This document shows, in pieces, positions 1 to 64,000 of a stretch of 64,000 nucleotides of DNA. Position numbers and translations under genes: made by a program. The number at the start of each line of letters is the position of its first letter. Positions within the stretch are counted from its first letter, which is position 1. The DNA comes from Albidovulum sp. (GTDB lineage: Bacteria > Pseudomonadota > Alphaproteobacteria > Rhodobacterales > Rhodobacteraceae). Location of the stretch: contig JALSJQ010000029.1 of the NCBI GenBank assembly GCA_026989275.1, positions 62,001 through 126,000 of the forward strand, in the 5' to 3' direction. The notes beneath the pieces were generated by a model, which did not search any database, was not told the DNA's origin, and worked only from the letters and a program-made list of their open reading frames with translations.

Positions 1-1037
1 GCATCGTGCTTTCGGGGCAGGTCAGCAGCGCCCGCAAGGCCCAGCTCGCGCTCGATCTCGCCGAACGCTACGCGCCGGAGAAGGTCACCAACCTGATGAC
101 GGTCGGCGGCTCGCAGCAGGTGATGCTCAAGGTCCGCTTCGCCGAAATGCAGCGTTCGGTGGCCAAGGGGCTGACGAGCTCGCTCGTGGTCAACGGCAAG
201 AACGCCACCGGCGGCGGGCTCGGCGCCGCCACCGGGTCGATGTCCTCGAATGCGAACATCCAGCGCCTGACGGGGCAGACCACCACCCCCCTGTCTTCGG
301 CGACCGAGCGCTTCGGCACGCTGGTCTTCGGTCTCGGCGCCGGGGCAACCGGTGTCGCCCTGATGCTCGAGGCGCTCGAGCAGAAGGGGCTCGTCCGCAC
401 CCTGGCCGAGCCCAACCTGGTCGCCATCTCGGGCAAGAAGGCCGAATTCCTCGCCGGCGGCGAATATCCGATTCCGATCAACAAGAACGGTGATACCGCC
501 ATCGAATACAAGCCTTTCGGCGTCAATCTCACCTTCGTGCCGGTGGTGATCGACGACGACATGATCAGCCTCTCGATCATCGCCTCCGTCAGCGAGATCG
601 ATCCGACGGTGCAGGTCACGGCCAACGGCTTCACCGTCAATGCCTTCAAGACCCGCAGCGCCAGGACCACCATCGAACTGAGGGACGGGCAGAGCTTCGC
701 CATCGCCGGCCTCCTGCAGGACGATTTCAAGGACAGCATCCAGCAGCTGCCCTGGCTTGCCGACGTGCCGGTGCTCGGGGCGCTTTTCCGTTCGACGAGC
801 TTCCAGCGGCGGCAGACCGAGCTCGTCGTCATCGTCACCGCCTATCTGGTGCATCCCGCGCCCGGCAACGCCCTTGCCCTGCCGACCGATCGCGTCCGCA
901 TCCCGACGGAGGCCGAACTGTTCCTCTTCGGCTCGCCCGCGGCACGTTCGGGGCGCAAGGTCGCCAAGAGCAGCTCGGGCGCCGTGCCGGCCCGCAAGGA
1001 ACCGCCGAGCGGCGCCTTCGGCTACGTGATGGAGTGA
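1..1037 (+). CDS. cpaC: Tad/Flp pilus outer-membrane secretin CpaC/RcpA (5' truncated)
   Basis: This is the C-terminal part of the secretin that forms the outer-membrane channel of the Tad pilus. The reading frame is open from base 3 with no upstream start, so the signal peptide and first N-domains lie outside the window. What remains begins with the end of an N-domain (ILSG-like strand, SSARKAQLALDLA) and continues into the secretin domain. The typical PNL/AxxG region (LAEPNLVAISGKKAEFLAGGE) lies near residues 135-155 of the visible part, and the conserved LPWLADVPVLGALFR signature lies near residues 245-260. A short charged tail follows. It is first in the pilus operon and ends 4 bases before the OmpA-type lipoprotein gene. 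The order matches other alphaproteobacterial tad loci, so the assignment is firm. Confidence 0.93.
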   Translation, partial: IVLSGQVSSARKAQLALDLAERYAPEKVTNLMTVGGSQQVMLKVRFAEMQRSVAKGLTSSLVVNGKNATGGGLGAATGSMSSNANIQRLTGQTTTPLSSATERFGTLVFGLGAGATGVALMLEALEQKGLVRTLAEPNLVAISGKKAEFLAGGEYPIPINKNGDTAIEYKPFGVNLTFVPVVIDDDMISLSIIASVSEIDPTVQVTANGFTVNAFKTRSARTTIELRDGQSFAIAGLLQDDFKDSIQQLPWLADVPVLGALFRSTSFQRRQTELVVIVTAYLVHPAPGNALALPTDRVRIPTEAELFLFGSPAARSGRKVAKSSSGAVPARKEPPSGAFGYVME

Positions 1038-1041
1038 GCCC

Positions 1042-1713
1042 ATGCGTCTTCTCTCCCGGATGGCAGCCCTCCTTGCCCCCGCCCTTCTCGCCGCCTGCGC
1101 CAATCCGGTCGGCGATGCCGTCAACCGCGGCATCGACCGGCTCGGCATCGAGGCCGGTTCGAGCGTCGATGAAGGGCAGTTCGGCGCGGCCGTGGCCTAT
1201 AACGAGCGGGTGCACCAGGCCTATGGCTCCGACGCCCGGCTGATGATCGACCTGCAGAAGAAGTTCGAACGCGAAGTGCCGACCACGATCCACTTCGCCT
1301 TCGATTCGGCCGTCCTCGACGAAGAGGCCAAGGCGGTCCTGCGTCGCCAGGCCGACTGGATCCGGCAATATCCGGAGGTGCGCTTCAAGGTCTATGGCCA
1401 TACCGACAAGGTCGGCTCCGACGCCTACAACAAGCGCCTCGGTCTTCGCCGGGCCAAGGCCGCGGTGCGCTACATGATTTCCCAGGGCGTCAACCCGAAA
1501 CAGGTGGCCGCCGTCGTCTCCTATGGCGAGAGCCGCCCGATCGTGCATTCCGAAGGCCCCGAGCGCGCCAACCGGCGCACCGTCACCGAAGTGAGCGGGT
1601 TCATGCCGAATGCACGCAACCTGCCGACCGATGCCCGCTACGCCGCGCTGGTCTATCGCACCTATGTGGCCGGCGGCGCCTATGTCCGCAACGGCTTCAA
1701 GCCCGCCCATTAG
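1042..1713 (+). CDS. OmpA-domain lipoprotein of the tad locus (CpaD position)
   Basis: A 223-residue lipoprotein. The N-terminus has a basic start, a hydrophobic stretch and a lipobox (LLAAC, Cys near residue 19), so it is probably lipidated and outer-membrane anchored. Residues about 80-190 form an OmpA_C peptidoglycan-binding domain, visible as TIHFAFDSAVLDEEA, YGHTDKVGSDAYN and RANRRTVTEV. It occupies the place that CpaD, a pilus lipoprotein, has in Caulobacter, and it probably anchors the secretin complex to peptidoglycan. That last role is inference from position. The ATG at 1042 has a GGAG Shine-Dalgarno inside the end of cpaC. No similarity to CpaD itself is apparent. Confidence 0.88.
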   Translation: MRLLSRMAALLAPALLAACANPVGDAVNRGIDRLGIEAGSSVDEGQFGAAVAYNERVHQAYGSDARLMIDLQKKFEREVPTTIHFAFDSAVLDEEAKAVLRRQADWIRQYPEVRFKVYGHTDKVGSDAYNKRLGLRRAKAAVRYMISQGVNPKQVAAVVSYGESRPIVHSEGPERANRRTVTEVSGFMPNARNLPTDARYAALVYRTYVAGGAYVRNGFKPAH

Positions 1714-2000
1714 GAAACGCCCATCCGGCTGATCCGGAACGGTTTTCTCTCCCGGCCGGAGAAATGCCCCTTGGCCTCCCCGACGGGGCGGAAGAGCCGC
1801 CCCCGCGCGTTCCTCCGCGTTTGCACGCAAAAGCGGAATTCTCGCGGTAGAGGTCAAGAAATGGCCACGCTTTGGGCCGCAAATCTGCCCGACTCCACTT
1901 CCAGATTGCCCCATGAAGTACCGCCGACGGTCTACTGCGCAGGCGAGGCGGCGGCTTTTGTCGCAATCGAGGTCTTCGAGTAACAGGAACGGGTGCGGGG

Positions 2001-3212
2001 ATGCATGGTGGAACAATCGGCAACGGACATGTGGCACAGAAGGCCAGGGCCTGGATCGTGGCGCGCGATCCGGCTGCCTTCGACCTTCTGCTCGAGGAGA
2101 TCGAGAGCGTTGCCGGAGACGACTGGGACGAGGTGCTGCTGGAGGAGGCGGCGGAACGCCTCGACGATGCGCCGCGCACGCTCGAGCTCGTCGTCCTCTG
2201 CGTGAACCGGGACGACGAGAAGGACCTCACACCCTTCGCCGAGATCGTCACCGCCGGACAAGCCCGGCGCCTGCCCGTCTTCATCGTCGCCGACGAGGTC
2301 AGCCCCCGGGCCCTGCACCACCTTCTCAAGCTGGGCGCCGACGACTTCCTGCCCTATCCCCTGCCCGCAGGGGAGCTGGCTCAGGCCATCGCGCGGCACA
2401 GGGAAAGACACGCCGCCGCCCGGCCCGGCGAGGACCGGGCCGGCGCTCTCATCGCCGTGCATCCGCTGGCCGGCGGCAGTGGCGCCTCCACCTTCGCGGT
2501 CAATCTCGCCTGGGAACTGCAGAGCCTCGGCAAGGAACGCGACTTCAAGGTGCTGGTGATGGATCTCAATTTCCAGACCGGCTCCGTCGGCACCTATCTC
2601 GACGTCGAGCGGCGCGAAGCGGTGTTCGACCTCCTGTCCGATCTCTCCGTGCTCGACGAAGAGGCCTTCGCCAATGTCGTCCAGCGCTACGAGGACACGC
2701 TCGACGTCTTCACCGCGCCGAGCGAGATCCTGCCGCTGGACTTCCTGCAGCCGCCCGATCTCGAGGCGCTCCTCTCCATGGCCCAGCGCCTCTATGACAT
2801 CGTGATCATCGACATGCCTTCGGCCATGGTCTGTTGGACGGCCAACGTGCTGGAGCGCGCCGACATCTATTTCGCCACCCTCGAGCTCGATCTGCGCTCG
2901 GCCCAGAACGCCTTTCGCTTCATCAACCTTCTGAAGGCCGAGGAGCTGCCGGGCGAGACCGTCCGCTACGTGCTCAACCGCGCTCCCAGAAGAACCGAGT
3001 TTTCGGACCGTGCCAAGGCCAGGCGGCTGGCCGAGAGCATCGGCGTGCCGCTCGAGCTTTACCTGCCCGATGGCGGGAAGCAGGTGGTCGAGGCCAACGA
3101 CGCCGGCACGCCTCTCGCCCTCGCCGCCCCCAAGAACCCGCTCCGCAAGGAGATCGCCCGCGTCGCCGGCGAGATCTTCAACCTTGCCAACATCAAGGAC
3201 GAAGCCGCCTGA
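2001..3212 (+). CDS. cpaE: Pilus localisation ATPase-like protein CpaE/TadZ
   Basis: A 403-residue ParA/MinD-type protein that in other bacteria sets the polar position of the Tad apparatus. Residues about 1-120 resemble the atypical receiver domain of TadZ. Residues about 135-400 form the MinD-like domain. The P-loop reads PLAGGSGAST: both lysines of the deviant Walker A motif are absent, as is common in CpaE proteins, so strong ATP hydrolysis is not expected. A Walker B-like strand (YDIVIIDMPS) is kept. The 287 bp between this gene and the OmpA lipoprotein gene (1714-2000) are long for this operon and may hold a secondary promoter, but I see no clear one. The ATG at 2001 follows a G-rich Shine-Dalgarno-like run. 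Confidence 0.9.
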   Translation: MHGGTIGNGHVAQKARAWIVARDPAAFDLLLEEIESVAGDDWDEVLLEEAAERLDDAPRTLELVVLCVNRDDEKDLTPFAEIVTAGQARRLPVFIVADEVSPRALHHLLKLGADDFLPYPLPAGELAQAIARHRERHAAARPGEDRAGALIAVHPLAGGSGASTFAVNLAWELQSLGKERDFKVLVMDLNFQTGSVGTYLDVERREAVFDLLSDLSVLDEEAFANVVQRYEDTLDVFTAPSEILPLDFLQPPDLEALLSMAQRLYDIVIIDMPSAMVCWTANVLERADIYFATLELDLRSAQNAFRFINLLKAEELPGETVRYVLNRAPRRTEFSDRAKARRLAESIGVPLELYLPDGGKQVVEANDAGTPLALAAPKNPLRKEIARVAGEIFNLANIKDEAA

Positions 3213-3233
3213 GGCTGAACGGGAGGATCGACC

Positions 3234-4730
<1,497 letters not shown>

Positions 4731-4757
4731 GCCCGGCCCGCAAGGGAGACGACGACC

Positions 4758-5726
4758 ATGGAAATCGGAGCGGAAGGCATCGTCTATGTGCTGATCTTCA
4801 TCGGCATCCTGCTCGCGGTCGAGGGGATCTACCTGTTCGCCTTCGGCAAGTCGATCAGTCTCTCGGCCCGCATGAACCGGCGGCTCGAGCTTCTGGAGAA
4901 GGGCAAGAGCCGCGAGGCGGTGCTCCAGCAGCTGCGCCGCGAGATGGATCGCCACCGGCAGGGATTGAAGATCCCGCTCTACGCCATTCTCGCGGACAAG
5001 GCGACGAAGGGCGGCATTGCCTTCTCACCCCAGGCGATCCTGATGCTCATGGCCGGGCTCGCGGGCGCCGCCTTCATGGCCATGACCTTTCTCACCGAGG
5101 CCCCCTTCCCGGTGCGCCTCCTCCTGAGTGTCGCCATGGGCGTCGGCGGCATCTATCTGTGGATCAGCCACCGGGCGAAGAAACGCGTCGGCCTGATCGA
5201 GGAGCAGCTGCCCGACGCGATCGAGCTGATGGTCCGTTCGCTGCGTGTCGGCCATCCGCTGATCAATGCCATCGGCATCGTCGCCCGCGAAGTGCCCGAC
5301 CCGCTCGGCACGGAGTTCGGCATCATCGCCGACGAGGCCGCCTATGGCGGGGATGTTTCCGAGGCGATCAAGGCCTTCGCCGAACGCATGGACCTGCAGG
5401 ATCTGCGCTTCCTCGCGGTGGCGGTGGCGATCCAGCAGCAGTCGGGCGGCAACCTTGCCGAAATTCTCGAGGGGCTCGCCAAGGTCATCCGCGCGCGCTT
5501 CAAGCTCTTCCGCCGGGTGAAGGCCATCACCGCCGAGGCCAAATGGTCGGGCATGTTCCTTTCGGCCTTCCCCATCGTCGCGCTGATCATGATCACCCTG
5601 ATCAAGCCCGACTATTTCGACGATGTGAAGAAGACCGCCTATTTCATTCCCGCGGCGATCATCGTCGGCGTCTTTCTCGTCGTCAATCTCGTCTTCATGC
5701 GGATGATGGTCAACATCAAGGTCTGA
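4758..5726 (+). CDS. tadB: Tad pilus inner-membrane platform protein TadB
   Basis: A 322-residue T2SSF-type membrane platform protein that works with TadC and the CpaF ATPase. An N-terminal membrane segment (residues about 5-25) is followed by a paired hydrophobic region (about 95-140). The cytoplasmic T2SSF domain (about 155-285) includes the typical ELMVRSLRVGHPLINAI and QQQSGGNLAEIL segments. Two C-terminal membrane helices follow. Length and topology agree with TadB/CpaG. A GGGAGACG Shine-Dalgarno precedes the ATG at 4758. Confidence 0.93.
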   Translation: MEIGAEGIVYVLIFIGILLAVEGIYLFAFGKSISLSARMNRRLELLEKGKSREAVLQQLRREMDRHRQGLKIPLYAILADKATKGGIAFSPQAILMLMAGLAGAAFMAMTFLTEAPFPVRLLLSVAMGVGGIYLWISHRAKKRVGLIEEQLPDAIELMVRSLRVGHPLINAIGIVAREVPDPLGTEFGIIADEAAYGGDVSEAIKAFAERMDLQDLRFLAVAVAIQQQSGGNLAEILEGLAKVIRARFKLFRRVKAITAEAKWSGMFLSAFPIVALIMITLIKPDYFDDVKKTAYFIPAAIIVGVFLVVNLVFMRMMVNIKV

Positions 5727-5753
5727 TCCGGCCGGGCAAGGAGTGACAGCGCC

Positions 5754-6728
5754 ATGTGGCAATATATGACGGAGACATTCGGCCCCAACGGCCCGCTGAT
5801 CGCCATGGGCGGGGTGGGGGTGCTGCTGACGCTCGCGGCCCTGCCCTTCATGCTCGGCCCGCGGAAGGATCCGTTCTCGCGCCTCGCGGCCAAGAGCGCG
5901 GCCCGCCCGGCGGCTCCCGCGAAGGAGAACGGGCGCAAGATCGGGCTCAGACCCCGTGACGAGGCCGCCCGGAAGCTCGACCGTTTCTCGTCCTTCCTCG
6001 AGCCCCAGGACGAGGAAACCTACTCGGCCACCCGCCTCAAGATGCTTCAGGCCGGCTATCGCAGCCCCGGCGCGGTGCGGGTATATCACTTCTCCAAGTT
6101 CGTTCTGGGCATGGGGGGGTTGCTGCTCGGCGTGATCTACGCCCTTCTCACCGCCAAGGGGGGGCAGATCGAGCTGACCCGGCTTCTGCTGTCGATCCTC
6201 GTTCCGGGCGGCGCCGGCTACTACCTGCCGATCTACTGGGTCGAGAGACGCCGGCAGACGCGGCAGGCCAACATTCTCGACGGTTTTCCCGACGCCCTCG
6301 ACCTGCTCCTCGTGTGCATCGAGGCCGGACAGACCGTCGATCAGGCGATCCTGCGCGTGGCCACCGAGATCCGCGCCGGTTTCCCCGATCTGGCCGACGA
6401 ATTCGAGATCGTCGCGCACGAGATCAAGGCCGGCAAGGACAAGACCCGCGTCTGGCGCGACATGGGGGAGCGTTGCGGCGTGCCGGACATCTCCTCCTTC
6501 GTCACCGTGCTGATCCAGTCGGCCACCTTCGGCACCTCGATCGCCGATGCGCTCAGGGTCTATGCCGCCGAGATGCGCGACAAGCGGGTGATGCGGGCAG
6601 AGGAAAAGGCCAACAAGCTGCCGACCAAGCTGACCCTCGGCACGATGATGTTCACTCTGCCGCCGCTTCTCATTATCCTGATCGGGCCGTCGATCTACAA
6701 TATCGCCAAGCTGCTCGGAAAGGGATGA
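5754..6728 (+). CDS. tadC: Tad pilus inner-membrane platform protein TadC
   Basis: A 324-residue partner of TadB with the same fold. Membrane segments lie near residues 15-35, 110-130, 140-165 and 290-315. The T2SSF signature is seen in FPDALDLLLVCIEAGQTVD and in the ATFGTSIADALRVYA and MRAEEKANKLPTKL stretch. It follows tadB by 27 bp with a Shine-Dalgarno (AAGGAGTG) before the ATG, and its stop codon is 4 bases before the next gene. Assignment rests on both sequence and its place directly after tadB. Confidence 0.93.
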   Translation: MWQYMTETFGPNGPLIAMGGVGVLLTLAALPFMLGPRKDPFSRLAAKSAARPAAPAKENGRKIGLRPRDEAARKLDRFSSFLEPQDEETYSATRLKMLQAGYRSPGAVRVYHFSKFVLGMGGLLLGVIYALLTAKGGQIELTRLLLSILVPGGAGYYLPIYWVERRRQTRQANILDGFPDALDLLLVCIEAGQTVDQAILRVATEIRAGFPDLADEFEIVAHEIKAGKDKTRVWRDMGERCGVPDISSFVTVLIQSATFGTSIADALRVYAAEMRDKRVMRAEEKANKLPTKLTLGTMMFTLPPLLIILIGPSIYNIAKLLGKG

Positions 6729-6732
6729 GACC

Positions 6733-7467
6733 ATGACGAAGCCCCGGCCCGGTTCCAGGGCCTCGTGGCGCCCCGCCACCACGAGCGGGGAAACCGGAGC
6801 GCCCGGGAGCCGCCGGGGCAAGAGCCCGCCGGCCGCCGCCGGCTCCAAGGCCGGGAGGGTGGACACCGTCGGGGGGATGGACGGTGCCGGCAGGAGCCAC
6901 ACCGGCAACGAGGTCGGCGCCGTGCCCCAGTCTGCCGCCGGCAGCGCATCGGGCCCGGGCGCCATCGTCCGCCGCAGGGCCTTCCTGATGCTCGGCGCTC
7001 TCGGCCTTGCCGCCTGCACCCCTCTTGCTCCGCCCGCGCCCCGCTCCCCCGAAACCCTGGCCCGCGAGGCCGATGCGCTTCTGGCGGCCGGCAATGCCGA
7101 TCTCGCCCTCAAGCTCTACATCAAGGCACTGACCGCCGGACGAAACGATGCCGGCATCCTTGCGGGAATCAGCACGGCGAACCTCCTTCTGGGGCACGAA
7201 GGAGAGGCGGAGCGTTACCTGCGTGCCGCGCTGGAGCGGGACGACAGCCATGTGCCGGCGCTCAACAATCTGGGGGTTCTTCTGGCCCGCAGGGGAGAGC
7301 TGGCGACCGCGATCCGGCTCTTTCGGGCGGCCTTCGCCCTCTCGGGCGCCGAAGATCGGAAAATCGCGCACAATCTCGAACGCGCTCTCGCCAAGAAAGC
7401 AGAAAACCCCTATGCTGCCGACAGGGAAGAAGGGGCCTACGCCGTTCTCCTGCCCGTGTCCGGTTGA
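6733..7467 (+). CDS. TPR-type Tad-associated lipoprotein (TadD-like) with long N-terminal extension
   Basis: A 244-residue protein with TPR-like helices in residues about 110-220 (LLAAGNADLALKLYIKAL, VPALNNLGVLLARRGEL), like TadD pilotins that help the secretin assemble. A lipoprotein signal is visible, but only at residues about 79-95: RRRAFLMLGALGLAAC. The RRAFLM part also looks like a twin-arginine motif. The 75 residues before it are Gly/Ser/Pro/Arg rich and unlike a normal signal n-region. Either translation starts later than the ATG at 6733 (an ATG at 6877 is the only clear internal ATG but has poor spacing) or the extension is real. It is placed between tadC and a second TPR lipoprotein gene, so a pilus role is likely. 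Confidence 0.8.
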   Translation: MTKPRPGSRASWRPATTSGETGAPGSRRGKSPPAAAGSKAGRVDTVGGMDGAGRSHTGNEVGAVPQSAAGSASGPGAIVRRRAFLMLGALGLAACTPLAPPAPRSPETLAREADALLAAGNADLALKLYIKALTAGRNDAGILAGISTANLLLGHEGEAERYLRAALERDDSHVPALNNLGVLLARRGELATAIRLFRAAFALSGAEDRKIAHNLERALAKKAENPYAADREEGAYAVLLPVSG

Positions 7468-7521
7468 AACCGGCGGAGGCGCGGAGGGCCCCCGCCAAGG
7501 CCAGAGCGAGCAGGATCCGCT

Positions 7522-8370
7522 ATGCGATCTTCCAGAACATTCATGGTCGTGCTTCTCGTCGGCATGGTCCCTCTTGCCGGTTGCGAGCCGCTCTCGAACA
7601 CGGCGAAACCGGCCGAGACGGTCAGCCCGCTCGACGACGCCAGCATGGCCGAGGTCATGCTCACCGCCGCCGATCCGGCCGAAGCGGTGGCCTATTTCAC
7701 CCGCGCCAGCCGCGCCCATCCGGAGCGGACCGATCTCAGGCGCGGCCTTGCCCTCTCTCTGCTCAGGGCAAAGCGCCCCGCCGAAGCGGCCGTCGTCTAC
7801 GAGAAGCTCGTCGCGCTGCCGGATGCCACGAACGAGGACAGGGTGAATTATGCCGATGCCCTCCTCCGCACCGGCGAATGGGACAGGGCGCGGAAGGTGC
7901 TCGACACCGTCCCCCCGACCTACGAGACCGCCAAGCGCTACAGGCTCGAAGCGATCCTCGCCGATCATCGCCGCGAGTGGAAGAAGGCCGATGCGTTCTA
8001 TGCCAACGCCGTCGGACTCAGCCCCGAGCCGGCGCCGATCCTCAACAACTGGGGCTTTTCCAAGCTCCAGCGGGGAGACGCGAAGGGGGCGGAGAAGCTC
8101 CTTCTTCAGGCCGTCACCTACGACCCGAAGCTTTTCACGGCCAAGAACAACCTCGTCCTGGCGCGGGCGGCGCAGGGAAAGTATTCGCTGCCGCCGATCC
8201 CGATGACCGAAGAGGAGCAGGCCCAGCTGCTCTACACGCTCGCGCTCGCCGCCCGGCGCGACGGCCGGATCGACCTTGCCCGGGCTTTCCTGCGCGAAGC
8301 GATCGACACCCATCCGCGCCACTTCTCTGCCGCCGTGCGGATGCTCAAGGAACTCGAAAGGGGAAGCTGA
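7522..8370 (+). CDS. tadD: TPR lipoprotein TadD
   Basis: A 282-residue lipoprotein with a clear type II signal peptide (hydrophobic stretch and LAGC lipobox, Cys at about residue 22). Tetratricopeptide repeats fill residues about 45-270, for example LRRGLALSLLRAKRPAEAAVVYEKL and APILNNWGFSKLQRGDAKGAEKLL. In the Tad family TadD acts as an outer-membrane pilotin-like factor for the RcpA/CpaC secretin. It lies 54 bp after another TPR lipoprotein gene and only 2 bases before cpaA. The presence of two TPR lipoproteins side by side suggests duplication with divergence; which one is the functional TadD equivalent cannot be told from sequence. Confidence 0.87.
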   Translation: MRSSRTFMVVLLVGMVPLAGCEPLSNTAKPAETVSPLDDASMAEVMLTAADPAEAVAYFTRASRAHPERTDLRRGLALSLLRAKRPAEAAVVYEKLVALPDATNEDRVNYADALLRTGEWDRARKVLDTVPPTYETAKRYRLEAILADHRREWKKADAFYANAVGLSPEPAPILNNWGFSKLQRGDAKGAEKLLLQAVTYDPKLFTAKNNLVLARAAQGKYSLPPIPMTEEEQAQLLYTLALAARRDGRIDLARAFLREAIDTHPRHFSAAVRMLKELERGS

Positions 8371-8372
8371 GC

Positions 8373-8879
8373 ATGACCCTCGCCCTGTCATCTGCCGAAG
8401 CCGTCGCCTTCCTGCCCGTGGCCGCCGCCGTCGGTGGCTGGGTGATGGTGTCGGATCTGCGCGAGATGCGCATTCCCAACCGCGCGGTGCTGGCCCTGCT
8501 CGCGGCCTTCATCGCCATCGGCGTTTTCCTGCTGCCGCCCGAAACGCTCGCCTGGCGCCTCGGACAGGGGCTGGCGGTGCTCGCCATCGGCTTTCTCTTC
8601 AACATGGCCGGCCTGCTCGGCGCCGGCGACGCCAAGTTCGCCGCCGCCATGGCGCCCTTCGTGGCTCCGGCCGACGCCCTGCTCGTGCTGATGGTCTTCG
8701 CCGGGCTGACGGCGATCTCGCTCGTCCTCCATCGCCTTGCCCTGGTCGTTCCCGGGCTCAAGGCGCAGCTCGCGAAATGGGCCAGCTGGCAGCGACTGCG
8801 CGAATTCCCGATGGGGGTGCCGCTGGCGCTCACCCTGATCGTCTATCTCGCACTCGGCCTCGGGAACGGCCCCGCTTGA
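8373..8879 (+). CDS. cpaA: Prepilin peptidase CpaA/TadV
   Basis: A 168-residue type IV prepilin peptidase of the A24 aspartyl family, which cleaves Flp pilin leaders at the inner membrane. Both catalytic aspartates are visible: one in VSDLREMRIPN (near residue 30) and one in the GxGD-type motif GAGDAKF (near residue 86). About five to six membrane segments are predicted. The short length without the N-methyltransferase domain is typical of CpaA/TadV. The ATG at 8373 lies 2 bases after the tadD stop with GGGGAAG upstream. It closes the pilus operon and converges on the next gene. Confidence 0.92.
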   Translation: MTLALSSAEAVAFLPVAAAVGGWVMVSDLREMRIPNRAVLALLAAFIAIGVFLLPPETLAWRLGQGLAVLAIGFLFNMAGLLGAGDAKFAAAMAPFVAPADALLVLMVFAGLTAISLVLHRLALVVPGLKAQLAKWASWQRLREFPMGVPLALTLIVYLALGLGNGPA

Positions 8880-8933
8880 GACGGTCGGGCCGTTTCGGAC
8901 TCATCCATCCCTGGTCCCCGGAAGGGAACGCCT

Positions 8934-10550
8934 TCACCCGTCCTTGCGCGCAAGCAGGATGTAGTGCTCGGTGCGATAGAGCTCCCGCCAGCGGTCGCGC
9001 CTTTCCTCGAGCTCCTTCAGAATGGCGGCGCGCACGGTGAGGGAAGCTCCGCACAACGGCAGGACGACATGGGTGGCGTTCTCCATCCCCCCATCGCCGC
9101 CGTAATACCACGGCCAGCCTGCCGGCACCGGTTCTCCGGCGCCGAAAAGCCAGAGCGGACTCACCGAATCGCCATAGAAGATCCGCGCGCCGGGAGCGGC
9201 CACTCCACGCGCGCGAAGGTCCTCGGCGATCCCGGCCACGAGGCCGACATAGCCGTTCTCGACGATGCAGTAGGGCAACGGCTGCCCCCAGAGCGTCTGA
9301 TCGGCCTGGCTCCGATAGCCTGCGGCCTTCTCCTCCATCTCCATGGTCGGAGCCGGCATGTAGCGCCTGACCTCGAGCCGATAGACCCGGTCGGCCTTGA
9401 ACAGGAGATCCTGGTGGCGCGGATCGGCCAGAGGGGCGACGAATGCCGAACCGTCAACCCGCAACACCCGCACGATCGACTGGCCGAGATTGACGAAGAT
9501 CGGCGCCACCAGCACGGTTGCCGCCACCAGCACCACGAGCGGCAGATGCCCCCCCTGAAGGCCGGGACGCAGACCCGCCGGCCGGCGCAACGCCGCGATC
9601 ACCAGCGCGATCACGACAAGCCATTTCGGATCGTTGCCCCAGTTCTGGAAACTGACGAGGATGAACCCCGGCAACAGCAGCAAAAGCCCGATCGCCTCGA
9701 CCCGGAACCTCTCGGCCATGGCGACGACAGCCGCAAGCACCGTCAGATAGCCCATGATGTGATAGGGGCTCGTCAGCATCTGCGAGAGCGGCATGGTCGA
9801 ATAGGGCCTGAGCCCGCCCCGCGGCACGGCCAGAAGATCCTCGGCATAGGCGACGAGAAAGCCCGGCTCGCCGGCCCAGAGCGTGGCAAGCGCGGCCATC
9901 GCCAGCCCCGCCAGGAGAGCAACGACGATCGTGCGGAAGGCCCCGCTCATCAGAAGAACGACGATCACCCCGGGCAGAAGGGCGACGAAATAGGTCATCT
10001 TCAGCAGCGCCAGAGCCCCCATGCCGAGGCCGACGAGCAGCCCGTCACGCCGTCCCATGCGTTCGCCGTCCGCCGGTGGAACCAGCACGTTGACCAGCAC
10101 GACGAGCGCGACCGCCCAGGCCCAGCGATTGTAATGCATCGACAGGGCGAGACCGGGGAAGAAGCCGCCGAAGATGGCACCCGCCGTCAGCAGCAGGACT
10201 GCGAAGAACAGCACCAGACCGAGCCCTTCACCGAGACGGCTGCGGGCATTCCACCAGATCGCCGGCAGAAGCAGCAGGGTCACGAGAAGCCCGGCGGCGA
10301 AGACCGCCGTGCCGAGCCCCCAGCCGGTGAAGGGCACGATCGGCAGGAAGGCGAGAAATCCGATCGGCGTATGGAAATCGAGATGGGGCATCTCGCCCCG
10401 AGCCATCCGCAGCACGATGTCGGCCACGTGCAGGGCGTCCCCCTCGTGGTTCGCCACGGGAAAGACGCCCCGGTAAAGCAGCGCCGCAAACACGACCGCC
10501 GTCACGACAATGGTGACGATGGCGAAACGAATGCCCTCAAATCTGCCCAT
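8934..10550 (-). CDS. Polytopic membrane protein, possible GT-C-fold glycosyltransferase
   Basis: A 538-residue protein of unknown function with about 10-12 membrane helices in residues 10-400 and a soluble C-terminal domain (about 400-538). After the first helix comes an acidic loop (NHEGDALHVAD) and then HLDFHTPIG. This resembles the acidic loop and D..HPP-type motif of GT-C glycosyltransferases such as ArnT and PMT. That is a suggestion, not an assignment. The C-terminal part holds FYGDSVSPLWLFG and WPWYYGGDG, which I do not recognise. It converges on cpaA and diverges from the AAA+ ATPase gene. The start at 10550 was chosen because the first membrane helix follows directly and sequence further upstream is only the complement of the ATPase gene. 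Confidence 0.75.
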   Translation of the reverse strand: MGRFEGIRFAIVTIVVTAVVFAALLYRGVFPVANHEGDALHVADIVLRMARGEMPHLDFHTPIGFLAFLPIVPFTGWGLGTAVFAAGLLVTLLLLPAIWWNARSRLGEGLGLVLFFAVLLLTAGAIFGGFFPGLALSMHYNRWAWAVALVVLVNVLVPPADGERMGRRDGLLVGLGMGALALLKMTYFVALLPGVIVVLLMSGAFRTIVVALLAGLAMAALATLWAGEPGFLVAYAEDLLAVPRGGLRPYSTMPLSQMLTSPYHIMGYLTVLAAVVAMAERFRVEAIGLLLLLPGFILVSFQNWGNDPKWLVVIALVIAALRRPAGLRPGLQGGHLPLVVLVAATVLVAPIFVNLGQSIVRVLRVDGSAFVAPLADPRHQDLLFKADRVYRLEVRRYMPAPTMEMEEKAAGYRSQADQTLWGQPLPYCIVENGYVGLVAGIAEDLRARGVAAPGARIFYGDSVSPLWLFGAGEPVPAGWPWYYGGDGGMENATHVVLPLCGASLTVRAAILKELEERRDRWRELYRTEHYILLARKDG

Positions 10551-10982
10551 TCCTGCCCCCGTTCGGTCTTTTCCCGAAATTAGACCGGCAGGTGCCGTGG
10601 CGCAAAGGAAAACGCCCGGATGCGCCCCCCAACGGGCCGCCGCGCCCCGGTGGGAACGGCACCGGTGCAGCGACAGGCCGAAACGGCGGCGGCGCTCTCG
10701 CCCGGCGGATGATCGGCCGAAGGTGCAGCCGGGTGCGAGGCAAAGCACCGGCCGGGCCGGAGGCGCCGGGTGGGAAGACCGGGCGAGACAGGGAGGCGCC
10801 GCCTTCCGCAGCCCGGCACTCCGCGCGCGGCGGCTCGTGCGCGGGAGCCCGGCGGCTGGCCGGGAGCGGGTCGCCCCACCTCTTGCCGGAACGCCGGCCC
10901 GGGCGGCCGACGCCGCAAGGGAGGCAGCAGAGTGCCGGGAAGCGCCGGAACGACAGGATGCAAGGAACAAGGGAGAGCGTCG
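10551..10982. other. Divergent intergenic region (432 bp), no gene
   Basis: Very G+C-rich spacer between two divergent genes. It must hold both promoters, but I could not identify convincing -35/-10 pairs, repeats or RNA structure. Open frames running through it have no ribosome binding sites and no recognisable protein features. Confidence 0.5.
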
Positions 10983-12302
10983 ATGAACATGGAGGCCCCT
11001 CTCGCGGGAAAGGACCACACCCCCCTGCCCCCGCGCCGGTTGCAGGACACCGGCCTCGGTCTCGTTCTGATGCGGGACATCCTCCTCAAGACCGTCTTCC
11101 GCCGCAATCTCTCCACCCTCTCGGCCATGGCCCGCACCCTCTGCCTGCCGATCGGGCTGACGCAGGAGCTGGTCGATCTGTGCCGCTCCCAAGGGCTGAT
11201 GGAATCGCTCGGCAACATGCATGCGGGCGCCGGGGCGGAGATGAACTTCGCCCTCTCGGACAGCGGCAAGGCCCGGGCGCTCGATGCGCTCGAACAGTCC
11301 TCCTACAACGGGCCAATGCCGGTGCCGCTCGAAACCTTCGCCGAACAGGCGGCACGCCAGTCGGTGCGCAACATCGCACTCACCCGCGAGCGGCTGGCCG
11401 AGGCCATGGGCCATCTGATCCTGCCCGAGGGCTTCCTCGACCGGCTCGGCCCCGCCGTCACCTCGGGCCGCTCGATCCTGATGTATGGCCCGCCCGGCAA
11501 CGGCAAGTCCTCGATCGCCAACGGCATCCGCGCCGCCTTCGACGAAAAGATCTACATCCCCCATGCGCTCGAATATTCCGGGCAGGTCATCACCCTGTTC
11601 GACCCGGTGGTACATGAGCCGGTCGCCGCGCCGGAGGGCGGCGGCTCGGGGCTGCGCCGTGTCGGCCCACGGCACGATGCCCGTTACGTGGCCTGCAAGC
11701 GCCCGGCGGTCCTCACCGGCGGCGAACTCACGCTCGACATGCTCGACCTCTCGTGGAACAGCGTCTCGCGCACCTATCAGGCGCCCCTGCAGCTCAAGTC
11801 CACCGGCGGGGTCTTCATCGTCGACGACCTTGGCCGCCAGCAGGAGCCGGCCCAGGCCCTCATCAACCGATGGATCGTGCCGATGGAGGCGGGCTACGAC
11901 ATTCTCACCCTCGAATCGGGAGAGAAGATCATCGTGCCCTTCGACACGCTGGTGATCTTCTCGACCAACTTTCACCCGAAAAACCTGTTCGACGAAGCGG
12001 CGCTGCGGCGAATCTTCTTCAAGATCAGGATCGACGGGCCGACCGAGGACGAGTTCCGCCGGGTGCTCGCCCTGGTGGCACGCAGAAAGCGCGTGCGCTT
12101 CACGGAAGCGGCGGTCCGCCACCTGTTCGAGGTCAAGTTTCCCTCGATCGGCAATGCCTACGCCAACTTCCACGCGCCCTTCCTGATCGACCAGATGATC
12201 GCCCTGTGCGATTTCGAAGGACGCGCCTACGAATTCACCCCTGACGACATCGACCGCGCCTGGGAAAACCTGTTCGTGGCCGAGGGCGAGAATACGCTCT
12301 GA
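10983..12302 (+). CDS. AAA+ ATPase next to the tad locus
   Basis: A 439-residue P-loop ATPase. Residues about 30-130 form a helical, winged-helix-like N-terminal region. The ATPase core follows with Walker A GPPGNGKSS (near residue 173), a Walker B that reads FIVDDLG with a second Asp in place of the usual Glu, and a sensor-1-like VIFSTNFHP. An arginine-finger region (AALRRIFFKI) and a C-terminal helical lid follow. No substrate domain is visible. Placement close to the pilus operon suggests a regulatory or assembly role, which is inference only. The ATG at 10983 was chosen over earlier starts because GGGAGAG lies just upstream and the sequence before it looks non-coding. Confidence 0.83.
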   Translation: MNMEAPLAGKDHTPLPPRRLQDTGLGLVLMRDILLKTVFRRNLSTLSAMARTLCLPIGLTQELVDLCRSQGLMESLGNMHAGAGAEMNFALSDSGKARALDALEQSSYNGPMPVPLETFAEQAARQSVRNIALTRERLAEAMGHLILPEGFLDRLGPAVTSGRSILMYGPPGNGKSSIANGIRAAFDEKIYIPHALEYSGQVITLFDPVVHEPVAAPEGGGSGLRRVGPRHDARYVACKRPAVLTGGELTLDMLDLSWNSVSRTYQAPLQLKSTGGVFIVDDLGRQQEPAQALINRWIVPMEAGYDILTLESGEKIIVPFDTLVIFSTNFHPKNLFDEAALRRIFFKIRIDGPTEDEFRRVLALVARRKRVRFTEAAVRHLFEVKFPSIGNAYANFHAPFLIDQMIALCDFEGRAYEFTPDDIDRAWENLFVAEGENTL

Positions 12303-12455
12303 CCTTGGCGACGGAAGAGGCCGGGCCCTCCCCGCGGGGAGCGATCCGTCGCCACTCCTGCACAGCACCGCGCTGAAAGGAACGGACGCGATTTCGACGT
12401 TCCGGCAAGCGGCCAGCCCTCTGCCGGGGAGAGGAAGCGGGGCGGCGATGGCGCC

Positions 12456-13361
12456 TCAGCCCGAGAGCAGATCCGCCGGCACCGGCAGGCCGTGGATGCG
12501 GCAGGCGGCGGTCACGGTATTGGCCAGAAGGCAGGCGATCGTCATCGGCCCCACCCCGCCCGGCACCGGCGTGATCGCCCCGGCCACCTCGGCCGCCTCG
12601 GCGAAGGCGACATCGCCGACGAGGCGGCTCTTCCCTTCACCGCGCTCGGGGGCCGGCACGCGGTTGATGCCCACATCGATCACCACCGCGCCGGGCTTGA
12701 TCCAGTCGCCACGGATCATCTCCGGCCGCCCCACCGCCGCCACGAGAATGTCGGCCCGGCGACAGACCGCCGGCAGGTCGCGGGTGCGCGAATGGGCGAT
12801 GGTGACGGTGGCGTTCTCCCGCAAGAGAAGCTGGGCCATGGGCTTGCCGACGATGTTCGAGCGGCCGACCACCACCGCCTCGGCCCCCGACACGTCGTCC
12901 ATCACGTCGCGAAGGAGCACGAGGCAGCCGAGCGGGGTGCAGGGAACCATGCCTTCGAACCCCACCATCAGCCGGCCCGCATTGACGACATGAAAGCCGT
13001 CCACATCCTTGTCGGGGTCGATGGCGTCGATCACCCGGGCCGCGTCGATATGCGCCGGCAGGGGAAGCTGCACGAGGATGCCATGCACCGCGGAGTCGGC
13101 ATTGAGCCGGGCGACGAGATCGAGCAGCTCCTTCTCGCTCGTGGCGCCCGGCAGGCGATGCTCGAAGGAGCGCATGCCGGACTCGGCCGTCTGCCGCGCC
13201 TTGTTGCGCACATAGACCTGGGAGGCCGGGTCTTCCCCCACCAGAACCACCGCGAGCCCCGGCACGAGCCCGTGATCGGCCCCGAGCCGCGCCACTTCCG
13301 CTGCCACCTTCTCGCGAATCCGCACCGCCCGCGCCTTGCCGTCGATGATCCGTGCACCCAT
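12456..13361 (-). CDS. folD: Methylenetetrahydrofolate dehydrogenase/methenyltetrahydrofolate cyclohydrolase
   Basis: A 301-residue bifunctional FolD: NADP-dependent oxidation of 5,10-methylene-THF to methenyl-THF, then hydrolysis to 10-formyl-THF. The catalytic Tyr/Lys motif is seen as YVRNKARQT (near residue 51), with the conserved QLPLPAH and [10 protein letters not shown] stretches, the Rossmann dinucleotide region [11 protein letters not shown] and the C-terminal [11 protein letters not shown]. Length is normal for the family. It lies 89 bp downstream of fhs and ends the sarcosine oxidase gene string, so it can take the methylene-THF made by that enzyme. GGCGGAGG precedes its ATG. Confidence 0.97.
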
Positions 13362-13450
13362 GGCTGCCTCCGCCTTGCCGTCCGTCGTGCTCCGGGCAGC
13401 TTGTGCATCCGCCGCGCGTCCGATGCAACCGCCCCGCAGCGCCGTCTCCG

Positions 13451-15124
13451 TCAGAACAGACCCTGGATGAGGCCTTCCTCGTCGATATGGATTCTCTCGG
13501 CCGCCGGATGGCGCGGCAGACCCGGCATGGTCATGATCTCCCCGCAGATGACGACGACGAAACCGGCGCCGGCGGCCAGTCGCACCTCGCGCACCGGCAC
13601 CGAATGGCCGGTGGGTGCGCCCCGCAGTTTCGGATCGGTCGAGAAGGAATAGGGGGTCTTGGCCATGCAGACCGGCAGATGGCCGTATCCCTCGGCCTCC
13701 CACCGACGCAGCTGATCGCGGATCTTCTTGTCGGCCAGCACCTCGTCGGCGCGGTAGATCCGCCGGGCGATGGTCTCGATCTTCTCGAACAGCGGCATGT
13801 CGTCGGGGTAGAGCGGGGCGAACTGGGCCGCCCCCGAATCGGCGATCGCGGCCACGTGCTCGGCCAGATCGCGAATGCCGGCCGACCCTTCGGCCCAGTG
13901 ACGGCAGAGATGGGCCTCGGTGCCATGCTCGGCCGCGGCACGGCGGATGATCTCGATCTCCTCCTCGGTGTCGGTGGCGAAATGGTTGATCGCGACCACC
14001 ACCGGCACTCCGAACTGCTTGAGATTCTCGATGTGCCGGAGAAGGTTGGCGCAGCCCTTCTCCACCGCCGCCGGATCCGGCGCGCCAAGCGCCTCCCGAT
14101 CGACGCCGCCATTCCATTTGAGCGCCCGCACCGTCGCCACCAGCACCACCGCATCGGGGGAAAGCCCGCCCAGGCGGCACTTGATGTCGAAGAACTTTTC
14201 CGCCCCGAGGTCGGCGCCGAAACCGGCCTCGGTCACGACATAGTCGCCAAGCGCCAGCGCCGCGCGCGTGGCCACCAGCGCGTTGCAACCGTGCGCGATG
14301 TTGGCGAACGGACCGCCGTGAATGAAGGCGGGGTTGTTCTCGAGCGTCTGAACGAGATTGGGCAGGATCGCATCCTTGAGGAGCACGGCCATCGCCCCGT
14401 CGGCCTTGAGGTCGCGGGCGAAGACCGGGCTCCTGTCGCGCCGCCAGCCGATGACGATACGGCCGAGCCGGGCCTCGAGATCGGAGAGATCGTCGGCAAG
14501 GCACAACGCCGCCATCACCTCGGAAGCCACGGTGATGTCGAAGCCGGTCTGCCGCGGAAAACCGTTGGGCACGCCGCCCAACCCCACCACGATGTCGCGC
14601 AGCGCCCGGTCGTTCATGTCCACCACCCGCCGCCAGGCAACGCGGCGGCTGTCGATGCCGAGCTCGTTGCCCCAGTAGATGTGATTGTCGATCATCGCCG
14701 CCAGAAGGTTGTTGGCGGCGGTGATGGCATGAAAGTCGCCGGTGAAATGCAGATTGATGTCCTCCATCGGCACCACCTGGGCCCGGCCGCCGCCCGCAGC
14801 CCCGCCCTTCATGCCGAAACAGGGGCCGAGAGAAGGCTCTCGGATGCAGATCACCGCCTTGCGGCCGATGGCATTGAGGCCGTCGCCCAGCCCGACCGTG
14901 GTCGTGGTCTTCCCCTCGCCGGCGGGCGTGGGGTTGATCGCGGTCACGAGTATGAGCCGGCCCGGGGGGCGCTCGGCGAGACCTGCGAGAAAATCGGCCT
15001 TCACCTTGGCCTTGTCGTTGCCGAAGGGGATGAGCGCGTCGGGCGGAATGTCGATCTTCTCGCCGATCCGGTGAATCGGCTCGAGCGTGGCGCTGCGGGC
15101 GATGTCGATGTCGGAAAGGCTCAT
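13451..15124 (-). CDS. fhs: Formate-tetrahydrofolate ligase
   Basis: A 557-residue ATP-dependent 10-formyl-THF synthetase. The nucleotide-binding motif [12 protein letters not shown] is near residue 64, followed by family blocks such as [27 protein letters not shown] and [10 protein letters not shown]. The C-terminus keeps [25 protein letters not shown]. Full length for the family. Working with FolD it interconverts formate and methylene-THF. In this context it probably runs toward formate release with ATP formation when sarcosine is oxidised. It lies 119 bp after soxG on the same strand, with GGGAGGGGG before the ATG. Confidence 0.97.
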
Positions 15125-15243
15125 GGCCGCCCCCTCCCTGCTGCTCTCGCCCTTCCCTAGAACGGCTGCGACGGAAGGTCACGCCCGATTGCGACCATCG
15201 GAGGGGTTTTCCGTCGCGGGGCGCAGGGGGCCGCCCTTCCCCG

Positions 15244-15828
15244 TCAATGCCAGAGATCGGCTTCGGTGCCCTCATGGGCGGCGGTGCGGAGCCACAGATC
15301 GACATGCTCGGCCACCGAGCGGAAGCACATGAGATGGAACACGCCCTCCTCGAGACTCCAGATGCCGGCGGCCACGGCACCGAGCCGCGTGCGCCGCATC
15401 TCGCCGCGGGGCAGCCCTTCGGGGGAAAGATCGGCCGGCACGCCCTTGGCGAGGATCTCGCGCAGATGCCCGTCGGCGCCCTCGAGGCGGAAGATCGCAC
15501 GCGCCGCCGACATGTCCGCCACCAGATGATGGTGCTCCGCGAGCGCCTTTTCGAGCGAGCGCGTCACCCTGTCCAGCCGCTCCCGGGGCATGAACAGCAT
15601 CAGCTCGTCGGGCGACATCCAGGCGGTAAGATGGCCCTTGCGCCGCGAACGCAGGATACGCCGCCGGGCAGGCACAACCGTGCCCATCGCCGCCTTGAGG
15701 GCCGCCTCGGTCGCCGGATCGGCCAGATCGGCCCTGAGCGTCACCATGCCGATCCCGGCGACACGCTCGATCAGCACCGGCGGCCCCGGGCGCTGCCCCG
15801 CCCCGGTCTGCCGCTTCGTCTCAGCCAT
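15244..15828 (-). CDS. soxG: Sarcosine oxidase gamma subunit
   Basis: A 194-residue SoxG, the small GcvT-like subunit of heterotetrameric sarcosine oxidase. Recognisable features are [37 protein letters not shown] and the C-terminal [13 protein letters not shown]. The start at 15828 overlaps the end of soxA by 8 bases and has GGGAGG upstream, consistent with translational coupling. Confidence 0.92.
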
Positions 15829-18800
15829 GAAGCCGCCTCCCTTCCCTGTCATGGAATACCGGATCGACGATGCGGGCTCGGATCGTCTCCCCTTCCGTGG
15901 TGAGGAAGTCGATCTCCTCTCCGAGCCGCTCGGGGCCGCGTTCAACGAGGCCGAGAGCGATCGGCCGGCCGAGCGTCGGCGAGAAATGCGAGGTCGTCAC
16001 CCGGCCGATGGCGCGGCGTTGGCCGAACATGTTGATGCCGTGATCGGTGGCATGGGCCCCGACCGGCAGCAGCGTCTGCCCGTCCACCGGCTCGAGCCCG
16101 ACGAGCCGCCAGCGATCGGCGCGCCGCAGGAAGGGCCGCTCGAGCCCCCGCTTGCCGATGAAGTCGGTCTTCTTCTTCGAGATCATCCGCCCGAGACCGA
16201 GATCATGCGGGGTGACGGTGCCGTCGGTCTCGTCTCCGACGATGATGTAGCCCTTCTCGGCCCTGAGAATGTGCATCGCCTCGGTTCCGTAGGGGGTGAT
16301 GCCGAAGGGCGCGCCGACCTCGGCCAGCTTCTCCCACAGCTCCAGCCCCCGGTCGGCCGGCACGGCAAGCTCGAAGGAGAGCTCGCCCGAGAAGGAAATC
16401 CGGTGGATGCGGCCGGGGATGCCGGCGATCTCGGCCGCGCAGGAATGCATGAAGGGCAGGCCCTCGGGGGAGATGTCCGCACCCTTCACCCCCAGCGCGA
16501 CCAGCACCTCGCGGGCCTTCGGGCCGGCGACGGCGATCTGGGCGAACGCCTCGGTCTGATCGAGGGTGAAGACCTGCCAGTCCCACCACTCGGTCTGGAG
16601 CCATTCCTCCATCCAGCCGTGAACATGGCCGGCGCCCCCCGTCGTCGTGTGGCATAGGAAGCTGTCCTCGGCGAGGCGGACCACCACTCCGTCGTCGATC
16701 ACGAAGCCCTGCTCGTTCAGCATCACGCCGTAGCGGCAGCGGCCCACGGGCAGGGTGCTCATCGTGTTGATGTAGAGCATGTCGAGGAAACGGCCGGCAT
16801 CGGGGCCCTTGACGAGGATCTTGCCGAGGGTGGAAGCGTCGAGCATGCCGACCTTCTGCCGCACCGCCAGCACCTCGCGCGCGGCGGCTTCTTCCCGTGT
16901 CTCGCCCTTGCGGGGATAGGAGAAGGGGCGGCGCCAGTCGGCGACATTCTCCCACACCGCACCCGCCGCCTCGTGCCAGCCGTCGATCGCGGTCTTGCGC
17001 AGCGGCTTGAAGAGCGGCCCGCGCGCCAATCCCGCGATCGCCCCGAAGGTGACGGGGGCGAAGGGCGGGCGGAAGGTGGTGGTGCCGATGGCCGGGATCG
17101 GCGCCCCGCGTGCGAGCGAGAGGGCGGCGAGGCCGTTGATGCCGGACGTCTTGGCCTGATCGGTGGCCATGCCCCAGGTGGTGTAGCGCTTGGCGTGCTC
17201 GACGCTCTCGTAGCCCTCGCGCACGGCAAGCTCGAGATCGGCAAGCTTCACGTCGTTCTGCAGATCGACGAACATCCTTTCCTTCTGCGCCGCCTTCGCC
17301 CTGCGCGGCACCACCCAGTCGCCCGAGCGGGTGCCGGCCGGGCGACCCCGGGAGGCGGGCAGGGGCATGTCGGGCCGCTCGAGACCAAGCGCCTCGGCCG
17401 CCTCCAGCCCGGCCGCGCGCCCGCCTGCAAGGGCGGCGCCGATCTCGAGATCTCCTGCCGCGGCGCCGGCGGCGATCACCAGCGGCGCCCCGTCGCCGCC
17501 ACGGGGCGGGCGGGTCGGATCGGGGCGAAAGAGCTGCGCCGCCTCGTCCCACAGGAGCTTGCCGCCCGCATGCGACCACAGATGCACCGACGGGCTCCAG
17601 CCGCCGGCCATCGCCACCCCGTCGCAGGCAAGGCGGGTGAGGGTCTCTCCCGTCTTCACCCGGCCGATGGTGACGCCCTTCACGCCCTTGCGGCCATGGG
17701 TCGCCGTCACCCCCGCGCCGAGGATCACCCGCACGCCGCGCGCGCGCAGCGCCCGTTCGAGCGCCCCCGCCCCCTTGGGACGCAGATCGACGAGGGCCGC
17801 CACCGCGATGCCGGCCTCGAGCAGCAGTTCGGCGGTGTGGTAGCCCTCGTCGTTGACCGTGAGGATCACCGGCCGCTCGAGGGGCGCCACGCCCCAGTTG
17901 ATGAGATGGTCCCGGACGGCCGAAGCCAGCATCACGCCGGGGCGATCATTGCCGGGGAAGACCAGCGGTCGCTCGATCGCGCCGCAGGCATTGACGATGC
18001 GCCTCGCCCGGATGTGCCACAACCGCTGGCGCAGCACCGCCCCGTCCAACGATCCGCCCGCGAGCGGGCGATCGAGCGTCTCGACCGCCACCACATGGCC
18101 ATGGTCGTAGACGCCGGCCACGAGGCTGCGAGAGCGCACCGTCACCTTGTCGGAGGCGGTGAGCCGGGCGAGCGTTTCCTCCACCCAGATCTCCGCCGGC
18201 CTGCCGTCGATCTCCTCTCCCTCGACCGGAGCACGTCCGCCCCAGTGGGCCGCAGCCTCCATCACCAGCACCCGCGCCCCGGCTCGGGCGGCCGTCTCGG
18301 CCGCCATCAGACCGGCAACGCCCCCCCCGGCAACGAGCACATCGACCTCGACATGGATCTGCTCGTAATGGTCGGGGTCGGGAGCAGCCGGGGCCGGGCC
18401 GAGGCCGGCGGCGCGGCGGATGAGAGGCTCGTAGATCTTCTCCCAGGCCCATCGGGGCCACATGAAGGTCTTGTAATAGAAGCCGGCCGGCAGGAAACGG
18501 GCGGCGAGGTCGGCCACGGCGCCCAGATCGAAACCGAGGGAAGGCCAGCGGTTCTGGGACCGGGCCGCGAGATCGGGCACGAGCGGCACCACCGTCGCCC
18601 TCAGATTGGGGGTGGCCCGCGGCCCTTCCCCCACGGTCACGAGCGCGTTCGGCTCCTCGATGCCGGCTGCGAACACCCCGCGGGGGCGATGATACTTGAA
18701 GGAACGCCCCACCAGGCGGATCCCGTTCGCAAGAAGCGCCGAGGCCAGCGTGTCGCCCGGATGGCCGCACATGCGCTCGCCGTCGAAGACGAAGGGCATG

Positions 18801-18850
18801 GTCTGGTGACGGTCGATCAGCCGACCGCCGAAAGTCACGCGACGGCTCAT
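15821..18850 (-). CDS. soxA: Sarcosine oxidase alpha subunit
   Basis: A 1009-residue large subunit, normal length for SoxA. The N-terminal part (about 1-95) is a ferredoxin-like fold without iron-sulfur cysteines, which holds residues such as GHPGDTLASALLANG. A Rossmann NAD-binding region begins near residue 169 (DVLVAGGGVAGLMAAE). The C-terminal ~400 residues are a GcvT-like aminomethyltransferase domain that binds tetrahydrofolate and transfers the carbon as 5,10-methylene-THF. It begins in a 4-base ATGA overlap with the end of soxD and ends overlapping soxG. GGAGGGAAGG precedes its ATG. With SoxB, SoxD and SoxG it oxidises sarcosine to glycine with production of hydrogen peroxide. Confidence 0.97.
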   Translation of the reverse strand: MSRRVTFGGRLIDRHQTMPFVFDGERMCGHPGDTLASALLANGIRLVGRSFKYHRPRGVFAAGIEEPNALVTVGEGPRATPNLRATVVPLVPDLAARSQNRWPSLGFDLGAVADLAARFLPAGFYYKTFMWPRWAWEKIYEPLIRRAAGLGPAPAAPDPDHYEQIHVEVDVLVAGGGVAGLMAAETAARAGARVLVMEAAAHWGGRAPVEGEEIDGRPAEIWVEETLARLTASDKVTVRSRSLVAGVYDHGHVVAVETLDRPLAGGSLDGAVLRQRLWHIRARRIVNACGAIERPLVFPGNDRPGVMLASAVRDHLINWGVAPLERPVILTVNDEGYHTAELLLEAGIAVAALVDLRPKGAGALERALRARGVRVILGAGVTATHGRKGVKGVTIGRVKTGETLTRLACDGVAMAGGWSPSVHLWSHAGGKLLWDEAAQLFRPDPTRPPRGGDGAPLVIAAGAAAGDLEIGAALAGGRAAGLEAAEALGLERPDMPLPASRGRPAGTRSGDWVVPRRAKAAQKERMFVDLQNDVKLADLELAVREGYESVEHAKRYTTWGMATDQAKTSGINGLAALSLARGAPIPAIGTTTFRPPFAPVTFGAIAGLARGPLFKPLRKTAIDGWHEAAGAVWENVADWRRPFSYPRKGETREEAAAREVLAVRQKVGMLDASTLGKILVKGPDAGRFLDMLYINTMSTLPVGRCRYGVMLNEQGFVIDDGVVVRLAEDSFLCHTTTGGAGHVHGWMEEWLQTEWWDWQVFTLDQTEAFAQIAVAGPKAREVLVALGVKGADISPEGLPFMHSCAAEIAGIPGRIHRISFSGELSFELAVPADRGLELWEKLAEVGAPFGITPYGTEAMHILRAEKGYIIVGDETDGTVTPHDLGLGRMISKKKTDFIGKRGLERPFLRRADRWRLVGLEPVDGQTLLPVGAHATDHGINMFGQRRAIGRVTTSHFSPTLGRPIALGLVERGPERLGEEIDFLTTEGETIRARIVDPVFHDREGRRLHG

Positions 18851-19212
18851 GCCTTCCCTCCCTCCCCGTCTCCCGCGCCAGCGCCCGGCTCCGCCTGCCC
18901 TCCCCGCGCGGAGAGACGGGCGCGGATCCGCTCGACGAGATCGGCGGGTGGCGCCTTCGTCTGGGCGGGGTAGGTGCCGAATACCTCGAGGGTGACGGTA
19001 TGGCGGGCGGCGATGAACCACTTGCCACAACCGTAGAGATGGCGCCAGCGCTCGAAATGCACGCCCATCGGGTTCTTCCGTGCGAAGAGCCAGGCCTCGA
19101 ACCCCTCGTCGGAAGCGCCGGGACCGGCCCGCTCGAGATGCGCCTCGCCGCCCGGTCGCAGCTCGGTCTCCTCGGCGGTAATCCCGCAATGGGGACAGGT
19201 CAGCCTCAGCAT
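18847..19212 (-). CDS. soxD: Sarcosine oxidase delta subunit
   Basis: A 121-residue small subunit. The N-terminal CPHCG supplies two of the zinc ligands of this subunit family. A third Cys lies in LYGCGKWF, and a His in the typical WRHLYGCGKWF context. The last 20 residues are Gly/Ala/Glu rich. The ATG at 19212 was preferred to an upstream start because the protein then begins with MLRLTCPHCG as in other SoxD, with GGAGGA upstream. It sits between soxB (69 bp) and soxA (4-base overlap). Confidence 0.94.
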   Translation of the reverse strand: MLRLTCPHCGITAEETELRPGGEAHLERAGPGASDEGFEAWLFARKNPMGVHFERWRHLYGCGKWFIAARHTVTLEVFGTYPAQTKAPPADLVERIRARLSARGGQAEPGAGAGDGEGGKA

Positions 19213-19281
19213 GGGCGGAGTTCCTCCTCGGACGGGGGGCTCATGTCGCGCGAACATCGCCTTCGCATTCCGCATCCTCCC

Positions 19282-20529
19282 TCAATGCGCCACCCCGGCG
19301 GCAACGCTCTCGTCGATGAAGCGGCCCTCGCGAAAACGGCTGAGGGCGAAAGGTTCGGCCAGCGCGCCGGGCTCGCCGGTGGCCACGAGCTCGGCCATCG
19401 CCCAGCCCGATCCGGGAATGGCCTTGAACCCGCCCGTCCCCCAGCCGCAATTGACGAATAGGTTCTCGACCGGCGTTTTCGACAGGATCGGCGACCGGTC
19501 GCCCGTCACGTCGACGATGCCGCCCCACTGGCGCATGAGGCGCAGCCGGCCGAGCACCGGGAAGGTCTCGACAAGGGCTGCCACCGTCTCCTCGACATGC
19601 TGGAAGGCACCGCGCCGGGTGTAGTTAACATAACCGTCCGTGCCGCCTCCGATGACGAGCTCGCCCTTGTCGGACTGGCTGATGTAACCATGAACGGTGT
19701 TGGCCATCACCACCACGTCGAGCATCGGCTTCACCGGCTCGGAGACGAGGGCCTGCAGCGTCACGCTTTCCATCGGCAGGCGAAAACCGGCCATCTCGGC
19801 CAGACGCGAGGAATGACCGGCCACGACGAGGGCGAGCTTGCCGCAGTCGATCGGCCCCTTGCCGGTCTCGACTCCGACGACCTTCCCGCCTTCGGTGCGA
19901 ATGCCGGTGACCTCGCAATTCTCGATGATGTGCACCCCCATCCGGTCGAGCGCACGCGCATAACCCCAGGCCACGGCGTCGTGCCGGGCAGTGCCGCCTC
20001 GCGGCTGCCAGAGCGCGCCGAGCACCGGATAGCGCGGCCCGTCGATATTGATGATCGGCACACGGCGCTTCACCTCCTCGGGGCCGATGAAGCGCGTGTC
20101 TATCCCCTGCAGCACATTGGCATGGGCCACGCGCTGCCAGACCCGCTTCTCGTGCTCGGTCTGGGCCAGCATCATCACCCCGCGGGGCGAGAACATGATG
20201 TTGAAATCGAGCTCCTGCGAAAGCGTTTCGTAAAGCTGCCGCGCCTTCTCGTAGATGGCGGCCGATGGATCGTGCAGATAGTTCGAGCGGATGATCGTGG
20301 TGTTGCGGCCGGTATTGCCGCCGCCGAGCCAGCTCTTCTCGAGCACGGCGATGTCGGTGATGCCGTGGTTGCGGGCGAGATAGTAGGCCGTGGCGAGACC
20401 GTGACCGCCGGCCCCGACGATGACGACCTCGTAGCGCCGCCGCGGTGCGGGCGAGCCCCAGGCCCTGCCCCATCCGAGATGGTGGCGCAGCCCTTCGCGA
20501 ATGAGCGACCAGGCGCCGTATCCCTTCAT
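19282..20529 (-). CDS. soxB: Sarcosine oxidase beta subunit (flavoprotein)
   Basis: A 415-residue DAO-family flavoprotein carrying the sarcosine dehydrogenation site. The N-terminal FAD-binding motif VVIVGAGGHGLATAYY starts near residue 35. His183 in GGTARHDAVAWGY matches the histidine that covalently binds FMN in characterised heterotetrameric enzymes. A C-terminal VNCGWGTGGFKAIPGSG completes the flavin site. The ATG at 20529 follows GGGGAGGACAGG. It is the first gene of the soxBDAG-fhs-folD string. Confidence 0.97.
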   Translation of the reverse strand: MKGYGAWSLIREGLRHHLGWGRAWGSPAPRRRYEVVIVGAGGHGLATAYYLARNHGITDIAVLEKSWLGGGNTGRNTTIIRSNYLHDPSAAIYEKARQLYETLSQELDFNIMFSPRGVMMLAQTEHEKRVWQRVAHANVLQGIDTRFIGPEEVKRRVPIINIDGPRYPVLGALWQPRGGTARHDAVAWGYARALDRMGVHIIENCEVTGIRTEGGKVVGVETGKGPIDCGKLALVVAGHSSRLAEMAGFRLPMESVTLQALVSEPVKPMLDVVVMANTVHGYISQSDKGELVIGGGTDGYVNYTRRGAFQHVEETVAALVETFPVLGRLRLMRQWGGIVDVTGDRSPILSKTPVENLFVNCGWGTGGFKAIPGSGWAMAELVATGEPGALAEPFALSRFREGRFIDESVAAGVAH

Positions 20530-20909
20530 CCTGTCCTCCCCGGTCCGTCGCGCCCGCCCCGAGAGAGGCCCCGGAAAAGGCCTCGAAGAGACGTCGTGCC
20601 TTGCCGCGCTCCGCGACCTGGTGGCGGTCCGCATTCAGAGCCCTGCCGGGCCACGGCCCGCTCACGATGCCCGGAGGCGGCCCGTGGCGCGTGATGCGCG
20701 CGCATCCCCGCCCCTTGCACTCCGCCCCCTTCATCGCATCCGGCGCGCGGGAGAACCGCCTCACCTGCGGCGCTGCCTGCCTCGTTTGCGACATGGCCGG
20801 GCGCAGCGACGGGCGGCATCTCCTCCCAACCCCTGCCGCAGATCGGCCACGGGCGCAAGATCGTGCCGGAGGGAGCGGCCCCGCGGCCTTCTGCCACAGC
20901 CCGCGGCCC
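20530..20909. other. Leader/upstream region of the sarcosine oxidase operon (380 bp), no gene
   Basis: Gap between the soxB start and the MAPEG gene stop, both on the minus strand. It should contain the sox promoter. The sequence is uniformly G+C-rich with several short inverted repeats, but I could not fit a known riboswitch or a clear promoter. Open frames here lack ribosome binding sites and family features. Confidence 0.45.
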
Positions 20910-21341
20910 TCAGGAGAGCTGATAGGCGATGTCGAAGGCGATGGCGAGAATCGCGCCCCAGGCAACGGCGAAGATCCAGCTGCGGATGTAGAAGCGGCTG
21001 ATTCCCGAGAGCATGACCAGCGCATGGAGCACCCGCGCCCAGAAGAACACCATCGCGGCCAGCCCCATGAGATCGCTCGTCACGCCAAGAAGCCCCGCCA
21101 GAAGCACGAGGGCGGCGAAGGGGCCGAACTGCTCGACGAGGTTGAGATGCGCCCGATTGGCCCGGCGCACCCAGTCGGGCAGATCGTCCATCTCGCCGAT
21201 GGCCCGCCCCGCCCGGTAGTCCTCGCGCGTCGGAAGGCCGCGATGCATGAAGCGGCCGATCGCCGGCGGCAGCCACAGCGAAGCGACGAGAAGCGCCGTC
21301 CAGAAAAGATAGATCTGCTCGAGGGTCATCGCGGGTTTCAT
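20910..21341 (-). CDS. MAPEG family membrane protein
   Basis: A 143-residue protein with four predicted membrane helices and the MAPEG pattern: after a first helix, the loop contains RANRAHLNLVEQFGPFAALVLL, and later FFWARVLHALVMLSG. MAPEG proteins include glutathione transferases and other glutathione-dependent membrane enzymes, and bacterial members of this subgroup are mostly uncharacterised. It lies upstream of the sox operon on the same strand but 380 bp away, so it is probably a separate transcript. An internal ATG 12 bases downstream of 21341 is an alternative start. Confidence 0.85.
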   Translation of the reverse strand: MKPAMTLEQIYLFWTALLVASLWLPPAIGRFMHRGLPTREDYRAGRAIGEMDDLPDWVRRANRAHLNLVEQFGPFAALVLLAGLLGVTSDLMGLAAMVFFWARVLHALVMLSGISRFYIRSWIFAVAWGAILAIAFDIAYQLS

Positions 21342-21551
21342 GGCTCACTCCCTGTGTTCCCCCCTCATCTGGACCATCCCCGCCGCCGCGACAAGGGGCA
21401 TGACCGGCGGCGCGCATCTGCATCGGGTCACCGCCCGGCTTGACAATGGCGCCCGGCCGGGAGAGGCGGAAAGGGCGGAACATCACCTCAGGAGCACCCG
21501 CGGCTGCAACGGCGAAAGGGAGCGGGAGGGACGGAACGGGAGGGACACCCC

Positions 21552-22394
21552 ATGCTGGCACTCGTCGCGAATCCCGAGGGAAGCACGCTCCTGGCGATGC
21601 TGGCGCTGCTTCTCGCTATCGGCGCGATCGCCGGGGTGATCGCCGGGCTCCTCGGCGTCGGCGGCGGGATCGTCCTGGTGCCGGCATTCTATTACGCCTT
21701 TTCGGCCCTCGGCTACGAATCGCCCCGCCTGATGCAGATCTGCGTCGCCACCTCGCTTGCGACCATCGTCGTGACCTCGATCCGGTCGGTGCTGTCCCAC
21801 AACCGCCGCGGCGCGGTGGACTGGGAGATTCTCAGGGGGTTCGCGCCGGGGATCGTCGCCGGGGCGCTGCTGGGCCTCGCCGTCGCATCGAGCCTGCGTT
21901 CACGCGAGCTGATGGTGGTGTTCGGCGTGATCGGGGTGCTGATAGGCCTCTATCTCGGCTTCGGCCGGATCCGTTGGAAGCTCGGCGATGCGCCGCCGCG
22001 GGGCCTCGGCCGCCTTGTGCTGTCCTTCGTCACCGGCTTCTTCTCGGTGCTGATGGGAATCGGCGGCGGCTCCTTCGGCGTGCCGATCATGACGCTTTAC
22101 GGGGTGCCGATCCACCGGGCCGTGGCCACGGCCGCAGGCTTCGGCACCATCATCGCCATTCCCTCGGTGATCGGCTTCCTGATGCTGCCCGTGCCGCCCG
22201 AATGGCGCCCTCCCTTCACCATCGGACACGTCAACATCGCGGCCTTCGCCATCGTCGTGGCCATGACGACACTCACCGCGCCCCTCGGCGTGCGCCTTGC
22301 CCATGCGATGGACCCCAAGCCGTTGCGCCGGGCCTTCGCCGTCTTCATCATCCTGATGGCGCTCAACATGCTGCGCAAGGCGTTCATGGGCTGA
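21552..22394 (+). CDS. TSUP (TauE/SafE) family anion exporter
   Basis: A 280-residue polytopic protein of the TauE/SafE family with about eight membrane helices in two repeats. Each repeat holds the family glycine motif: AGLLGVGGGIVLVPAFYY near residue 33 and SVLMGIGGGSFGVPIMTLYG near residue 165. Members export sulfite, sulfoacetate or other small organic anions. The substrate here cannot be told. A GGGAGGGACACCCC stretch lies before the ATG. It stands alone, divergent from the MAPEG gene. Confidence 0.93.
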   Translation: MLALVANPEGSTLLAMLALLLAIGAIAGVIAGLLGVGGGIVLVPAFYYAFSALGYESPRLMQICVATSLATIVVTSIRSVLSHNRRGAVDWEILRGFAPGIVAGALLGLAVASSLRSRELMVVFGVIGVLIGLYLGFGRIRWKLGDAPPRGLGRLVLSFVTGFFSVLMGIGGGSFGVPIMTLYGVPIHRAVATAAGFGTIIAIPSVIGFLMLPVPPEWRPPFTIGHVNIAAFAIVVAMTTLTAPLGVRLAHAMDPKPLRRAFAVFIILMALNMLRKAFMG

Positions 22395-22493
22395 CCCTTC
22401 CCGCAGACGCGGCGGCTGCCGCAGGCCGCCCGTGCCTTCGCCGCGCACCACTCTTGCGCCTTCGGGCGGCGGAACCGGACGACGGGCATTTCC

Positions 22494-22799
22494 TCAGCTC
22501 CGCCCACCCTCCCTCTTGCCCCGACGGCCGCCGCGACGGCGCGGCAGGGAGGCGAGCCGCGCCGGCAGCGCCGCCATGATCTCGCGCCGCGCTTCGGGGG
22601 AGAGGGTCGACCAGCGGGCGATCTCGTCGCCGGTGCGCCCGCAACCGATGCAGATGCCGGCCTCGGGATGCAGCAGGCAGATGGCAACGCAGGGGCTCTC
22701 GATCTCGTTCCGCCGCCAGAGGGCGGCAGGATCCTTGCCCTCCCGCTCGTCCGAGGGCTCGCAGGGGGTCTTCCGGCCCGAACGCCTCTCCTCAGCCAC
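22494..22799 (-). CDS. DUF1289 family cysteine-rich protein
   Basis: A 101-residue protein with the DUF1289 core IESPCVAICLLHPEAGICIGCG (Cys spacing C-x3-C-x8-C-x2-C) followed by the helical ARWSTLSPEARREIMAALP. The four cysteines suggest a metal or iron-sulfur site, but the function of the family is not known to me. The GTG start at 22799 is supported by an AAGGAGG Shine-Dalgarno six bases upstream, and it overlaps the end of ruvX by 8 bases. The C-terminal tail is Arg/Gly rich. Confidence 0.88.
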   Translation of the reverse strand: MAEERRSGRKTPCEPSDEREGKDPAALWRRNEIESPCVAICLLHPEAGICIGCGRTGDEIARWSTLSPEARREIMAALPARLASLPRRRGGRRGKREGGRS

Positions 22800-23289
22800 G
22801 CCCGCCCTCCTTCGCCGCCCGTGCGGTGCGGCGCATGCGTTCAAGCGCCTCCTGCAGGATGATGGCGGCGGCCATCCGGTCGATCACCTCCCGGCGGCGC
22901 TTGCGCGAAAGACCCGCGGCGAGAAGCCGGTTCTCGGCCTCGACCGTGGTCAGCCGCTCGTCGCTGAAGGTGATCGGCAGATCGGTCAGACGCGCAAGGT
23001 TGCGCGCGAAGGCCCGGGTGGACTGACAGCGCCGCCCCTCGCTGCCGTCCATGTTGCGCGGCAGTCCGAGAACGAATCCGGTCACCTCCCGTTCTCTTGC
23101 CCGGGCGAGGAGCGTCTCGGCGTCATGGGTGAATTTCGTCCGCCGCACCGTCTCGAGGGGGGTGGCGATCGACCGGCCCACATCCGACACGGCAAGGCCG
23201 ATGGTGCGCGTGCCGAGATCGAGCCCCATCAGCGCACCGCGCGCGGGCAGTGCGTCGGCGAAGGCGGCAAGATCCTCGATCACGGGCAT
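22792..23289 (-). CDS. ruvX: Putative pre-16S rRNA nuclease YqgF/RuvX
   Basis: A 165-residue RNase H-fold nuclease. The first catalytic Asp is in LMGLDLGTRTIGLAVSD (near residue 22), with FVLGLPRNMDGSEG in the middle and the conserved FSDERLTTVEAE and ViDRMAAAIILQ at the end. Family members process the 5' end of 16S rRNA precursor in Escherichia coli. The ATG at 23289 has GAGGGAAG upstream. It is translationally coupled to the DUF1289 gene. Confidence 0.94.
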   Translation of the reverse strand: MPVIEDLAAFADALPARGALMGLDLGTRTIGLAVSDVGRSIATPLETVRRTKFTHDAETLLARAREREVTGFVLGLPRNMDGSEGRRCQSTRAFARNLARLTDLPITFSDERLTTVEAENRLLAAGLSRKRRREVIDRMAAAIILQEALERMRRTARAAKEGGRG

Positions 23290-23542
23290 GGCTTCCCTCG
23301 ACAGCTCTCGCGGCGCTTTCCGCCGCATGAACGGGAGCAATGCCGCAAGGTAGCCGCGCCTGCGGTGGCGGACAAGGACGGCGCAGGCAGAAGCCGGAAC
23401 GCATGCGCCCCCCGAAATCCGCCGGAGCGAACCATCTCCGAAGCGGAACCCGGCCCGGATCGGGAGACGCCGGCCATCGCGCCACAGGAGGCGCCGTGGC
23501 ACGGAGGGCGACACGAGGAAGCCGCATCCGCGGGCGCTCCCC

Positions 23543-24823
23543 CTATTGTCCGGGCTTGACACCGACGGAGGCCGCAGTCTTCTCGACGAGGGCAAGACCG
23601 GCCGCATCCCCGGCCAGGGCCCGGCGGGCCGCCACATAGCTCTTGCGGGCTCCTTCCATGTCGCCGAGCACGCTCTTTGCCCGAATCAGCCGCGCCCACT
23701 CCTGGGCGGTGCCGCCTTCCTCCTCGAGCCGGGTTTCCAGCCGGTTCACCATCGAGCGGATCATCGCCTGGCGATCCTCCGCACTCATCTGCTGGGCCGC
23801 GGCCACATCCTCGCTCGAGGGGCCGGGCATGCCGGCAAAAGGCGCTCCTCCGGCCCGCGGCGGGGCAAGATCGGGCAGTTGCGAAGGCCGGATGCCCGCC
23901 ATCGCCGCCGCCTGCGGCAGCTGCTCGCGGATGAGCGGCATCCAGGGCGCATCGGACGGGCTTTCGCGCGCGAGCCGGCTCCACATGTTGACGGCCAGAT
24001 CCGGCCGCCCGGTCTGCACCAGAAGGAGGCCGGTGTAATAGCGGGCCCGCGGATCGGCCGGGTCGCGCTTGAGGGCGGCGACGAGCGCCTTTTCCGCCTC
24101 GGGGGAAACGTAGCCCCCCGCCGCCAGGATCATCAGCTCGGCAAGATCGGCGAGATCCTCGGCCGTGGCCTTGTCGGGGCCAAGCAGATCGACCACCCGC
24201 GCCTGAGCGCGCCAGGCGGCCTTGAAATTGCCAAGGGTGGCCTCGTGGCGGGCAAGGAGCCGCTGCCCCTCGAGATCGTCGGGCCGGTCCTTCATCAGCT
24301 TGCGAAGTCGCTCGACGAGCTGGACATAGCTCTCGGGCGCCCGGGCCGGCGGCGGCGGGGTGGCCGCGTCGGCCTCGGCCTCTTCCTGCGTGGGCCGCTT
24401 GGCCGCCGCCTCGCGGATGTCGGCAAGGCGCTTGTCATGCGGCAGGTCCGGCAGCCCCGGCGCCCCGATCCGCTGATAGACCAGAACCGAACCGCCGAGC
24501 ACGGCGATGCCGCCGATCGCCGCGGCCACGAGGCGCAGCTTGCGGCTCTTTCCCCCGTCGGCCGGATCTTCGGCGGCCGATACGGCCCTGTCGGCCTCGA
24601 GCATGCGCCGCTTGATCTCGATCCGGGCCCGCTCGGCCTCGTCCTCGGCGATGACGCCGCGGGCAAGATCGCGATCGACCTCGGCAAGCTGGGCCTTGTA
24701 GACGGCGAGATCGTATTCGGCGGCCCGCTTCAGCCGCTCCCTGCGCGGCCGCAGGAGCGACCAGGCAAGAATGGCGACGACTGCAAGGGCCAGAAGACCG
24801 GCGAGAATCCAGAAAAGGGTCAC
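23543..24823 (-). CDS. ccmI: Cytochrome c biogenesis protein CcmI
   Basis: A 426-residue membrane-anchored TPR protein that chaperones apocytochrome c to the CcmFH haem lyase. The N-terminus has one membrane helix, a basic loop (SLLRPRRERLKRAAEYDLAVYKAQLAEVDRDL) and a second helix near residues 100-120, which is the CcmI pattern. TPR motifs follow in residues about 180-300. The GTG at 24823 with GGGAG upstream gives this N-terminus. No other ccm gene is in the window, so it is detached from the usual ccm cluster. The 253 bp between its end and ruvX contain nothing I recognise. Confidence 0.92.
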   Translation of the reverse strand: MTLFWILAGLLALAVVAILAWSLLRPRRERLKRAAEYDLAVYKAQLAEVDRDLARGVIAEDEAERARIEIKRRMLEADRAVSAAEDPADGGKSRKLRLVAAAIGGIAVLGGSVLVYQRIGAPGLPDLPHDKRLADIREAAAKRPTQEEAEADAATPPPPARAPESYVQLVERLRKLMKDRPDDLEGQRLLARHEATLGNFKAAWRAQARVVDLLGPDKATAEDLADLAELMILAAGGYVSPEAEKALVAALKRDPADPRARYYTGLLLVQTGRPDLAVNMWSRLARESPSDAPWMPLIREQLPQAAAMAGIRPSQLPDLAPPRAGGAPFAGMPGPSSEDVAAAQQMSAEDRQAMIRSMVNRLETRLEEEGGTAQEWARLIRAKSVLGDMEGARKSYVAARRALAGDAAGLALVEKTAASVGVKPGQ

Positions 24824-24976
24824 GATGGCACTCCCGACGCTGTTGTCCCGATGTCTCTAGCCGTCATCCGGGCCCCGGGGAAGGTCACATCCTGGCGCAA
24901 TCACGACTTTTGCGGCGGATTTGCATCACATTCGTGCGAAATGCAGGGTGGGATGCGTAGTCTAAGCGGTGCCCGA

Positions 24977-26050
<1,074 letters not shown>

Positions 26051-26199
26051 GGGCCGCTCCGGCATGCTGAGGATGTGCGGGCAACGGCCGGCCGCACGGG
26101 CCGGCGCCTTGCCGCCCATATAGGCGATGACGAGCGGCTTTGCACGCGCCGGCGCCCCTCCCGGGCGCCTCTCCTTGCGATTGCCCGTGGACCGCCCGC

Positions 26200-26469
26200 T
26201 CAGTGCAGACGGATCTCGTGGCGCACATGGCGCCATCTGCCGGGGGCGATCAGCTTGCGATGCACGAAACGCACCGAGTGCAGCGGCCCCTCGATCTCCC
26301 GCTGCCAGAATTCGATGAAACGGAAGAGGCGGGGATAGTCGGGGGCGAGGTCGTATTCCTGCCAGACGAAGCTCTGCAGCACATTGCGGTAATCGGGCAG
26401 GCGGTAGATGAATTCGGCGGTCGTGAGACCATACCCCTCGAGCATCAGCTCCATCTCGGATCGGGCCAT
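26200..26469 (-). CDS. usg: Usg family protein
   Basis: An 89-residue protein of the Usg family, first named from a gene in a Caulobacter tryptophan operon. The conserved core is LTTAEFIYRLPDYRNVLQSF, then WQEYDLAPDYPRL and LHSVRF. The biochemical role is not known. The start at 26469 excludes a Gly/Lys/Arg-rich upstream stretch that is not conserved in the family and places AGGGAGG about 12 bases upstream. Here it is not beside trp genes. Confidence 0.88.
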   Translation of the reverse strand: MARSEMELMLEGYGLTTAEFIYRLPDYRNVLQSFVWQEYDLAPDYPRLFRFIEFWQREIEGPLHSVRFVHRKLIAPGRWRHVRHEIRLH

Positions 26470-26561
26470 GCCGGTCTGTTCCCTCCCTTGCTGTTTCCGT
26501 GCCGGTGCCTTTTCGCCATGCCCCGGCGCGACCGGCGTCACGTCGGGGCCGGGCAGAATCG

Positions 26562-26589
26562 ATGTTACGCCGAACCGGCAGACGATCAA
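26562..26589 (-). promoter_or_regulatory. Candidate sigma-70 promoter for usg
   Basis: On the minus strand TTGATC (26589-26584) and TAACAT (26567-26562) are separated by 16 bp in the only A+T-rich stretch of the 311-bp gap 26470-26780. Transcription would begin near 26555, 86 bases before usg. The rest of the gap is G+C-rich, and I see no clear promoter for the divergent CNNM gene. Confidence 0.4.
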
Positions 26590-26780
26590 GACTTTATGTT
26601 ATTGAAATCAACGTGTTGGCACTCGTCGGCACCTGCTGACAGCAGCCGCGGGGTGCGCATTCGGCGAAACCGGCGGGTGACGGAGGGCTGGCCCGAGGCC
26701 GGCGCCGCTTGCGGGCCGGGCGGCGGCGGGCCATAAGGCGGGGTGTGCCCTGCCGCGGCGGGCCGGCCGACCGATGGTGC

Positions 26781-28142
26781 ATGAGGATCCCCGGATTGCT
26801 CGACAGGCTCGATACCGCATTCTGGCTGACGGCGGCGGGAATCGTCCTGCTGCTCGCGGCCTCGGCCTTCTTCTCGGGCGCCGAGACCGCGCTCACCGCC
26901 GCCTCGCGCTCCAGGCTCAAGGCGGCAGCCGACCGCGGCAACCGGGCCGCCGCCCTGGCGCTCGATCTGACCACCGACAGCGAGCGGCTCATCGGAGCGC
27001 TGCTCCTCGGCAACAATCTCGTCAACATCCTTGCCGCCTCGCTGGCCACCCGGCTCCTCACCCGCATCTTCGGGGACGGCGGGGTGGCCATCGCCACGCT
27101 TGTGATGACCCTCCTGGTGCTGATCTTCGCCGAGGTCACACCGAAGACCTATGCCATCACCAATCCCGAGAAGGCGGCCATGCGCGTGGCGCCGCTCGTG
27201 GCGGTGATGGTGGTGGTGCTGTCGCCGGCCGTGGCCGCCGTGCGCTGGCTCGTGAACCGGATGCTGCGCCTCATCGGCGTGCGGGCCGACCCGAAGAGCC
27301 CGATCCTCGCCGTGCGCGAGGAGATCCTCGGCGCGATCGAGCTCGGCCATGCGGAAGGAGCGATGGAAAAGGACGACCGCGACCGCCTCCTCGGCGCGCT
27401 CGAGCTTTCCGACCGCACCGTCGAGGAGGTGATGCGCCATCGCTCCGAGATCGAGATGATCGACGCCGACGCCCCGCCCGAAGAAATCATCGACCAGATT
27501 CTCGCCTCGTCCCACACCCGCCTGCCGGTCTATCGCGACGAGCGCGAGAACATCGTCGGCATCGTCAACGCCAAGGACGTGCTGCGCGCGCTCTACAAGA
27601 CCTATCGCGCCAGGGGGGCGGAATTCGACATGAACGACTTCGACATTCTCGCCGTGGCGCGGCCGCCCTATTTCGTCCCCGAGACCACGCCGCTCGACGA
27701 CCAGATGCGCGAATTCCTGCGCCAGCACACGCATTTCGCCCTCGTGATCGACGAATACGGCACGCTGCAGGGCCTCGTCACCCTCGAGGACATTCTCGAG
27801 GAAATCGTCGGCGAGATCACCGACGAGCACGACCGCCGCGAAGAAGGGCCGGAACCCGACGGCGCCGGCGGCTGGATCGTGCCGGGGGCGATGTCCGTGC
27901 GCGAACTGAACCGGGAACTGGGCTGGCATCTGCCCGAGGACGTGGCGACCACCGTTGCCGGGCTGGTGATGCACGAGACACGCACCATCCCCGAAGAGGG
28001 GCAGATGTTCGCCTTTCACGGCTTCCGTTTCGAGATCCTCGAGCGGGAGGGCAACCGCATCCGCCGCATCCGCATCCGCCCGATCGAGCCGGAGGACGAA
28101 GGGGCGCGACCGGGCGCCCCTTCGACCGGCTGCGCATCGTGA
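26781..28142 (+). CDS. CNNM/CorC (hemolysin C) family membrane protein
   Basis: A 453-residue protein with three parts. An N-terminal CNNM domain (residues about 1-185) has four hydrophobic segments and the typical FFSGAETALTAASRSRLK and LLGNNLVNILAAS. A CBS pair (about 215-335) includes IVNAKDVL and DEYGTLQGLVTLEDILEEIVGEI. A C-terminal CorC_HlyC domain (about 350-435) follows. Such proteins take part in magnesium or cobalt efflux or resistance; substrate is uncertain here. The ATG at 26781 begins just before the first helix. The Shine-Dalgarno is weak, so the start is less sure than the family. Confidence 0.92.
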   Translation: MRIPGLLDRLDTAFWLTAAGIVLLLAASAFFSGAETALTAASRSRLKAAADRGNRAAALALDLTTDSERLIGALLLGNNLVNILAASLATRLLTRIFGDGGVAIATLVMTLLVLIFAEVTPKTYAITNPEKAAMRVAPLVAVMVVVLSPAVAAVRWLVNRMLRLIGVRADPKSPILAVREEILGAIELGHAEGAMEKDDRDRLLGALELSDRTVEEVMRHRSEIEMIDADAPPEEIIDQILASSHTRLPVYRDERENIVGIVNAKDVLRALYKTYRARGAEFDMNDFDILAVARPPYFVPETTPLDDQMREFLRQHTHFALVIDEYGTLQGLVTLEDILEEIVGEITDEHDRREEGPEPDGAGGWIVPGAMSVRELNRELGWHLPEDVATTVAGLVMHETRTIPEEGQMFAFHGFRFEILEREGNRIRRIRIRPIEPEDEGARPGAPSTGCAS

Positions 28143-28178
28143 TCGCAGCGGGCCCCGCGGCCACTGCGGCCGCCCCCT

Positions 28179-29036
28179 TTACCATCCGGCCGGCTCTGTG
28201 GCGCCTCGGCCGAGCCGCTCCGCGTGCCAGGCGACGTGATCGGCCGCGAAACTCGCGACAAAGAAATAGCTGTGGTCGTAGCCCGGCTGCATGCGAAACA
28301 CGGCCGGGATGCGCGCCTCGGCCACGGCGGCGGCCAGAGCTTCCGGCATCAGCAGATCGAGGAAAGGATCGGCCGTGCCCTGATCGATCAGCATGTCGCG
28401 CGCCCATCCCCTTTCGCGCACCAGGAGCGTGGCGTCATGGGCCTGCCAGCTGCTCTCGTCCTCCCCCAGATAGGCCGCAAGCTGCCTGCGTCCCCAGTCC
28501 GATGCCGTGGGATGGGCGATCGGCGCGAAGGCCGATACCGAGCGATAGATGTCGGGGTTGTTCATCGCCAGGGTCAGTGCCCCGTGCCCGCCCATCGAGT
28601 GGCCGGTGATGCCGTGCCGGTCGGCCAGCGGAAAGCGGGCCATCACCAGCTGCCGCAGCTCGTCCCGCACATAGTCATACATGCGGAAGTGAGCCGACCA
28701 CGGCGCTTCGGTGGCGTTGACATAGAATCCCGCCCCCTGCCCCAGCGCGTAATCCTCATCGTCGGGCACACCGTCCCCCCGCGGGCTGGTGTCGGGAAAG
28801 ACCAGTGCAAGCCCGTGGCGCGCGGCATGGGCCTGAAGCCCGGCCTTGACCATCGCGTTCTCATGGGTGCAGGTCAGCCCCGACAGATACCACAGGACCG
28901 GCACGGGGCCGCCCTCGGCCTGCGGCGGCAGATAGAGCCCGAAGGTCATCGCACACCCCGTGACCTCCGACGAATGGCGATACACCCCCTGCACTCCCCC
29001 GCAGCAGGCGTGTTCCTCCAGCGTCTCGACCGTCAT
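28179..29036 (-). CDS. fghA: S-formylglutathione hydrolase
   Basis: A 285-residue esterase-D-type alpha/beta hydrolase that releases formate and glutathione from S-formylglutathione. The nucleophile Ser lies in GHSMGGHGAL (near residue 147). The Asp is in DQGTADPFL and the His in PGYDHSYFF, completing the triad. The oxyanion region LSGLTCTHEN is typical. Its start codon shares one base with the stop codon of adhC (TGATG), so translation is coupled. Together they complete glutathione-dependent formaldehyde oxidation. Confidence 0.96.
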   Translation of the reverse strand: MTVETLEEHACCGGVQGVYRHSSEVTGCAMTFGLYLPPQAEGGPVPVLWYLSGLTCTHENAMVKAGLQAHAARHGLALVFPDTSPRGDGVPDDEDYALGQGAGFYVNATEAPWSAHFRMYDYVRDELRQLVMARFPLADRHGITGHSMGGHGALTLAMNNPDIYRSVSAFAPIAHPTASDWGRRQLAAYLGEDESSWQAHDATLLVRERGWARDMLIDQGTADPFLDLLMPEALAAAVAEARIPAVFRMQPGYDHSYFFVASFAADHVAWHAERLGRGATEPAGW

Positions 29037-30148
29037 CAGTAGACCACCACCGCGCGAATGCTCTCGCCCTTGTGCATCAGCTCGAAACCCTTGTTGATCT
29101 CGTCGAGCGACAGAAGATGCGTGATCATCGGGTCGATCTCGATCCTGCCCTGCATGTACCAGTCCACGATCCGTGGCACATCGGTGCGCCCGCGGGCACC
29201 ACCGAAGGCCGTGCCGCGCCAGACCCGGCCCGTGACCAGCTGGAAGGGCCGCGTCGAGATCTCGGCCCCTGCCGGCGCCACGCCGATGATGATGCTCTCG
29301 CCCCACCCCTTGTGCGCGCATTCGAGCGCGGTGCGCATCACGTCCACATTGCCGATGCATTCGAAGGTGTAATCCGCTCCGCCGCCGGTCAGCTCGATCA
29401 GATGCTGCACCAGATCTCCCTCGACCTCCTTCGGATTGACGTAGTCGGTCATGCCGAAATGCTCGGCCATCTCCCGCTTCGAGGGATTGATGTCCACGCC
29501 GACGATCTGTGCCGCGCCGGCCAGCTTCAGCCCCTGGATGACGTTGAGGCCGATGCCGCCCAGCCCGAAGACCACGCAACGGGAGCCGAATTCGACCCTG
29601 GCGGTGAACAGCGCGGCGCCGATGCCGGTCGTCACGCCGCAGCCGACATAGCAGACCTTCTCGAAAGGGGCTCGCGGGTCGATCTTCGCGACGGCGATCT
29701 CGGGAACCACCGTATGGTTGGCGAAGGTGGAGCAGCCCATGTAGTGGTAGATCGGCGTGCCGTCGAGCATCGAGAAGCGGGTGGTGCCGTCGGGCATCAG
29801 GCCCTTGCCCTGCGTCTCGCGGATCGCCTGACAGAGATTCGTCTTCGGGTGCAGGCAGTATTCGCATTCGCGGCATTCGGGCGTGTAGAGCGGAATGACG
29901 TGATCGCCCGGCTTGACGCTGGTCACTCCCTCCCCGACCTCGAGCACCACGCCGGCGCCCTCATGGCCGAGGATGCACGGGAAGATGCCTTCCGGGTCGG
30001 CCCCGGAGCGGGTGAACTCGTCCGTATGGCAGATGCCGGTCGCCTTCAGCTCGATCAGCACCTCCCCCGCCTTCGGACCATCGAGATTGACCTCCATCAC
30101 TTCCAGAGGCCTGCCCGGCTCGAGGGCCACCGCCGCGCGTGTCCGCAT
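29036..30148 (-). CDS. adhC: S-(hydroxymethyl)glutathione dehydrogenase (class III alcohol dehydrogenase)
   Basis: A 370-residue zinc alcohol dehydrogenase. The catalytic zinc ligands lie in [12 protein letters not shown] (Cys near residue 39) and LGHEGAGVV. The structural zinc loop is [15 protein letters not shown]. The coenzyme motif is [14 protein letters not shown], and the class III hallmark [10 protein letters not shown] is present. It oxidises the spontaneous adduct of formaldehyde and glutathione with NAD. Sarcosine oxidase can release formaldehyde when folate is limiting, which makes its presence 9 kb away sensible. First gene of the adhC-fghA pair. Confidence 0.97.
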
Positions 30149-30291
30149 CGTTCTCGCTCCCTGTCTTCCGTGTTGTCGTGTTCGGGTTTCCCATTCCCAC
30201 ACATGGCCGGGGGCGCGGTCATGCCATGACATCCCCGGCGCACGGACAACCTGAAGAGGTCGGGCATCCGTGTCAAGCGGGCGAACCGGGT

Positions 30292-31848
30292 TCAGCGGCC
30301 GCGGAAGATACCGCCGAGAATGCCGCGGATGATGGCCGAGCCGATGCGGGTGCCGACAGAACGGGCCAGCGACTTGGCGAAGGCCTCGCCGAGACTGTCC
30401 GAGCGGCCGCGGCTCCGGCGGGTGCGGCGGCTCGCCTTCTCGCGTTCGGCCTCGCGACGGCGGCGCTCCTCCTCCGCCGCTTCCCGTGCCTCGGCCTCGC
30501 GGGCGGCCCGTGCCGCTTCCTCGGCCCGGCGCGCGAGTATCTCGTAGGCCGATTCGCGGTCGATCTCCTTCTCGTAGATCCCGTAGAGCGGCGAGGAACG
30601 GATCACCTCCTGCCGCTCGGCCTCGGTGATGGTGCCGAGACGCGAGGAGGGCGGACGGATCAGCGTGCGCTCGACCATGCCGGGCACGCCCTTCTTCTCG
30701 AGAAAGCTGGTGAGGGCCTCGCCGACCCCGAGCTGCGTCAGCGCCTCGGCCACGTCGATTCGCGGGTTCGCCCGATAGGTTTCCGCCACCCGCAGGATCT
30801 CGCGTCGCTCGCGGCCGGTATAGGCGCGCATGGCATGCTGGATGCGGTTGCCGAGCTGGCCGAGCACGTCGGGCGCGATGTCGTAGGGATTCTGACTGAC
30901 GAAGAAGACGCCCACCCCCTTCGAGCGGATGAGCCGCGCCACCTGTTCGATCTTGTCGAGCAGGGTTTTCGGCGCGTCCTCGAACAGGAGATGGGCCTCG
31001 TCGAAGAAGAGAACGAGGCGGGGCCGGTCCGGGTCTCCCACCTCGGGCAGTTCCTCGAACAGCTCCGAGAGCAGCCACAGAAGGAAGGTGGCATAGAGCC
31101 GGGGCCGGACCATCAGATCCTCGGCGGCCAGGATGTTGACATGGCCGCGCCCGTCGGGCGCACGCCGCATCAGATCGCCGAGCGCCAGCGCCGGCTCGCC
31201 GAACAGCTCGGCACCGCCCTCGTTCTCGAGCACCAGCAGCCGCCGCTGGATCGCCCCGATCGAGGCGTGGGAGATGTTGCCGTAACGCAATGTGAGTTCG
31301 CGGGCATGTTCCCCGATCCAGACGAGAAGGGCGCGGAAGTCCTTTAGGTCGAGCAGCGGCATCCCTTCCTCGTCCGACAACCGGAAAGCGATGTTGACGA
31401 TGCCTTCCTGGGTCTCGTTGAGGCCGAGAAGACGCGACAGGAGAAGCGGCCCCATCTCGGCAACGGTGGTGCGGACCGGATGACCGAGCCTGCCGAACAC
31501 GTCCCAGAACACCACCGGAAAGGCCTCGTAACGATATTCCTCCCCGAAGCCGATGGTCCGCGCCCGCTTCATGAAGGCGTCATGGAGCTTGAAGTCGGCC
31601 GAGCCGGGCCGGGCGAGCCCGGCGAGATCCCCCTTCACGTCGGCGAGAAAGACCGGCACACCGGCGCGCGAGAAGCCCTCGGCAAGGATCTGCAGGGTGA
31701 CGGTCTTTCCCGTTCCCGTCGCCCCCGAGACGAGGCCGTGACGGTTGCCGTATTTCAGCGCCAGATATTGCGGCTCGCCGTAACCCTCGCCTCCGCCTCC
31801 CACGAAAACGGCATCCTCGCGCAGGATGCGCCCCGGTTCCTCCGCCAT
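30292..31848 (-). CDS. HerA-like helicase/ATPase (DUF853)
   Basis: A 518-residue HerA/FtsK-type ATPase of the DUF853 group (YjgR-like). The Walker A motif is [11 protein letters not shown] near residue 41. Walker B is [14 protein letters not shown], preceded by the typical [23 protein letters not shown] sensor segment reads [25 protein letters not shown]. Residues about 430-490 are an Arg/Glu/Ala-rich coiled coil, and the C-terminus is hydrophobic and Gly/Ile rich. The cellular role of DUF853 proteins is not established. GAGGGAGGAACG before the ATG is a strong ribosome binding site. Apparently a single-gene unit. Confidence 0.93.
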
Positions 31849-32058
31849 GCGTTCCTCCCTCGTCGCGTCACATCAAGAACATGGGCGGCAGCTTCCGAAA
31901 TCCCCGGAACATCTGCAAGCGCCTCGTGGCCGCAGGCGTGTCCTGCCGCCCGGCAGCGTCGAGAGGCGCGACAAGGCCGCTTCGGGCGCGAAACCGCACG
32001 CAGCGGCCGCAGGGGCCCACGCCATCTTTCCGTCATAATCATTTGTTAAACATTGCCT

Positions 32059-32143
32059 GTCATGAATGACGCCGCGAGCGGATGGACCGTTCGTTTTCTT
32101 CCTCCCTGTTGGACTGGCCGCACCTTCGGGTGCGGCCTTTTTT
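32059..32143 (+). ncRNA. Candidate small RNA 1 with exposed anti-Shine-Dalgarno segment
   Basis: Non-coding stretch with the build of an Hfq-type small RNA. A 7-bp hairpin (CGAGCGG 32075-32081, CCGTTCG 32087-32093, one G-T wobble) is followed by an unpaired pyrimidine-rich segment with CTTCCTCCC (32098-32106), complementary to ribosome binding sites. An intrinsic terminator follows. The short dyad GTCAT-GA-ATGAC at 32059-32070 lies at the likely 5' end. A CATAAT box at 32034-32039 could be the -10 element; I see no good -35. No protein-coding gene on this strand lies upstream that would need this terminator. The family is not identified; several alphaproteobacterial small RNAs carry C/U-rich anti-Shine-Dalgarno loops. 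Confidence 0.55.
32116..32143 (+). terminator. Intrinsic terminator of candidate RNA 1
   Basis: A perfect 9-bp stem GGCCGCACC/GGTGCGGCC closed by a TTCG tetraloop (32125-32128) and followed by six T (32138-32143). This is one of the best intrinsic terminators in the window. Confidence 0.85.
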
Positions 32144-32333
32144 GCCGAATCGGCGCTTCCCCGGTCCGATGCCTCACGAAAGGCATCCAAGGCATCTCCC
32201 GTCTCCGGCAGCGTGCCGCGCACCCGGCCTCTCCCGGAAAACGCACCCTGCCCGCCAAATCAACCCTGGCGGGTTCCCCCTCGCGCCCTCTCCCACGCCG
32301 CAGGAAAGGGAAAAGCGCATAAATGCTGAAAAT

Positions 32334-32359
32334 GCATGAATAATTTGTCCATTTCATGC
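32334..32359. promoter_or_regulatory. Inverted repeat in A+T-rich patch
   Basis: GCATGAA (32334-32340) and TTCATGC (32353-32359) form an interrupted dyad inside an A+T-rich patch at about 32320-32375, unusual in this G+C-rich window. A smaller GCATAAATGC dyad lies just upstream. It sits about 50 bp before the candidate promoter at 32408 and could be an operator or an upstream activation site. No regulator gene is adjacent. Confidence 0.35.
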
Positions 32360-32407
32360 GGATTGTTTCCGGAAGAGCGACCCGACCCGACACCGGCTCA
32401 CAAACTG

Positions 32408-32436
32408 TTGACCGATGCGTCATCTTGCCCTAGCTT
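32408..32436 (+). promoter_or_regulatory. Candidate promoter of RNA 2
   Basis: TTGACC (32408-32413) and TAGCTT (32431-32436) are 17 bp apart. The -35 matches five of six consensus bases and the -10 only three of six. Predicted transcription start is near 32443, directly before the first of four consecutive hairpins. Confidence 0.5.
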
Positions 32437-32442
32437 CTGGGC

Positions 32443-32538
32443 TGCCGGCCGGTCCGGCAGGGAGGAAAGGGAGTGGTTCGGCAAGGAACCGCTCACGACC
32501 ACCACAGGTGGCAAGGGGGCGTCTTCGACGCCCCTTTT
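32443..32538 (+). ncRNA. Candidate structured RNA 2 (small RNA or attenuator leader)
   Basis: About 96 bases that fold into four successive hairpins. Hairpin 1 is CTGCCGG/CCGGCAG. A purine-rich linker (GGAGGAAAGG) follows. Hairpin 2 is GAGTGGTTC/GAACCGCTC with one G-T pair and loop GGCAAG. Hairpin 3 is CCACC/GGTGG. Hairpin 4 is an intrinsic terminator. The terminator is 78 bp before the IalB-type gene, so this could be either a free-standing small RNA or a terminating leader that controls that gene. The linker looks like a ribosome binding site, but no open frame follows. It is not the 4.5S RNA: the long helix and tetraloop of that RNA are missing. Family not recognised. Confidence 0.55.
32516..32538 (+). 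terminator. Intrinsic terminator of candidate RNA 2
   Basis: Stem GGGGCGTC/GACGCCCC (32516-32523, 32527-32534), loop TTC, followed by TTTT (32535-32538). Confidence 0.8.
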
Positions 32539-32616
32539 CACGTTGCGAGGGCCGGCGCGGTGTTGCATGGATAGGTGCGAATCATTCCGCAGCGCTTCAT
32601 CCGCCAAGGTGCATCC

Positions 32617-33258
32617 ATGACATCGTTTCCCCGCCATCGCCTTCCTCGCCGCCTGATCGCTCTCGGCCTGTTCCTTCTTCTCGCCGCCCCCCTGCCCGGC
32701 ACGGCGCAGACCGCTGGCGGCGCTCCTGCCTCCGGTTTTCCCGTCGGCCAGCCTGCCGCGCCCAAGGTCGGTCAGCCCTATGTGCGCGACAGTTTCGGCA
32801 AATGGCAGATCCGCTGCGTGAAGGCCCCCGAAGGGCAGACCGACCCCTGCCTGATGGTGCAGGTGATCACCGACGGCAAGGGCGCACCGGTCGCCGAGTT
32901 CCGCATCCAGCCGCTGGAAGGCAACGGGCCGGCCGTGGCCGGGGTCGAGGTGGTCACGCCGCTCGGCACGCTCCTGACCGAGAACGTCATCCTCACGATC
33001 GACGGCTCCACCCCGAAGCAGTATCCCTTCCTCTGGTGCGACCGGGGCGGCTGCATCGCCCGCATCGGCCTGACGAAGGAGGAACTCGAGAAGCTCCGCA
33101 AGGGCAAGCGTGCCGTCATCACCATCCGCTCGATCGCCAACCCCCAGCAACCGATCCCGCTGCTCCTGCCGCTCGAGGGCTTCACCGATGCCTGGAAGGG
33201 CCTCGCCGGAGCCACGGCACAGGCGAGGAAGGACAAAGACGGCAAGACCGGGCAATGA
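32617..33258 (+). CDS. Invasion-associated locus B (IalB) family exported protein
   Basis: A 213-residue protein with a signal peptide (LPRRLIALGLFLLLAAPLPGTAQT, cleavage near residue 30) and the IalB domain in residues about 50-190: FGKWQIRCVKAPEGQTDPCLMVQ, then FLWCDRGGCIARIGLT. The paired cysteines probably form disulfides in the periplasm. IalB proteins are widespread in alphaproteobacteria, including non-pathogens, so no virulence role should be read into the name. The ATG at 32617 was preferred over one at 32575 because the signal peptide then begins properly. Its leader contains candidate structured RNA 2. Confidence 0.88.
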   Translation: MTSFPRHRLPRRLIALGLFLLLAAPLPGTAQTAGGAPASGFPVGQPAAPKVGQPYVRDSFGKWQIRCVKAPEGQTDPCLMVQVITDGKGAPVAEFRIQPLEGNGPAVAGVEVVTPLGTLLTENVILTIDGSTPKQYPFLWCDRGGCIARIGLTKEELEKLRKGKRAVITIRSIANPQQPIPLLLPLEGFTDAWKGLAGATAQARKDKDGKTGQ

Positions 33259-33390
33259 CGCCCCGCCCGCGCCGGCGCCCCGCGAATTCCCCGCATTCTC
33301 GCGGAAAATCCTTCCGCCGGGGCGGCCTTTTGCGCTATTGTCCGCAAGACGCCGGCCCGGAGACGACAGGATGGGGGGAATACGGGGAGC

Positions 33391-34134
33391 ATGATGCAGG
33401 AAGCGGCAACCAGTTCGGAGAACGAGGCGGGGTTGCCCGCGGAGCTGCGCCGGAGGATCCTCGCCGATCCGGGCCTCGTCCTCGATGACGAGGAGGTGAT
33501 GACGGCGCTTCTCGCCGCCACCGACCTGCGCCACGGGGTCAATGTCGTCGATCTGCGCGATGTGGCGTTGGCCCGGCTCGAGGAGCGCCATGCGCGGCTG
33601 GTCGGAACCCACCGCATGGTGCTGGCCGCGGCCTACGAGAACATCGCCGGCGCGCGACGGGTGCAGCGCGCGATCCTCGCCCTGCTCGAGCCGCTCGACT
33701 TCACCACCTTCATCACCTCTCTCGGCACAGGCATCGCCGCCACGCTCGGGGTCGAGAGCGTGCGGCTGGTACTCGAATCGTCCGCCGCCGGCAACGCCGA
33801 CGATCCGCTCGCCGATCTGAGCGGCATTTCGGAAACCGTCCGCATCATGCCGCCGGGCAGCGTGGAAGCCGAGATGACGGGAGGGCGCAACGTTCACCCC
33901 GGCCCGATCGTGCTGCGCCAGCTGGCGGCCGCGCAGAGGGAGCTGCACGGGGACAGGGCCGAATGGATCAAGTCCGAGGCGCTGATCCGGCTCAATCTCG
34001 GCACCGGCCGGCTGCCGGCCATGCTCGTGCTCGGCGCCGAGGATCCCCACAAGTTCAGACCGGGCCAGGGCACGGAGCTGCTCGAATTCTTCGGCAAGGC
34101 CTTCGAGCGCATCCTGCGCCGCTGGCTCGCCTGA
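33391..34134 (+). CDS. DUF484 family protein
   Basis: A 247-residue DUF484 protein (YigA-like). A coiled-coil region covers about residues 55-85 (VALARLEERHARLVGTHRMV). A GAF-like domain follows to about residue 240, ending in LVLGAEDPHKFRPGQGTELLEFFG. In Escherichia coli a DUF484 gene also directly precedes xerC, and the same pairing is seen here (4 bases apart). The molecular function is unknown. GGGGAGC precedes the start codon, which is an ATGATG doublet. Confidence 0.9.
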   Translation: MMQEAATSSENEAGLPAELRRRILADPGLVLDDEEVMTALLAATDLRHGVNVVDLRDVALARLEERHARLVGTHRMVLAAAYENIAGARRVQRAILALLEPLDFTTFITSLGTGIAATLGVESVRLVLESSAAGNADDPLADLSGISETVRIMPPGSVEAEMTGGRNVHPGPIVLRQLAAAQRELHGDRAEWIKSEALIRLNLGTGRLPAMLVLGAEDPHKFRPGQGTELLEFFGKAFERILRRWLA

Positions 34135-34138
34135 GGCC

Positions 34139-35152
34139 ATGCGCGGCGGCCCCCATGCCCCGTCCCTGCCGGCCGACTGGGCCGAAGCCGTCGAGACATG
34201 GAGCCATGCGCTTTCCACCGAACGGGGGCTTGCACCGCGCACGGTGGACGCCTACCGCCGGGACGTGACGCACCTCCTCTCCTTTCTTGCGCGACATTGG
34301 GGCGAGGGAGGGGGACTCGCGCGGCTCGGCGGCATCACCGTGCAGGACATGCGCGCCTGGATGGCCCATGCGCGCAGCAGCGGGCTCTCGAGCCGAACCC
34401 TCGCACGGGCGATCTCGGCCAGTCGCGCCTTCTTCGGCTGGCTCGAGGCGCGGCACGGCGTGGAAGCCACCCCCGTTCTCGCCGCCCGTGCGCCCCGCTA
34501 CCGGCGCTCGCTGCCCCGGCCGGTGCCGGCCGAGGATGTTGCCGGGCTCATCGACAGCACGCGTGCCGGCGACGGCCGGCGGCCGCGCTGGGTCGATCTG
34601 CGCGATGCCGCCGTCCTCACCCTGCTTTACGGCTGCGGGTTGCGGATCTCCGAGGCGCTGACGCTGCGCCGGCACGACGCCCCCCTGCCCGAGACGTTGC
34701 GGATCCGCGGCAAGGGCGGGCGCGAGCGGCTGGTGCCGGTCCTGCCGGTGGCCCGCGAGGCGGTGGAGGCCTATCTTGCCGCCTGCCCCTGGCCGCTCGA
34801 GGCGGAAGGGCCGCTCTTCGTCGGGCTGAGAGGAGGCGCGCTCTCGCCGCGGCTGGTGCAGAAGCGGGTGGCCGAACTGCGGGCCGCCCTCGGCCTGCCC
34901 CCCACCGCCACGCCCCATGCGCTGCGCCATTCCTTCGCCACCCATCTCCTGGCCGCGAGCGGCGATCTCAGGGCGGTGCAGGAGCTGCTCGGCCATGCAT
35001 CGCTCTCCACCACCCAAGGCTATACCGCCGTCGAGGAGGTTCGGTTGATGGAGATCTACCGGAAGGCACGGAAGAATCTCGAGAGGCGGACCGCCAGTCG
35101 GCAGCGCAACGCCGTCGGCACGCATCCGGCGAGAGGGGGAACCGCGCCATGA
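34139..35152 (+). CDS. xerC: Tyrosine recombinase XerC
   Basis: A 337-residue site-specific recombinase, likely the XerC half of the XerCD pair that resolves chromosome dimers at dif during division. The N-terminal SAM-like DNA-binding domain spans about residues 10-105. The catalytic domain shows the Arg in YGCGLRISEAL, the Lys in RGKGGRERLVPV, the His and Arg in HALRHSFATHLL, the His in LLGHASLSTTQ, and the nucleophile Tyr right after it in GYTAVEE. The choice of XerC over XerD rests on the DUF484 neighbour. It overlaps pcs by four bases. Confidence 0.94.
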   Translation: MRGGPHAPSLPADWAEAVETWSHALSTERGLAPRTVDAYRRDVTHLLSFLARHWGEGGGLARLGGITVQDMRAWMAHARSSGLSSRTLARAISASRAFFGWLEARHGVEATPVLAARAPRYRRSLPRPVPAEDVAGLIDSTRAGDGRRPRWVDLRDAAVLTLLYGCGLRISEALTLRRHDAPLPETLRIRGKGGRERLVPVLPVAREAVEAYLAACPWPLEAEGPLFVGLRGGALSPRLVQKRVAELRAALGLPPTATPHALRHSFATHLLAASGDLRAVQELLGHASLSTTQGYTAVEEVRLMEIYRKARKNLERRTASRQRNAVGTHPARGGTAP

Positions 35153-35844
35153 GACGCCGGACCCCGGCCATGGCGGTGCATCTCTTCACGGCCACGGGAG
35201 CCGTCTTCGCACTCTTCGCCCTGCATCAGGCGGTCGAGGGTGCATGGAGCATGATGTTCCTGTGGCTTCTCGTCGCCTTCGTCGTGGACGGGATCGACGG
35301 GCCGCTCGCCCGCCGCTTCGATGTCGGTCGCCATGCACCGCAGATCAACGGCGTGCTGCTCGATCTCATCATCGACTATCTGACCTATGTCTTCATCCCG
35401 GCCTATGCGCTCTTCCGCTCGGGACTCCTGCCGGGATGGACCGGCTGGCTGGCGGTGATCGCCATCAGCTACGGTTCGGCGCTCTATTTCGCCGATACCC
35501 GGATGAAGACGAAGGACAATTCCTTCTCCGGCTTTCCCGCCGCCTGGAACATGGTGGTGCTGGTTCTGTTCGCACTGCAGCCGCCCTTCGAGACGACGCT
35601 GGCCGTGGTGCTCCTCCTGGTCGGGGCCATGTTCGTGCCGCTCAAGTTCATCCACCCGGTGCGGACCGCCCGCTGGCGCCCCCTCTCGCTGCTCGTGGCG
35701 GCCCTGTGGACCCTTTTCGCTGTCCGGGCCGCGTGGAGCGATTTTCACCCGGCAGGCTGGGTCCACTGGGGGCTTCTCGCGAGCTCGCTCTACCTGCTCC
35801 TTGCGGGCATCGCCCAGCAGATCCTGCATGGCCCGGAAGGCTGA
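35149..35844 (+). CDS. pcs: Phosphatidylcholine synthase
   Basis: A 231-residue integral membrane CDP-alcohol phosphatidyltransferase that condenses choline with CDP-diacylglycerol to make phosphatidylcholine. The catalytic motif is visible in residues about 46-76: DGIDGPLARRF, then NGVLLDLIIDY. The spacing between the Ala-Arg and the Gly is longer than in other family members, which is typical of Pcs. About seven to eight membrane helices. It begins in an ATGA overlap with xerC, an unusual partner, so co-transcription may be coincidental. It implies that the organism takes up choline. Confidence 0.93.
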   Translation: MRRRTPAMAVHLFTATGAVFALFALHQAVEGAWSMMFLWLLVAFVVDGIDGPLARRFDVGRHAPQINGVLLDLIIDYLTYVFIPAYALFRSGLLPGWTGWLAVIAISYGSALYFADTRMKTKDNSFSGFPAAWNMVVLVLFALQPPFETTLAVVLLLVGAMFVPLKFIHPVRTARWRPLSLLVAALWTLFAVRAAWSDFHPAGWVHWGLLASSLYLLLAGIAQQILHGPEG

Positions 35845-35910
35845 GCGACCGCCGGACCGCGGCAGGGCCGGCGTCCCTTCCCCCGCGCCCTGCCGCCCCC
35901 TGCGGCGTGG

Positions 35911-37029
35911 TCAGCGGTCTTCCTCGAGCACGATCTCGACCCGGCGGTTGCGCGCCCGGTTGGCCTCGCTGGTATTGGGCACGAGCGGCCGGCTCGCGCC
36001 GAACCCCACAGGTTCGAGCCGCCCCGGATCGACCCCCGCCCGCGCAAGGGCCAGGGCCACGACATGGGCACGCAGCTCCGAAAGCACCCTGTTGAAGGCC
36101 GGGCTGCCGACATTGTCGGTATGTCCCTCGATCCGCACCGTGCCGCCACGTCTCTTCGCCAGCAGCGCCACCTTCTCGAGCACCGCACCCGCTTCGGGGC
36201 GCAGATCCCACTTGCCGAAATCGAACAGGACCCGGTTCTCCAGGGTGATCCTGAGCCCCTTCCCGGTTTTCACGGCACCCAGTTCGGCCGCAAGATCCTC
36301 CTCCGGTTTCGGCGCGGCTTCCCGGCCGCTGTAGCCGGCAAGGCGGATGCGCCGCACCAGCACGGGCGCATCGGCGAAGGGCACGCCGGTCCCGAAGGTG
36401 CGGCGGAAGGTGAGGCTGAGAACGCCCATCGGCGCCTCGGGGTGGAAGGGCAGCACCCCGATCCGCCTGCCATCGACGAAGAACCGGATCTGCCCCCGTC
36501 GCAGCATCACCGCGACGTGATGATCCGCATTCGCATCGAGCCGCGTCTCGAAGGAAAACCGCCCGTCAAGCGATCCGTCCGGGGCATCCTTGGCGCCGAA
36601 GAGCGAAGGCTGACCGCCACGCACCACACCCGCCACCAGCTCGTGCCCCGGCGCCTCGCCGATGCGCCCGGCCGTCGCGGCCGGATGCAGCGCAAAGCGC
36701 AGCATCGGGGCACCCTCGGCGAAGGGATGCACCACCATCTCGAGGGAAAACTCCTCCGGCAGGGCCGGGTCGATCGGCAACCACATCATCGTGCCGTGGG
36801 AAAGCGGGCGGATCCAGATCCGGTCGTTGAAGCGGGCGCACTCATACCCGCCCCGCGCGATGCGCCACTCGGCCAGCACTTCGCCCACCGGGCACTCCTT
36901 GAGCCGGCTCTCGTAGATCACCCGGTCCCCCGGCGTGAATGTCTGTCGTGCACTTCCGCCCTCGATCCCGGCCAGCGCTCCCGTGGCCAGGAGAGCAAAC
37001 ACGGTCGCCACCACGAATCCCAAGCGCAT
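35911..37029 (-). CDS. Exported OmpA-domain protein with N-terminal jelly-roll-like region
   Basis: A 372-residue exported protein. The signal peptide (LGFVVATVFALLATGALAG) ends near residue 21. Residues about 30-230 are beta-rich with the look of a LamG/concanavalin-like fold (FSFETRLDANADHHVAVMLRRG, QIRFFVDGRRIGVLPF), but I cannot name a family. Residues about 255-370 are an OmpA_C peptidoglycan-binding domain: NRVLFDFGKWDLRPEA, IEGHTDNVGSPAFNRVLSE and ANRARNRRVEIVL. It would lie in the periplasm and bind peptidoglycan. Single-gene unit, convergent with pcs. Confidence 0.88.
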   Translation of the reverse strand: MRLGFVVATVFALLATGALAGIEGGSARQTFTPGDRVIYESRLKECPVGEVLAEWRIARGGYECARFNDRIWIRPLSHGTMMWLPIDPALPEEFSLEMVVHPFAEGAPMLRFALHPAATAGRIGEAPGHELVAGVVRGGQPSLFGAKDAPDGSLDGRFSFETRLDANADHHVAVMLRRGQIRFFVDGRRIGVLPFHPEAPMGVLSLTFRRTFGTGVPFADAPVLVRRIRLAGYSGREAAPKPEEDLAAELGAVKTGKGLRITLENRVLFDFGKWDLRPEAGAVLEKVALLAKRRGGTVRIEGHTDNVGSPAFNRVLSELRAHVVALALARAGVDPGRLEPVGFGASRPLVPNTSEANRARNRRVEIVLEEDR

Positions 37030-37118
37030 CTTTCGCCTCCCCGCGTCTTCCTTCCCGTTTCGTTAACGCATCACCGAATCCGTTTCGGGGAGAAATATCG
37101 GTCGGCAGGGGCACGCCT

Positions 37119-37530
37119 TCAAGAGCAGGCTCCCATGCGCCCGTGACCAGCGGCACGTCGGCTCGCGAGACGGATCACCACCATGCCCAGCAGGATCAGC
37201 GCAGCCGAGAACCATTTTCCCCGCCCATCGGATCGCGGAAGACGAAGGCGCCGATCATCATGGCAAGGAGAATCGAACTTCCCCCGAGTGCCGCCACCAC
37301 GGCACGGGCACCTCGCTCATGGCCCAGACCACGAGGGCACAGGCCGTGATCGAGACCGGCCCGCCGACCACGCCGCAGGGAAGAAGCCGGGCGCGAACGA
37401 TGCAGACCGCCCGCCCCCGGACCGTCCACATGATGAGCGGAAAGACGCGCCGGCGACAAGCATCACCCAGCCCGTGAAGGGAACGGCGCCTCCCGGCAAG
37501 CCGCATCCCGCATGCCGACGCCTGGCGCGT
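37119..37530 (-). pseudogene. Decayed EamA/DMT-family permease (C-terminal remnant)
   Basis: On the minus strand, pieces of one EamA-type permease lie in all three frames in the right order. The first is PGGAVPFTGWVMLVAGA. The second is PLIMWTVRGRA, continuing to GGPVSITACALVVWAMSE. The third is GGSSILLAMMIGAFVFRDPMG. The last is AALILLGMVVIRLASRR, ending at a TGA at 37121-37119. At least three frameshifts separate the blocks, and no intact frame or start remains. The N-terminal half is absent; ileS begins where it should be. It lies in the 561-bp gap 37030-37590. The rest of the gap (37030-37118) holds the upstream region of the OmpA-domain gene. Confidence 0.75.
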
Positions 37531-37590
37531 CACCGGCGACAGGGCCGCCGGGGCGACGCCCTACCCCCGGGTCGCCGAATGCCGCCTGCG

Positions 37591-40530
37591 TCACCCGGCC
37601 GCCTCGAACGCGCCCAGCACCGCGTCGCAACGCGCGCACACTCCCGGATGCGCGTGGCTGCCGACATCGGGCAGGATCTTCCAGCAGCGCAGGCATTTTT
37701 CTCCCTCCGCCTTGCGGAAGACCACCGCAACACCCGGCACCTCGTCGATCGTGAAGGCCCCTTCGGGCGGCGCATCGCGGCGAACGGTGATGGCCGAGGT
37801 GATGCAGATGGCGGCGAAGTCCACCCCCTCGAGGGCGGCGGCGAGGTCGTCATCGGCCACATGCACCACCGGAGCGGCCTCGAGCGAGGCGCCGATCACC
37901 TTCTCGCGGCGCTTCTCCTCGAGGGCCGCCGTCACCACCCGGCGCACGCGACGGATCTTCTCCCACCGTCCGGCCAGCGCCTCGTCGCACCAGGAAGCGG
38001 GCGTTTCGGGGAAATCCTGCAGATGGACGGAGCTGTCCTCGCCCGGGAACCGGGCGAGCCAGGCCTCTTCCATCGTGAAGGCGAGAACCGGCGCAAGCCA
38101 CGTCACCAGCCGCCCGAAAACGAGATCGAGCACGGTGCGCGCCGCCCGCCGCTCGATGTCGCCCGGCGCGGCGCAGTAGAGCACGTCCTTGCGGATGTCG
38201 AAATGGAACGCCGAGAGATCGGAGGTGGCGAACTCGAACAGGGCGCGGAACACCCCCTGGAAATCGTAGGCTTCATAGCCCCTGCGCACCACCTCGTCGA
38301 GCTCGGCGAGGCGATGGAGCACCCAGCGTTCGAGCTCGGGCATCTCCTCCGGGGTGACGCGCTCGGCCTCGGAGAAGCCGGCGAGATTGCCGAGCATGAA
38401 GCGCAACGTGTTCCGCAGCCGCCGGTAGCTGTCGGCCACGCCCTTGAGGATCTCCGGGCCGATCCGCAGATCGGCGGTGTAGTCCGACTGGGCCACCCAC
38501 AGCCGGAGGATGTCGGCGCCATACTGGCGGATGACATCCTCGGGCGCGACGGTATTGCCCAGCGACTTCGACATCTTCATCCCCTGCTCGTCGAGGGTGA
38601 AGCCATGGGTGAGCAGGCCGCGATAGGGCGCGCGGCCGATGGTGCCGCACCCCTGAAGCAGCGAGGAGTGGAACCAGCCGCGGTGCTGGTCGGTGCCCTC
38701 GAGATAGAGATCGGCGATGCCGCCCGGCGCCCCGTCGGGCCGGTCGCGCAGCACGAAGGCATGGGTCGAACCCGAATCGAACCACACGTCGAGAATGTCG
38801 AACACCTGCTCGTATGCGTCGGGATCGACGATGCCCGAAAGGAAACGCTCCTTCGCCCCATCCGCATACCAGGCATCGGCGCCTTCCTTCTCGAAGGCCT
38901 CGCGGATGCGGGCGTTGACCTCCGCATTCCTCAGGAGGAAATCCGGATCGTCCGGCGTCGCCCCCTTCTTCGTGAACAGGGTGAGCGGCACCCCCCAGAC
39001 GCGCTGGCGCGAAAGCACCCAGTCGGGGCGGGTCTCGATCATCGCCCGGAGCCGGTTTCTCCCGCGCGGGGGGGTGAAGGTCACCAGCCGGTCGATCGAG
39101 GCGAGGGCGCGTTCGCGGATCGTGTCGCCGAGCTCCCCCCTGCCATCCTCGATCGGCCGGTCGATCGCGACGAACCATTGCGGCGTGTTCCGGTAGATCA
39201 CCGGCGCCTTGGAACGCCAGGAATGCGGGTAGGAATGGGTGATCTTTCCCCGCGCCAGCAAGGCCCCGGTCTCGACGAGCTTCGCGATCACCGCCTCGTT
39301 GGCCCCGCCTTCCCGGCCCTCGGGGGTGATGACGTATTCACCGCCGAAGAAGGGCAGATCGGGGCGGAAGGAACCGTCTTCGAGCACGTTCCACGTCATC
39401 GGCAGGCCGTGGAGCCGGCCGAGCTTGTAGTCGTCCTCGCCATGAGCCGGGGCGGTGTGGACGAAACCCGTGCCCGCATCGGCGGTGACATGCGCGCCCG
39501 GCAGCATCGGCACGTCGTAGTCCCATTCGCCATTGGCCGCCGCGCCGCGGAAGGGGTGGGCGAGGGTGAGGGCCTCGAGCACGTCCTCGGGCACGTCGGC
39601 AAGACGCTTCCAGCCGCTCACCCGCGCGGCCCTGAACACCTCCGCGGCAAGATCGTCGGCGAGGATGAAGCGCTCGCCGACCCTGACCCGGCCGCCTTCG
39701 GCGGCTTCGGTCACCTCGTAGAGCCCGTAGGAGATGTCGGGCCCGTAGGCGACGGCGCGGTTCTGCGGAATGGTCCAGGGAGTGGTGGTCCAGATGACGA
39801 CCCACGGCCCCTTCTCCCCGGTCATCCAGCCCTCGGGACCGGCGACGATCGGAAACTTGACCCAGATCGTCGGGGAGACGCGATCGTGATACTCGACCTC
39901 GGCCTCGGCCAGCGCCGTCTTCTCGACCGGGGACCACATCACCGGCTTCGAGCCCTGGTAGAGCGTGCCGTTCATGAGGAACTTCATGAACTCGCCGGCG
40001 ATCACGGCTTCGGCGTGATGGTCCATCGTGAGATAGGGATCGTCCCAGTTGCCGGTGATGCCGAGGCGCTTGAATTCCTCGCGCTGCACATCGACCCATT
40101 TCTCGGCGAAGCGGCGGCATTCCTGACGGAAATCGATCACCGGCACCGCGTCCTTGTCCTTGCCCTCGGCGCGATACCGTTCCTCGATCTTCCATTCGAT
40201 CGGCAGGCCGTGGCAGTCCCATCCGGGCACGTAGCGGGCGTCGAACCCCATCATCTGGTGCGAACGGACCACCATGTCCTTCAGGATCTTGTTGAGGGCA
40301 TGGCCGATATGGAGATGGCCGTTGGCGTAGGGGGGGCCGTCATGGAGCACCCAGGGGGTGCGCCCTTCAGCCGCCGCCTTCTCGCGCAGACGGCGATAGA
40401 CGCCGAGCTTCTCCCAGCGCTCGAGCCAGGCCGGCTCCCGCTTCGGCAGGCCGGCACGCATGGGAAAATCGGTCTTCGGCAGGAAGACGGTCGAGCGATA
40501 ATCGGGCATGTCGGCTTTGTCGGCACACAT
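37591..40530 (-). CDS. ileS: Isoleucyl-tRNA synthetase
   Basis: A 979-residue class Ia synthetase. The HIGH motif is at residues 74-77 (GHLHIGHAL), the KMSKS motif near residue 651 (KMSKSLGN), and the editing domain covers about residues 195-425 with TTTPWTIPQNRA. The C-terminal zinc finger is present as CLRCW and CARCDAVL near residues 945-970. Length and domains are those of the bacterial IleS type. The usual neighbours ribF and lspA are not here; instead the EamA remnant follows. Confidence 0.98.
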   Translation of the reverse strand: MCADKADMPDYRSTVFLPKTDFPMRAGLPKREPAWLERWEKLGVYRRLREKAAAEGRTPWVLHDGPPYANGHLHIGHALNKILKDMVVRSHQMMGFDARYVPGWDCHGLPIEWKIEERYRAEGKDKDAVPVIDFRQECRRFAEKWVDVQREEFKRLGITGNWDDPYLTMDHHAEAVIAGEFMKFLMNGTLYQGSKPVMWSPVEKTALAEAEVEYHDRVSPTIWVKFPIVAGPEGWMTGEKGPWVVIWTTTPWTIPQNRAVAYGPDISYGLYEVTEAAEGGRVRVGERFILADDLAAEVFRAARVSGWKRLADVPEDVLEALTLAHPFRGAAANGEWDYDVPMLPGAHVTADAGTGFVHTAPAHGEDDYKLGRLHGLPMTWNVLEDGSFRPDLPFFGGEYVITPEGREGGANEAVIAKLVETGALLARGKITHSYPHSWRSKAPVIYRNTPQWFVAIDRPIEDGRGELGDTIRERALASIDRLVTFTPPRGRNRLRAMIETRPDWVLSRQRVWGVPLTLFTKKGATPDDPDFLLRNAEVNARIREAFEKEGADAWYADGAKERFLSGIVDPDAYEQVFDILDVWFDSGSTHAFVLRDRPDGAPGGIADLYLEGTDQHRGWFHSSLLQGCGTIGRAPYRGLLTHGFTLDEQGMKMSKSLGNTVAPEDVIRQYGADILRLWVAQSDYTADLRIGPEILKGVADSYRRLRNTLRFMLGNLAGFSEAERVTPEEMPELERWVLHRLAELDEVVRRGYEAYDFQGVFRALFEFATSDLSAFHFDIRKDVLYCAAPGDIERRAARTVLDLVFGRLVTWLAPVLAFTMEEAWLARFPGEDSSVHLQDFPETPASWCDEALAGRWEKIRRVRRVVTAALEEKRREKVIGASLEAAPVVHVADDDLAAALEGVDFAAICITSAITVRRDAPPEGAFTIDEVPGVAVVFRKAEGEKCLRCWKILPDVGSHAHPGVCARCDAVLGAFEAAG

Positions 40531-40721
40531 GGAACTGTCCTCGGAAACTGGCGCGGCCCGCAGGCCGGCGGAATGTTCGGGAGTGGAAAACTGGCACGAT
40601 GCCGCAAGGGAGGAGTCCGAAACGGGTATCCCGGCGCGCTCAGAAGCCCGCCGGGCCGGTAATTCGCTGCCTTCTCGTGCGCGCTGGCATGGCCCTCGTC
40701 CCGTGCTTTTCGTCGCCGGGC

Positions 40722-40749
40722 TTATAGCGCGGGCATCCGGGCGGGTAAA
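40722..40749 (-). promoter_or_regulatory. Candidate promoter of ileS
   Basis: Minus-strand TTTACC (40749-40744) and CTATAA (40727-40722) are 16 bp apart; the -10 fits the CTATNT-type element of alphaproteobacteria. Transcription would start near 40715 with a 185-base leader. The rest of the 302-bp gap 40531-40832 shows nothing clear. Confidence 0.4.
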
Positions 40750-40832
40750 GCGGGGCGGGATGCCGGTCTTGCCCTCGGGGCATCAGGGTCGTAGGGCGGA
40801 TGGAAGGCGAACGGGACGAAAGGAACGGGATC

Positions 40833-41042
40833 ATGCGCACTCTGTGGCACTGGCTCGTGCGCCTCATCCTGCTGCCGGGGGAGCTCGTCGCACGGTTCTT
40901 CCCCGAACTTCAGGGCGAGGCGCTTCGGTTCACGAAGCACATGGCCAACTACATCTTCTGGTTCTCGCTGGTGATGATCGTGCTGATCGTCATCACCGTC
41001 GATCATCCCGAATGGTTCGTGCCCTCCGAACACGGCGGATGA
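40833..41042 (+). CDS. Small membrane protein of unknown function
   Basis: A 69-residue protein with an amphipathic N-terminal stretch (LWHWLVRLILLPGELVARFF) and one strong membrane helix (YIFWFSLVMIVLIVITV). Its C-terminus is short and soluble. The ATG at 40833 has AAAGGAACGGG upstream; an in-frame ATG at 40800 is possible. I do not recognise a family. It converges on another small membrane protein gene 44 bp away. Confidence 0.65.
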   Translation: MRTLWHWLVRLILLPGELVARFFPELQGEALRFTKHMANYIFWFSLVMIVLIVITVDHPEWFVPSEHGG

Positions 41043-41086
41043 TCGCGGCCCGCCCGCAGAGAGGCGGAAAGGACCGCGGCAGCCCG

Positions 41087-41275
41087 TCAGCCCATCAGCC
41101 GCCACAGGCCGAGGCCGACGAGGACGAGAAACCACAGGGCGTGCGCGAGGAAGGCGGCGGCGAATTCCCGCGCCACCGGATCGATGCCGCGGAAAGGCAG
41201 GAGAAGGAGAAACCCCGGCGCCAGCAGGATCCGGCGCCACGGGGAGATGCGTTCACGCCCGTCGGGTTGCGTCAT
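41087..41275 (-). CDS. Small membrane protein of unknown function
   Basis: A 62-residue protein with a polar N-terminus, a short hydrophobic segment (ILLAPGFLLLLPF) and a C-terminal membrane helix (ALWFLVLVGLGLWRLM). The start at 41275 is well supported by AAGGAGG seven bases upstream. No family recognised. The 271 bp between this gene and dgt (41276-41546) show no further feature. Confidence 0.65.
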   Translation of the reverse strand: MTQPDGRERISPWRRILLAPGFLLLLPFRGIDPVAREFAAAFLAHALWFLVLVGLGLWRLMG

Positions 41276-41546
41276 CCTTCGTCCTCCTTTCGTATCGGCC
41301 GACCGCCTTTTCGACAAGAGCGCCGCAGGGCGCCCCGGACGCAAGCAGCCCTTCGGTTTTGCCGGCGAAGGGGGCCGGGCGCCGCCTGCATGGCGCCGCA
41401 AGCGGAGCGCGGAAGGAGCATCGGGGACACCACGGCGCTGCCTGTGGCGCCGCATGACCGCTCCCCCGAACTTCGCCCCGGCAAGGCACGCCCTCCTGGA
41501 ACCTCCCCACGCCGGACGGGCGCCGACGGGGCGGCACCGGCCGTTC

Positions 41547-42761
41547 TCACCCCTGCCCGCGCCCTTTCCCGCCGACGAGCCGCGCATGCTGGGCGAGAGC
41601 GAAGCGGTCCGTCATGCCGGCAACGTAATCGGCCACGAGGCGGGCCAGCGCCGCGTCGCTCCCGGCCACGGCGATCCCGGCCTGCCACTCGGCCGGCAGC
41701 AGCGACGGATCGTTCATGTAGAGCGGAAAGAGCGCGCGCAGAACCTCCGCCACTTCGGCCCGTTTCTCCATCACCGACGGGGCGCGATACATTCGGCGGA
41801 AGAGGAACTCCCGCAGCTGCACGATCTTGCCCGCCATCGCGGACGAGAAGGCCGCCATCTGGATTTCCGCGGCGCGGATATCGTCCGCCGAGGCCGGACC
41901 GAGGGCGGCGATGCGCCGCCCGGTCTCGCCGATCACATCCTCGACCATGGCCCCGAAGACCCGCCGGAGCGCCTCATGGCGTCGCCGCTTGGCATCGAGT
42001 CCCGGATATCGCCGATCGACGGCGGCATAGGCCTCCCCCACGAGCGGCAGCGTGGCGATCTCCTCGTCGGTGAAGAGCCCGGCCCTGAGCCCGTCGTGCA
42101 GATCGTGGTTGTTGTAGGCGATGTCGTCGGCAATGGCGGCGATCTGGGCCTCGAGCGAGGCATGGGTGGCGAGCGCGAGATCATGGCGGGCGTCATATTC
42201 GGCCAGCACCGGCGGCAGGCTCTCGCGGCTGCGGCCGGAACCGAGCAGCGGGCCGTTGTGCTTGGCCATGCCCTCGAGCGTCTCCCAGCTCAGGTTGAGG
42301 CCGTCGAATTCGGCGTAATGGCGCTCGAGCGTCGTGACGATGCGGATCGCCTGGGCGTTGTGGTCGAAACCGCCGAAGGGGCGCATCAGCTCGGCCAGCA
42401 CGTCCTCGCCCGTATGCCCGAAGGGCGGGTGGCCGAGATCATGGGCGAGGGCGACGGCCTCGGTCAGGTCGCTGTCGAGGCCGAGCGCCCGGGCCATGGT
42501 GCGGGCGACCTGCGCCACTTCGAGCGTATGGGTGAGGCGGGTGCGATAATAGTCGCCCTCATGCTCGACGAAGACCTGGGTCTTGTGCTTGAGACGGCGG
42601 AAGGCGGAAGAGTGGATGATCCGGTCGCGGTCGCGCTGAAAGGGTGTGCGGAAGGCGCTCTCCTCCTCCGGGTGGAGCCGCCCCCGGCTTCGGAGCGGAT
42701 CGGCCGCCCAGGGCGCACGCCTCTCGGTCCAGCTGGAATATTTCATCTTCCCGGTCCGCAT
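41547..42761 (-). CDS. dgt: Deoxyguanosinetriphosphate triphosphohydrolase-like HD protein
   Basis: A 404-residue dNTP triphosphohydrolase of the type 2 Dgt subfamily. The HD metal motif is seen as RLTHTLEVAQVAR followed by AVALAHDLGHPPFGHTGE (near residues 75-120). IADDIAYNNHDLHDGLRAG supplies the later Asp of the site. Such enzymes remove triphosphate from dNTPs. The ATG at 42761 has GAGG at good spacing; the ATG at 42746 is an alternative. Divergent from erpA, a pairing often found in alphaproteobacteria. Confidence 0.94.
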   Translation of the reverse strand: MRTGKMKYSSWTERRAPWAADPLRSRGRLHPEEESAFRTPFQRDRDRIIHSSAFRRLKHKTQVFVEHEGDYYRTRLTHTLEVAQVARTMARALGLDSDLTEAVALAHDLGHPPFGHTGEDVLAELMRPFGGFDHNAQAIRIVTTLERHYAEFDGLNLSWETLEGMAKHNGPLLGSGRSRESLPPVLAEYDARHDLALATHASLEAQIAAIADDIAYNNHDLHDGLRAGLFTDEEIATLPLVGEAYAAVDRRYPGLDAKRRRHEALRRVFGAMVEDVIGETGRRIAALGPASADDIRAAEIQMAAFSSAMAGKIVQLREFLFRRMYRAPSVMEKRAEVAEVLRALFPLYMNDPSLLPAEWQAGIAVAGSDAALARLVADYVAGMTDRFALAQHARLVGGKGRGQG

Positions 42762-43086
42762 TCCCGACCTCGCCCCCGTCGGGCGGGGTTTCAAACGCAA
42801 TCTAGGCCCTTGCGCGGCAAAGGCCAGCCGAAATCCCGGAAATGTGCATGAAGGCGCCGGAAATCCATCGAAAGGCGGCACCTCTTGCGCACCGGGCCGC
42901 CCACCCCATATCCGGCTTGCCGGGGGAAGTGGCCCGTGGCGCCGCCTCCCTGCGCCTTGCGGGCGAGGGTTGCCGGATGGGCGGGGCGGCCGGCGACAGG
43001 GCCGCTCCCCTTCTGGCGCTTTCGGGGCGGATGGGCTATCATCGTTTCATCTTCCCGGACGCCGTGCGCTTGTCGAGGACATGCCG
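42762..43086. other. Divergent spacer between dgt and erpA (325 bp)
   Basis: No gene. It holds two imperfect copies of CCGGAAATS (near 42833 and 42859) and must carry both promoters, but I cannot assign -35/-10 elements with confidence. Confidence 0.4.
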
Positions 43087-43422
43087 ATGAAGGACCTTGC
43101 ACTGCCACCCAGGGTGACGGATCGGGCCTTCGCCCGGCTCGCCGAGATCAACCAGGCCGCCGGCACCGCCCGGGCGCTGCGGGTCGCCGTCGAGGGGGGC
43201 GGCTGCTCGGGCTTCCAGTATCGCATCGAACTCGACGAGCCGGCCGAGGACGATCTCGTCATCGAAAAGGACGGGCAGAAGGTGGTGATCGACCCGGTAT
43301 CCCTGCCGCTTCTGCAAGGAGCGGTGATCGACTTTTCCGAGGAGCTGATCGGGGCGCGTTTCACCATCGACAACCCCAACGCCACCTCCTCCTGCGGCTG
43401 CGGCACCAGTTTCTCGATCTGA
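43087..43422 (+). CDS. erpA: Iron-sulfur cluster insertion protein ErpA (A-type carrier)
   Basis: A 111-residue HesB/IscA-family carrier. The three cluster-binding cysteines are present: one in EGGGCSGFQYRIEL (near residue 40) and two in the C-terminal SSCGCGTSF. Placement beside dgt is typical of ErpA rather than IscA in alphaproteobacteria. The ATG at 43087 lies 8 bases after GAGG; an ATG at 43081 in the same frame is possible. It delivers [4Fe-4S] or [2Fe-2S] clusters to target proteins; GlcF encoded in this window needs such clusters. Confidence 0.92.
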   Translation: MKDLALPPRVTDRAFARLAEINQAAGTARALRVAVEGGGCSGFQYRIELDEPAEDDLVIEKDGQKVVIDPVSLPLLQGAVIDFSEELIGARFTIDNPNATSSCGCGTSFSI

Positions 43423-43597
43423 CGAGGCGGTTTCGCGAACGCCCCGCACCGCTCTCCCGGCCGAAGCCCCCCGGCAAACCCCGCGGAGCGGCGGGGCGAT
43501 GCAGGCGGCGGGACGGCTTCCGGGCCCGCATGGCGGGACAGCCTGACCCGCGGCCGCGCCATGCGGCCATCCGGCTATTGCCTCATGCCTTGCGGAT

Positions 43598-43623
43598 GCA
43601 ATATATTCCGGTTTCAATATATG
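43598..43623. promoter_or_regulatory. A+T-rich repeat upstream of the MFS gene
   Basis: GCAATATAT (43598-43606) and CAATATATG (43615-43623) are 8-bp direct repeats (CAATATAT) spaced 16 bp start to start; the outer ends also make a partial dyad (GCaATATAT ... ATATATGC). It lies about 60 bp before the MFS start and could be a transporter operator. No regulator gene is next to it. Confidence 0.4.
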
Positions 43624-43683
43624 CGCAGTGCAGCGCCGGTTCCGTCGTCCGGGGCCGCCACAGGGTTTTGCAGGGAGAGCCAC

Positions 43684-45021
43684 ATGCTCCGGGATTGTCG
43701 CACCACGCCTCCCGCCTCCCTTCCCCGCGGCCTCGGACCCAACCGGAAACTCTTTCTTGCCCAGCTCGTGCAGGTGCTGTTCGTCGGCATGATGGTCGGC
43801 ATGCAGCGGCCGGTGTTGCCCCCCCTGGCCGAAAGCGAGTTCGGCCTGCCCCGTGGCACCTTCGCCCTCGTGGCCGGCCTCGTCATCAGCTTCGGCATCG
43901 TCAAGGCGGTGATGAATTTCGTCGCCGGGCAGATGGCCGAGCGTCTCGGCCGCCGGCCGACGCTCCTTCTCGGCTGGCTGGTCGCCCTGCCGATCCCGTT
44001 CCTCTACTTCCTCGCCCCGAGCTGGGGCTGGTTCCTCCTTGCCAACGCGCTTCTCGGCATCAATCAGGGACTGGCATGGTCGATGACGGTCACCGCCAAG
44101 TTCGACATCGCCCACCCCCATGAGCGCGGACTGGCAACGGGGCTCAACGAATTCATGGGCTATTCGGGCGTGGCGCTGGCCGGGTTTCTCGCTGCTGCGG
44201 CGGCCACGGTCTTCGATGCCCGGGCAACGCTGACGGGTTTCGCGCTTCTCGTCATCCTCGCAGGGCTCGCTCTCGGCTGGGCCTTCTTCGCGGAGACGAT
44301 CGGCCATGCCCGGGCGGAGACGGTCCGCGAGGCCGAGGCGGCGAACAGGACAGCCGGAGGGGGCAGGCGGACGGACGCTCCCTCGGCACGCGAAGCCTTC
44401 CTGCATGTCAGCCTGCACGACCGCACCCTCGCCCTCCTCTCCCAGGCCGGTGCGGTGGAAAAATTCGTCGATGCCCTGATCTGGGTGCTCCTGCCGGTCC
44501 AGCTCCACCGCCAGGGGGCGAGCCTGCCCCAGATCGGCATCGTGACGACGATCTACGGCCTCGTCTGGGGCGCCGGCCAGCTCGTCACCGGCCCGCTTTC
44601 CGACCGCACGGGGCGCAAATGGCCCGCCATCGCCGGCATGTGGCTTGCGGGGCTCGGCACGCTGGCCTTCCTGCCGGCCGGCGGCATGATCGGCTGGAGC
44701 GGCGCGGCGGCCCTGACCGGAATCGGCATGGCCCTGCTCTATCCGACGCTGATCGCCGCCGTCGGCGACCGCGCCCCGGCGCGAATGCGCGGCGCAAGCC
44801 TCGGGGTGTATCGCTTCTGGCGCGATCTCGGCTATGCCATCGGCGGCATCGTCATGGCCCTCGCCGTGGGCCGGCGCGAGGATCTCGCGGCCGGCATTCT
44901 CATGGTCGGCATCGCGATGCTGATCTCCGGGGCGGCCCTCCTGGCGATGGAGGAAACCCTGCCGCGGGCGCTGCGGCGCGGACGGCCCGCCAGGCCGGAA
45001 GGGAAAGGGGGCCGCGGCTGA
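43684..45021 (+). CDS. Major facilitator superfamily transporter
   Basis: A 445-residue transporter with 12 predicted helices. The MFS signature between helices 2 and 3 is visible (GQMAERLGRRPTLL), and its repeat in the second half is GPLSDRTGRKWPA. The central loop (about residues 215-250) is charged. The substrate cannot be told; the subfamily resembles drug or small-molecule exporters. The ATG at 43684 is preceded by AGGGAGAG, while the longer frame starting at 43561 includes the repeat region and looks non-coding. Confidence 0.88.
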   Translation: MLRDCRTTPPASLPRGLGPNRKLFLAQLVQVLFVGMMVGMQRPVLPPLAESEFGLPRGTFALVAGLVISFGIVKAVMNFVAGQMAERLGRRPTLLLGWLVALPIPFLYFLAPSWGWFLLANALLGINQGLAWSMTVTAKFDIAHPHERGLATGLNEFMGYSGVALAGFLAAAAATVFDARATLTGFALLVILAGLALGWAFFAETIGHARAETVREAEAANRTAGGGRRTDAPSAREAFLHVSLHDRTLALLSQAGAVEKFVDALIWVLLPVQLHRQGASLPQIGIVTTIYGLVWGAGQLVTGPLSDRTGRKWPAIAGMWLAGLGTLAFLPAGGMIGWSGAAALTGIGMALLYPTLIAAVGDRAPARMRGASLGVYRFWRDLGYAIGGIVMALAVGRREDLAAGILMVGIAMLISGAALLAMEETLPRALRRGRPARPEGKGGRG

Positions 45022-45126
45022 GAGGGCGCTTGCCCTCGCCCCGCCTCCCCGCTTAGGTGGGCATCACCCGGCGGCGCCATGCGCGGCCCTGCCCATCTGC
45101 CCCATCAGCCCGGATCGGAGACGACC

Positions 45127-45954
45127 ATGCCGCTCGAGATCGCCAGTTTCAACATCAACGGCATCCGCGCCCGCCTGCCGCGGCTTCTCGAATGGCTCGA
45201 CGACACCCGCCCCGACATCGCCTGCCTCCAGGAGATCAAGATCGCCGACGAGGCCTTTCCCCATGCACCCTTCGAGGAACGCGGCTACAACGTCGCCGTC
45301 AACGGACAGAAGGGATTCAACGGGGTCGCCATTCTCTCGCGCCTGCCGCTCGAGGATGTCGGCCGCGGCCTGCCCGACGGCGAGGCGGATGTCGAAGGGC
45401 TCGGCGACGAAGGCCAGTCGCGCTTCATCTCCGCCCTCGTCTCGACCGAAAGCGGCGCGCTGCGGATCTGCAACCTCTACGCCCCCAACGGCAACCCGGC
45501 GCCGGGGCCGAAATTCGACTACAAGCTGCGCTGGATGGAGCGGCTCCGGCACCATGCCGCCGCAACGCTCGCCCGGGAGGAAACGGCGCTCTATTGCGGT
45601 GACTGGAACGTGATCCCCCAGCCCGAGGACGCAAGACACCCCGACGAATGGCTTGGCGACGCGCTCTTCCGCCCCGAAAGCCGGGCCGCTTTCCGCCGCA
45701 TCCTCCATCTGGGCTACACCGACGCCCTCCGCGCCCGCAGCGACAGCGCCGACCTCTACACCTTCTGGGACTACAAGGGCGGCGCCTGGCGGCGCAATGA
45801 CGGCATCCGCATCGACCATTTCCTGCTCACGCCCCAATGCGCCGACCATCTCCTCGATTGCCGCATCGAGAAGGAACAGCGGGCGAAGGAGAAGCCTTCC
45901 GACCATGTGCCGATCCGGGTCGTTCTCGACCTCGCCCCGCCCGGCGGCGCCTGA
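45127..45954 (+). CDS. xth: Exodeoxyribonuclease III
   Basis: A 275-residue EEP-family nuclease acting in base-excision repair at abasic sites. Active-site blocks are ASFNINGIRARL, CLQEIKIADEAFP (catalytic Glu near residue 35), NLYAPNGNP, CGDWNVIPQPEDA and the C-terminal EKPSDHVPIRV with the catalytic Asp-His pair. Length is normal. It follows the MFS gene by 105 bp. Confidence 0.96.
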   Translation: MPLEIASFNINGIRARLPRLLEWLDDTRPDIACLQEIKIADEAFPHAPFEERGYNVAVNGQKGFNGVAILSRLPLEDVGRGLPDGEADVEGLGDEGQSRFISALVSTESGALRICNLYAPNGNPAPGPKFDYKLRWMERLRHHAAATLAREETALYCGDWNVIPQPEDARHPDEWLGDALFRPESRAAFRRILHLGYTDALRARSDSADLYTFWDYKGGAWRRNDGIRIDHFLLTPQCADHLLDCRIEKEQRAKEKPSDHVPIRVVLDLAPPGGA

Positions 45955-46938
45955 AGCGACGCCCGAACGAGACGGAAGACGGGAAGACCGGGGCAAGAGG
46001 CGGCAACGGATCGCCCCGGCCGGCGGGCCGATCCGCCCGCGGCCTTCATCCGCCCGCCGAAGCTCCACGGCCGGCAGATCAACCGCACCCGCCCCTGGCC
46101 CGCCTTCATGCACCTTGCCCATGCCCCGCCCCGTAGTCGGCAATCGCCCCGCCGGCGCGGGCATCTGCCTTTCGTCGGCATGACGATCACCGGGACACGC
46201 CGCCGCCACTCCCCGCCGCGGGTGATACCGCATCGCCGGATTTCACGACATCCGCCCCGTATCCGCCCCTCGTCTCCACGCCCCCCCCTGAAAGAAAGCC
46301 CGGGCGCGTTGCGCCCCGGCGCTGCGCGAAAAGCGGCCGGAGCGACGCTCGTGACAGGCCTCGTCGTCGAATACGAACCGCCAGCGCTCGGGGGCAGGGG
46401 GCGTGCCGGGAAGCCGCGTCACCCCGGAAATCCGGGCTGCAGAGCGAAGACCGCAGATCATGGCGGGAACGGCAGCGGCCAATTCCCGCACTGCCGCCCT
46501 CGGGATCGCACCACCGGAGCGATACCGCGGAAAGGCGGAAGAAGCAGCCGCCCGCGCCGAGGTCCGGCATTCGCCCTCCCGCAGCTGCCGCCCCCGGGAT
46601 CGCATCACCGTCGGAATGCGACGCCGCCCCCAAGGCACGATGCCGCCGGTCGGGGCCAACGCCACGTTGAGCGCGATGCCGCCCCGGGGAACGGCGGCTC
46701 CCCCGAAAGCAACACCGCTGCCGGTCGGGCACAATGCTCCTTCGAAGCATGATACCACCGGTCGTGACACGCCCCGGTCGGAGGTGATACCGCCGGCCAG
46801 GACACGAACCATCGATCGGAGTCGACGGCCCCTCGATGCACGATGCCAGCGGCCGAGACACGGCACGGCCGGTCAGGATTCGATGCCGCTGCTCTCGGGC
46901 GCAACCTCTCCCAGCAGGGCAGGGCGCCGCAGAGCGGC
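45955..46938. repeat. 984-bp gene-free region with degenerate ~36-bp repeats
   Basis: No supportable gene. From about 46500 to 46900 a degenerate element with core GATRCCRCCGGTCGG recurs. Clear copies begin at 46639, 46675, 46751, 46786, 46842 and 46882. Weaker ones lie at 46521, 46599 and 46717. Spacing is mostly 35-40 bp. An open frame on the minus strand (46866-46243) reads the repeats as a loose 12-residue pattern with GGI, but it has no ribosome binding site and no known fold. A G+C hairpin with a T-rich flank on the minus strand near 46285-46320 could be a weak terminator. The region may be a worn tandem array or a decayed gene. Confidence 0.5.
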
Positions 46939-48126
46939 TCAGGCGAGCGGTGCGGCCGTCGCGTCGTATTCGTGCACCCAGTCATAGCGCCGGGCGAAGA
47001 GGCGCGGCGCAAGGCGGGCCGACGCTGCCAGCGCCCCATGGGCGAGATGCCGCACAAGCGGATGCCGCAGATGATAGAGTCGGCTGTTGTGATCGGCCGC
47101 GGCCACGATGCGCTCGGCGCGCGGACGGCGCAGGGCGGCGAAGCGGGCAAGGGCCGCGGAAACGCTCTCCTCGGCCGCGAGAACGCGCCGCAGGAGCCAG
47201 GCGTCCTCGAGCGCCATGTTCGCTCCCTGGGCCAGGAAGGGCAGGGTCGGATGGGCGGCGTCACCGACGAGCACGAGCCGGCCCCGCGCCCATCGGCGGG
47301 CGACGGGATGGCGGAACAGCCCCCACAGGTGGACATCGGCGACATGCTCGATCCGGAGCCGCACCGCATCGCACCAGCCGCGAAACGCCATTGCCAGCGA
47401 AATCGGATCGTCCGGCTGGTGCCAGCCCTCGGGCACCCATTCGTCGCGCTCCTCGACCGCCACGACATTGACGAGACGGCCGCCCCGCAGCGGATAGCTG
47501 ACCATGTGGCGCCCCGGCCCCATGAACACATGGGGCTCGGGCGGATGGTCGCCCATGCCGCGCACGAGCGCCCGCCAGGCGACCTGGCCGGTGAAGCGGG
47601 GCGCGAGATCCCCCTCGACAAGGCCGCGCGCGAGCGAGCGGACGCCGTCGGCCCCGATCACGAGATCGGCCGCGGCGCTGCGCCCGTCCGCCAGCACCAC
47701 CTCCGCCCGTCTCCCGTCGGGGGCGATACGGACAACCTCGGCATCGGTCTCGATCCCGACACCGGCCTTGCAGGCGGCCTCGTGCAGGAGCGTCATGAGA
47801 TCGGCCCGGTGCATCAGCAGCCAGGGGTGCGGGCTGGAAAGCCGCTGCCCCACGGGCAGCCGCATCACCACCCGGCCCGTGAGCCCGTCATGCAGCACCA
47901 CCCCCCGGGCGGCCACTCCCATTTCGCGTGCCGCTTCCCCGAGGCCGAGCGCCGCGAGCACCGCGCTGCCGTTGGGCGTGATCTGCAGGCCGGCGCCGAT
48001 CTCGCCGATGATGGTGCGCCGCTCGAAAAGCCGCACATGCATGCCCGCCTGCGCGAGCGCCGCGGCGGCTGCAAGTCCGCCGACTCCCCCGCCGATCACG
48101 ATCACCTCGACAGCATCCGGTTTCAT
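46939..48126 (-). CDS. FAD-dependent monooxygenase (salicylate hydroxylase-like)
   Basis: A 395-residue class A flavin monooxygenase. The FAD-binding motif is VIVIGGGVGGLAAAAAL at the N-terminus. The DG motif region reads ADLVIGADGVRS (near residue 160). The second FAD motif is VLVGDAAHPTLPFLAQGANMALEDA. Similar enzymes hydroxylate salicylate, 6-hydroxynicotinate or related aromatics; substrate unknown. The ATG at 48126 with GGGGGGAGGG upstream is preferred to one at 48168. No aromatic-degradation genes are adjacent. Confidence 0.9.
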   Translation of the reverse strand: MKPDAVEVIVIGGGVGGLAAAAALAQAGMHVRLFERRTIIGEIGAGLQITPNGSAVLAALGLGEAAREMGVAARGVVLHDGLTGRVVMRLPVGQRLSSPHPWLLMHRADLMTLLHEAACKAGVGIETDAEVVRIAPDGRRAEVVLADGRSAAADLVIGADGVRSLARGLVEGDLAPRFTGQVAWRALVRGMGDHPPEPHVFMGPGRHMVSYPLRGGRLVNVVAVEERDEWVPEGWHQPDDPISLAMAFRGWCDAVRLRIEHVADVHLWGLFRHPVARRWARGRLVLVGDAAHPTLPFLAQGANMALEDAWLLRRVLAAEESVSAALARFAALRRPRAERIVAAADHNSRLYHLRHPLVRHLAHGALAASARLAPRLFARRYDWVHEYDATAAPLA

Positions 48127-48287
48127 GCCCTCCCCCCGCTTCGGGGCCCGTTGCCCGCCGCCCCACATTCGCAGCGATTCGATAATGTCCGGTTAACGGC
48201 GCCCGTTTTCCCCGCCTGAAGGAGCGCCCCGCACACGCCCCGGTCGCGGCGCCACCTCCCGAGGATGCCCGCAGGCCCGAACGACAA

Positions 48288-48310
48288 GGGCCGGCAATGC
48301 CGGCCCTTTT
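48288..48310 (+). terminator. Intrinsic terminator between dksA and the monooxygenase gene
   Basis: GGGCCGGC (48288-48295) and GCCGGCCC (48299-48306) flank a 3-base loop, followed by TTTT on the plus strand. Both flanking genes run on the minus strand, where the flank reads TTGTCG, so it may act in both directions and weakly terminate dksA. Confidence 0.5.
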
Positions 48311-48323
48311 CCTCGCTTCCGCA

Positions 48324-48746
48324 TCAATCGTCGCGGAAGACCTTTTCCTTGCGTTCGTGGCGTTCCTGGGCCTCGAGGCAGAGCGTGGCGATCGGCCTGG
48401 CCTCGAGCCTTTTCAGCGAGATCGGCTTGCCGGTTTCCTCGCAGTAGCCGTAGGTGCCTTCCTCGATCCGCCTGAGCGCGGCGTCGATCTTGGCGATGAG
48501 CTTGCGCTGCCGATCGCGCGCCCTGAGCTCGAGCGCCCGTTCCGCTTCCTTCGAAGCCCGGTCGGCCGGGTCGATCAGCTTGTCATTCTCGCGCTGGAGC
48601 TCTTCGAGGGTCTTCTGCGTCTCGAGCAGGATCTCTTCCTTCCAGGCAATGAGCTTGCGGCGGAAATATTCGAGCTGACGGGGGTTCATGAAGGGTTCGT
48701 CTTCGGCCGGGCGGTAGTCGTCGGGCAGAAAAACCTCGGCTTTCAT
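48324..48746 (-). CDS. dksA: RNA polymerase-binding transcription factor DksA
   Basis: A 140-residue DksA. The coiled-coil tip carries the required Asp-x-x-Asp-x-Ala motif (DPADRAS, near residue 63), which acts in the RNA polymerase secondary channel with ppGpp. The zinc finger is degenerate: YGYCEETGKP keeps the first Cys but has Thr at the second position, and ATLCLEAQ keeps the third but lacks the fourth. Cys-poor DksA proteins are common in alphaproteobacteria. The ATG at 48746 gives the normal N-terminus. Confidence 0.95.
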   Translation of the reverse strand: MKAEVFLPDDYRPAEDEPFMNPRQLEYFRRKLIAWKEEILLETQKTLEELQRENDKLIDPADRASKEAERALELRARDRQRKLIAKIDAALRRIEEGTYGYCEETGKPISLKRLEARPIATLCLEAQERHERKEKVFRDD

Positions 48747-48970
48747 CCCATTATCCCCTCTCGTTTCCTGGCATTTCCCACACCTTGCCGCGGGCGCCAA
48801 GCCTTCCTCGGCGCTCATGTACACATCCGCCGCCCGATTGTCACGCGCAATTCTCGGTGAACCTCCCCGGCGACGGGGCGAAACGAGCGGCGCCAGCCGC
48901 GGCCACGCCCGCTTGCCATGGCGCGCCGGCTGGGATAGCTGGAACTGCCCGAAGGAGGAGCGAGGAGCCC

Positions 48971-49810
<840 letters not shown>

Positions 49811-50181
49811 ACCGAACTCCGAGGGGCAGGCAAACCTGACCCCGTCTTGCCCGCAAATGCGGCAAGATCCGGGCCGCAGCGCCCGCCGAGGGCGGATCGC
49901 GGCCCCATGATACCGCCATCCTGCCCCGATTCGCCGCCCGCTCCCCCCTCGCGGGGTGCAGAAACCTGACCTGTCCCGGCAGAAATGTGGCGAAATTCGG
50001 GCGAAAGGGACCGTTTTCCTCATCAATAGCGGCCAAAACGGCCGATCTTTCCCTTTCCACCCCCCTTTTCGCCCCATTCAACAGTCCGTTTCCCGATTTG
50101 CGCCACATTTTGCTGGATTTTGCCTCGAATTTGCCGGAAATTGTCAGGGCCGGGTGGGGGCACTGAACCCGGGATACACAG
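49811..50181. other. 371-bp spacer after the MoxR gene
   Basis: No gene. From about 49960 to 50150 the sequence is notably richer in A+T than the surroundings, which suggests a promoter for the downstream genes. It ends with a 19-base stretch (50133-50151) that matches 17 of 19 bases with a stretch upstream of glcD (57196-57214). Confidence 0.5.
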
Positions 50182-51726
50182 ATGGCACTTTCGGCCACGG
50201 TTTTCGGTCTCGTCGCGGCGAAGCGGCTGTTCCTTGCGTCGGGAAGCGTCTTCGCGCGCGTCACCTGCGGCGTGCTCTCCGTCCGGACGGCACCGTACCC
50301 CGCCCCGGCGCATGTCCGGTCGGCCCGGACCGTGCGGCGTCTCGCGCCCATCACCCTTCTAGCCCTTGCCGGCTGCATGTCCGCCGAAAGAGGCGACATC
50401 ACCCTCACGCGCCGCCCGGCAGAGACGGAGATCGCGCCCGCGGTGGCGCTTCGCACCCCGCCGCCGGCGCTGCCGCAAATAACGCGGCCCGCGGCGGTCC
50501 GGCGCTCCAATGCCGATCTCGCCCGGGATTATCTCGACCTCGTCTTCCGGCTGGAAACCGGCAAGTCCGTCGCCCGTCTCACCCGTTTCGACCAGCCGAT
50601 CCGCGTGGCGCTCGCTCCCGAGGCGCCGGCCACGCTCGCACGGGATCTCGACAGCCTCATCGGCCGACTGCGCCGCGAGGCGGGGCTCGACATCTCCCGC
50701 GCCGGGCCGGACGAGACGGCGGCGATCCGCATCAACGTCCTGCCCCGGGCGATGCTGGCGCGCGTCGCCCCCGATGCCGCCTGCTTCGTCGTCCCCGGCG
50801 TGACGAGCTGGCGCGAATTCCTCGCCGCCCGCGGCACCGGCCGGCTCGACTGGGCCCGCCTCTCGCGTCGCGAACGGGCCGCCATCTTCATCCCGGCCGA
50901 CGTGGCACCGCAGGAAGCGCGCGACTGCCTGCACGAGGAGCTGGCCCAGTCCCTCGGCCCGGTGAACGACCTCTACCGTCTCGGCGACAGCATCTTCAAC
51001 GACGACAACATCCAGTCGGTGCTCACCCCGTTCGACATGCTGATGCTGCGGGTCCATCACGACCCCGCCCTGGCAAACGGCATGACACGGGCCGAGGTCG
51101 CCCGCCGCCTGCCCGCGATCCTGGCCCGGCTCAACCCCGCGGGCGAACGCATCGCCCCGGCGCCGCTGGCGAACGATCCCGCCGGGTGGAAGGAGGCCAT
51201 CGGACAAGCCCTTTCCGCGCACCGGCCGATGACGGCCCGCATCGCCGCCGCCCGAAGGGCGGTCCGGATCGCGGACCGCGGGCTGGGGCCGCGGGATCCG
51301 CGCACCGCCTTCAGCCACATGGTCCTGGGGCGCCTCGTCTTCGGATCGGACCCGGCCCTCGGCCTGGCCGAGCTCGTCCGCGCCCGGCAGCTCTATCTCT
51401 CCCTCTACGGCACCGAGGACATCCACACCGCCGAGGTCGACCTGCAGCTCGCGACCGTCGCCCTCGCCCGCGGCGATGCCCGCACCAGCCTACGCCTTGC
51501 CATGCCGGCCATCACCGCCGCACGGCAGGCCGGCAACGCCGCACTCCTCTCCTCGCTCCTGATGGTGGCCGCCGAGGCCAGCGCCCGCACCGGACAGGCG
51601 GCCCGTGCCCGGCAGATGCGCCTCGACTCCCTCAGATGGGCACGCTATGGCATTGGCCGGAACAGCGAGGTGAAAGCCCGGCTGGCCGCGATCCGCACCC
51701 TCTCGACAGGCGGGCCGGCCGGCTGA
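50182..51726 (+). CDS. DUF2927 lipoprotein
   Basis: Up to 514 residues. The DUF2927 domain covers about residues 100-310, with the family block SLGPVNDLYRLGDSIFNDDN and DMLMLRVHHDP. The C-terminal 170 residues are helical repeats of TPR type (RTAFSHMVLGRLVFG, AEVDLQLATVALARGD). A lipobox (LLALAGC) lies at residue 65. The most likely true start is therefore the GTG at 50332, which gives an ordinary lipoprotein signal peptide; neither start has a good Shine-Dalgarno. The DUF2927 function is unknown. It sits between the MoxR gene and its probable VWA partner, so an outer-membrane role tied to that pair is a reasonable guess. Confidence 0.82.
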   Translation: MALSATVFGLVAAKRLFLASGSVFARVTCGVLSVRTAPYPAPAHVRSARTVRRLAPITLLALAGCMSAERGDITLTRRPAETEIAPAVALRTPPPALPQITRPAAVRRSNADLARDYLDLVFRLETGKSVARLTRFDQPIRVALAPEAPATLARDLDSLIGRLRREAGLDISRAGPDETAAIRINVLPRAMLARVAPDAACFVVPGVTSWREFLAARGTGRLDWARLSRRERAAIFIPADVAPQEARDCLHEELAQSLGPVNDLYRLGDSIFNDDNIQSVLTPFDMLMLRVHHDPALANGMTRAEVARRLPAILARLNPAGERIAPAPLANDPAGWKEAIGQALSAHRPMTARIAAARRAVRIADRGLGPRDPRTAFSHMVLGRLVFGSDPALGLAELVRARQLYLSLYGTEDIHTAEVDLQLATVALARGDARTSLRLAMPAITAARQAGNAALLSSLLMVAAEASARTGQAARARQMRLDSLRWARYGIGRNSEVKARLAAIRTLSTGGPAG

Positions 51727-51766
51727 GGCGCCCGCCCGCTCAGGCAGACGCATCGGAGGCTGACAC

Positions 51767-51931
51767 ATGCTCCCCTGGCTGGCTCTGGCCCTCGGCGCCC
51801 TCGTCGGTGTCTTCCTCGCCCGCAAGCGCGGCGGCAACGGCTTCGACATCGCCCAGTACGCTGTCGTCCTCGGCATCATCGGCTGGGTGATCGGCTACAC
51901 GATCGCCCTCATCGTCCTGCGCATGGGATAG
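51767..51931 (+). CDS. 54-residue two-helix membrane protein
   Basis: A short gene with start ATG at 51767 and stop TAG at 51929-51931. It has two hydrophobic segments (LPWLALALGALVGVFLA and a second of about 20 residues ending in TIALIVLRMG) joined by a basic loop (RKRGGNGFDIAQ). GGAGG seven bases before the ATG is a strong ribosome binding site, and the stop codon is 3 bases before the VWA gene. Both facts support translation. No family recognised. A role alongside the MoxR/VWA pair is inference. Confidence 0.7.
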   Translation: MLPWLALALGALVGVFLARKRGGNGFDIAQYAVVLGIIGWVIGYTIALIVLRMG

Positions 51932-51934
51932 GGC

Positions 51935-53119
51935 ATGTTCCGGCGCTTCTTCGAGGAACTGCGCGAGGAAGGCATCCCGGTTTCCCTGCGCGAATATCTC
52001 GCCTTCCTCGAGGCGCTCAGGGCCGAGGTGGTCCTCCACGATGTCGAAGGGTTCTACCATCTCGGCCGGGCGGCGATGGTGAAGGACGAGCGGCACTTCG
52101 ACCGCTATGATCGTGTCTTCGCCCGCGTCTTTTCCGGGCTGGAGACCATCACCCCGGCCGAGGTGCTCGAAGCGCTCGATCTGCCCGCGGACTGGCTCCG
52201 CAAGATGGCGGAGCGCCATCTCAGCCCGGAGGAAATGGCCGAAATCGAGGCGCTGGGCGGCTTTGAGAAACTGATGGAAACGCTGAAGAAGCGGCTGGCC
52301 GAACAGAAGGAGCGCCACCAGGGCGGCAGCAAGTGGATCGGCACCGCCGGCACTTCCCCCTTCGGGGCCTGGGGCTACAATCCCGAGGGCGTCCGCATCG
52401 GCCAGAGCGAAAGCCGCCATCGGCGGGCGGTGAAGGTGTGGGACCGGCGCGAGTTCCGCAACCTGGCCGACGATGTCGAGCTCGGCACCCGCACCATCAA
52501 GATCGCCCTGCGCCGGCTGCGCCGCTGGGCACGGGAGGGAGCGGAGGAGGAACTCGACCTCGAAGGCACGATCCGCGCCACCGCCGAGAAGGGCTGGCTC
52601 GATCTCAAGCTCAGGCCCGAGCGGCGCAATGCGGTCAAGGTGCTGATGTTTCTCGATGTCGGCGGTTCGATGGACCCGCATGTGAAGCGCGTCGAGGAGC
52701 TTTTCTCGGCCGCGCGCTCCGAATTCGGCCATCTCGAATACTACTACTTCCACAACTGCCTCTACGAATTCGTCTGGCGCGACAATAGCCGCCGCTGGTC
52801 CGAACGCATCGCCACCCGTGATCTCCTCAACACCTACGGGGCGGACTGGAAGTGCATCTTCGTCGGCGATGCGGCCATGAGCCCCTACGAGATCCTCTAT
52901 CCGGGCGGGGCCAACGAACACTGGAACGAAGAAGCCGGAGAGGTGTGGCTGCGCCGCGCCCGAGAGGCCTGGCCCGACAATGCCTGGCTCAACCCGCTGC
53001 CGGAGCCGCATTGGCCCCACACCCCGTCGATTGGCCTCGTGCGCGAGATCTTCGAGAACCGGATGTATCCCCTCACCCTCCGGGGCATCGAGGCGGCGGT
53101 GAAGGAGCTCGGGCGATGA
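51935..53119 (+). CDS. CoxE-like VWA-domain protein
   Basis: A 394-residue CoxE/VWA protein. The N-terminal part (about 1-230) is helical. The von Willebrand A domain begins near residue 235 with the metal site written DVGGSMDPH, which keeps the first Asp and the last Ser of the usual D-x-S-x-S. FHNCLYEFVW and FVGDAAMSPYEIL follow. These proteins partner MoxR ATPases. It overlaps the next gene by four bases (ATGA). Confidence 0.92.
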   Translation: MFRRFFEELREEGIPVSLREYLAFLEALRAEVVLHDVEGFYHLGRAAMVKDERHFDRYDRVFARVFSGLETITPAEVLEALDLPADWLRKMAERHLSPEEMAEIEALGGFEKLMETLKKRLAEQKERHQGGSKWIGTAGTSPFGAWGYNPEGVRIGQSESRHRRAVKVWDRREFRNLADDVELGTRTIKIALRRLRRWAREGAEEELDLEGTIRATAEKGWLDLKLRPERRNAVKVLMFLDVGGSMDPHVKRVEELFSAARSEFGHLEYYYFHNCLYEFVWRDNSRRWSERIATRDLLNTYGADWKCIFVGDAAMSPYEILYPGGANEHWNEEAGEVWLRRAREAWPDNAWLNPLPEPHWPHTPSIGLVREIFENRMYPLTLRGIEAAVKELGR

Positions 53120-53478
53120 AACGACGGACCGCCCTCATCGCCCTCCTCGTGCTGTCGCTGGCGCTGGCCGGCCTCTTCACGGCCCGGGCGGTGATGATCG
53201 CGACAATGCTGCGCAATGAAGGCCCGGCGTCCACCTTGCCGATCGCCCCGTGGATGACCCCGCGCTACATCGTCCGCGCCTATCATGTGCCCCCTTCCGA
53301 GATGCGGGCGCTCCTCGACCTCTCCCCCGGCGAAGGCGGACGGCTCACCCTCGAGGAAATCGCCGCGCGGCGCGGCGTGCCGGTCGAGACGCTGATCGCC
53401 CGCATCGAACAGGCCCTGCCGGCAGACGCGCCTTCCGAGGGAAAGGCGCCGCAAGCGGAGAGCGGTGGCCGGCCATGA
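53116..53478 (+). CDS. Small membrane-anchored protein of unknown function
   Basis: A 120-residue protein with one N-terminal membrane helix (ALIALLVLSLALAGLFTARAV) and a soluble region that holds WMTPRYIVRAYHVPP and a helix-turn-helix-like LTLEEIAARRGVPVETLI near residues 80-97. The last 20 residues are low in complexity. Its ATGA overlaps with both the VWA gene and the DedA gene suggest translational coupling. Family not recognised. Confidence 0.78.
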   Translation: MKRRTALIALLVLSLALAGLFTARAVMIATMLRNEGPASTLPIAPWMTPRYIVRAYHVPPSEMRALLDLSPGEGGRLTLEEIAARRGVPVETLIARIEQALPADAPSEGKAPQAESGGRP

Positions 53479-54122
53479 CCGAGTTCGTCGACTCGCTGCT
53501 GGCGCTCATCCCCGAATGGGGCGCCCTCTCGCTCGCCCTCATCACCTATCTGAGCTGCCTGGCGGTGCCGATACCCGCTTCGCTGGCGATGATGGCAGGC
53601 GGAGCCTTCGCCGCGGCCGGCGATCTCGACCCGCTGGCAATCTCCTTCGGAGCGCTGGGGGGCGCCCTTCTGGGAGACCAGAGCGGCTATCTTGCCGGCC
53701 GATTCGGCGGCGTCCTGATCGCCCGGAGACGTCGGCGGCAGGATCCGGCGGGGACGCGGCAAGGGGGCGGCGGAAGAAGCGAGGCGCTCCTCGTTCGGGC
53801 TCGGGCGCTGCTCGAGCGGCACGGCGCGCTCGGCATCTTCTTCTCGCGCTGGCTGCTCGCGCCCCTCGGACCGTGGATGAACCTCACGGCCGGGGCCGTC
53901 GGCTTTCCTTGGCCGCGCTTCACGCTCTGGGCCGCGCTCGGCGAAATCGTCTGGGTCGGCCTCTATGTCGGTCTCGGCATGGTGTTCGTCGAAAGCTTCC
54001 CCCTCGTGGCTGAATTCCTCGGCGATCTCTCGATGGCGCTGGTCCTGCTCGCGGCCGCGCTGGCCATCGCATGGTGGCTCTGGCGTCACGGGCAGGGCGG
54101 CACGGCCCGCAAACGCTTCTGA
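53475..54122 (+). CDS. DedA/SNARE-associated family membrane protein
   Basis: A 215-residue DedA protein, a family linked to undecaprenyl-phosphate or phospholipid flipping. Key residues are visible: the acidic/basic pair in GALLGDQSGYLAGRFGG and the F[F/S]-x3-R-x3-P block as IFFSRWLLAPLGPWMNLTAG. Four to five membrane helices. An inserted Arg/Gly-rich loop lies at about residues 82-100. Last gene of the overlapping string. Confidence 0.9.
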   Translation: MTEFVDSLLALIPEWGALSLALITYLSCLAVPIPASLAMMAGGAFAAAGDLDPLAISFGALGGALLGDQSGYLAGRFGGVLIARRRRRQDPAGTRQGGGGRSEALLVRARALLERHGALGIFFSRWLLAPLGPWMNLTAGAVGFPWPRFTLWAALGEIVWVGLYVGLGMVFVESFPLVAEFLGDLSMALVLLAAALAIAWWLWRHGQGGTARKRF

Positions 54123-54289
54123 ACGACCCTTCGCACAGGGAAATCCGGGCTCTCCACCGCCCTTCCCCTCCTGCCTCGCCTGCCCCCGTCACACCGTTCT
54201 CCGCCCCGAGAGAGTTTGTGGCGCGACAATCGTTGCACGAGCAACATCCTTCCGCTATCCTCCCCCCGATCCCATCCCCGGAGATGCGC

Positions 54290-55459
54290 ATGTCCGACGC
54301 CCCTGCCTACGAGATCGACCTCGCCGCCTTCACCGCCGACCCCTACCCGGATCTCGCCCGGATGCGGGCCGAATGTCCGATCTGCTTCGTGCCGCAGCTC
54401 GGGGCGACCCTGCTCACCCGGCGCGACGACATCCACCGCCAGGAAAAGCGCATCGACGTGTTCTCCTCGGCCCAGCCCGAAGGGCTGATGACCCGGCTGA
54501 TGGGCGAGAACATGATGCGGCGCGACGGAGAGACGCATCTGGCCGAACGCAAGATCGTCATGCAGGCGCTTTCGCCGCGAGCGATCGAGACGCATTGGCG
54601 CCCCGCCTTCCGCCGCATCGCCGAGGAGATCCTCGCCGATCTCGCACCCCGCGGGCAGGCCGATCTCGTGCGCGACTATGCCATGCCGCTCGCCGCACGG
54701 GCGCTCTGCGCCATCACCGGGCTCGAGAACATGAGCTGGCAGGAACTCGACCGCACCAGCCAGGGCATGATCGACGGCATTTCGAACTATGCCGGCGATG
54801 CGGAGGTGGAGGCCCGCTGTCTCGAATGCGTCGCCTCGATCGACCGGCACATCGACGAACGGATCAACGATCCCGCCCTTGCCGAAACGCCGAACATGAT
54901 GGCGGTGATGAAGGCGGCGGGGCTCGACATCGAGCGCATCAAGGTCAACATCCGGCTGACGATATCGGGCGGTCAGAACGAGCCGCGCGACGTGATCGCC
55001 GGCGCATCCTGGGCGCTCCTCTCCCATCCCGACCAGCGCGCGCTGATCGAGGCGGGCGAGGCGACATGGGACGACGCCTTCGGCGAATACACCCGCTGGA
55101 TCAGCCCGATCATGATGTCGCCGCGCCGCATCGCCCGGCGCGACACGGTCGAAGGGGTGACCTTCGAACCCGAGGACCGCGCCTTCCTGATGTTCGGTTC
55201 GGCCAACCGCGACGAGGCCCATTTCGAACACCCAGAGCGTTTCGACATCACCCGCGACACCTCGGCCGCGATCGTCTTCGGATCGGGGCCGCATCTGTGC
55301 GCCGGCAAGTGGGTCAGCCGGGCGATGATCGCCGATGTCGCCCTGCCGCTGCTGTTCGAACGGCTGCCGGGGCTGCGGCTCGACCCCGAGAGCGATACGC
55401 GATTCACCGGCTGGGCTTTCCGCGGGCCGATCACGGTGCCGGTGGTGTGGGACGCCTGA
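54290..55459 (+). CDS. Cytochrome P450
   Basis: A 389-residue soluble P450. The haem-ligand loop is FGSGPHLCAGKW (Cys near residue 340), the ExxR-like helix is seen as EYTRWISP, and the region near FDITRD is typical. The I-helix motif reads ISGGQNEPRD: the conserved acid-Thr pair of most P450s is replaced by Glu-Pro. The ATG at 54290 has GGAG six bases upstream; one at 54284 is possible. No ferredoxin or reductase gene is nearby, so the redox partner is unknown, and the substrate likewise. Confidence 0.93.
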   Translation: MSDAPAYEIDLAAFTADPYPDLARMRAECPICFVPQLGATLLTRRDDIHRQEKRIDVFSSAQPEGLMTRLMGENMMRRDGETHLAERKIVMQALSPRAIETHWRPAFRRIAEEILADLAPRGQADLVRDYAMPLAARALCAITGLENMSWQELDRTSQGMIDGISNYAGDAEVEARCLECVASIDRHIDERINDPALAETPNMMAVMKAAGLDIERIKVNIRLTISGGQNEPRDVIAGASWALLSHPDQRALIEAGEATWDDAFGEYTRWISPIMMSPRRIARRDTVEGVTFEPEDRAFLMFGSANRDEAHFEHPERFDITRDTSAAIVFGSGPHLCAGKWVSRAMIADVALPLLFERLPGLRLDPESDTRFTGWAFRGPITVPVVWDA

Positions 55460-55533
55460 CCGGCCCGGCCGCGCAACGCGCACAGGCCCCCCTTCGCCTT
55501 GCCTTCCGGGGCGGGCGTCGCCATATCGGGAAC

Positions 55534-56223
55534 ATGCTCAGGTTCACCCCGATATTGCTGGCCGTTGCCTACGGGGTGCTGATGTATCTCTTCTCGGCCT
55601 GGCGACTGAAGCACGAGCTCGACGCCCGCTCCACCCGCCTTGCCGATCCGCGCATCGCTGCCCTTGTCCGCAGGATGGCCGCCGTGCTCGATCTCGAGGA
55701 GATCCCGGTGCACATCTACGAGATCGGCCCCGTCAACGGGCTGGCCGCGCCCGACGGGCGCATCTTCGTCACCCGCGGCTTCATGGAGAAATATGCCGCC
55801 GGCGAGGTGACGGCCGAGGAGATCGGCTCGGTGATCGCCCATGAGCTCGGCCATGTCGCTCTCGGTCATGCCCGACGGCGCATGGTGGATTTCTCGCTCC
55901 AGAACGCCGTGCGCGTCGGGCTCGGCATGGTGCTCTCGCGCCTGCTGCCGGGCCTCGGGGCGATGGTGGCGAACCTCGTTGCCTCCCTCCTCACCGCCCG
56001 GCTTTCGCGGGAGGACGAATACGAGGCCGACGCCTGGGCCGCGGCCCTTCTCGTCAAGAGCGGGATCGGCACCGGCCCGCAGAAGAGCCTCTTCCGCAAG
56101 CTCGAGAGGCTCTCGGGGCATGCCGGGCCGATGCCGGCCTGGCTCATGTCGCATCCCAAGGTCGCGGACCGGATCGCCGCCATCGAGGCGCTCGAGCGCA
56201 AATGGCACCTCGCCGGCGGCTGA
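55534..56223 (+). CDS. M48-family membrane metallopeptidase
   Basis: A 229-residue zinc peptidase. An N-terminal membrane helix (residues 3-22) anchors it, and the catalytic HELGHVALGH lies near residue 109 with the third ligand in DEYEADAWAA. C-terminal residues include MSHPKVADRIAAIEAL, common in M48 proteins such as HtpX and BepA types. Probably removes damaged envelope proteins. The Shine-Dalgarno is weak. It follows the P450 gene by 74 bp. Confidence 0.9.
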   Translation: MLRFTPILLAVAYGVLMYLFSAWRLKHELDARSTRLADPRIAALVRRMAAVLDLEEIPVHIYEIGPVNGLAAPDGRIFVTRGFMEKYAAGEVTAEEIGSVIAHELGHVALGHARRRMVDFSLQNAVRVGLGMVLSRLLPGLGAMVANLVASLLTARLSREDEYEADAWAAALLVKSGIGTGPQKSLFRKLERLSGHAGPMPAWLMSHPKVADRIAAIEALERKWHLAGG

Positions 56224-56250
56224 GCGCCGAACGGCGGAACGGCCCCGTCC

Positions 56251-57018
56251 TCACTCGCTTCCGCTTCCCGCATCGGGTCCGGCAAGCCCCGGCACTGCGG
56301 CGATATTGCCGAGGATGATGCTGCGCGAGCGCGAGGCGTATTCCCGCCGCCACAGCACCACGAGCGTGATGCCCGTGGCCACGAGAAGCCCGATCGGGCC
56401 GATCAGCCAGGCCAGGGCCGCAAGGGCGAAATAGACCGATCGCAGGCCGCGGTTGAAGCTGCGGGCCGCGGTGATGTTGACCTCGGCCGCCTGCCGCGCC
56501 CGCATCCGCGCCCGCGGGTCCGCCGGATCCTCGGGCACGGCGGCCATGAGGATGGCGCAATATCCGAAGAGCCGCTGCGACCAGACGAACTTGAGAAAGG
56601 CGTTGGTCAGCACCAGAAGGCACAGGAGCAGCTTCATCTCCCATACCGCCGCCGGCGCCGCCGCGAGGCTCAGATCCCGCGCCACGCCGACGAGCCGCTC
56701 GCTGTTGCCGATGAGCGCCAGAAGACCGCCGATGCCGAGCATCGCCCCCGAGGCGAAGAAGGTCGTGCCCTGGCGCAGATTGTAGAGGATCGAGGCGTCG
56801 AACATGCGGGCGGTGCGCTGGACGAACACCTCCATCCATTCGCGCCGGTAGCGCGCCATCAGCACCGCCACGGACGGGCGGGTGGCCGTCTCGCGGTCGA
56901 TCAGCCAGCCGATGCCCCACCAGGCAAGAAGAAAGGCCGACACCGCCACCCCGTCCCAGGGGGAGAGCAGCATCAGCCGGTCGCGCAGCCCGACGAGCAG
57001 GGTTTCCTCTCCGAACAT
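56251..57018 (-). CDS. DUF599 family membrane protein
   Basis: A 255-residue membrane protein with about four helices and the DUF599 features DWLAL-like start (LSPWDGVAVSAFLLAWW), LMARYRREWME and SRSFNRGLRSVYFALAALAWL. Function unknown. The ATG at 57018 is preferred over one at 57057 because the family usually begins just before the first helix. Convergent with the M48 gene and divergent from glcD. Confidence 0.86.
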   Translation of the reverse strand: MFGEETLLVGLRDRLMLLSPWDGVAVSAFLLAWWGIGWLIDRETATRPSVAVLMARYRREWMEVFVQRTARMFDASILYNLRQGTTFFASGAMLGIGGLLALIGNSERLVGVARDLSLAAAPAAVWEMKLLLCLLVLTNAFLKFVWSQRLFGYCAILMAAVPEDPADPRARMRARQAAEVNITAARSFNRGLRSVYFALAALAWLIGPIGLLVATGITLVVLWRREYASRSRSIILGNIAAVPGLAGPDAGSGSE

Positions 57019-57173
57019 GGCACCACGATAGAACGTCGGCGGGCATCTGTCATCCATGCGCCCCATCCGGCGGACACCGGACGAACGAGCGGCGCCATGC
57101 CCTTGCCTCGCGGCGCCGGAAGGCCGACAATCGGCTTGCGTCGATACCCGGCGATCACTATTCTTCGCGCAAG

Positions 57174-57192
57174 TTTGGAAATATTTTCCAAA
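57174..57192. promoter_or_regulatory. Perfect palindrome, candidate glcDEF operator
   Basis: TTTGGAAATATTTTCCAAA is an 8-bp perfect inverted repeat with a 3-base centre, about 82 bp upstream of glcD and 155 bp from the divergent DUF599 start. It is the most A+T-rich piece of the spacer. It has the size of a dimeric-regulator operator. The regulator is not in the window. Confidence 0.55.
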
Positions 57193-57274
57193 ACAGCCGA
57201 AAATTGTCGGGGCCATACGGATAGCGGAACGGCCCCATCAACCGCACCGGCGCCCGGCCGGCAAGGAGGCAGAG

Positions 57275-58768
57275 ATGGAACTTCCGGCACCCGACCCGTC
57301 GATCCTCGCCCGTCGCGATGCCATTCTCGCCCGGCTTCGGCAGGCGGTGGGCGCGGAGGGGCTCATCACCGACCCGGTCGAGACCAGGGCCTACGAATGC
57401 GACGCGCTCTCGGCCTATCGCTGCCCGCCGATGGCGGTGGTGCTGCCGAAGAGCACCGAGGAGGTCGCCCGCATCATGCGCATCTGCCACGAGGAGGGCG
57501 TGCCCGTCACGCCGCGCGGCTCGGGCACGTCGCTTGCGGGCGGCGCCCTGCCCACGGCCGATTCGATCATCCTCGGCACGTCGCGGCTCAACCGGGTGCT
57601 CGAGGTCGATTACGACAACCGCTTCATCCGCGTCGAGGCCGGGCGCACCAATCTTTCCGTCACCCAGGAGGTCGAGAGCGACGGTTTCTTCTACGCCCCC
57701 GACCCGTCCTCCCAGCTCGCCTGCGCCATTGCCGGCAACATCGCGATGAATTCGGGCGGCGCCCACTGCCTGAAATACGGCGTGACGGTGAACAATCTTC
57801 TCGGGGTGAAGATGGTGATGGCCGACGGGGAGATCGTCGAGATCGGCGGGCCCTGGGCCGATCTGCCGGGCTATGACTGGCTCGCTCTCGTCACCGGCTC
57901 GGAAGGCCAGCTCGGCATCGTCACCGAGGCCGTGCTGCGGATCCTGCCCCGGCCCGAGGGAGCGCGGCCGATCCTCCTCGCCTTTCCCTCGAACGAGATC
58001 GCCGGGGCCTGCGTTGCCGACATCATCCGCGCCGGCATCCTGCCCGTGGCCATCGAGTTCATGGACCGGCCGGTGCTCGAGGCGGTGGAACGTTTCGTCG
58101 GGGCGGGCTACCCCGAATGCGAAGCGCTGCTCATCGTCGAGGTCGAGGGATCGGAGGAGGAAATCGACACCGAGCTTGCGCGCATCCGCGCCATTGCCGA
58201 AACCCACGACCCGATCGAGATCCGCGAGGCCCGCGACGAGGCCGACGCTGCGCGGATCTGGGCCGGGCGCAAGTCGGCCTTCGGCGCCATGGGACAGATC
58301 AACGACTATATCTGCCTCGACGGCACCATCCCCGTCTCTCGCCTGCCCGACGTGCTCAAGGGCATCGGCGACCTCGCCCGCAAATACGATCTCGGCGTCG
58401 GCAACGTCTTCCACGCCGGCGACGGCAACATGCATCCGCTCATTCTCTACGACGCCAACGACCCGGAGGAATTCGCCCGGGCCGAGGCCATGGGAGCAGA
58501 GGTGCTCAGGCTCTGCGTCGAGGCCGGGGGCTGCCTCACGGGCGAGCATGGCGTCGGCGTCGAGAAGCGCGAGCTGATGCCGGCCCAGTTCAGCCGCGCC
58601 GATCTCGAGGCGCAGATGGACGTGAAGGACGTGTTCGACCCGAACTGGATCCTCAACCCGGCCAAGGTCTTCCCACTCACGCTCTCGGCCCCGCGGCGCG
58701 AAAGGAGAAGGCCCGGCGCCGCGGCCGGTGCCGACTCTCCTCCCGCTCCTCCCGGCCAGGCCGCCTGA
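57275..58768 (+). CDS. glcD: Glycolate oxidase subunit GlcD
   Basis: A 497-residue FAD-linked oxidase. The FAD_binding_4 domain has the PPMAVVLPKSTEEVARIM start and PRGSGTSLAGGALP pyrophosphate loop (near residues 58-102). The C-terminal cap includes GNVFHAGDGNMHPLILYD and GEHGVGVEKRE. It oxidises glycolate to glyoxylate and passes electrons via GlcEF to the respiratory chain. AAGGAGG precedes the ATG. First gene of glcDEF. The last 30 residues are Arg/Ala/Pro rich. Confidence 0.95.
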   Translation: MELPAPDPSILARRDAILARLRQAVGAEGLITDPVETRAYECDALSAYRCPPMAVVLPKSTEEVARIMRICHEEGVPVTPRGSGTSLAGGALPTADSIILGTSRLNRVLEVDYDNRFIRVEAGRTNLSVTQEVESDGFFYAPDPSSQLACAIAGNIAMNSGGAHCLKYGVTVNNLLGVKMVMADGEIVEIGGPWADLPGYDWLALVTGSEGQLGIVTEAVLRILPRPEGARPILLAFPSNEIAGACVADIIRAGILPVAIEFMDRPVLEAVERFVGAGYPECEALLIVEVEGSEEEIDTELARIRAIAETHDPIEIREARDEADAARIWAGRKSAFGAMGQINDYICLDGTIPVSRLPDVLKGIGDLARKYDLGVGNVFHAGDGNMHPLILYDANDPEEFARAEAMGAEVLRLCVEAGGCLTGEHGVGVEKRELMPAQFSRADLEAQMDVKDVFDPNWILNPAKVFPLTLSAPRRERRRPGAAAGADSPPAPPGQAA

Positions 58769-58821
58769 AGAGCCCTCCCCTGCACCCGCCCGCATCCGCC
58801 ACCCTTTTCGAGCCACGACCC

Positions 58822-60024
58822 ATGACCACCACCCCCCTGGCCCCTGCCTCCGAAGAGGCGCTGGCCGAGATCATCCGGGACCACGCCGCGCGGCGCGCCC
58901 CGCTCGTCATCCGCGGCGGCGGCACCCGGCCCGTCGGCCCGCCCCTCGACGGCGAGGTGCTGACGACGACGGCGCTTTCCGGCGTCACCCTCTACGAACC
59001 CGGCGCGCTCACCCTCGTGGCTGCCGCCGGCACGCCCCTGGCCGAAATCGAGGCGCTTCTGACCGAGCATGGCCAGCGCCTTGCCTTCGAGCCGATGGAC
59101 CACCGCCCGCTGCTCGGCACCGCGGGCACGCCGACCATCGGCGGGGTGGTGGCGGCCAATGTCTCCGGGCCGCGCCGGATCGAGGCCGGCGCCTGCCGCG
59201 ACACCCTTCTCGGGGCCCGTTTCGTCAACGGAAAGGGCGAGATCCTCAAGAGCGGCGGCCGGGTGATGAAGAACGTCACGGGCTACGATCTCGCGCGCCT
59301 GATGGCGGGTGCACGCGGCACGCTCGGCGTGCTCACCGAGGTATCCTTCAAGGTGCTGCCGGCCCCCGAGACCGAAGCCACGCTCGTCGCCCGCGGCCAT
59401 GACGCCCATCGCGCCGTGGCCCTGCTTTCGAAGGCCCTCGGCTCCCCCTGGCGCGTCGGCGGAGCGGGGTATCTGCCGGCCGATCTGGCCGGTGGCACGA
59501 GCGAAACGCGGATCCGCATCGAGGGGCGTGAAGACTCGGTCAGGGCCCGCGGCGAGAAGCTCGTCCGCCATCTCGGCGGTGACTGGGAAATGGTCCGGGC
59601 CGAAGAAAGCGCCGCGCTCTGGCGCGAGCTGCGCGAGGTGCTGCCCTTCGTCGGCCATGACGGGGCGGTCTGGCGCATCTCCCTCAAGCCGACCGACGGG
59701 CCGGTGCTTCTCGACCTCCTCGGGCAGGACGGCCTCGCCCATCACGCCTTCCTCGACTGGGGCGGCGGGCTGGTCTGGCTCGTCACCCCCGACACGGGCG
59801 ATGCGGGCGCCGCCATCATCCGCGGCCACCTCGCCGCTCTCGGCGGCCATGCGACGCTGGTGCGGGCCTCCGAGAACACGCGCCGCACCGTGCCCGTCTT
59901 TCACCCCGAACCGCCGCGCCTTGCCGCCCTCGCCCGCGGCCTCAGGCACCGGTTCGACCCGGCCGGCATTCTCAATCCGGGGCTGATGGATCCGGCCCCC
60001 GCCCCCCTCACGGAGCACGCCTGA
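58822..60024 (+). CDS. glcE: Glycolate oxidase FAD-binding subunit GlcE
   Basis: A 400-residue second FAD-binding subunit with only the FAD_binding_4 core and a shortened cap. It keeps VIRGGGTRPVG, AGTPTIGGVVAANVSGPRRI and GYDLARLMAGARGTLGVLTEV. Its stop is one base before the glcF start. Needed with GlcD and GlcF for activity in Escherichia coli. The ATG at 58822 excludes a proline-rich upstream stretch. Confidence 0.94.
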   Translation: MTTTPLAPASEEALAEIIRDHAARRAPLVIRGGGTRPVGPPLDGEVLTTTALSGVTLYEPGALTLVAAAGTPLAEIEALLTEHGQRLAFEPMDHRPLLGTAGTPTIGGVVAANVSGPRRIEAGACRDTLLGARFVNGKGEILKSGGRVMKNVTGYDLARLMAGARGTLGVLTEVSFKVLPAPETEATLVARGHDAHRAVALLSKALGSPWRVGGAGYLPADLAGGTSETRIRIEGREDSVRARGEKLVRHLGGDWEMVRAEESAALWRELREVLPFVGHDGAVWRISLKPTDGPVLLDLLGQDGLAHHAFLDWGGGLVWLVTPDTGDAGAAIIRGHLAALGGHATLVRASENTRRTVPVFHPEPPRLAALARGLRHRFDPAGILNPGLMDPAPAPLTEHA

Positions 60025-60025
60025 G

Positions 60026-61330
60026 ATGCAGACCAGTTTCACCCCCGAGCAGCTGGCCGATCCGCGCATCGCCCGCGCCAACGAGATCCTCCGCACCTGC
60101 GTGCATTGCGGTTTCTGCACCGCCACCTGCCCGACCTACGTCACCCTCGGGGACGAGCTCGACAGCCCCCGCGGCCGCATCTACCTCATCAAGGACATGC
60201 TCGAGAGCGGCCGACCGGCGGACGAGAAGACCGTGCTGCACATCGACCGCTGCCTTTCCTGCCTCGCCTGCATGACGACCTGCCCCTCGGGCGTCGATTA
60301 CATGCACCTGATCGACGAGGCCCGCGCCCATGTCGAGGAAAGCTGGCGCCGGCCGCTGATGGACCGGCTCCTGCGCTGGGCGCTGGCGCGCATCGTTCCC
60401 CATCCGGGCCGGTTCCGCCTCTCGCTGCTGGCGGCCAGGCTCGGCAGGCCCTTCCGGCGGCTGCTGCCCGACAAGCGCCTGCAGGCCATGCTCGAGATGG
60501 CGCCGCCGCGCCTGCCGAAGCCCTCGCCCGTGGACCGCCCCCAGACCTTCCCGGCCGAGGGGGAACGGCGCATGCGCGTGGCGCTGATGACGGGATGCGC
60601 CCAGCGCGCCCTCGATCCGGCGATCAACGAGGCCACGGTGCGGCTTCTCACGCGGCTCGGTGCCGAAGTGGTGATCCCGGCCGGCCAGGGATGCTGCGGT
60701 GCCCTCACCCATCACATGGGCAGGACCGACGAGAGCCACGCCTCGGCGGCACGCAACATCCGCGCCTTTCTCGCCGCCGACGCCGAAGAGCCGCTCGACG
60801 CCATTGTCATCAACGCCTCGGGATGCGGCACCACGGTCAAGGATTACGGCGTCATGTTCGAACGTGATGCCGGACTGGCCGAGGATGCCGCCCGCATCGC
60901 GGCGCTGGCGAAGGATGTGAGCGAAGTCGTCGCCCGGCTCGATCTGCCCGCGAACGTCGCCCCGCAGATGCGCGTGCTCTATCATGCCGCCTGCTCGCTC
61001 CAGCACGGGCAGAAGATCCGCGATCTGCCGAAAAAGCTGCTGCGGCAGGTCGGGTTCGAGGTGGTCGAGCCGAAGGAAAGCCATCTGTGTTGCGGCTCGG
61101 CCGGCACCTACAATCTGCTCCAGCCCGAGATCTCGGCCCGGCTCAAGGCCCGCAAGGTGCGCCATATCGAAGCGAAATCCCCCGATGTGGTCGCAACCGG
61201 CAATATCGGCTGCCTGGTGCAGATCGCTTCGGGCACCCCGATCCCGGTGGTCCATACGGTCGAGCTTCTCGACTGGGCGACAGGCGGCCCGATGCCGCAG
61301 AACATCGCCGCTTCCAGGAGCGCCGCCTGA
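60026..61330 (+). CDS. glcF: Glycolate oxidase iron-sulfur subunit GlcF
   Basis: A 434-residue protein with two [4Fe-4S] ferredoxin-type motifs: CVHCGFCTATCP (near residue 29) and CLSCLACMTTCPSG (near residue 80). Two CCG domains follow, with GCCGALTHHMG (near residue 230) and YHAACSLQHGQ plus LCCGSAGTYNLLQPE (near residues 325-365). It takes electrons from the flavin subunits to the membrane quinone pool. Confidence 0.96.
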   Translation: MQTSFTPEQLADPRIARANEILRTCVHCGFCTATCPTYVTLGDELDSPRGRIYLIKDMLESGRPADEKTVLHIDRCLSCLACMTTCPSGVDYMHLIDEARAHVEESWRRPLMDRLLRWALARIVPHPGRFRLSLLAARLGRPFRRLLPDKRLQAMLEMAPPRLPKPSPVDRPQTFPAEGERRMRVALMTGCAQRALDPAINEATVRLLTRLGAEVVIPAGQGCCGALTHHMGRTDESHASAARNIRAFLAADAEEPLDAIVINASGCGTTVKDYGVMFERDAGLAEDAARIAALAKDVSEVVARLDLPANVAPQMRVLYHAACSLQHGQKIRDLPKKLLRQVGFEVVEPKESHLCCGSAGTYNLLQPEISARLKARKVRHIEAKSPDVVATGNIGCLVQIASGTPIPVVHTVELLDWATGGPMPQNIAASRSAA

Positions 61331-61560
61331 GACCTGCCCTTGCGCGACGTTGCGTCACGAATGGGGCAGGACGATCCATGCACGGTCAGGTTTTCCACCA
61401 TGACGAGAACGGATATTCGCCTTCCGTTCACGGTGAGTCGGTATTTTCTACCTCATCGCCATGACCTGATCATCATTTCTTCAGGATCGGCCGCAATCCG
61501 TTCAAGGAATCGCCCTTCTGCCGCTCTAGCATGCTTCTCGTGGAACAAGGAGAAGACGGG

Positions 61561-62451
61561 ATGAAGAAGGGCATGTTCACCGGCATGATCGCCTCTCTTG
61601 CACTGCTCGCAGGGCTTGCCCTCGCGCGGCCGGCGCCGGCCGGGGAGATCGAATTGCTCGACACGCCGCGCGAGGCGGGCCCCTGGCAGGCCGTGGGGCA
61701 GCTCATCCTGGACCGGAGCGCCACCTGCTCGGGCACGCTCATCTCGCCCGACATCGTGCTGACGGCCGCACACTGCCTTTACGAGAAGCGCAGCGGCCAG
61801 CAAATCGCACCCGGATCGATCCTTTTCCTTGCCGGCGAGCGGCGGGGCCGGGCGGCGGCCATGCGCCGGGTCGTCGCCGCCGTGATCGCACGGGGCTACG
61901 TCTATCGCGATCCACGAAAGCTCGAGCGGATCGCGAACGATCTCGCCCTTCTGCGGCTCGAGGCGCCGATTCCCCCGAGCAGGATCGCCCCCTTTCTCGC
62001 CGCCGGCATTCTCGCCCCGGGGCACAAGGTCGATCTCGTTTCCTACAACGCCACCTCCGCGCTGCGCCGCGACACCGCCACGCTCGAGGACGGCTGCCGA
62101 ACGCTGACCCGCGAGGGCCGGGTGGCCGTTCTGAGTTGCGATGTCGATTCGGGGGCCTCCGGCGCTCCGGTCTTCCGCATCATCGACGGGCGGCCGCAGA
62201 TCGTCGCCATCGTGTCGGCCAAGGCGCGGCTGGCCGGCCGCAAGGTGGCGCTGGCAAGCGTGCTCGACGGACGGATCGAGGCGCTGCGGGCCCGCCTGCC
62301 CGCGGCGCCGCTCCTGGCCGCCGCCGCATCCGCGGCAACGGATGCCGCCTCTCCGGCGGAGCCGCGGCCCCTCCCGCGCATCCTCCCGCACCGCCTCGGC
62401 GGTCGCGAGATCGACCGCGGCGTCGGCGCCCGTTTCGTTCGCCCCGAATGA
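61561..62451 (+). CDS. Secreted trypsin-like serine protease
   Basis: A 296-residue exported protease of the S1 family. The signal peptide covers about residues 1-29 (cleavage after PAPA). The triad is complete: His in VLTAAHCLY, Asp in NDLALLRL and Ser in DSGASGAP. Four cysteines (CSG, HC, DGC, SCD) can pair. The C-terminal ~60 residues are Ala/Pro/Arg rich and outside the catalytic fold. The ATG at 61561 with GGAGAAGACGGG upstream is preferred to 61531. The 230 bp before it show no clear promoter. Confidence 0.9.
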   Translation: MKKGMFTGMIASLALLAGLALARPAPAGEIELLDTPREAGPWQAVGQLILDRSATCSGTLISPDIVLTAAHCLYEKRSGQQIAPGSILFLAGERRGRAAAMRRVVAAVIARGYVYRDPRKLERIANDLALLRLEAPIPPSRIAPFLAAGILAPGHKVDLVSYNATSALRRDTATLEDGCRTLTREGRVAVLSCDVDSGASGAPVFRIIDGRPQIVAIVSAKARLAGRKVALASVLDGRIEALRARLPAAPLLAAAASAATDAASPAEPRPLPRILPHRLGGREIDRGVGARFVRPE

Positions 62452-62490
62452 CCTTCCCCGACGAGCCACCACTTCCTCCCACTTCCCCGA

Positions 62491-62520
62491 GGGGTTGCCC
62501 GGCCCGGGCAACCCCTTGAA
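62491..62520 (+). terminator. Hairpin after the protease gene
   Basis: A perfect 11-bp stem GGGGTTGCCCG/CGGGCAACCCC (62491-62501, 62505-62515) with loop GCC. Only two T follow, so it is a weak terminator. Its 3' edge overlaps the heat-shock promoter -35. Confidence 0.5.
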
Positions 62521-62544
62521 AAGGTTTGCAGCCATTCCCATCTA
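62515..62544 (+). promoter_or_regulatory. Candidate sigma-32 (RpoH) promoter of hsp20
   Basis: CTTGAA (62515-62520), 15 bp, then TCCCATCTA (62536-62544). These match the heat-shock sigma factor consensus CTTGAA and CCCATNT closely. The start of transcription would be near 62551, at the first thermometer hairpin. Confidence 0.7.
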
Positions 62545-62549
62545 TGTCA

Positions 62550-62631
62550 TGCCGGCGCCGCAAGGGCCGGCAATGGTGCCTGTCGGTTGAAGGCACACCA
62601 AGGTGTATCGCTCGGAAAGGAGGATACAGCC
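62550..62631 (+). promoter_or_regulatory. ROSE-like RNA thermometer in the hsp20 leader
   Basis: The leader folds into three hairpins. The first is TGCCGGC/GCCGGCA (62550-62556, 62566-62572). The second is GTGCCT/AGGCAC (62576-62581, 62591-62596). The last, at 62604-62628, pairs TGTATC with GATACA, leaves one bulged G (62610), then pairs CTC with GAG, closing over GGAAAG. Its 3' side contains the Shine-Dalgarno GGAGG. The 5' side carries TCGCT, matching the TYGCT anti-Shine-Dalgarno signature and bulged G of ROSE elements that block translation of small heat-shock genes in rhizobia until warmed. The likeness is strong but not tested by fold calculation. Confidence 0.75.
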
Positions 62632-63153
62632 ATGAGGAGCTTCGATCTGACGCCGCTCTACAGGGCGACCATCGGTTTCGACCAGCTGGCCGAGATGTTC
62701 GACCGCATCTTCTCGAGCGAAACCGGCGGCGGATCCTATCCGCCCTTCAACATCGAGAAGATCGGTGACGACCATTACCGCATCTCGATCGCGGTGGCGG
62801 GCTTCTCGCCCGACGAGATCGAGGTCGAGCTGCGCGATCAGCAGCTGGTGATCCGCGGGGCCAAGGCCCAGAACGAGGAAGAAGCCGGACGGACCTTCCT
62901 CTATCGCGGCATTGCCCAGCGGGCCTTCGAGAAACGGTTCCAGCTGGCCGACTACATCCGCGTGCAGGATGCCATCTACGAGAACGGCATGCTGCATGTC
63001 GATCTCGTCCGCGAGATCCCCGAGGCGCTGAGGCCGCGGAAGATCGAGATCAAGTCGCTCTCCGGCCGCAAGGCGGAGACCGGCAAGGTCATCGAGGGCG
63101 AGGTCGAGAAGCCTGCCGAAACCGCCGGGGCGAAGGAAGCCGAAACCGCCTGA
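62632..63153 (+). CDS. Small heat-shock protein (Hsp20/IbpA family)
   Basis: A 173-residue sHsp that would bind unfolding proteins in the cytoplasm. The alpha-crystallin domain spans about residues 35-130: PPFNIEKIGDDHYRISIAVAGF, EIEVELRDQQLVIRG and the final YENGMLHVDLVREIPE. The C-terminus is unusually long and Glu/Lys/Ala rich, with an IEIKSL where an I-x-I motif is expected. Heat control is suggested by the promoter and the leader structure. Confidence 0.95.
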   Translation: MRSFDLTPLYRATIGFDQLAEMFDRIFSSETGGGSYPPFNIEKIGDDHYRISIAVAGFSPDEIEVELRDQQLVIRGAKAQNEEEAGRTFLYRGIAQRAFEKRFQLADYIRVQDAIYENGMLHVDLVREIPEALRPRKIEIKSLSGRKAETGKVIEGEVEKPAETAGAKEAETA

Positions 63154-63179
63154 CGCCTCGGTTCTCGGCAGAGGTGAAC

Positions 63180-63206
63180 GGGCGTGGCGACGAGCCACGC
63201 CCTTTT
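63180..63206 (+). terminator. Intrinsic terminator of hsp20
   Basis: Stem GGGCGTGGC/GCCACGCCC (63180-63188, 63194-63202), loop GACGA, then TTTT. It is 27 bp after the hsp20 stop. Confidence 0.85.
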
Positions 63207-63294
63207 CGCGTTCCGGCGGATGCAGGCCCGCGCATGCGCCCCTCGGCGTGGAATATCTTTGCGCATGCAAGGGGAAATACGGGCCTTTTTCCCG

Positions 63295-64000
63295 TCACAC
63301 CGCCATACATAGATATTTCATTTCGAGATATTCCTCGATGCCGTGGCGCGATCCCTCGCGGCCGAGCCCGGATTGCTTGACACCACCAAAGGGGGCGAGC
63401 TCGGTCGAGATGATGCCGGTATTGATGCCGACCATGCCGTATTCCAGCGCCTCGGCCACGCGCCAGACCCGTGAGAGGTCGCGCGCGTAGAAATAGGCCG
63501 CGAGGCCGTAGATCGTGTCGTTGGCCTGGCGGATGACCTCGGCTTCCTCCGAGAAACGGAAGAGCGGCGCGAGCGGCCCGAAGGTCTCCTCCCTCGCCAC
63601 CTGCATCTCCTGGCTGACGTCACAGATCACCGTCGGGGCGAACCACGGCCCCTCCCGGTCGAGACGGGTGCCGCCGACCAGCACCCGCGCCCCCTTCGCC
63701 ACCGCATCGGCCACATGCCGCTCCACCTTCGCCACCGCCGCCTCGTTGATCAGTGGCCCGGCATTGGTGGCCGGATCGAACGGGTCCCCCACCTGCACCT
63801 GCCGCACCTTCTCGGCCAGCCGCTCGGCGAAGGCATCGTAGATCCCTTCCTGCACATAGATGCGGTTGGCGCAGACGCAGGTCTGGCCGGTGTTGCGGTA
63901 TTTCGACATCATCGCCCCCTCGACCGCTTCCTCGAGATCGGCATCGTCGAAGACGATGAAGGGCGCATTGCCGCCAAGCTCGAGGGAGACGCGCTTGATC
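63295..64000 (-). CDS. gabD: Succinate-semialdehyde dehydrogenase (5' truncated by window end)
   Basis: The C-terminal 234 residues or so of an aldehyde dehydrogenase. The catalytic Glu is in SLELGGNAPF (at the window edge) and the catalytic Cys in NTGQTCVCANR. ETFGPLAPLFRF and the C-terminal GVKQSGLGREGSRHGIEEYLEMKYLC are typical of the NADP-type GabD subfamily, which makes succinate from succinate semialdehyde. The rest of the gene runs off the right end. Confidence 0.88.
   Translation of the reverse strand, partial: IKRVSLELGGNAPFIVFDDADLEEAVEGAMMSKYRNTGQTCVCANRIYVQEGIYDAFAERLAEKVRQVQVGDPFDPATNAGPLINEAAVAKVERHVADAVAKGARVLVGGTRLDREGPWFAPTVICDVSQEMQVAREETFGPLAPLFRFSEEAEVIRQANDTIYGLAAYFYARDLSRVWRVAEALEYGMVGINTGIISTELAPFGGVKQSGLGREGSRHGIEEYLEMKYLCMAV

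Follow-up and report, generated by a model that had tools for sequence, protein, structure and literature searches.

A HerA-like helicase gene (minus strand, Pfam HerA_C) and an IalB-family gene (PF06776) of Albidovulum sp. flank a 768-bp gap in which two small transcription units lie in tandem, both on the plus strand; the window, which is the whole stretch of DNA that was analysed, is 64,000 nt long. The locus raises the question of what the second unit, an RNA that ends just before ialB, does there, and whether it is connected to the first. The first-pass annotation had called the two terminated RNAs unrelated, and had offered two readings of the second, either another small RNA or a leader that controls ialB by premature termination. 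The analysis indicates that the locus is very probably an sRNA sponge beside one of its targets, an upstream sRNA that resembles SorX and SorY. SorX and SorY are stress RNAs that have been studied in the model phototroph R. sphaeroides; the Rhodobacteraceae comprise phototrophs and their marine relatives. The second RNA is referred to as the decoy, and the features of the locus are:

32069-32143, plus strand: upstream SorX/SorY-like sRNA (cmscan matches below cut-offs, own terminator, fold z-score)
32116-32137, plus strand: terminator stem of the upstream sRNA, followed by six T (terminator scan)
32099-32120, plus strand: anti-Shine-Dalgarno and pairing stretch of the upstream sRNA, TTCCTCCCTGTTGGACTGGCCG; its last 5 nt are shared with the terminator stem
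32408-32436, plus strand: decoy promoter, with TTGACC (32408-32413), 17 nt and TAGCTT (32431-32436)
32442-32537, plus strand: putative decoy (sponge) RNA, with ends placed by promoter and terminator (fold z-score, match to model R1)
32446-32467, plus strand: decoy pairing stretch, CGGCCGGTCCGGCAGGGAGGAA, complementary to 32099-32120 and doubling as a Shine-Dalgarno mimic
32442-32460, plus strand: decoy 5′ hairpin, with arms CTGCCGG/CCGGCAG here and GTCGG/CCGAC in the family form
32471-32511, plus strand: two middle hairpins of the decoy, a lineage-specific insertion
32513-32537, plus strand: decoy terminator hairpin with a short U tract after it (predicted by the fold; position conserved)
32617-33258, plus strand: IalB-family gene (Pfam E 1e-34), a neighbour of the putative device

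Promoter, fold and terminator of the decoy

The promoter-like TTGACC/TAGCTT pair reported initially is present with its 17-nt spacer, and is absent from the list that a generic sigma-70 scanner returns for the window. Across the family, 121 of 125 loci have the motif TTGAC-N16-19-TANNN[TC] ahead of the homologous RNA, compared to an expectation of 0.5 loci in mononucleotide shuffles; the spacing is 17 nt in 118 loci, and −10 variants include TAGCGT (65 times) and TAACGT (16 times). The four hairpins described at first reading are borne out by the minimum free energy fold of positions 32438-32540 (-53.6 kcal/mol, z = -3.3, equalled by 1 of 200 shuffles), which contains stems of 7 bp (32442-32448/32454-32460), 9 bp (32471-32479/32486-32494), 5 bp (32499-32503/32507-32511) and 11 bp (32513-32523/32527-32537). 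The predicted RNA has a length of about 95 nt, with its 3′ end at 32537. Its terminator has the strong stem ascribed to it, though it is followed by just four U, which is why the terminator scanner missed it; a terminator-like stem lies 3′ of the core in 124 of the 125 homologues versus 47 in shuffles.

In the alignment, the terminator arms vary freely and the 5′ core is nearly invariant. Most aligned loci consist of the 5′ hairpin and the terminator alone. The middle hairpins are a local insertion, otherwise found only in the sister species G001, and a few genera (G085, G008 and G002) have other inserts at the same position. The 5′ hairpin is kept family-wide, with 98.7% of alignment cells paired; two of its base pairs show a change on both sides, each in one sequence. 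Predicted folds form this hairpin in only 66 of 125 homologues, and the GGGAG of the decoys is partly buried in many of them, with a mean unpaired probability of 0.38 (n = 117). A search for known leaders and riboswitches in Rfam, suggested with the original reading, matched none: the decoy RNA has no Rfam match at E up to 10, and nothing in the window exceeds the cut-offs. Judged by these sequence features, the decoy is a conserved small RNA gene.

The upstream RNA resembles SorX and SorY

The upstream RNA is like SorX and SorY in its common CUCCCUGUUGGAC and terminator layout. The SorX model (RF02784) matches it with 40.2 bits (cmscan, E 3.8e-8; curated cut-off 46.6) and the SorY model (RF02651) with 40.7 bits (E 1.2e-6; curated cut-off 111), so that the window copy falls under both cut-offs. 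The SorY cut-off is exceeded in only 1 of 149 genomes, that of R. sphaeroides (G076), and a threshold of E 0.001 gives SorY-like RNAs in 138 of the family's 149 genera. The upstream sRNA represents a further locus of the SorX/SorY kind, separate from both genes. Its fold is stable (32060-32143, z = -3.4), and its CTCCCTG is invariant across 42 aligned relatives. The alphaR8/mmgR/suhB model (RF00519) gives only 16.6 bits (E 1.1; cut-off 41), and has no match over its cut-off in six genomes. The alphaR8 10-mer UUUCCUCCCU (PMC12559287) is absent from the upstream sRNA; the window has CUUCCUCCCU, identical at 9 of 10 positions.

Further, a TTAAC lies within 110 nt upstream of the SorX/Y-like sRNA in 78 of 106 loci, as a raw count without a control (about 32020-32065 in the window), and is often part of a longer element like CTTAACC(A/T)TTNGTGCCAGTCT. 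The TTAACC resembles a CtrA half-site. The SorX/Y-like sRNA thus appears to have a conserved promoter element of its own. The genome of the window has a second SorX-like sRNA gene (G000:C24:20188-20263, locus L261) with CCTCCCTGTTGG and a terminator. In another genome (G129:C1:2876211-2876459, L253/L263), a SorX homologue is followed, about 110 nt further on, by a second RNA with CCTCCCTGTTGGACTGG, making two sibling sRNAs in tandem.

Complementarity of the two RNAs

The description of two unrelated RNAs is contradicted by their sequences, which are mutually antisense over 22 nt. In particular, positions 32446-32467 pair with 32099-32120 in 22 contiguous pairs, G-U included, forming a duplex of -48.4 kcal/mol (duplexfold), the strongest of 43; about 17 nt of the sRNA's pairing part lie outside its terminator stem. 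In 109 genomes from 108 genera, the duplexes of neighbouring RNAs average -36.9 kcal/mol, compared to -16.8 kcal/mol (sd 4.2) for shuffled decoys and -17.5 kcal/mol for reversed decoys, where the 109 pairs are only those whose core fitted the search expression. Among these pairs, the median length of the longest unbroken run is 9, versus a shuffled mean of 6.2 (maximum 13); it is this low because many neighbours carry a central mismatch, and pairing is weak in two genomes (G070 and G155). Invariant columns of the decoy fall inside the complementary stretch, as do 8 of the at least 12 invariant columns of the sRNA, with the remainder in the sRNA terminator. The extended complementarity to an sRNA seed that characterizes RNA sponges is found here, over 22 nt in the window. 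As it carries a near mirror-complement of the working part of the sRNA, the decoy is most likely a sponge.

Pairing specificity between individual partners is slight: own pairs are barely better than swapped ones (-36.6 versus -36.1 kcal/mol, permutation p = 0.013). An ACUU in the sRNA co-occurs with an AA in the decoy loop (9/12 versus 7/94, Fisher 6e-7), and this intermolecular covariation was considered as proof of pairing. Mapped onto the IalB tree, for which three genera unclassified in the Fisher table were assigned by hand and outside which G002 and G155 lie, most of the ACUU/AA cases fall in one clade, which leaves only one pair on supported branches (seven on all branches). The covariation is therefore not significant after accounting for phylogeny, and was rejected as proof.

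Distribution across the family

A model of the decoy (R1), built from 46 loci with the window excluded, finds the window RNA at 32444-32547 (E 6e-6). Here, the family is the family group of the genome set used, which includes R. sphaeroides. At E 0.01, the model has matches in 136 of the 149 genera, three of these only at E >1e-4; the count is 121 of 132 among good genomes, and 90 of 103 in genera without a training sequence (the 46 training genomes sit among the 149). A SorX/Y-like RNA lies upstream of the decoy on the same strand in 115 of 135 loci, comprising 44 of 51 drawn through ialB and 71 of 84 further loci; in the remaining 20, no upstream sRNA was recognised. IalB is downstream of the decoy in 81 of the 84 further loci. 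In the first draw, ialB is present in 60 of 61 genomes, and the core was detected by script in 50 of 63 stretches upstream of ialB, with one more (G081) added by hand; in ten genera of this draw, the decoy core is absent upstream of ialB.

These counts depend on several choices. Alignment A1 left out four loci as longer or divergent (L008, which is the window, L002, L029 and L057) and is also without G081; alignment A2 left out L010, L060 and L002. Locus L060 was excluded from the pair counts as a chance upstream match, and L341 and L124 were removed from the count of upstream sRNAs, as the upstream motif there is not the sRNA. Nine of the 84 loci missed the core expression, and are counted in the 84 and in neither the 109 pairs nor the 125 homologues; eight of them are variants that read as decoys, and L349 is a weak second match in G008 without a core. 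The sRNA of L058 and the decoy of G081 were added by hand.

A strict 23-base core pattern occurs in at least 120 stretches. Among the 80 loci listed, with one match each, 77 belong to the Rhodobacterales by NCBI ranks (41 Roseobacteraceae, 30 Paracoccaceae and 6 with no family assigned); two more lack an order, and the remaining title, Maritalea mobilis, is a Devosiaceae name. Among these listed loci, 63 of 79 have the sRNA upstream and 67 of 71 have IalB downstream, where the sequence was too short for the upstream count in one locus (L167 to L209 included) and for the downstream count in nine. Over a class-wide draw, R1 matches 6 of 142 genomes at E 0.001, two in the family and four outside it. 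The best match outside (G189) reads as a plain terminator without the core, and was rejected; the other three are weaker (G058, G257 and G268).

The R. sphaeroides copy

Genome G076 was taken to be R. sphaeroides 2.4.1 because SorY and SorX fall on their published positions, with SorY at 1,632,645 versus a published 5′ end of 1,632,642 and SorX at 2,598,225 versus 2,598,224 (available text of PMC6238624). Its R1 match places a decoy on chromosome 1, minus strand, at about 1,426,521-1,426,603, and the sRNA beside ialB, near 1,426,724, is a further locus distinct from both SorY and SorX. The calculated duplexes of this decoy have free energies of -39.3 kcal/mol with SorX, -38.6 kcal/mol with SorY and -35.8 kcal/mol with its own neighbour. 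As its pairing with SorX and SorY is as good as that with its neighbour, and 20 of the 135 loci have no recognised neighbouring sRNA, the results fit a decoy for the whole sibling group. The R. sphaeroides copy, to which no named published sRNA could be tied, makes the decoy reading directly testable.

Proposed mechanism and alternative explanations

Taken together, the complementarity and conservation make it likely that the decoy RNA is a free-standing sRNA, expressed from a promoter of its own, whose function is to sponge (as a target mimic) the upstream sRNA and very likely also siblings of the SorX/SorY kind. We infer that the decoy would be transcribed from its own promoter as a separate small RNA whose 5′ part presents the Shine-Dalgarno-like GGCCGGUCCGGCAGGGAGGAA; that inside the cell, and probably on Hfq, this stretch would form some 17-22 nt of duplex with UUCCUCCCUGUUGGACUGG, the anti-Shine-Dalgarno stretch of the sRNA; and that the sRNA, once sequestered in this way, would no longer reach ribosome-binding sites, with decay of one or both RNAs as a probable outcome. 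The affected sRNAs may be the whole group, and the affected mRNAs those with a similar site. A wider proposal is tentative, with the balance of probability somewhat against it: a family-wide two-RNA module, in which an anti-Shine-Dalgarno sRNA and its own decoy stand side by side under separate conserved promoters (TTGAC-N17-TAGCGT for the decoy), would let the decoy set a threshold for the whole SorX/SorY group, and thereby link growth with the response to photo-oxidative stress across the Rhodobacteraceae.

The seed of the sRNA is an anti-Shine-Dalgarno sequence, with putative mRNA targets that share the decoy's kind of site. In the genome of the window, ACAGGGAGGAA occurs nine times versus once for the reversed pattern; two of the nine sites are the opposite strands of sRNA genes, and some others lie just before start codons. 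One candidate target (L372:865-1511) encodes a HupE/UreJ protein with ACAGGGAGGAA directly before its start codon. Another (L376:1501-1917) encodes a 133-aa protein with COX1 similarity below the Pfam cut-off; it too has ACAGGGAGGAA directly before the start codon, and its CCAACAGGGAGGAAG is fully complementary to the sRNA.

The same evidence bears on four other explanations. That the decoy is a terminated leader, or attenuator, of ialB is very unlikely: its position upstream of ialB in nearly all further loci, its terminated 3′ end and the lack of a separate ialB promoter motif in the window would all suit a leader, but the terminator arm pairs with upstream sequence hardly more than in a shuffled control (0.39 versus 0.33, one shuffle per locus), and is at least 70% paired upstream in 8 of 124 loci versus 5 of 124 when shuffled. 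In addition, a separate promoter-like motif for ialB follows the decoy terminator in 53 of 107 loci, compared to 3.0 in shuffles. Two genomes carry the pair with no ialB nearby: in G002, the pair (duplex -36.9 kcal/mol) lies beside another gene and the IalB gene is on another contig without a pair, and the stretch around the pair in G166 shows no IalB. Because there is no antiterminator signal and these pairs stand apart from ialB, the decoy was rejected as an ialB attenuator; of the two readings offered at the outset, the second small RNA stands and the leader with premature termination does not. The motif seen before ialB in about half of the loci reads TGACA-N14-18-TGCTA. An upstream ORF or leader peptide, starting at the GTG that follows the Shine-Dalgarno-like GGGAGGAAAGGGA in the window, is extremely improbable, as no ATG, GTG or TTG lies within 16 nt of GGGAG in 80 of 125 homologues; a small ORF on the decoy RNA was rejected because its start codon is not conserved.

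The roles of the two RNAs could also be reversed, with the decoy RNA as the main regulator, of mRNAs or of a protein, and the upstream sRNA as its antagonist, or with mutual silencing. Complementarity is symmetric, and the authors of the CJnc180/CJnc190 study propose the term antagonist for both of their RNAs (available text of PMC8687705). This direction is nonetheless unlikely: the upstream sRNA, one of the CUCCCUGU sRNAs, is similar to SorX and SorY, whose targets are mRNAs for transporters (available text of PMC8307010), takP and the polyamine transporter mRNA among them; its seed is a classic anti-Shine-Dalgarno sequence, whereas the decoy resembles a ribosome-binding site; the conserved part of the decoy is almost only the complement; and some genera retain the decoy without a recognised neighbour. 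There is a very slim chance that the complementarity has no RNA function, whether as the remnant of an inverted duplication that involved the sRNA gene or as an inverted repeat at the DNA level. Such an origin would be plausible for a nearby inverted copy, but the promoter, core and terminator have been preserved family-wide, and each RNA sits in its own promoter-terminator unit.

Relation to known systems

The closest precedent for a sponge of this kind is CrfA of Caulobacter crescentus, which sponges the sRNAs SisA-D, as demonstrated by RIL-seq, probing and compensatory mutations; SisA-D are alphaR8 sRNAs carrying UUUCCUCCCU as an anti-Shine-Dalgarno motif, and the antagonism of CrfA is aided by Hfq (available text of PMC12559287). 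By the published description of CrfA, the decoy is like it in anatomy: in both cases, a free sRNA presents a G/A-rich site to a family of alphaproteobacterial anti-Shine-Dalgarno sRNAs. What sets the decoy apart is its tandem placement and its spread across the family, and probably its sequence. It lies directly after its putative target and would pair over 17-22 nt through its 5′ end, whereas CrfA pairs through its second stem loop and SisA-D are located at different genomic positions (PMC12559287, in the text available); moreover, outside the family the 142-genome class-wide draw yielded only weak R1 matches. QrrX, which acts on the Qrr sRNAs of Vibrio, is alike in being a single sponge for several sibling sRNAs, in other bacteria and by description only (same text). 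CJnc180 and CJnc190 of Campylobacter jejuni form an antagonist pair that is cis-encoded on opposite strands (available text of PMC8687705), whereas the genes of the sRNA and decoy share one strand, where they follow each other and have a promoter each.

Within the same bacterial family, StsR and UpsM of R. sphaeroides are similar in that one sRNA targets another. StsR is 72 nt long, depends on RpoHI/II and binds UpsM and rpoE mRNA, and the word sponge is absent from the available text of that study (PMC8307010); UpsM derives from the dcw leader (available text of PMC5089854). sRNAs were also detected in Paracoccus denitrificans (PMC5107571), and Table 1 of a Ruegeria pomeroyi sRNA paper contains cis and known RNAs (PMC4809877; both in the text available). 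A search of the open-access literature, which covered papers other than the primary ones on SorX and SorY, found no description of the decoy RNA. The proposed mechanism is of a known kind, with CrfA as its precedent, in an arrangement for which no description was found in the open-access literature.

If the conserved decoy controls SorX and SorY, it would constitute a missing regulatory layer in R. sphaeroides and the marine roseobacters. If true, the decoy together with CrfA would suggest that alphaproteobacteria repeatedly control their anti-Shine-Dalgarno sRNAs with dedicated sponges.
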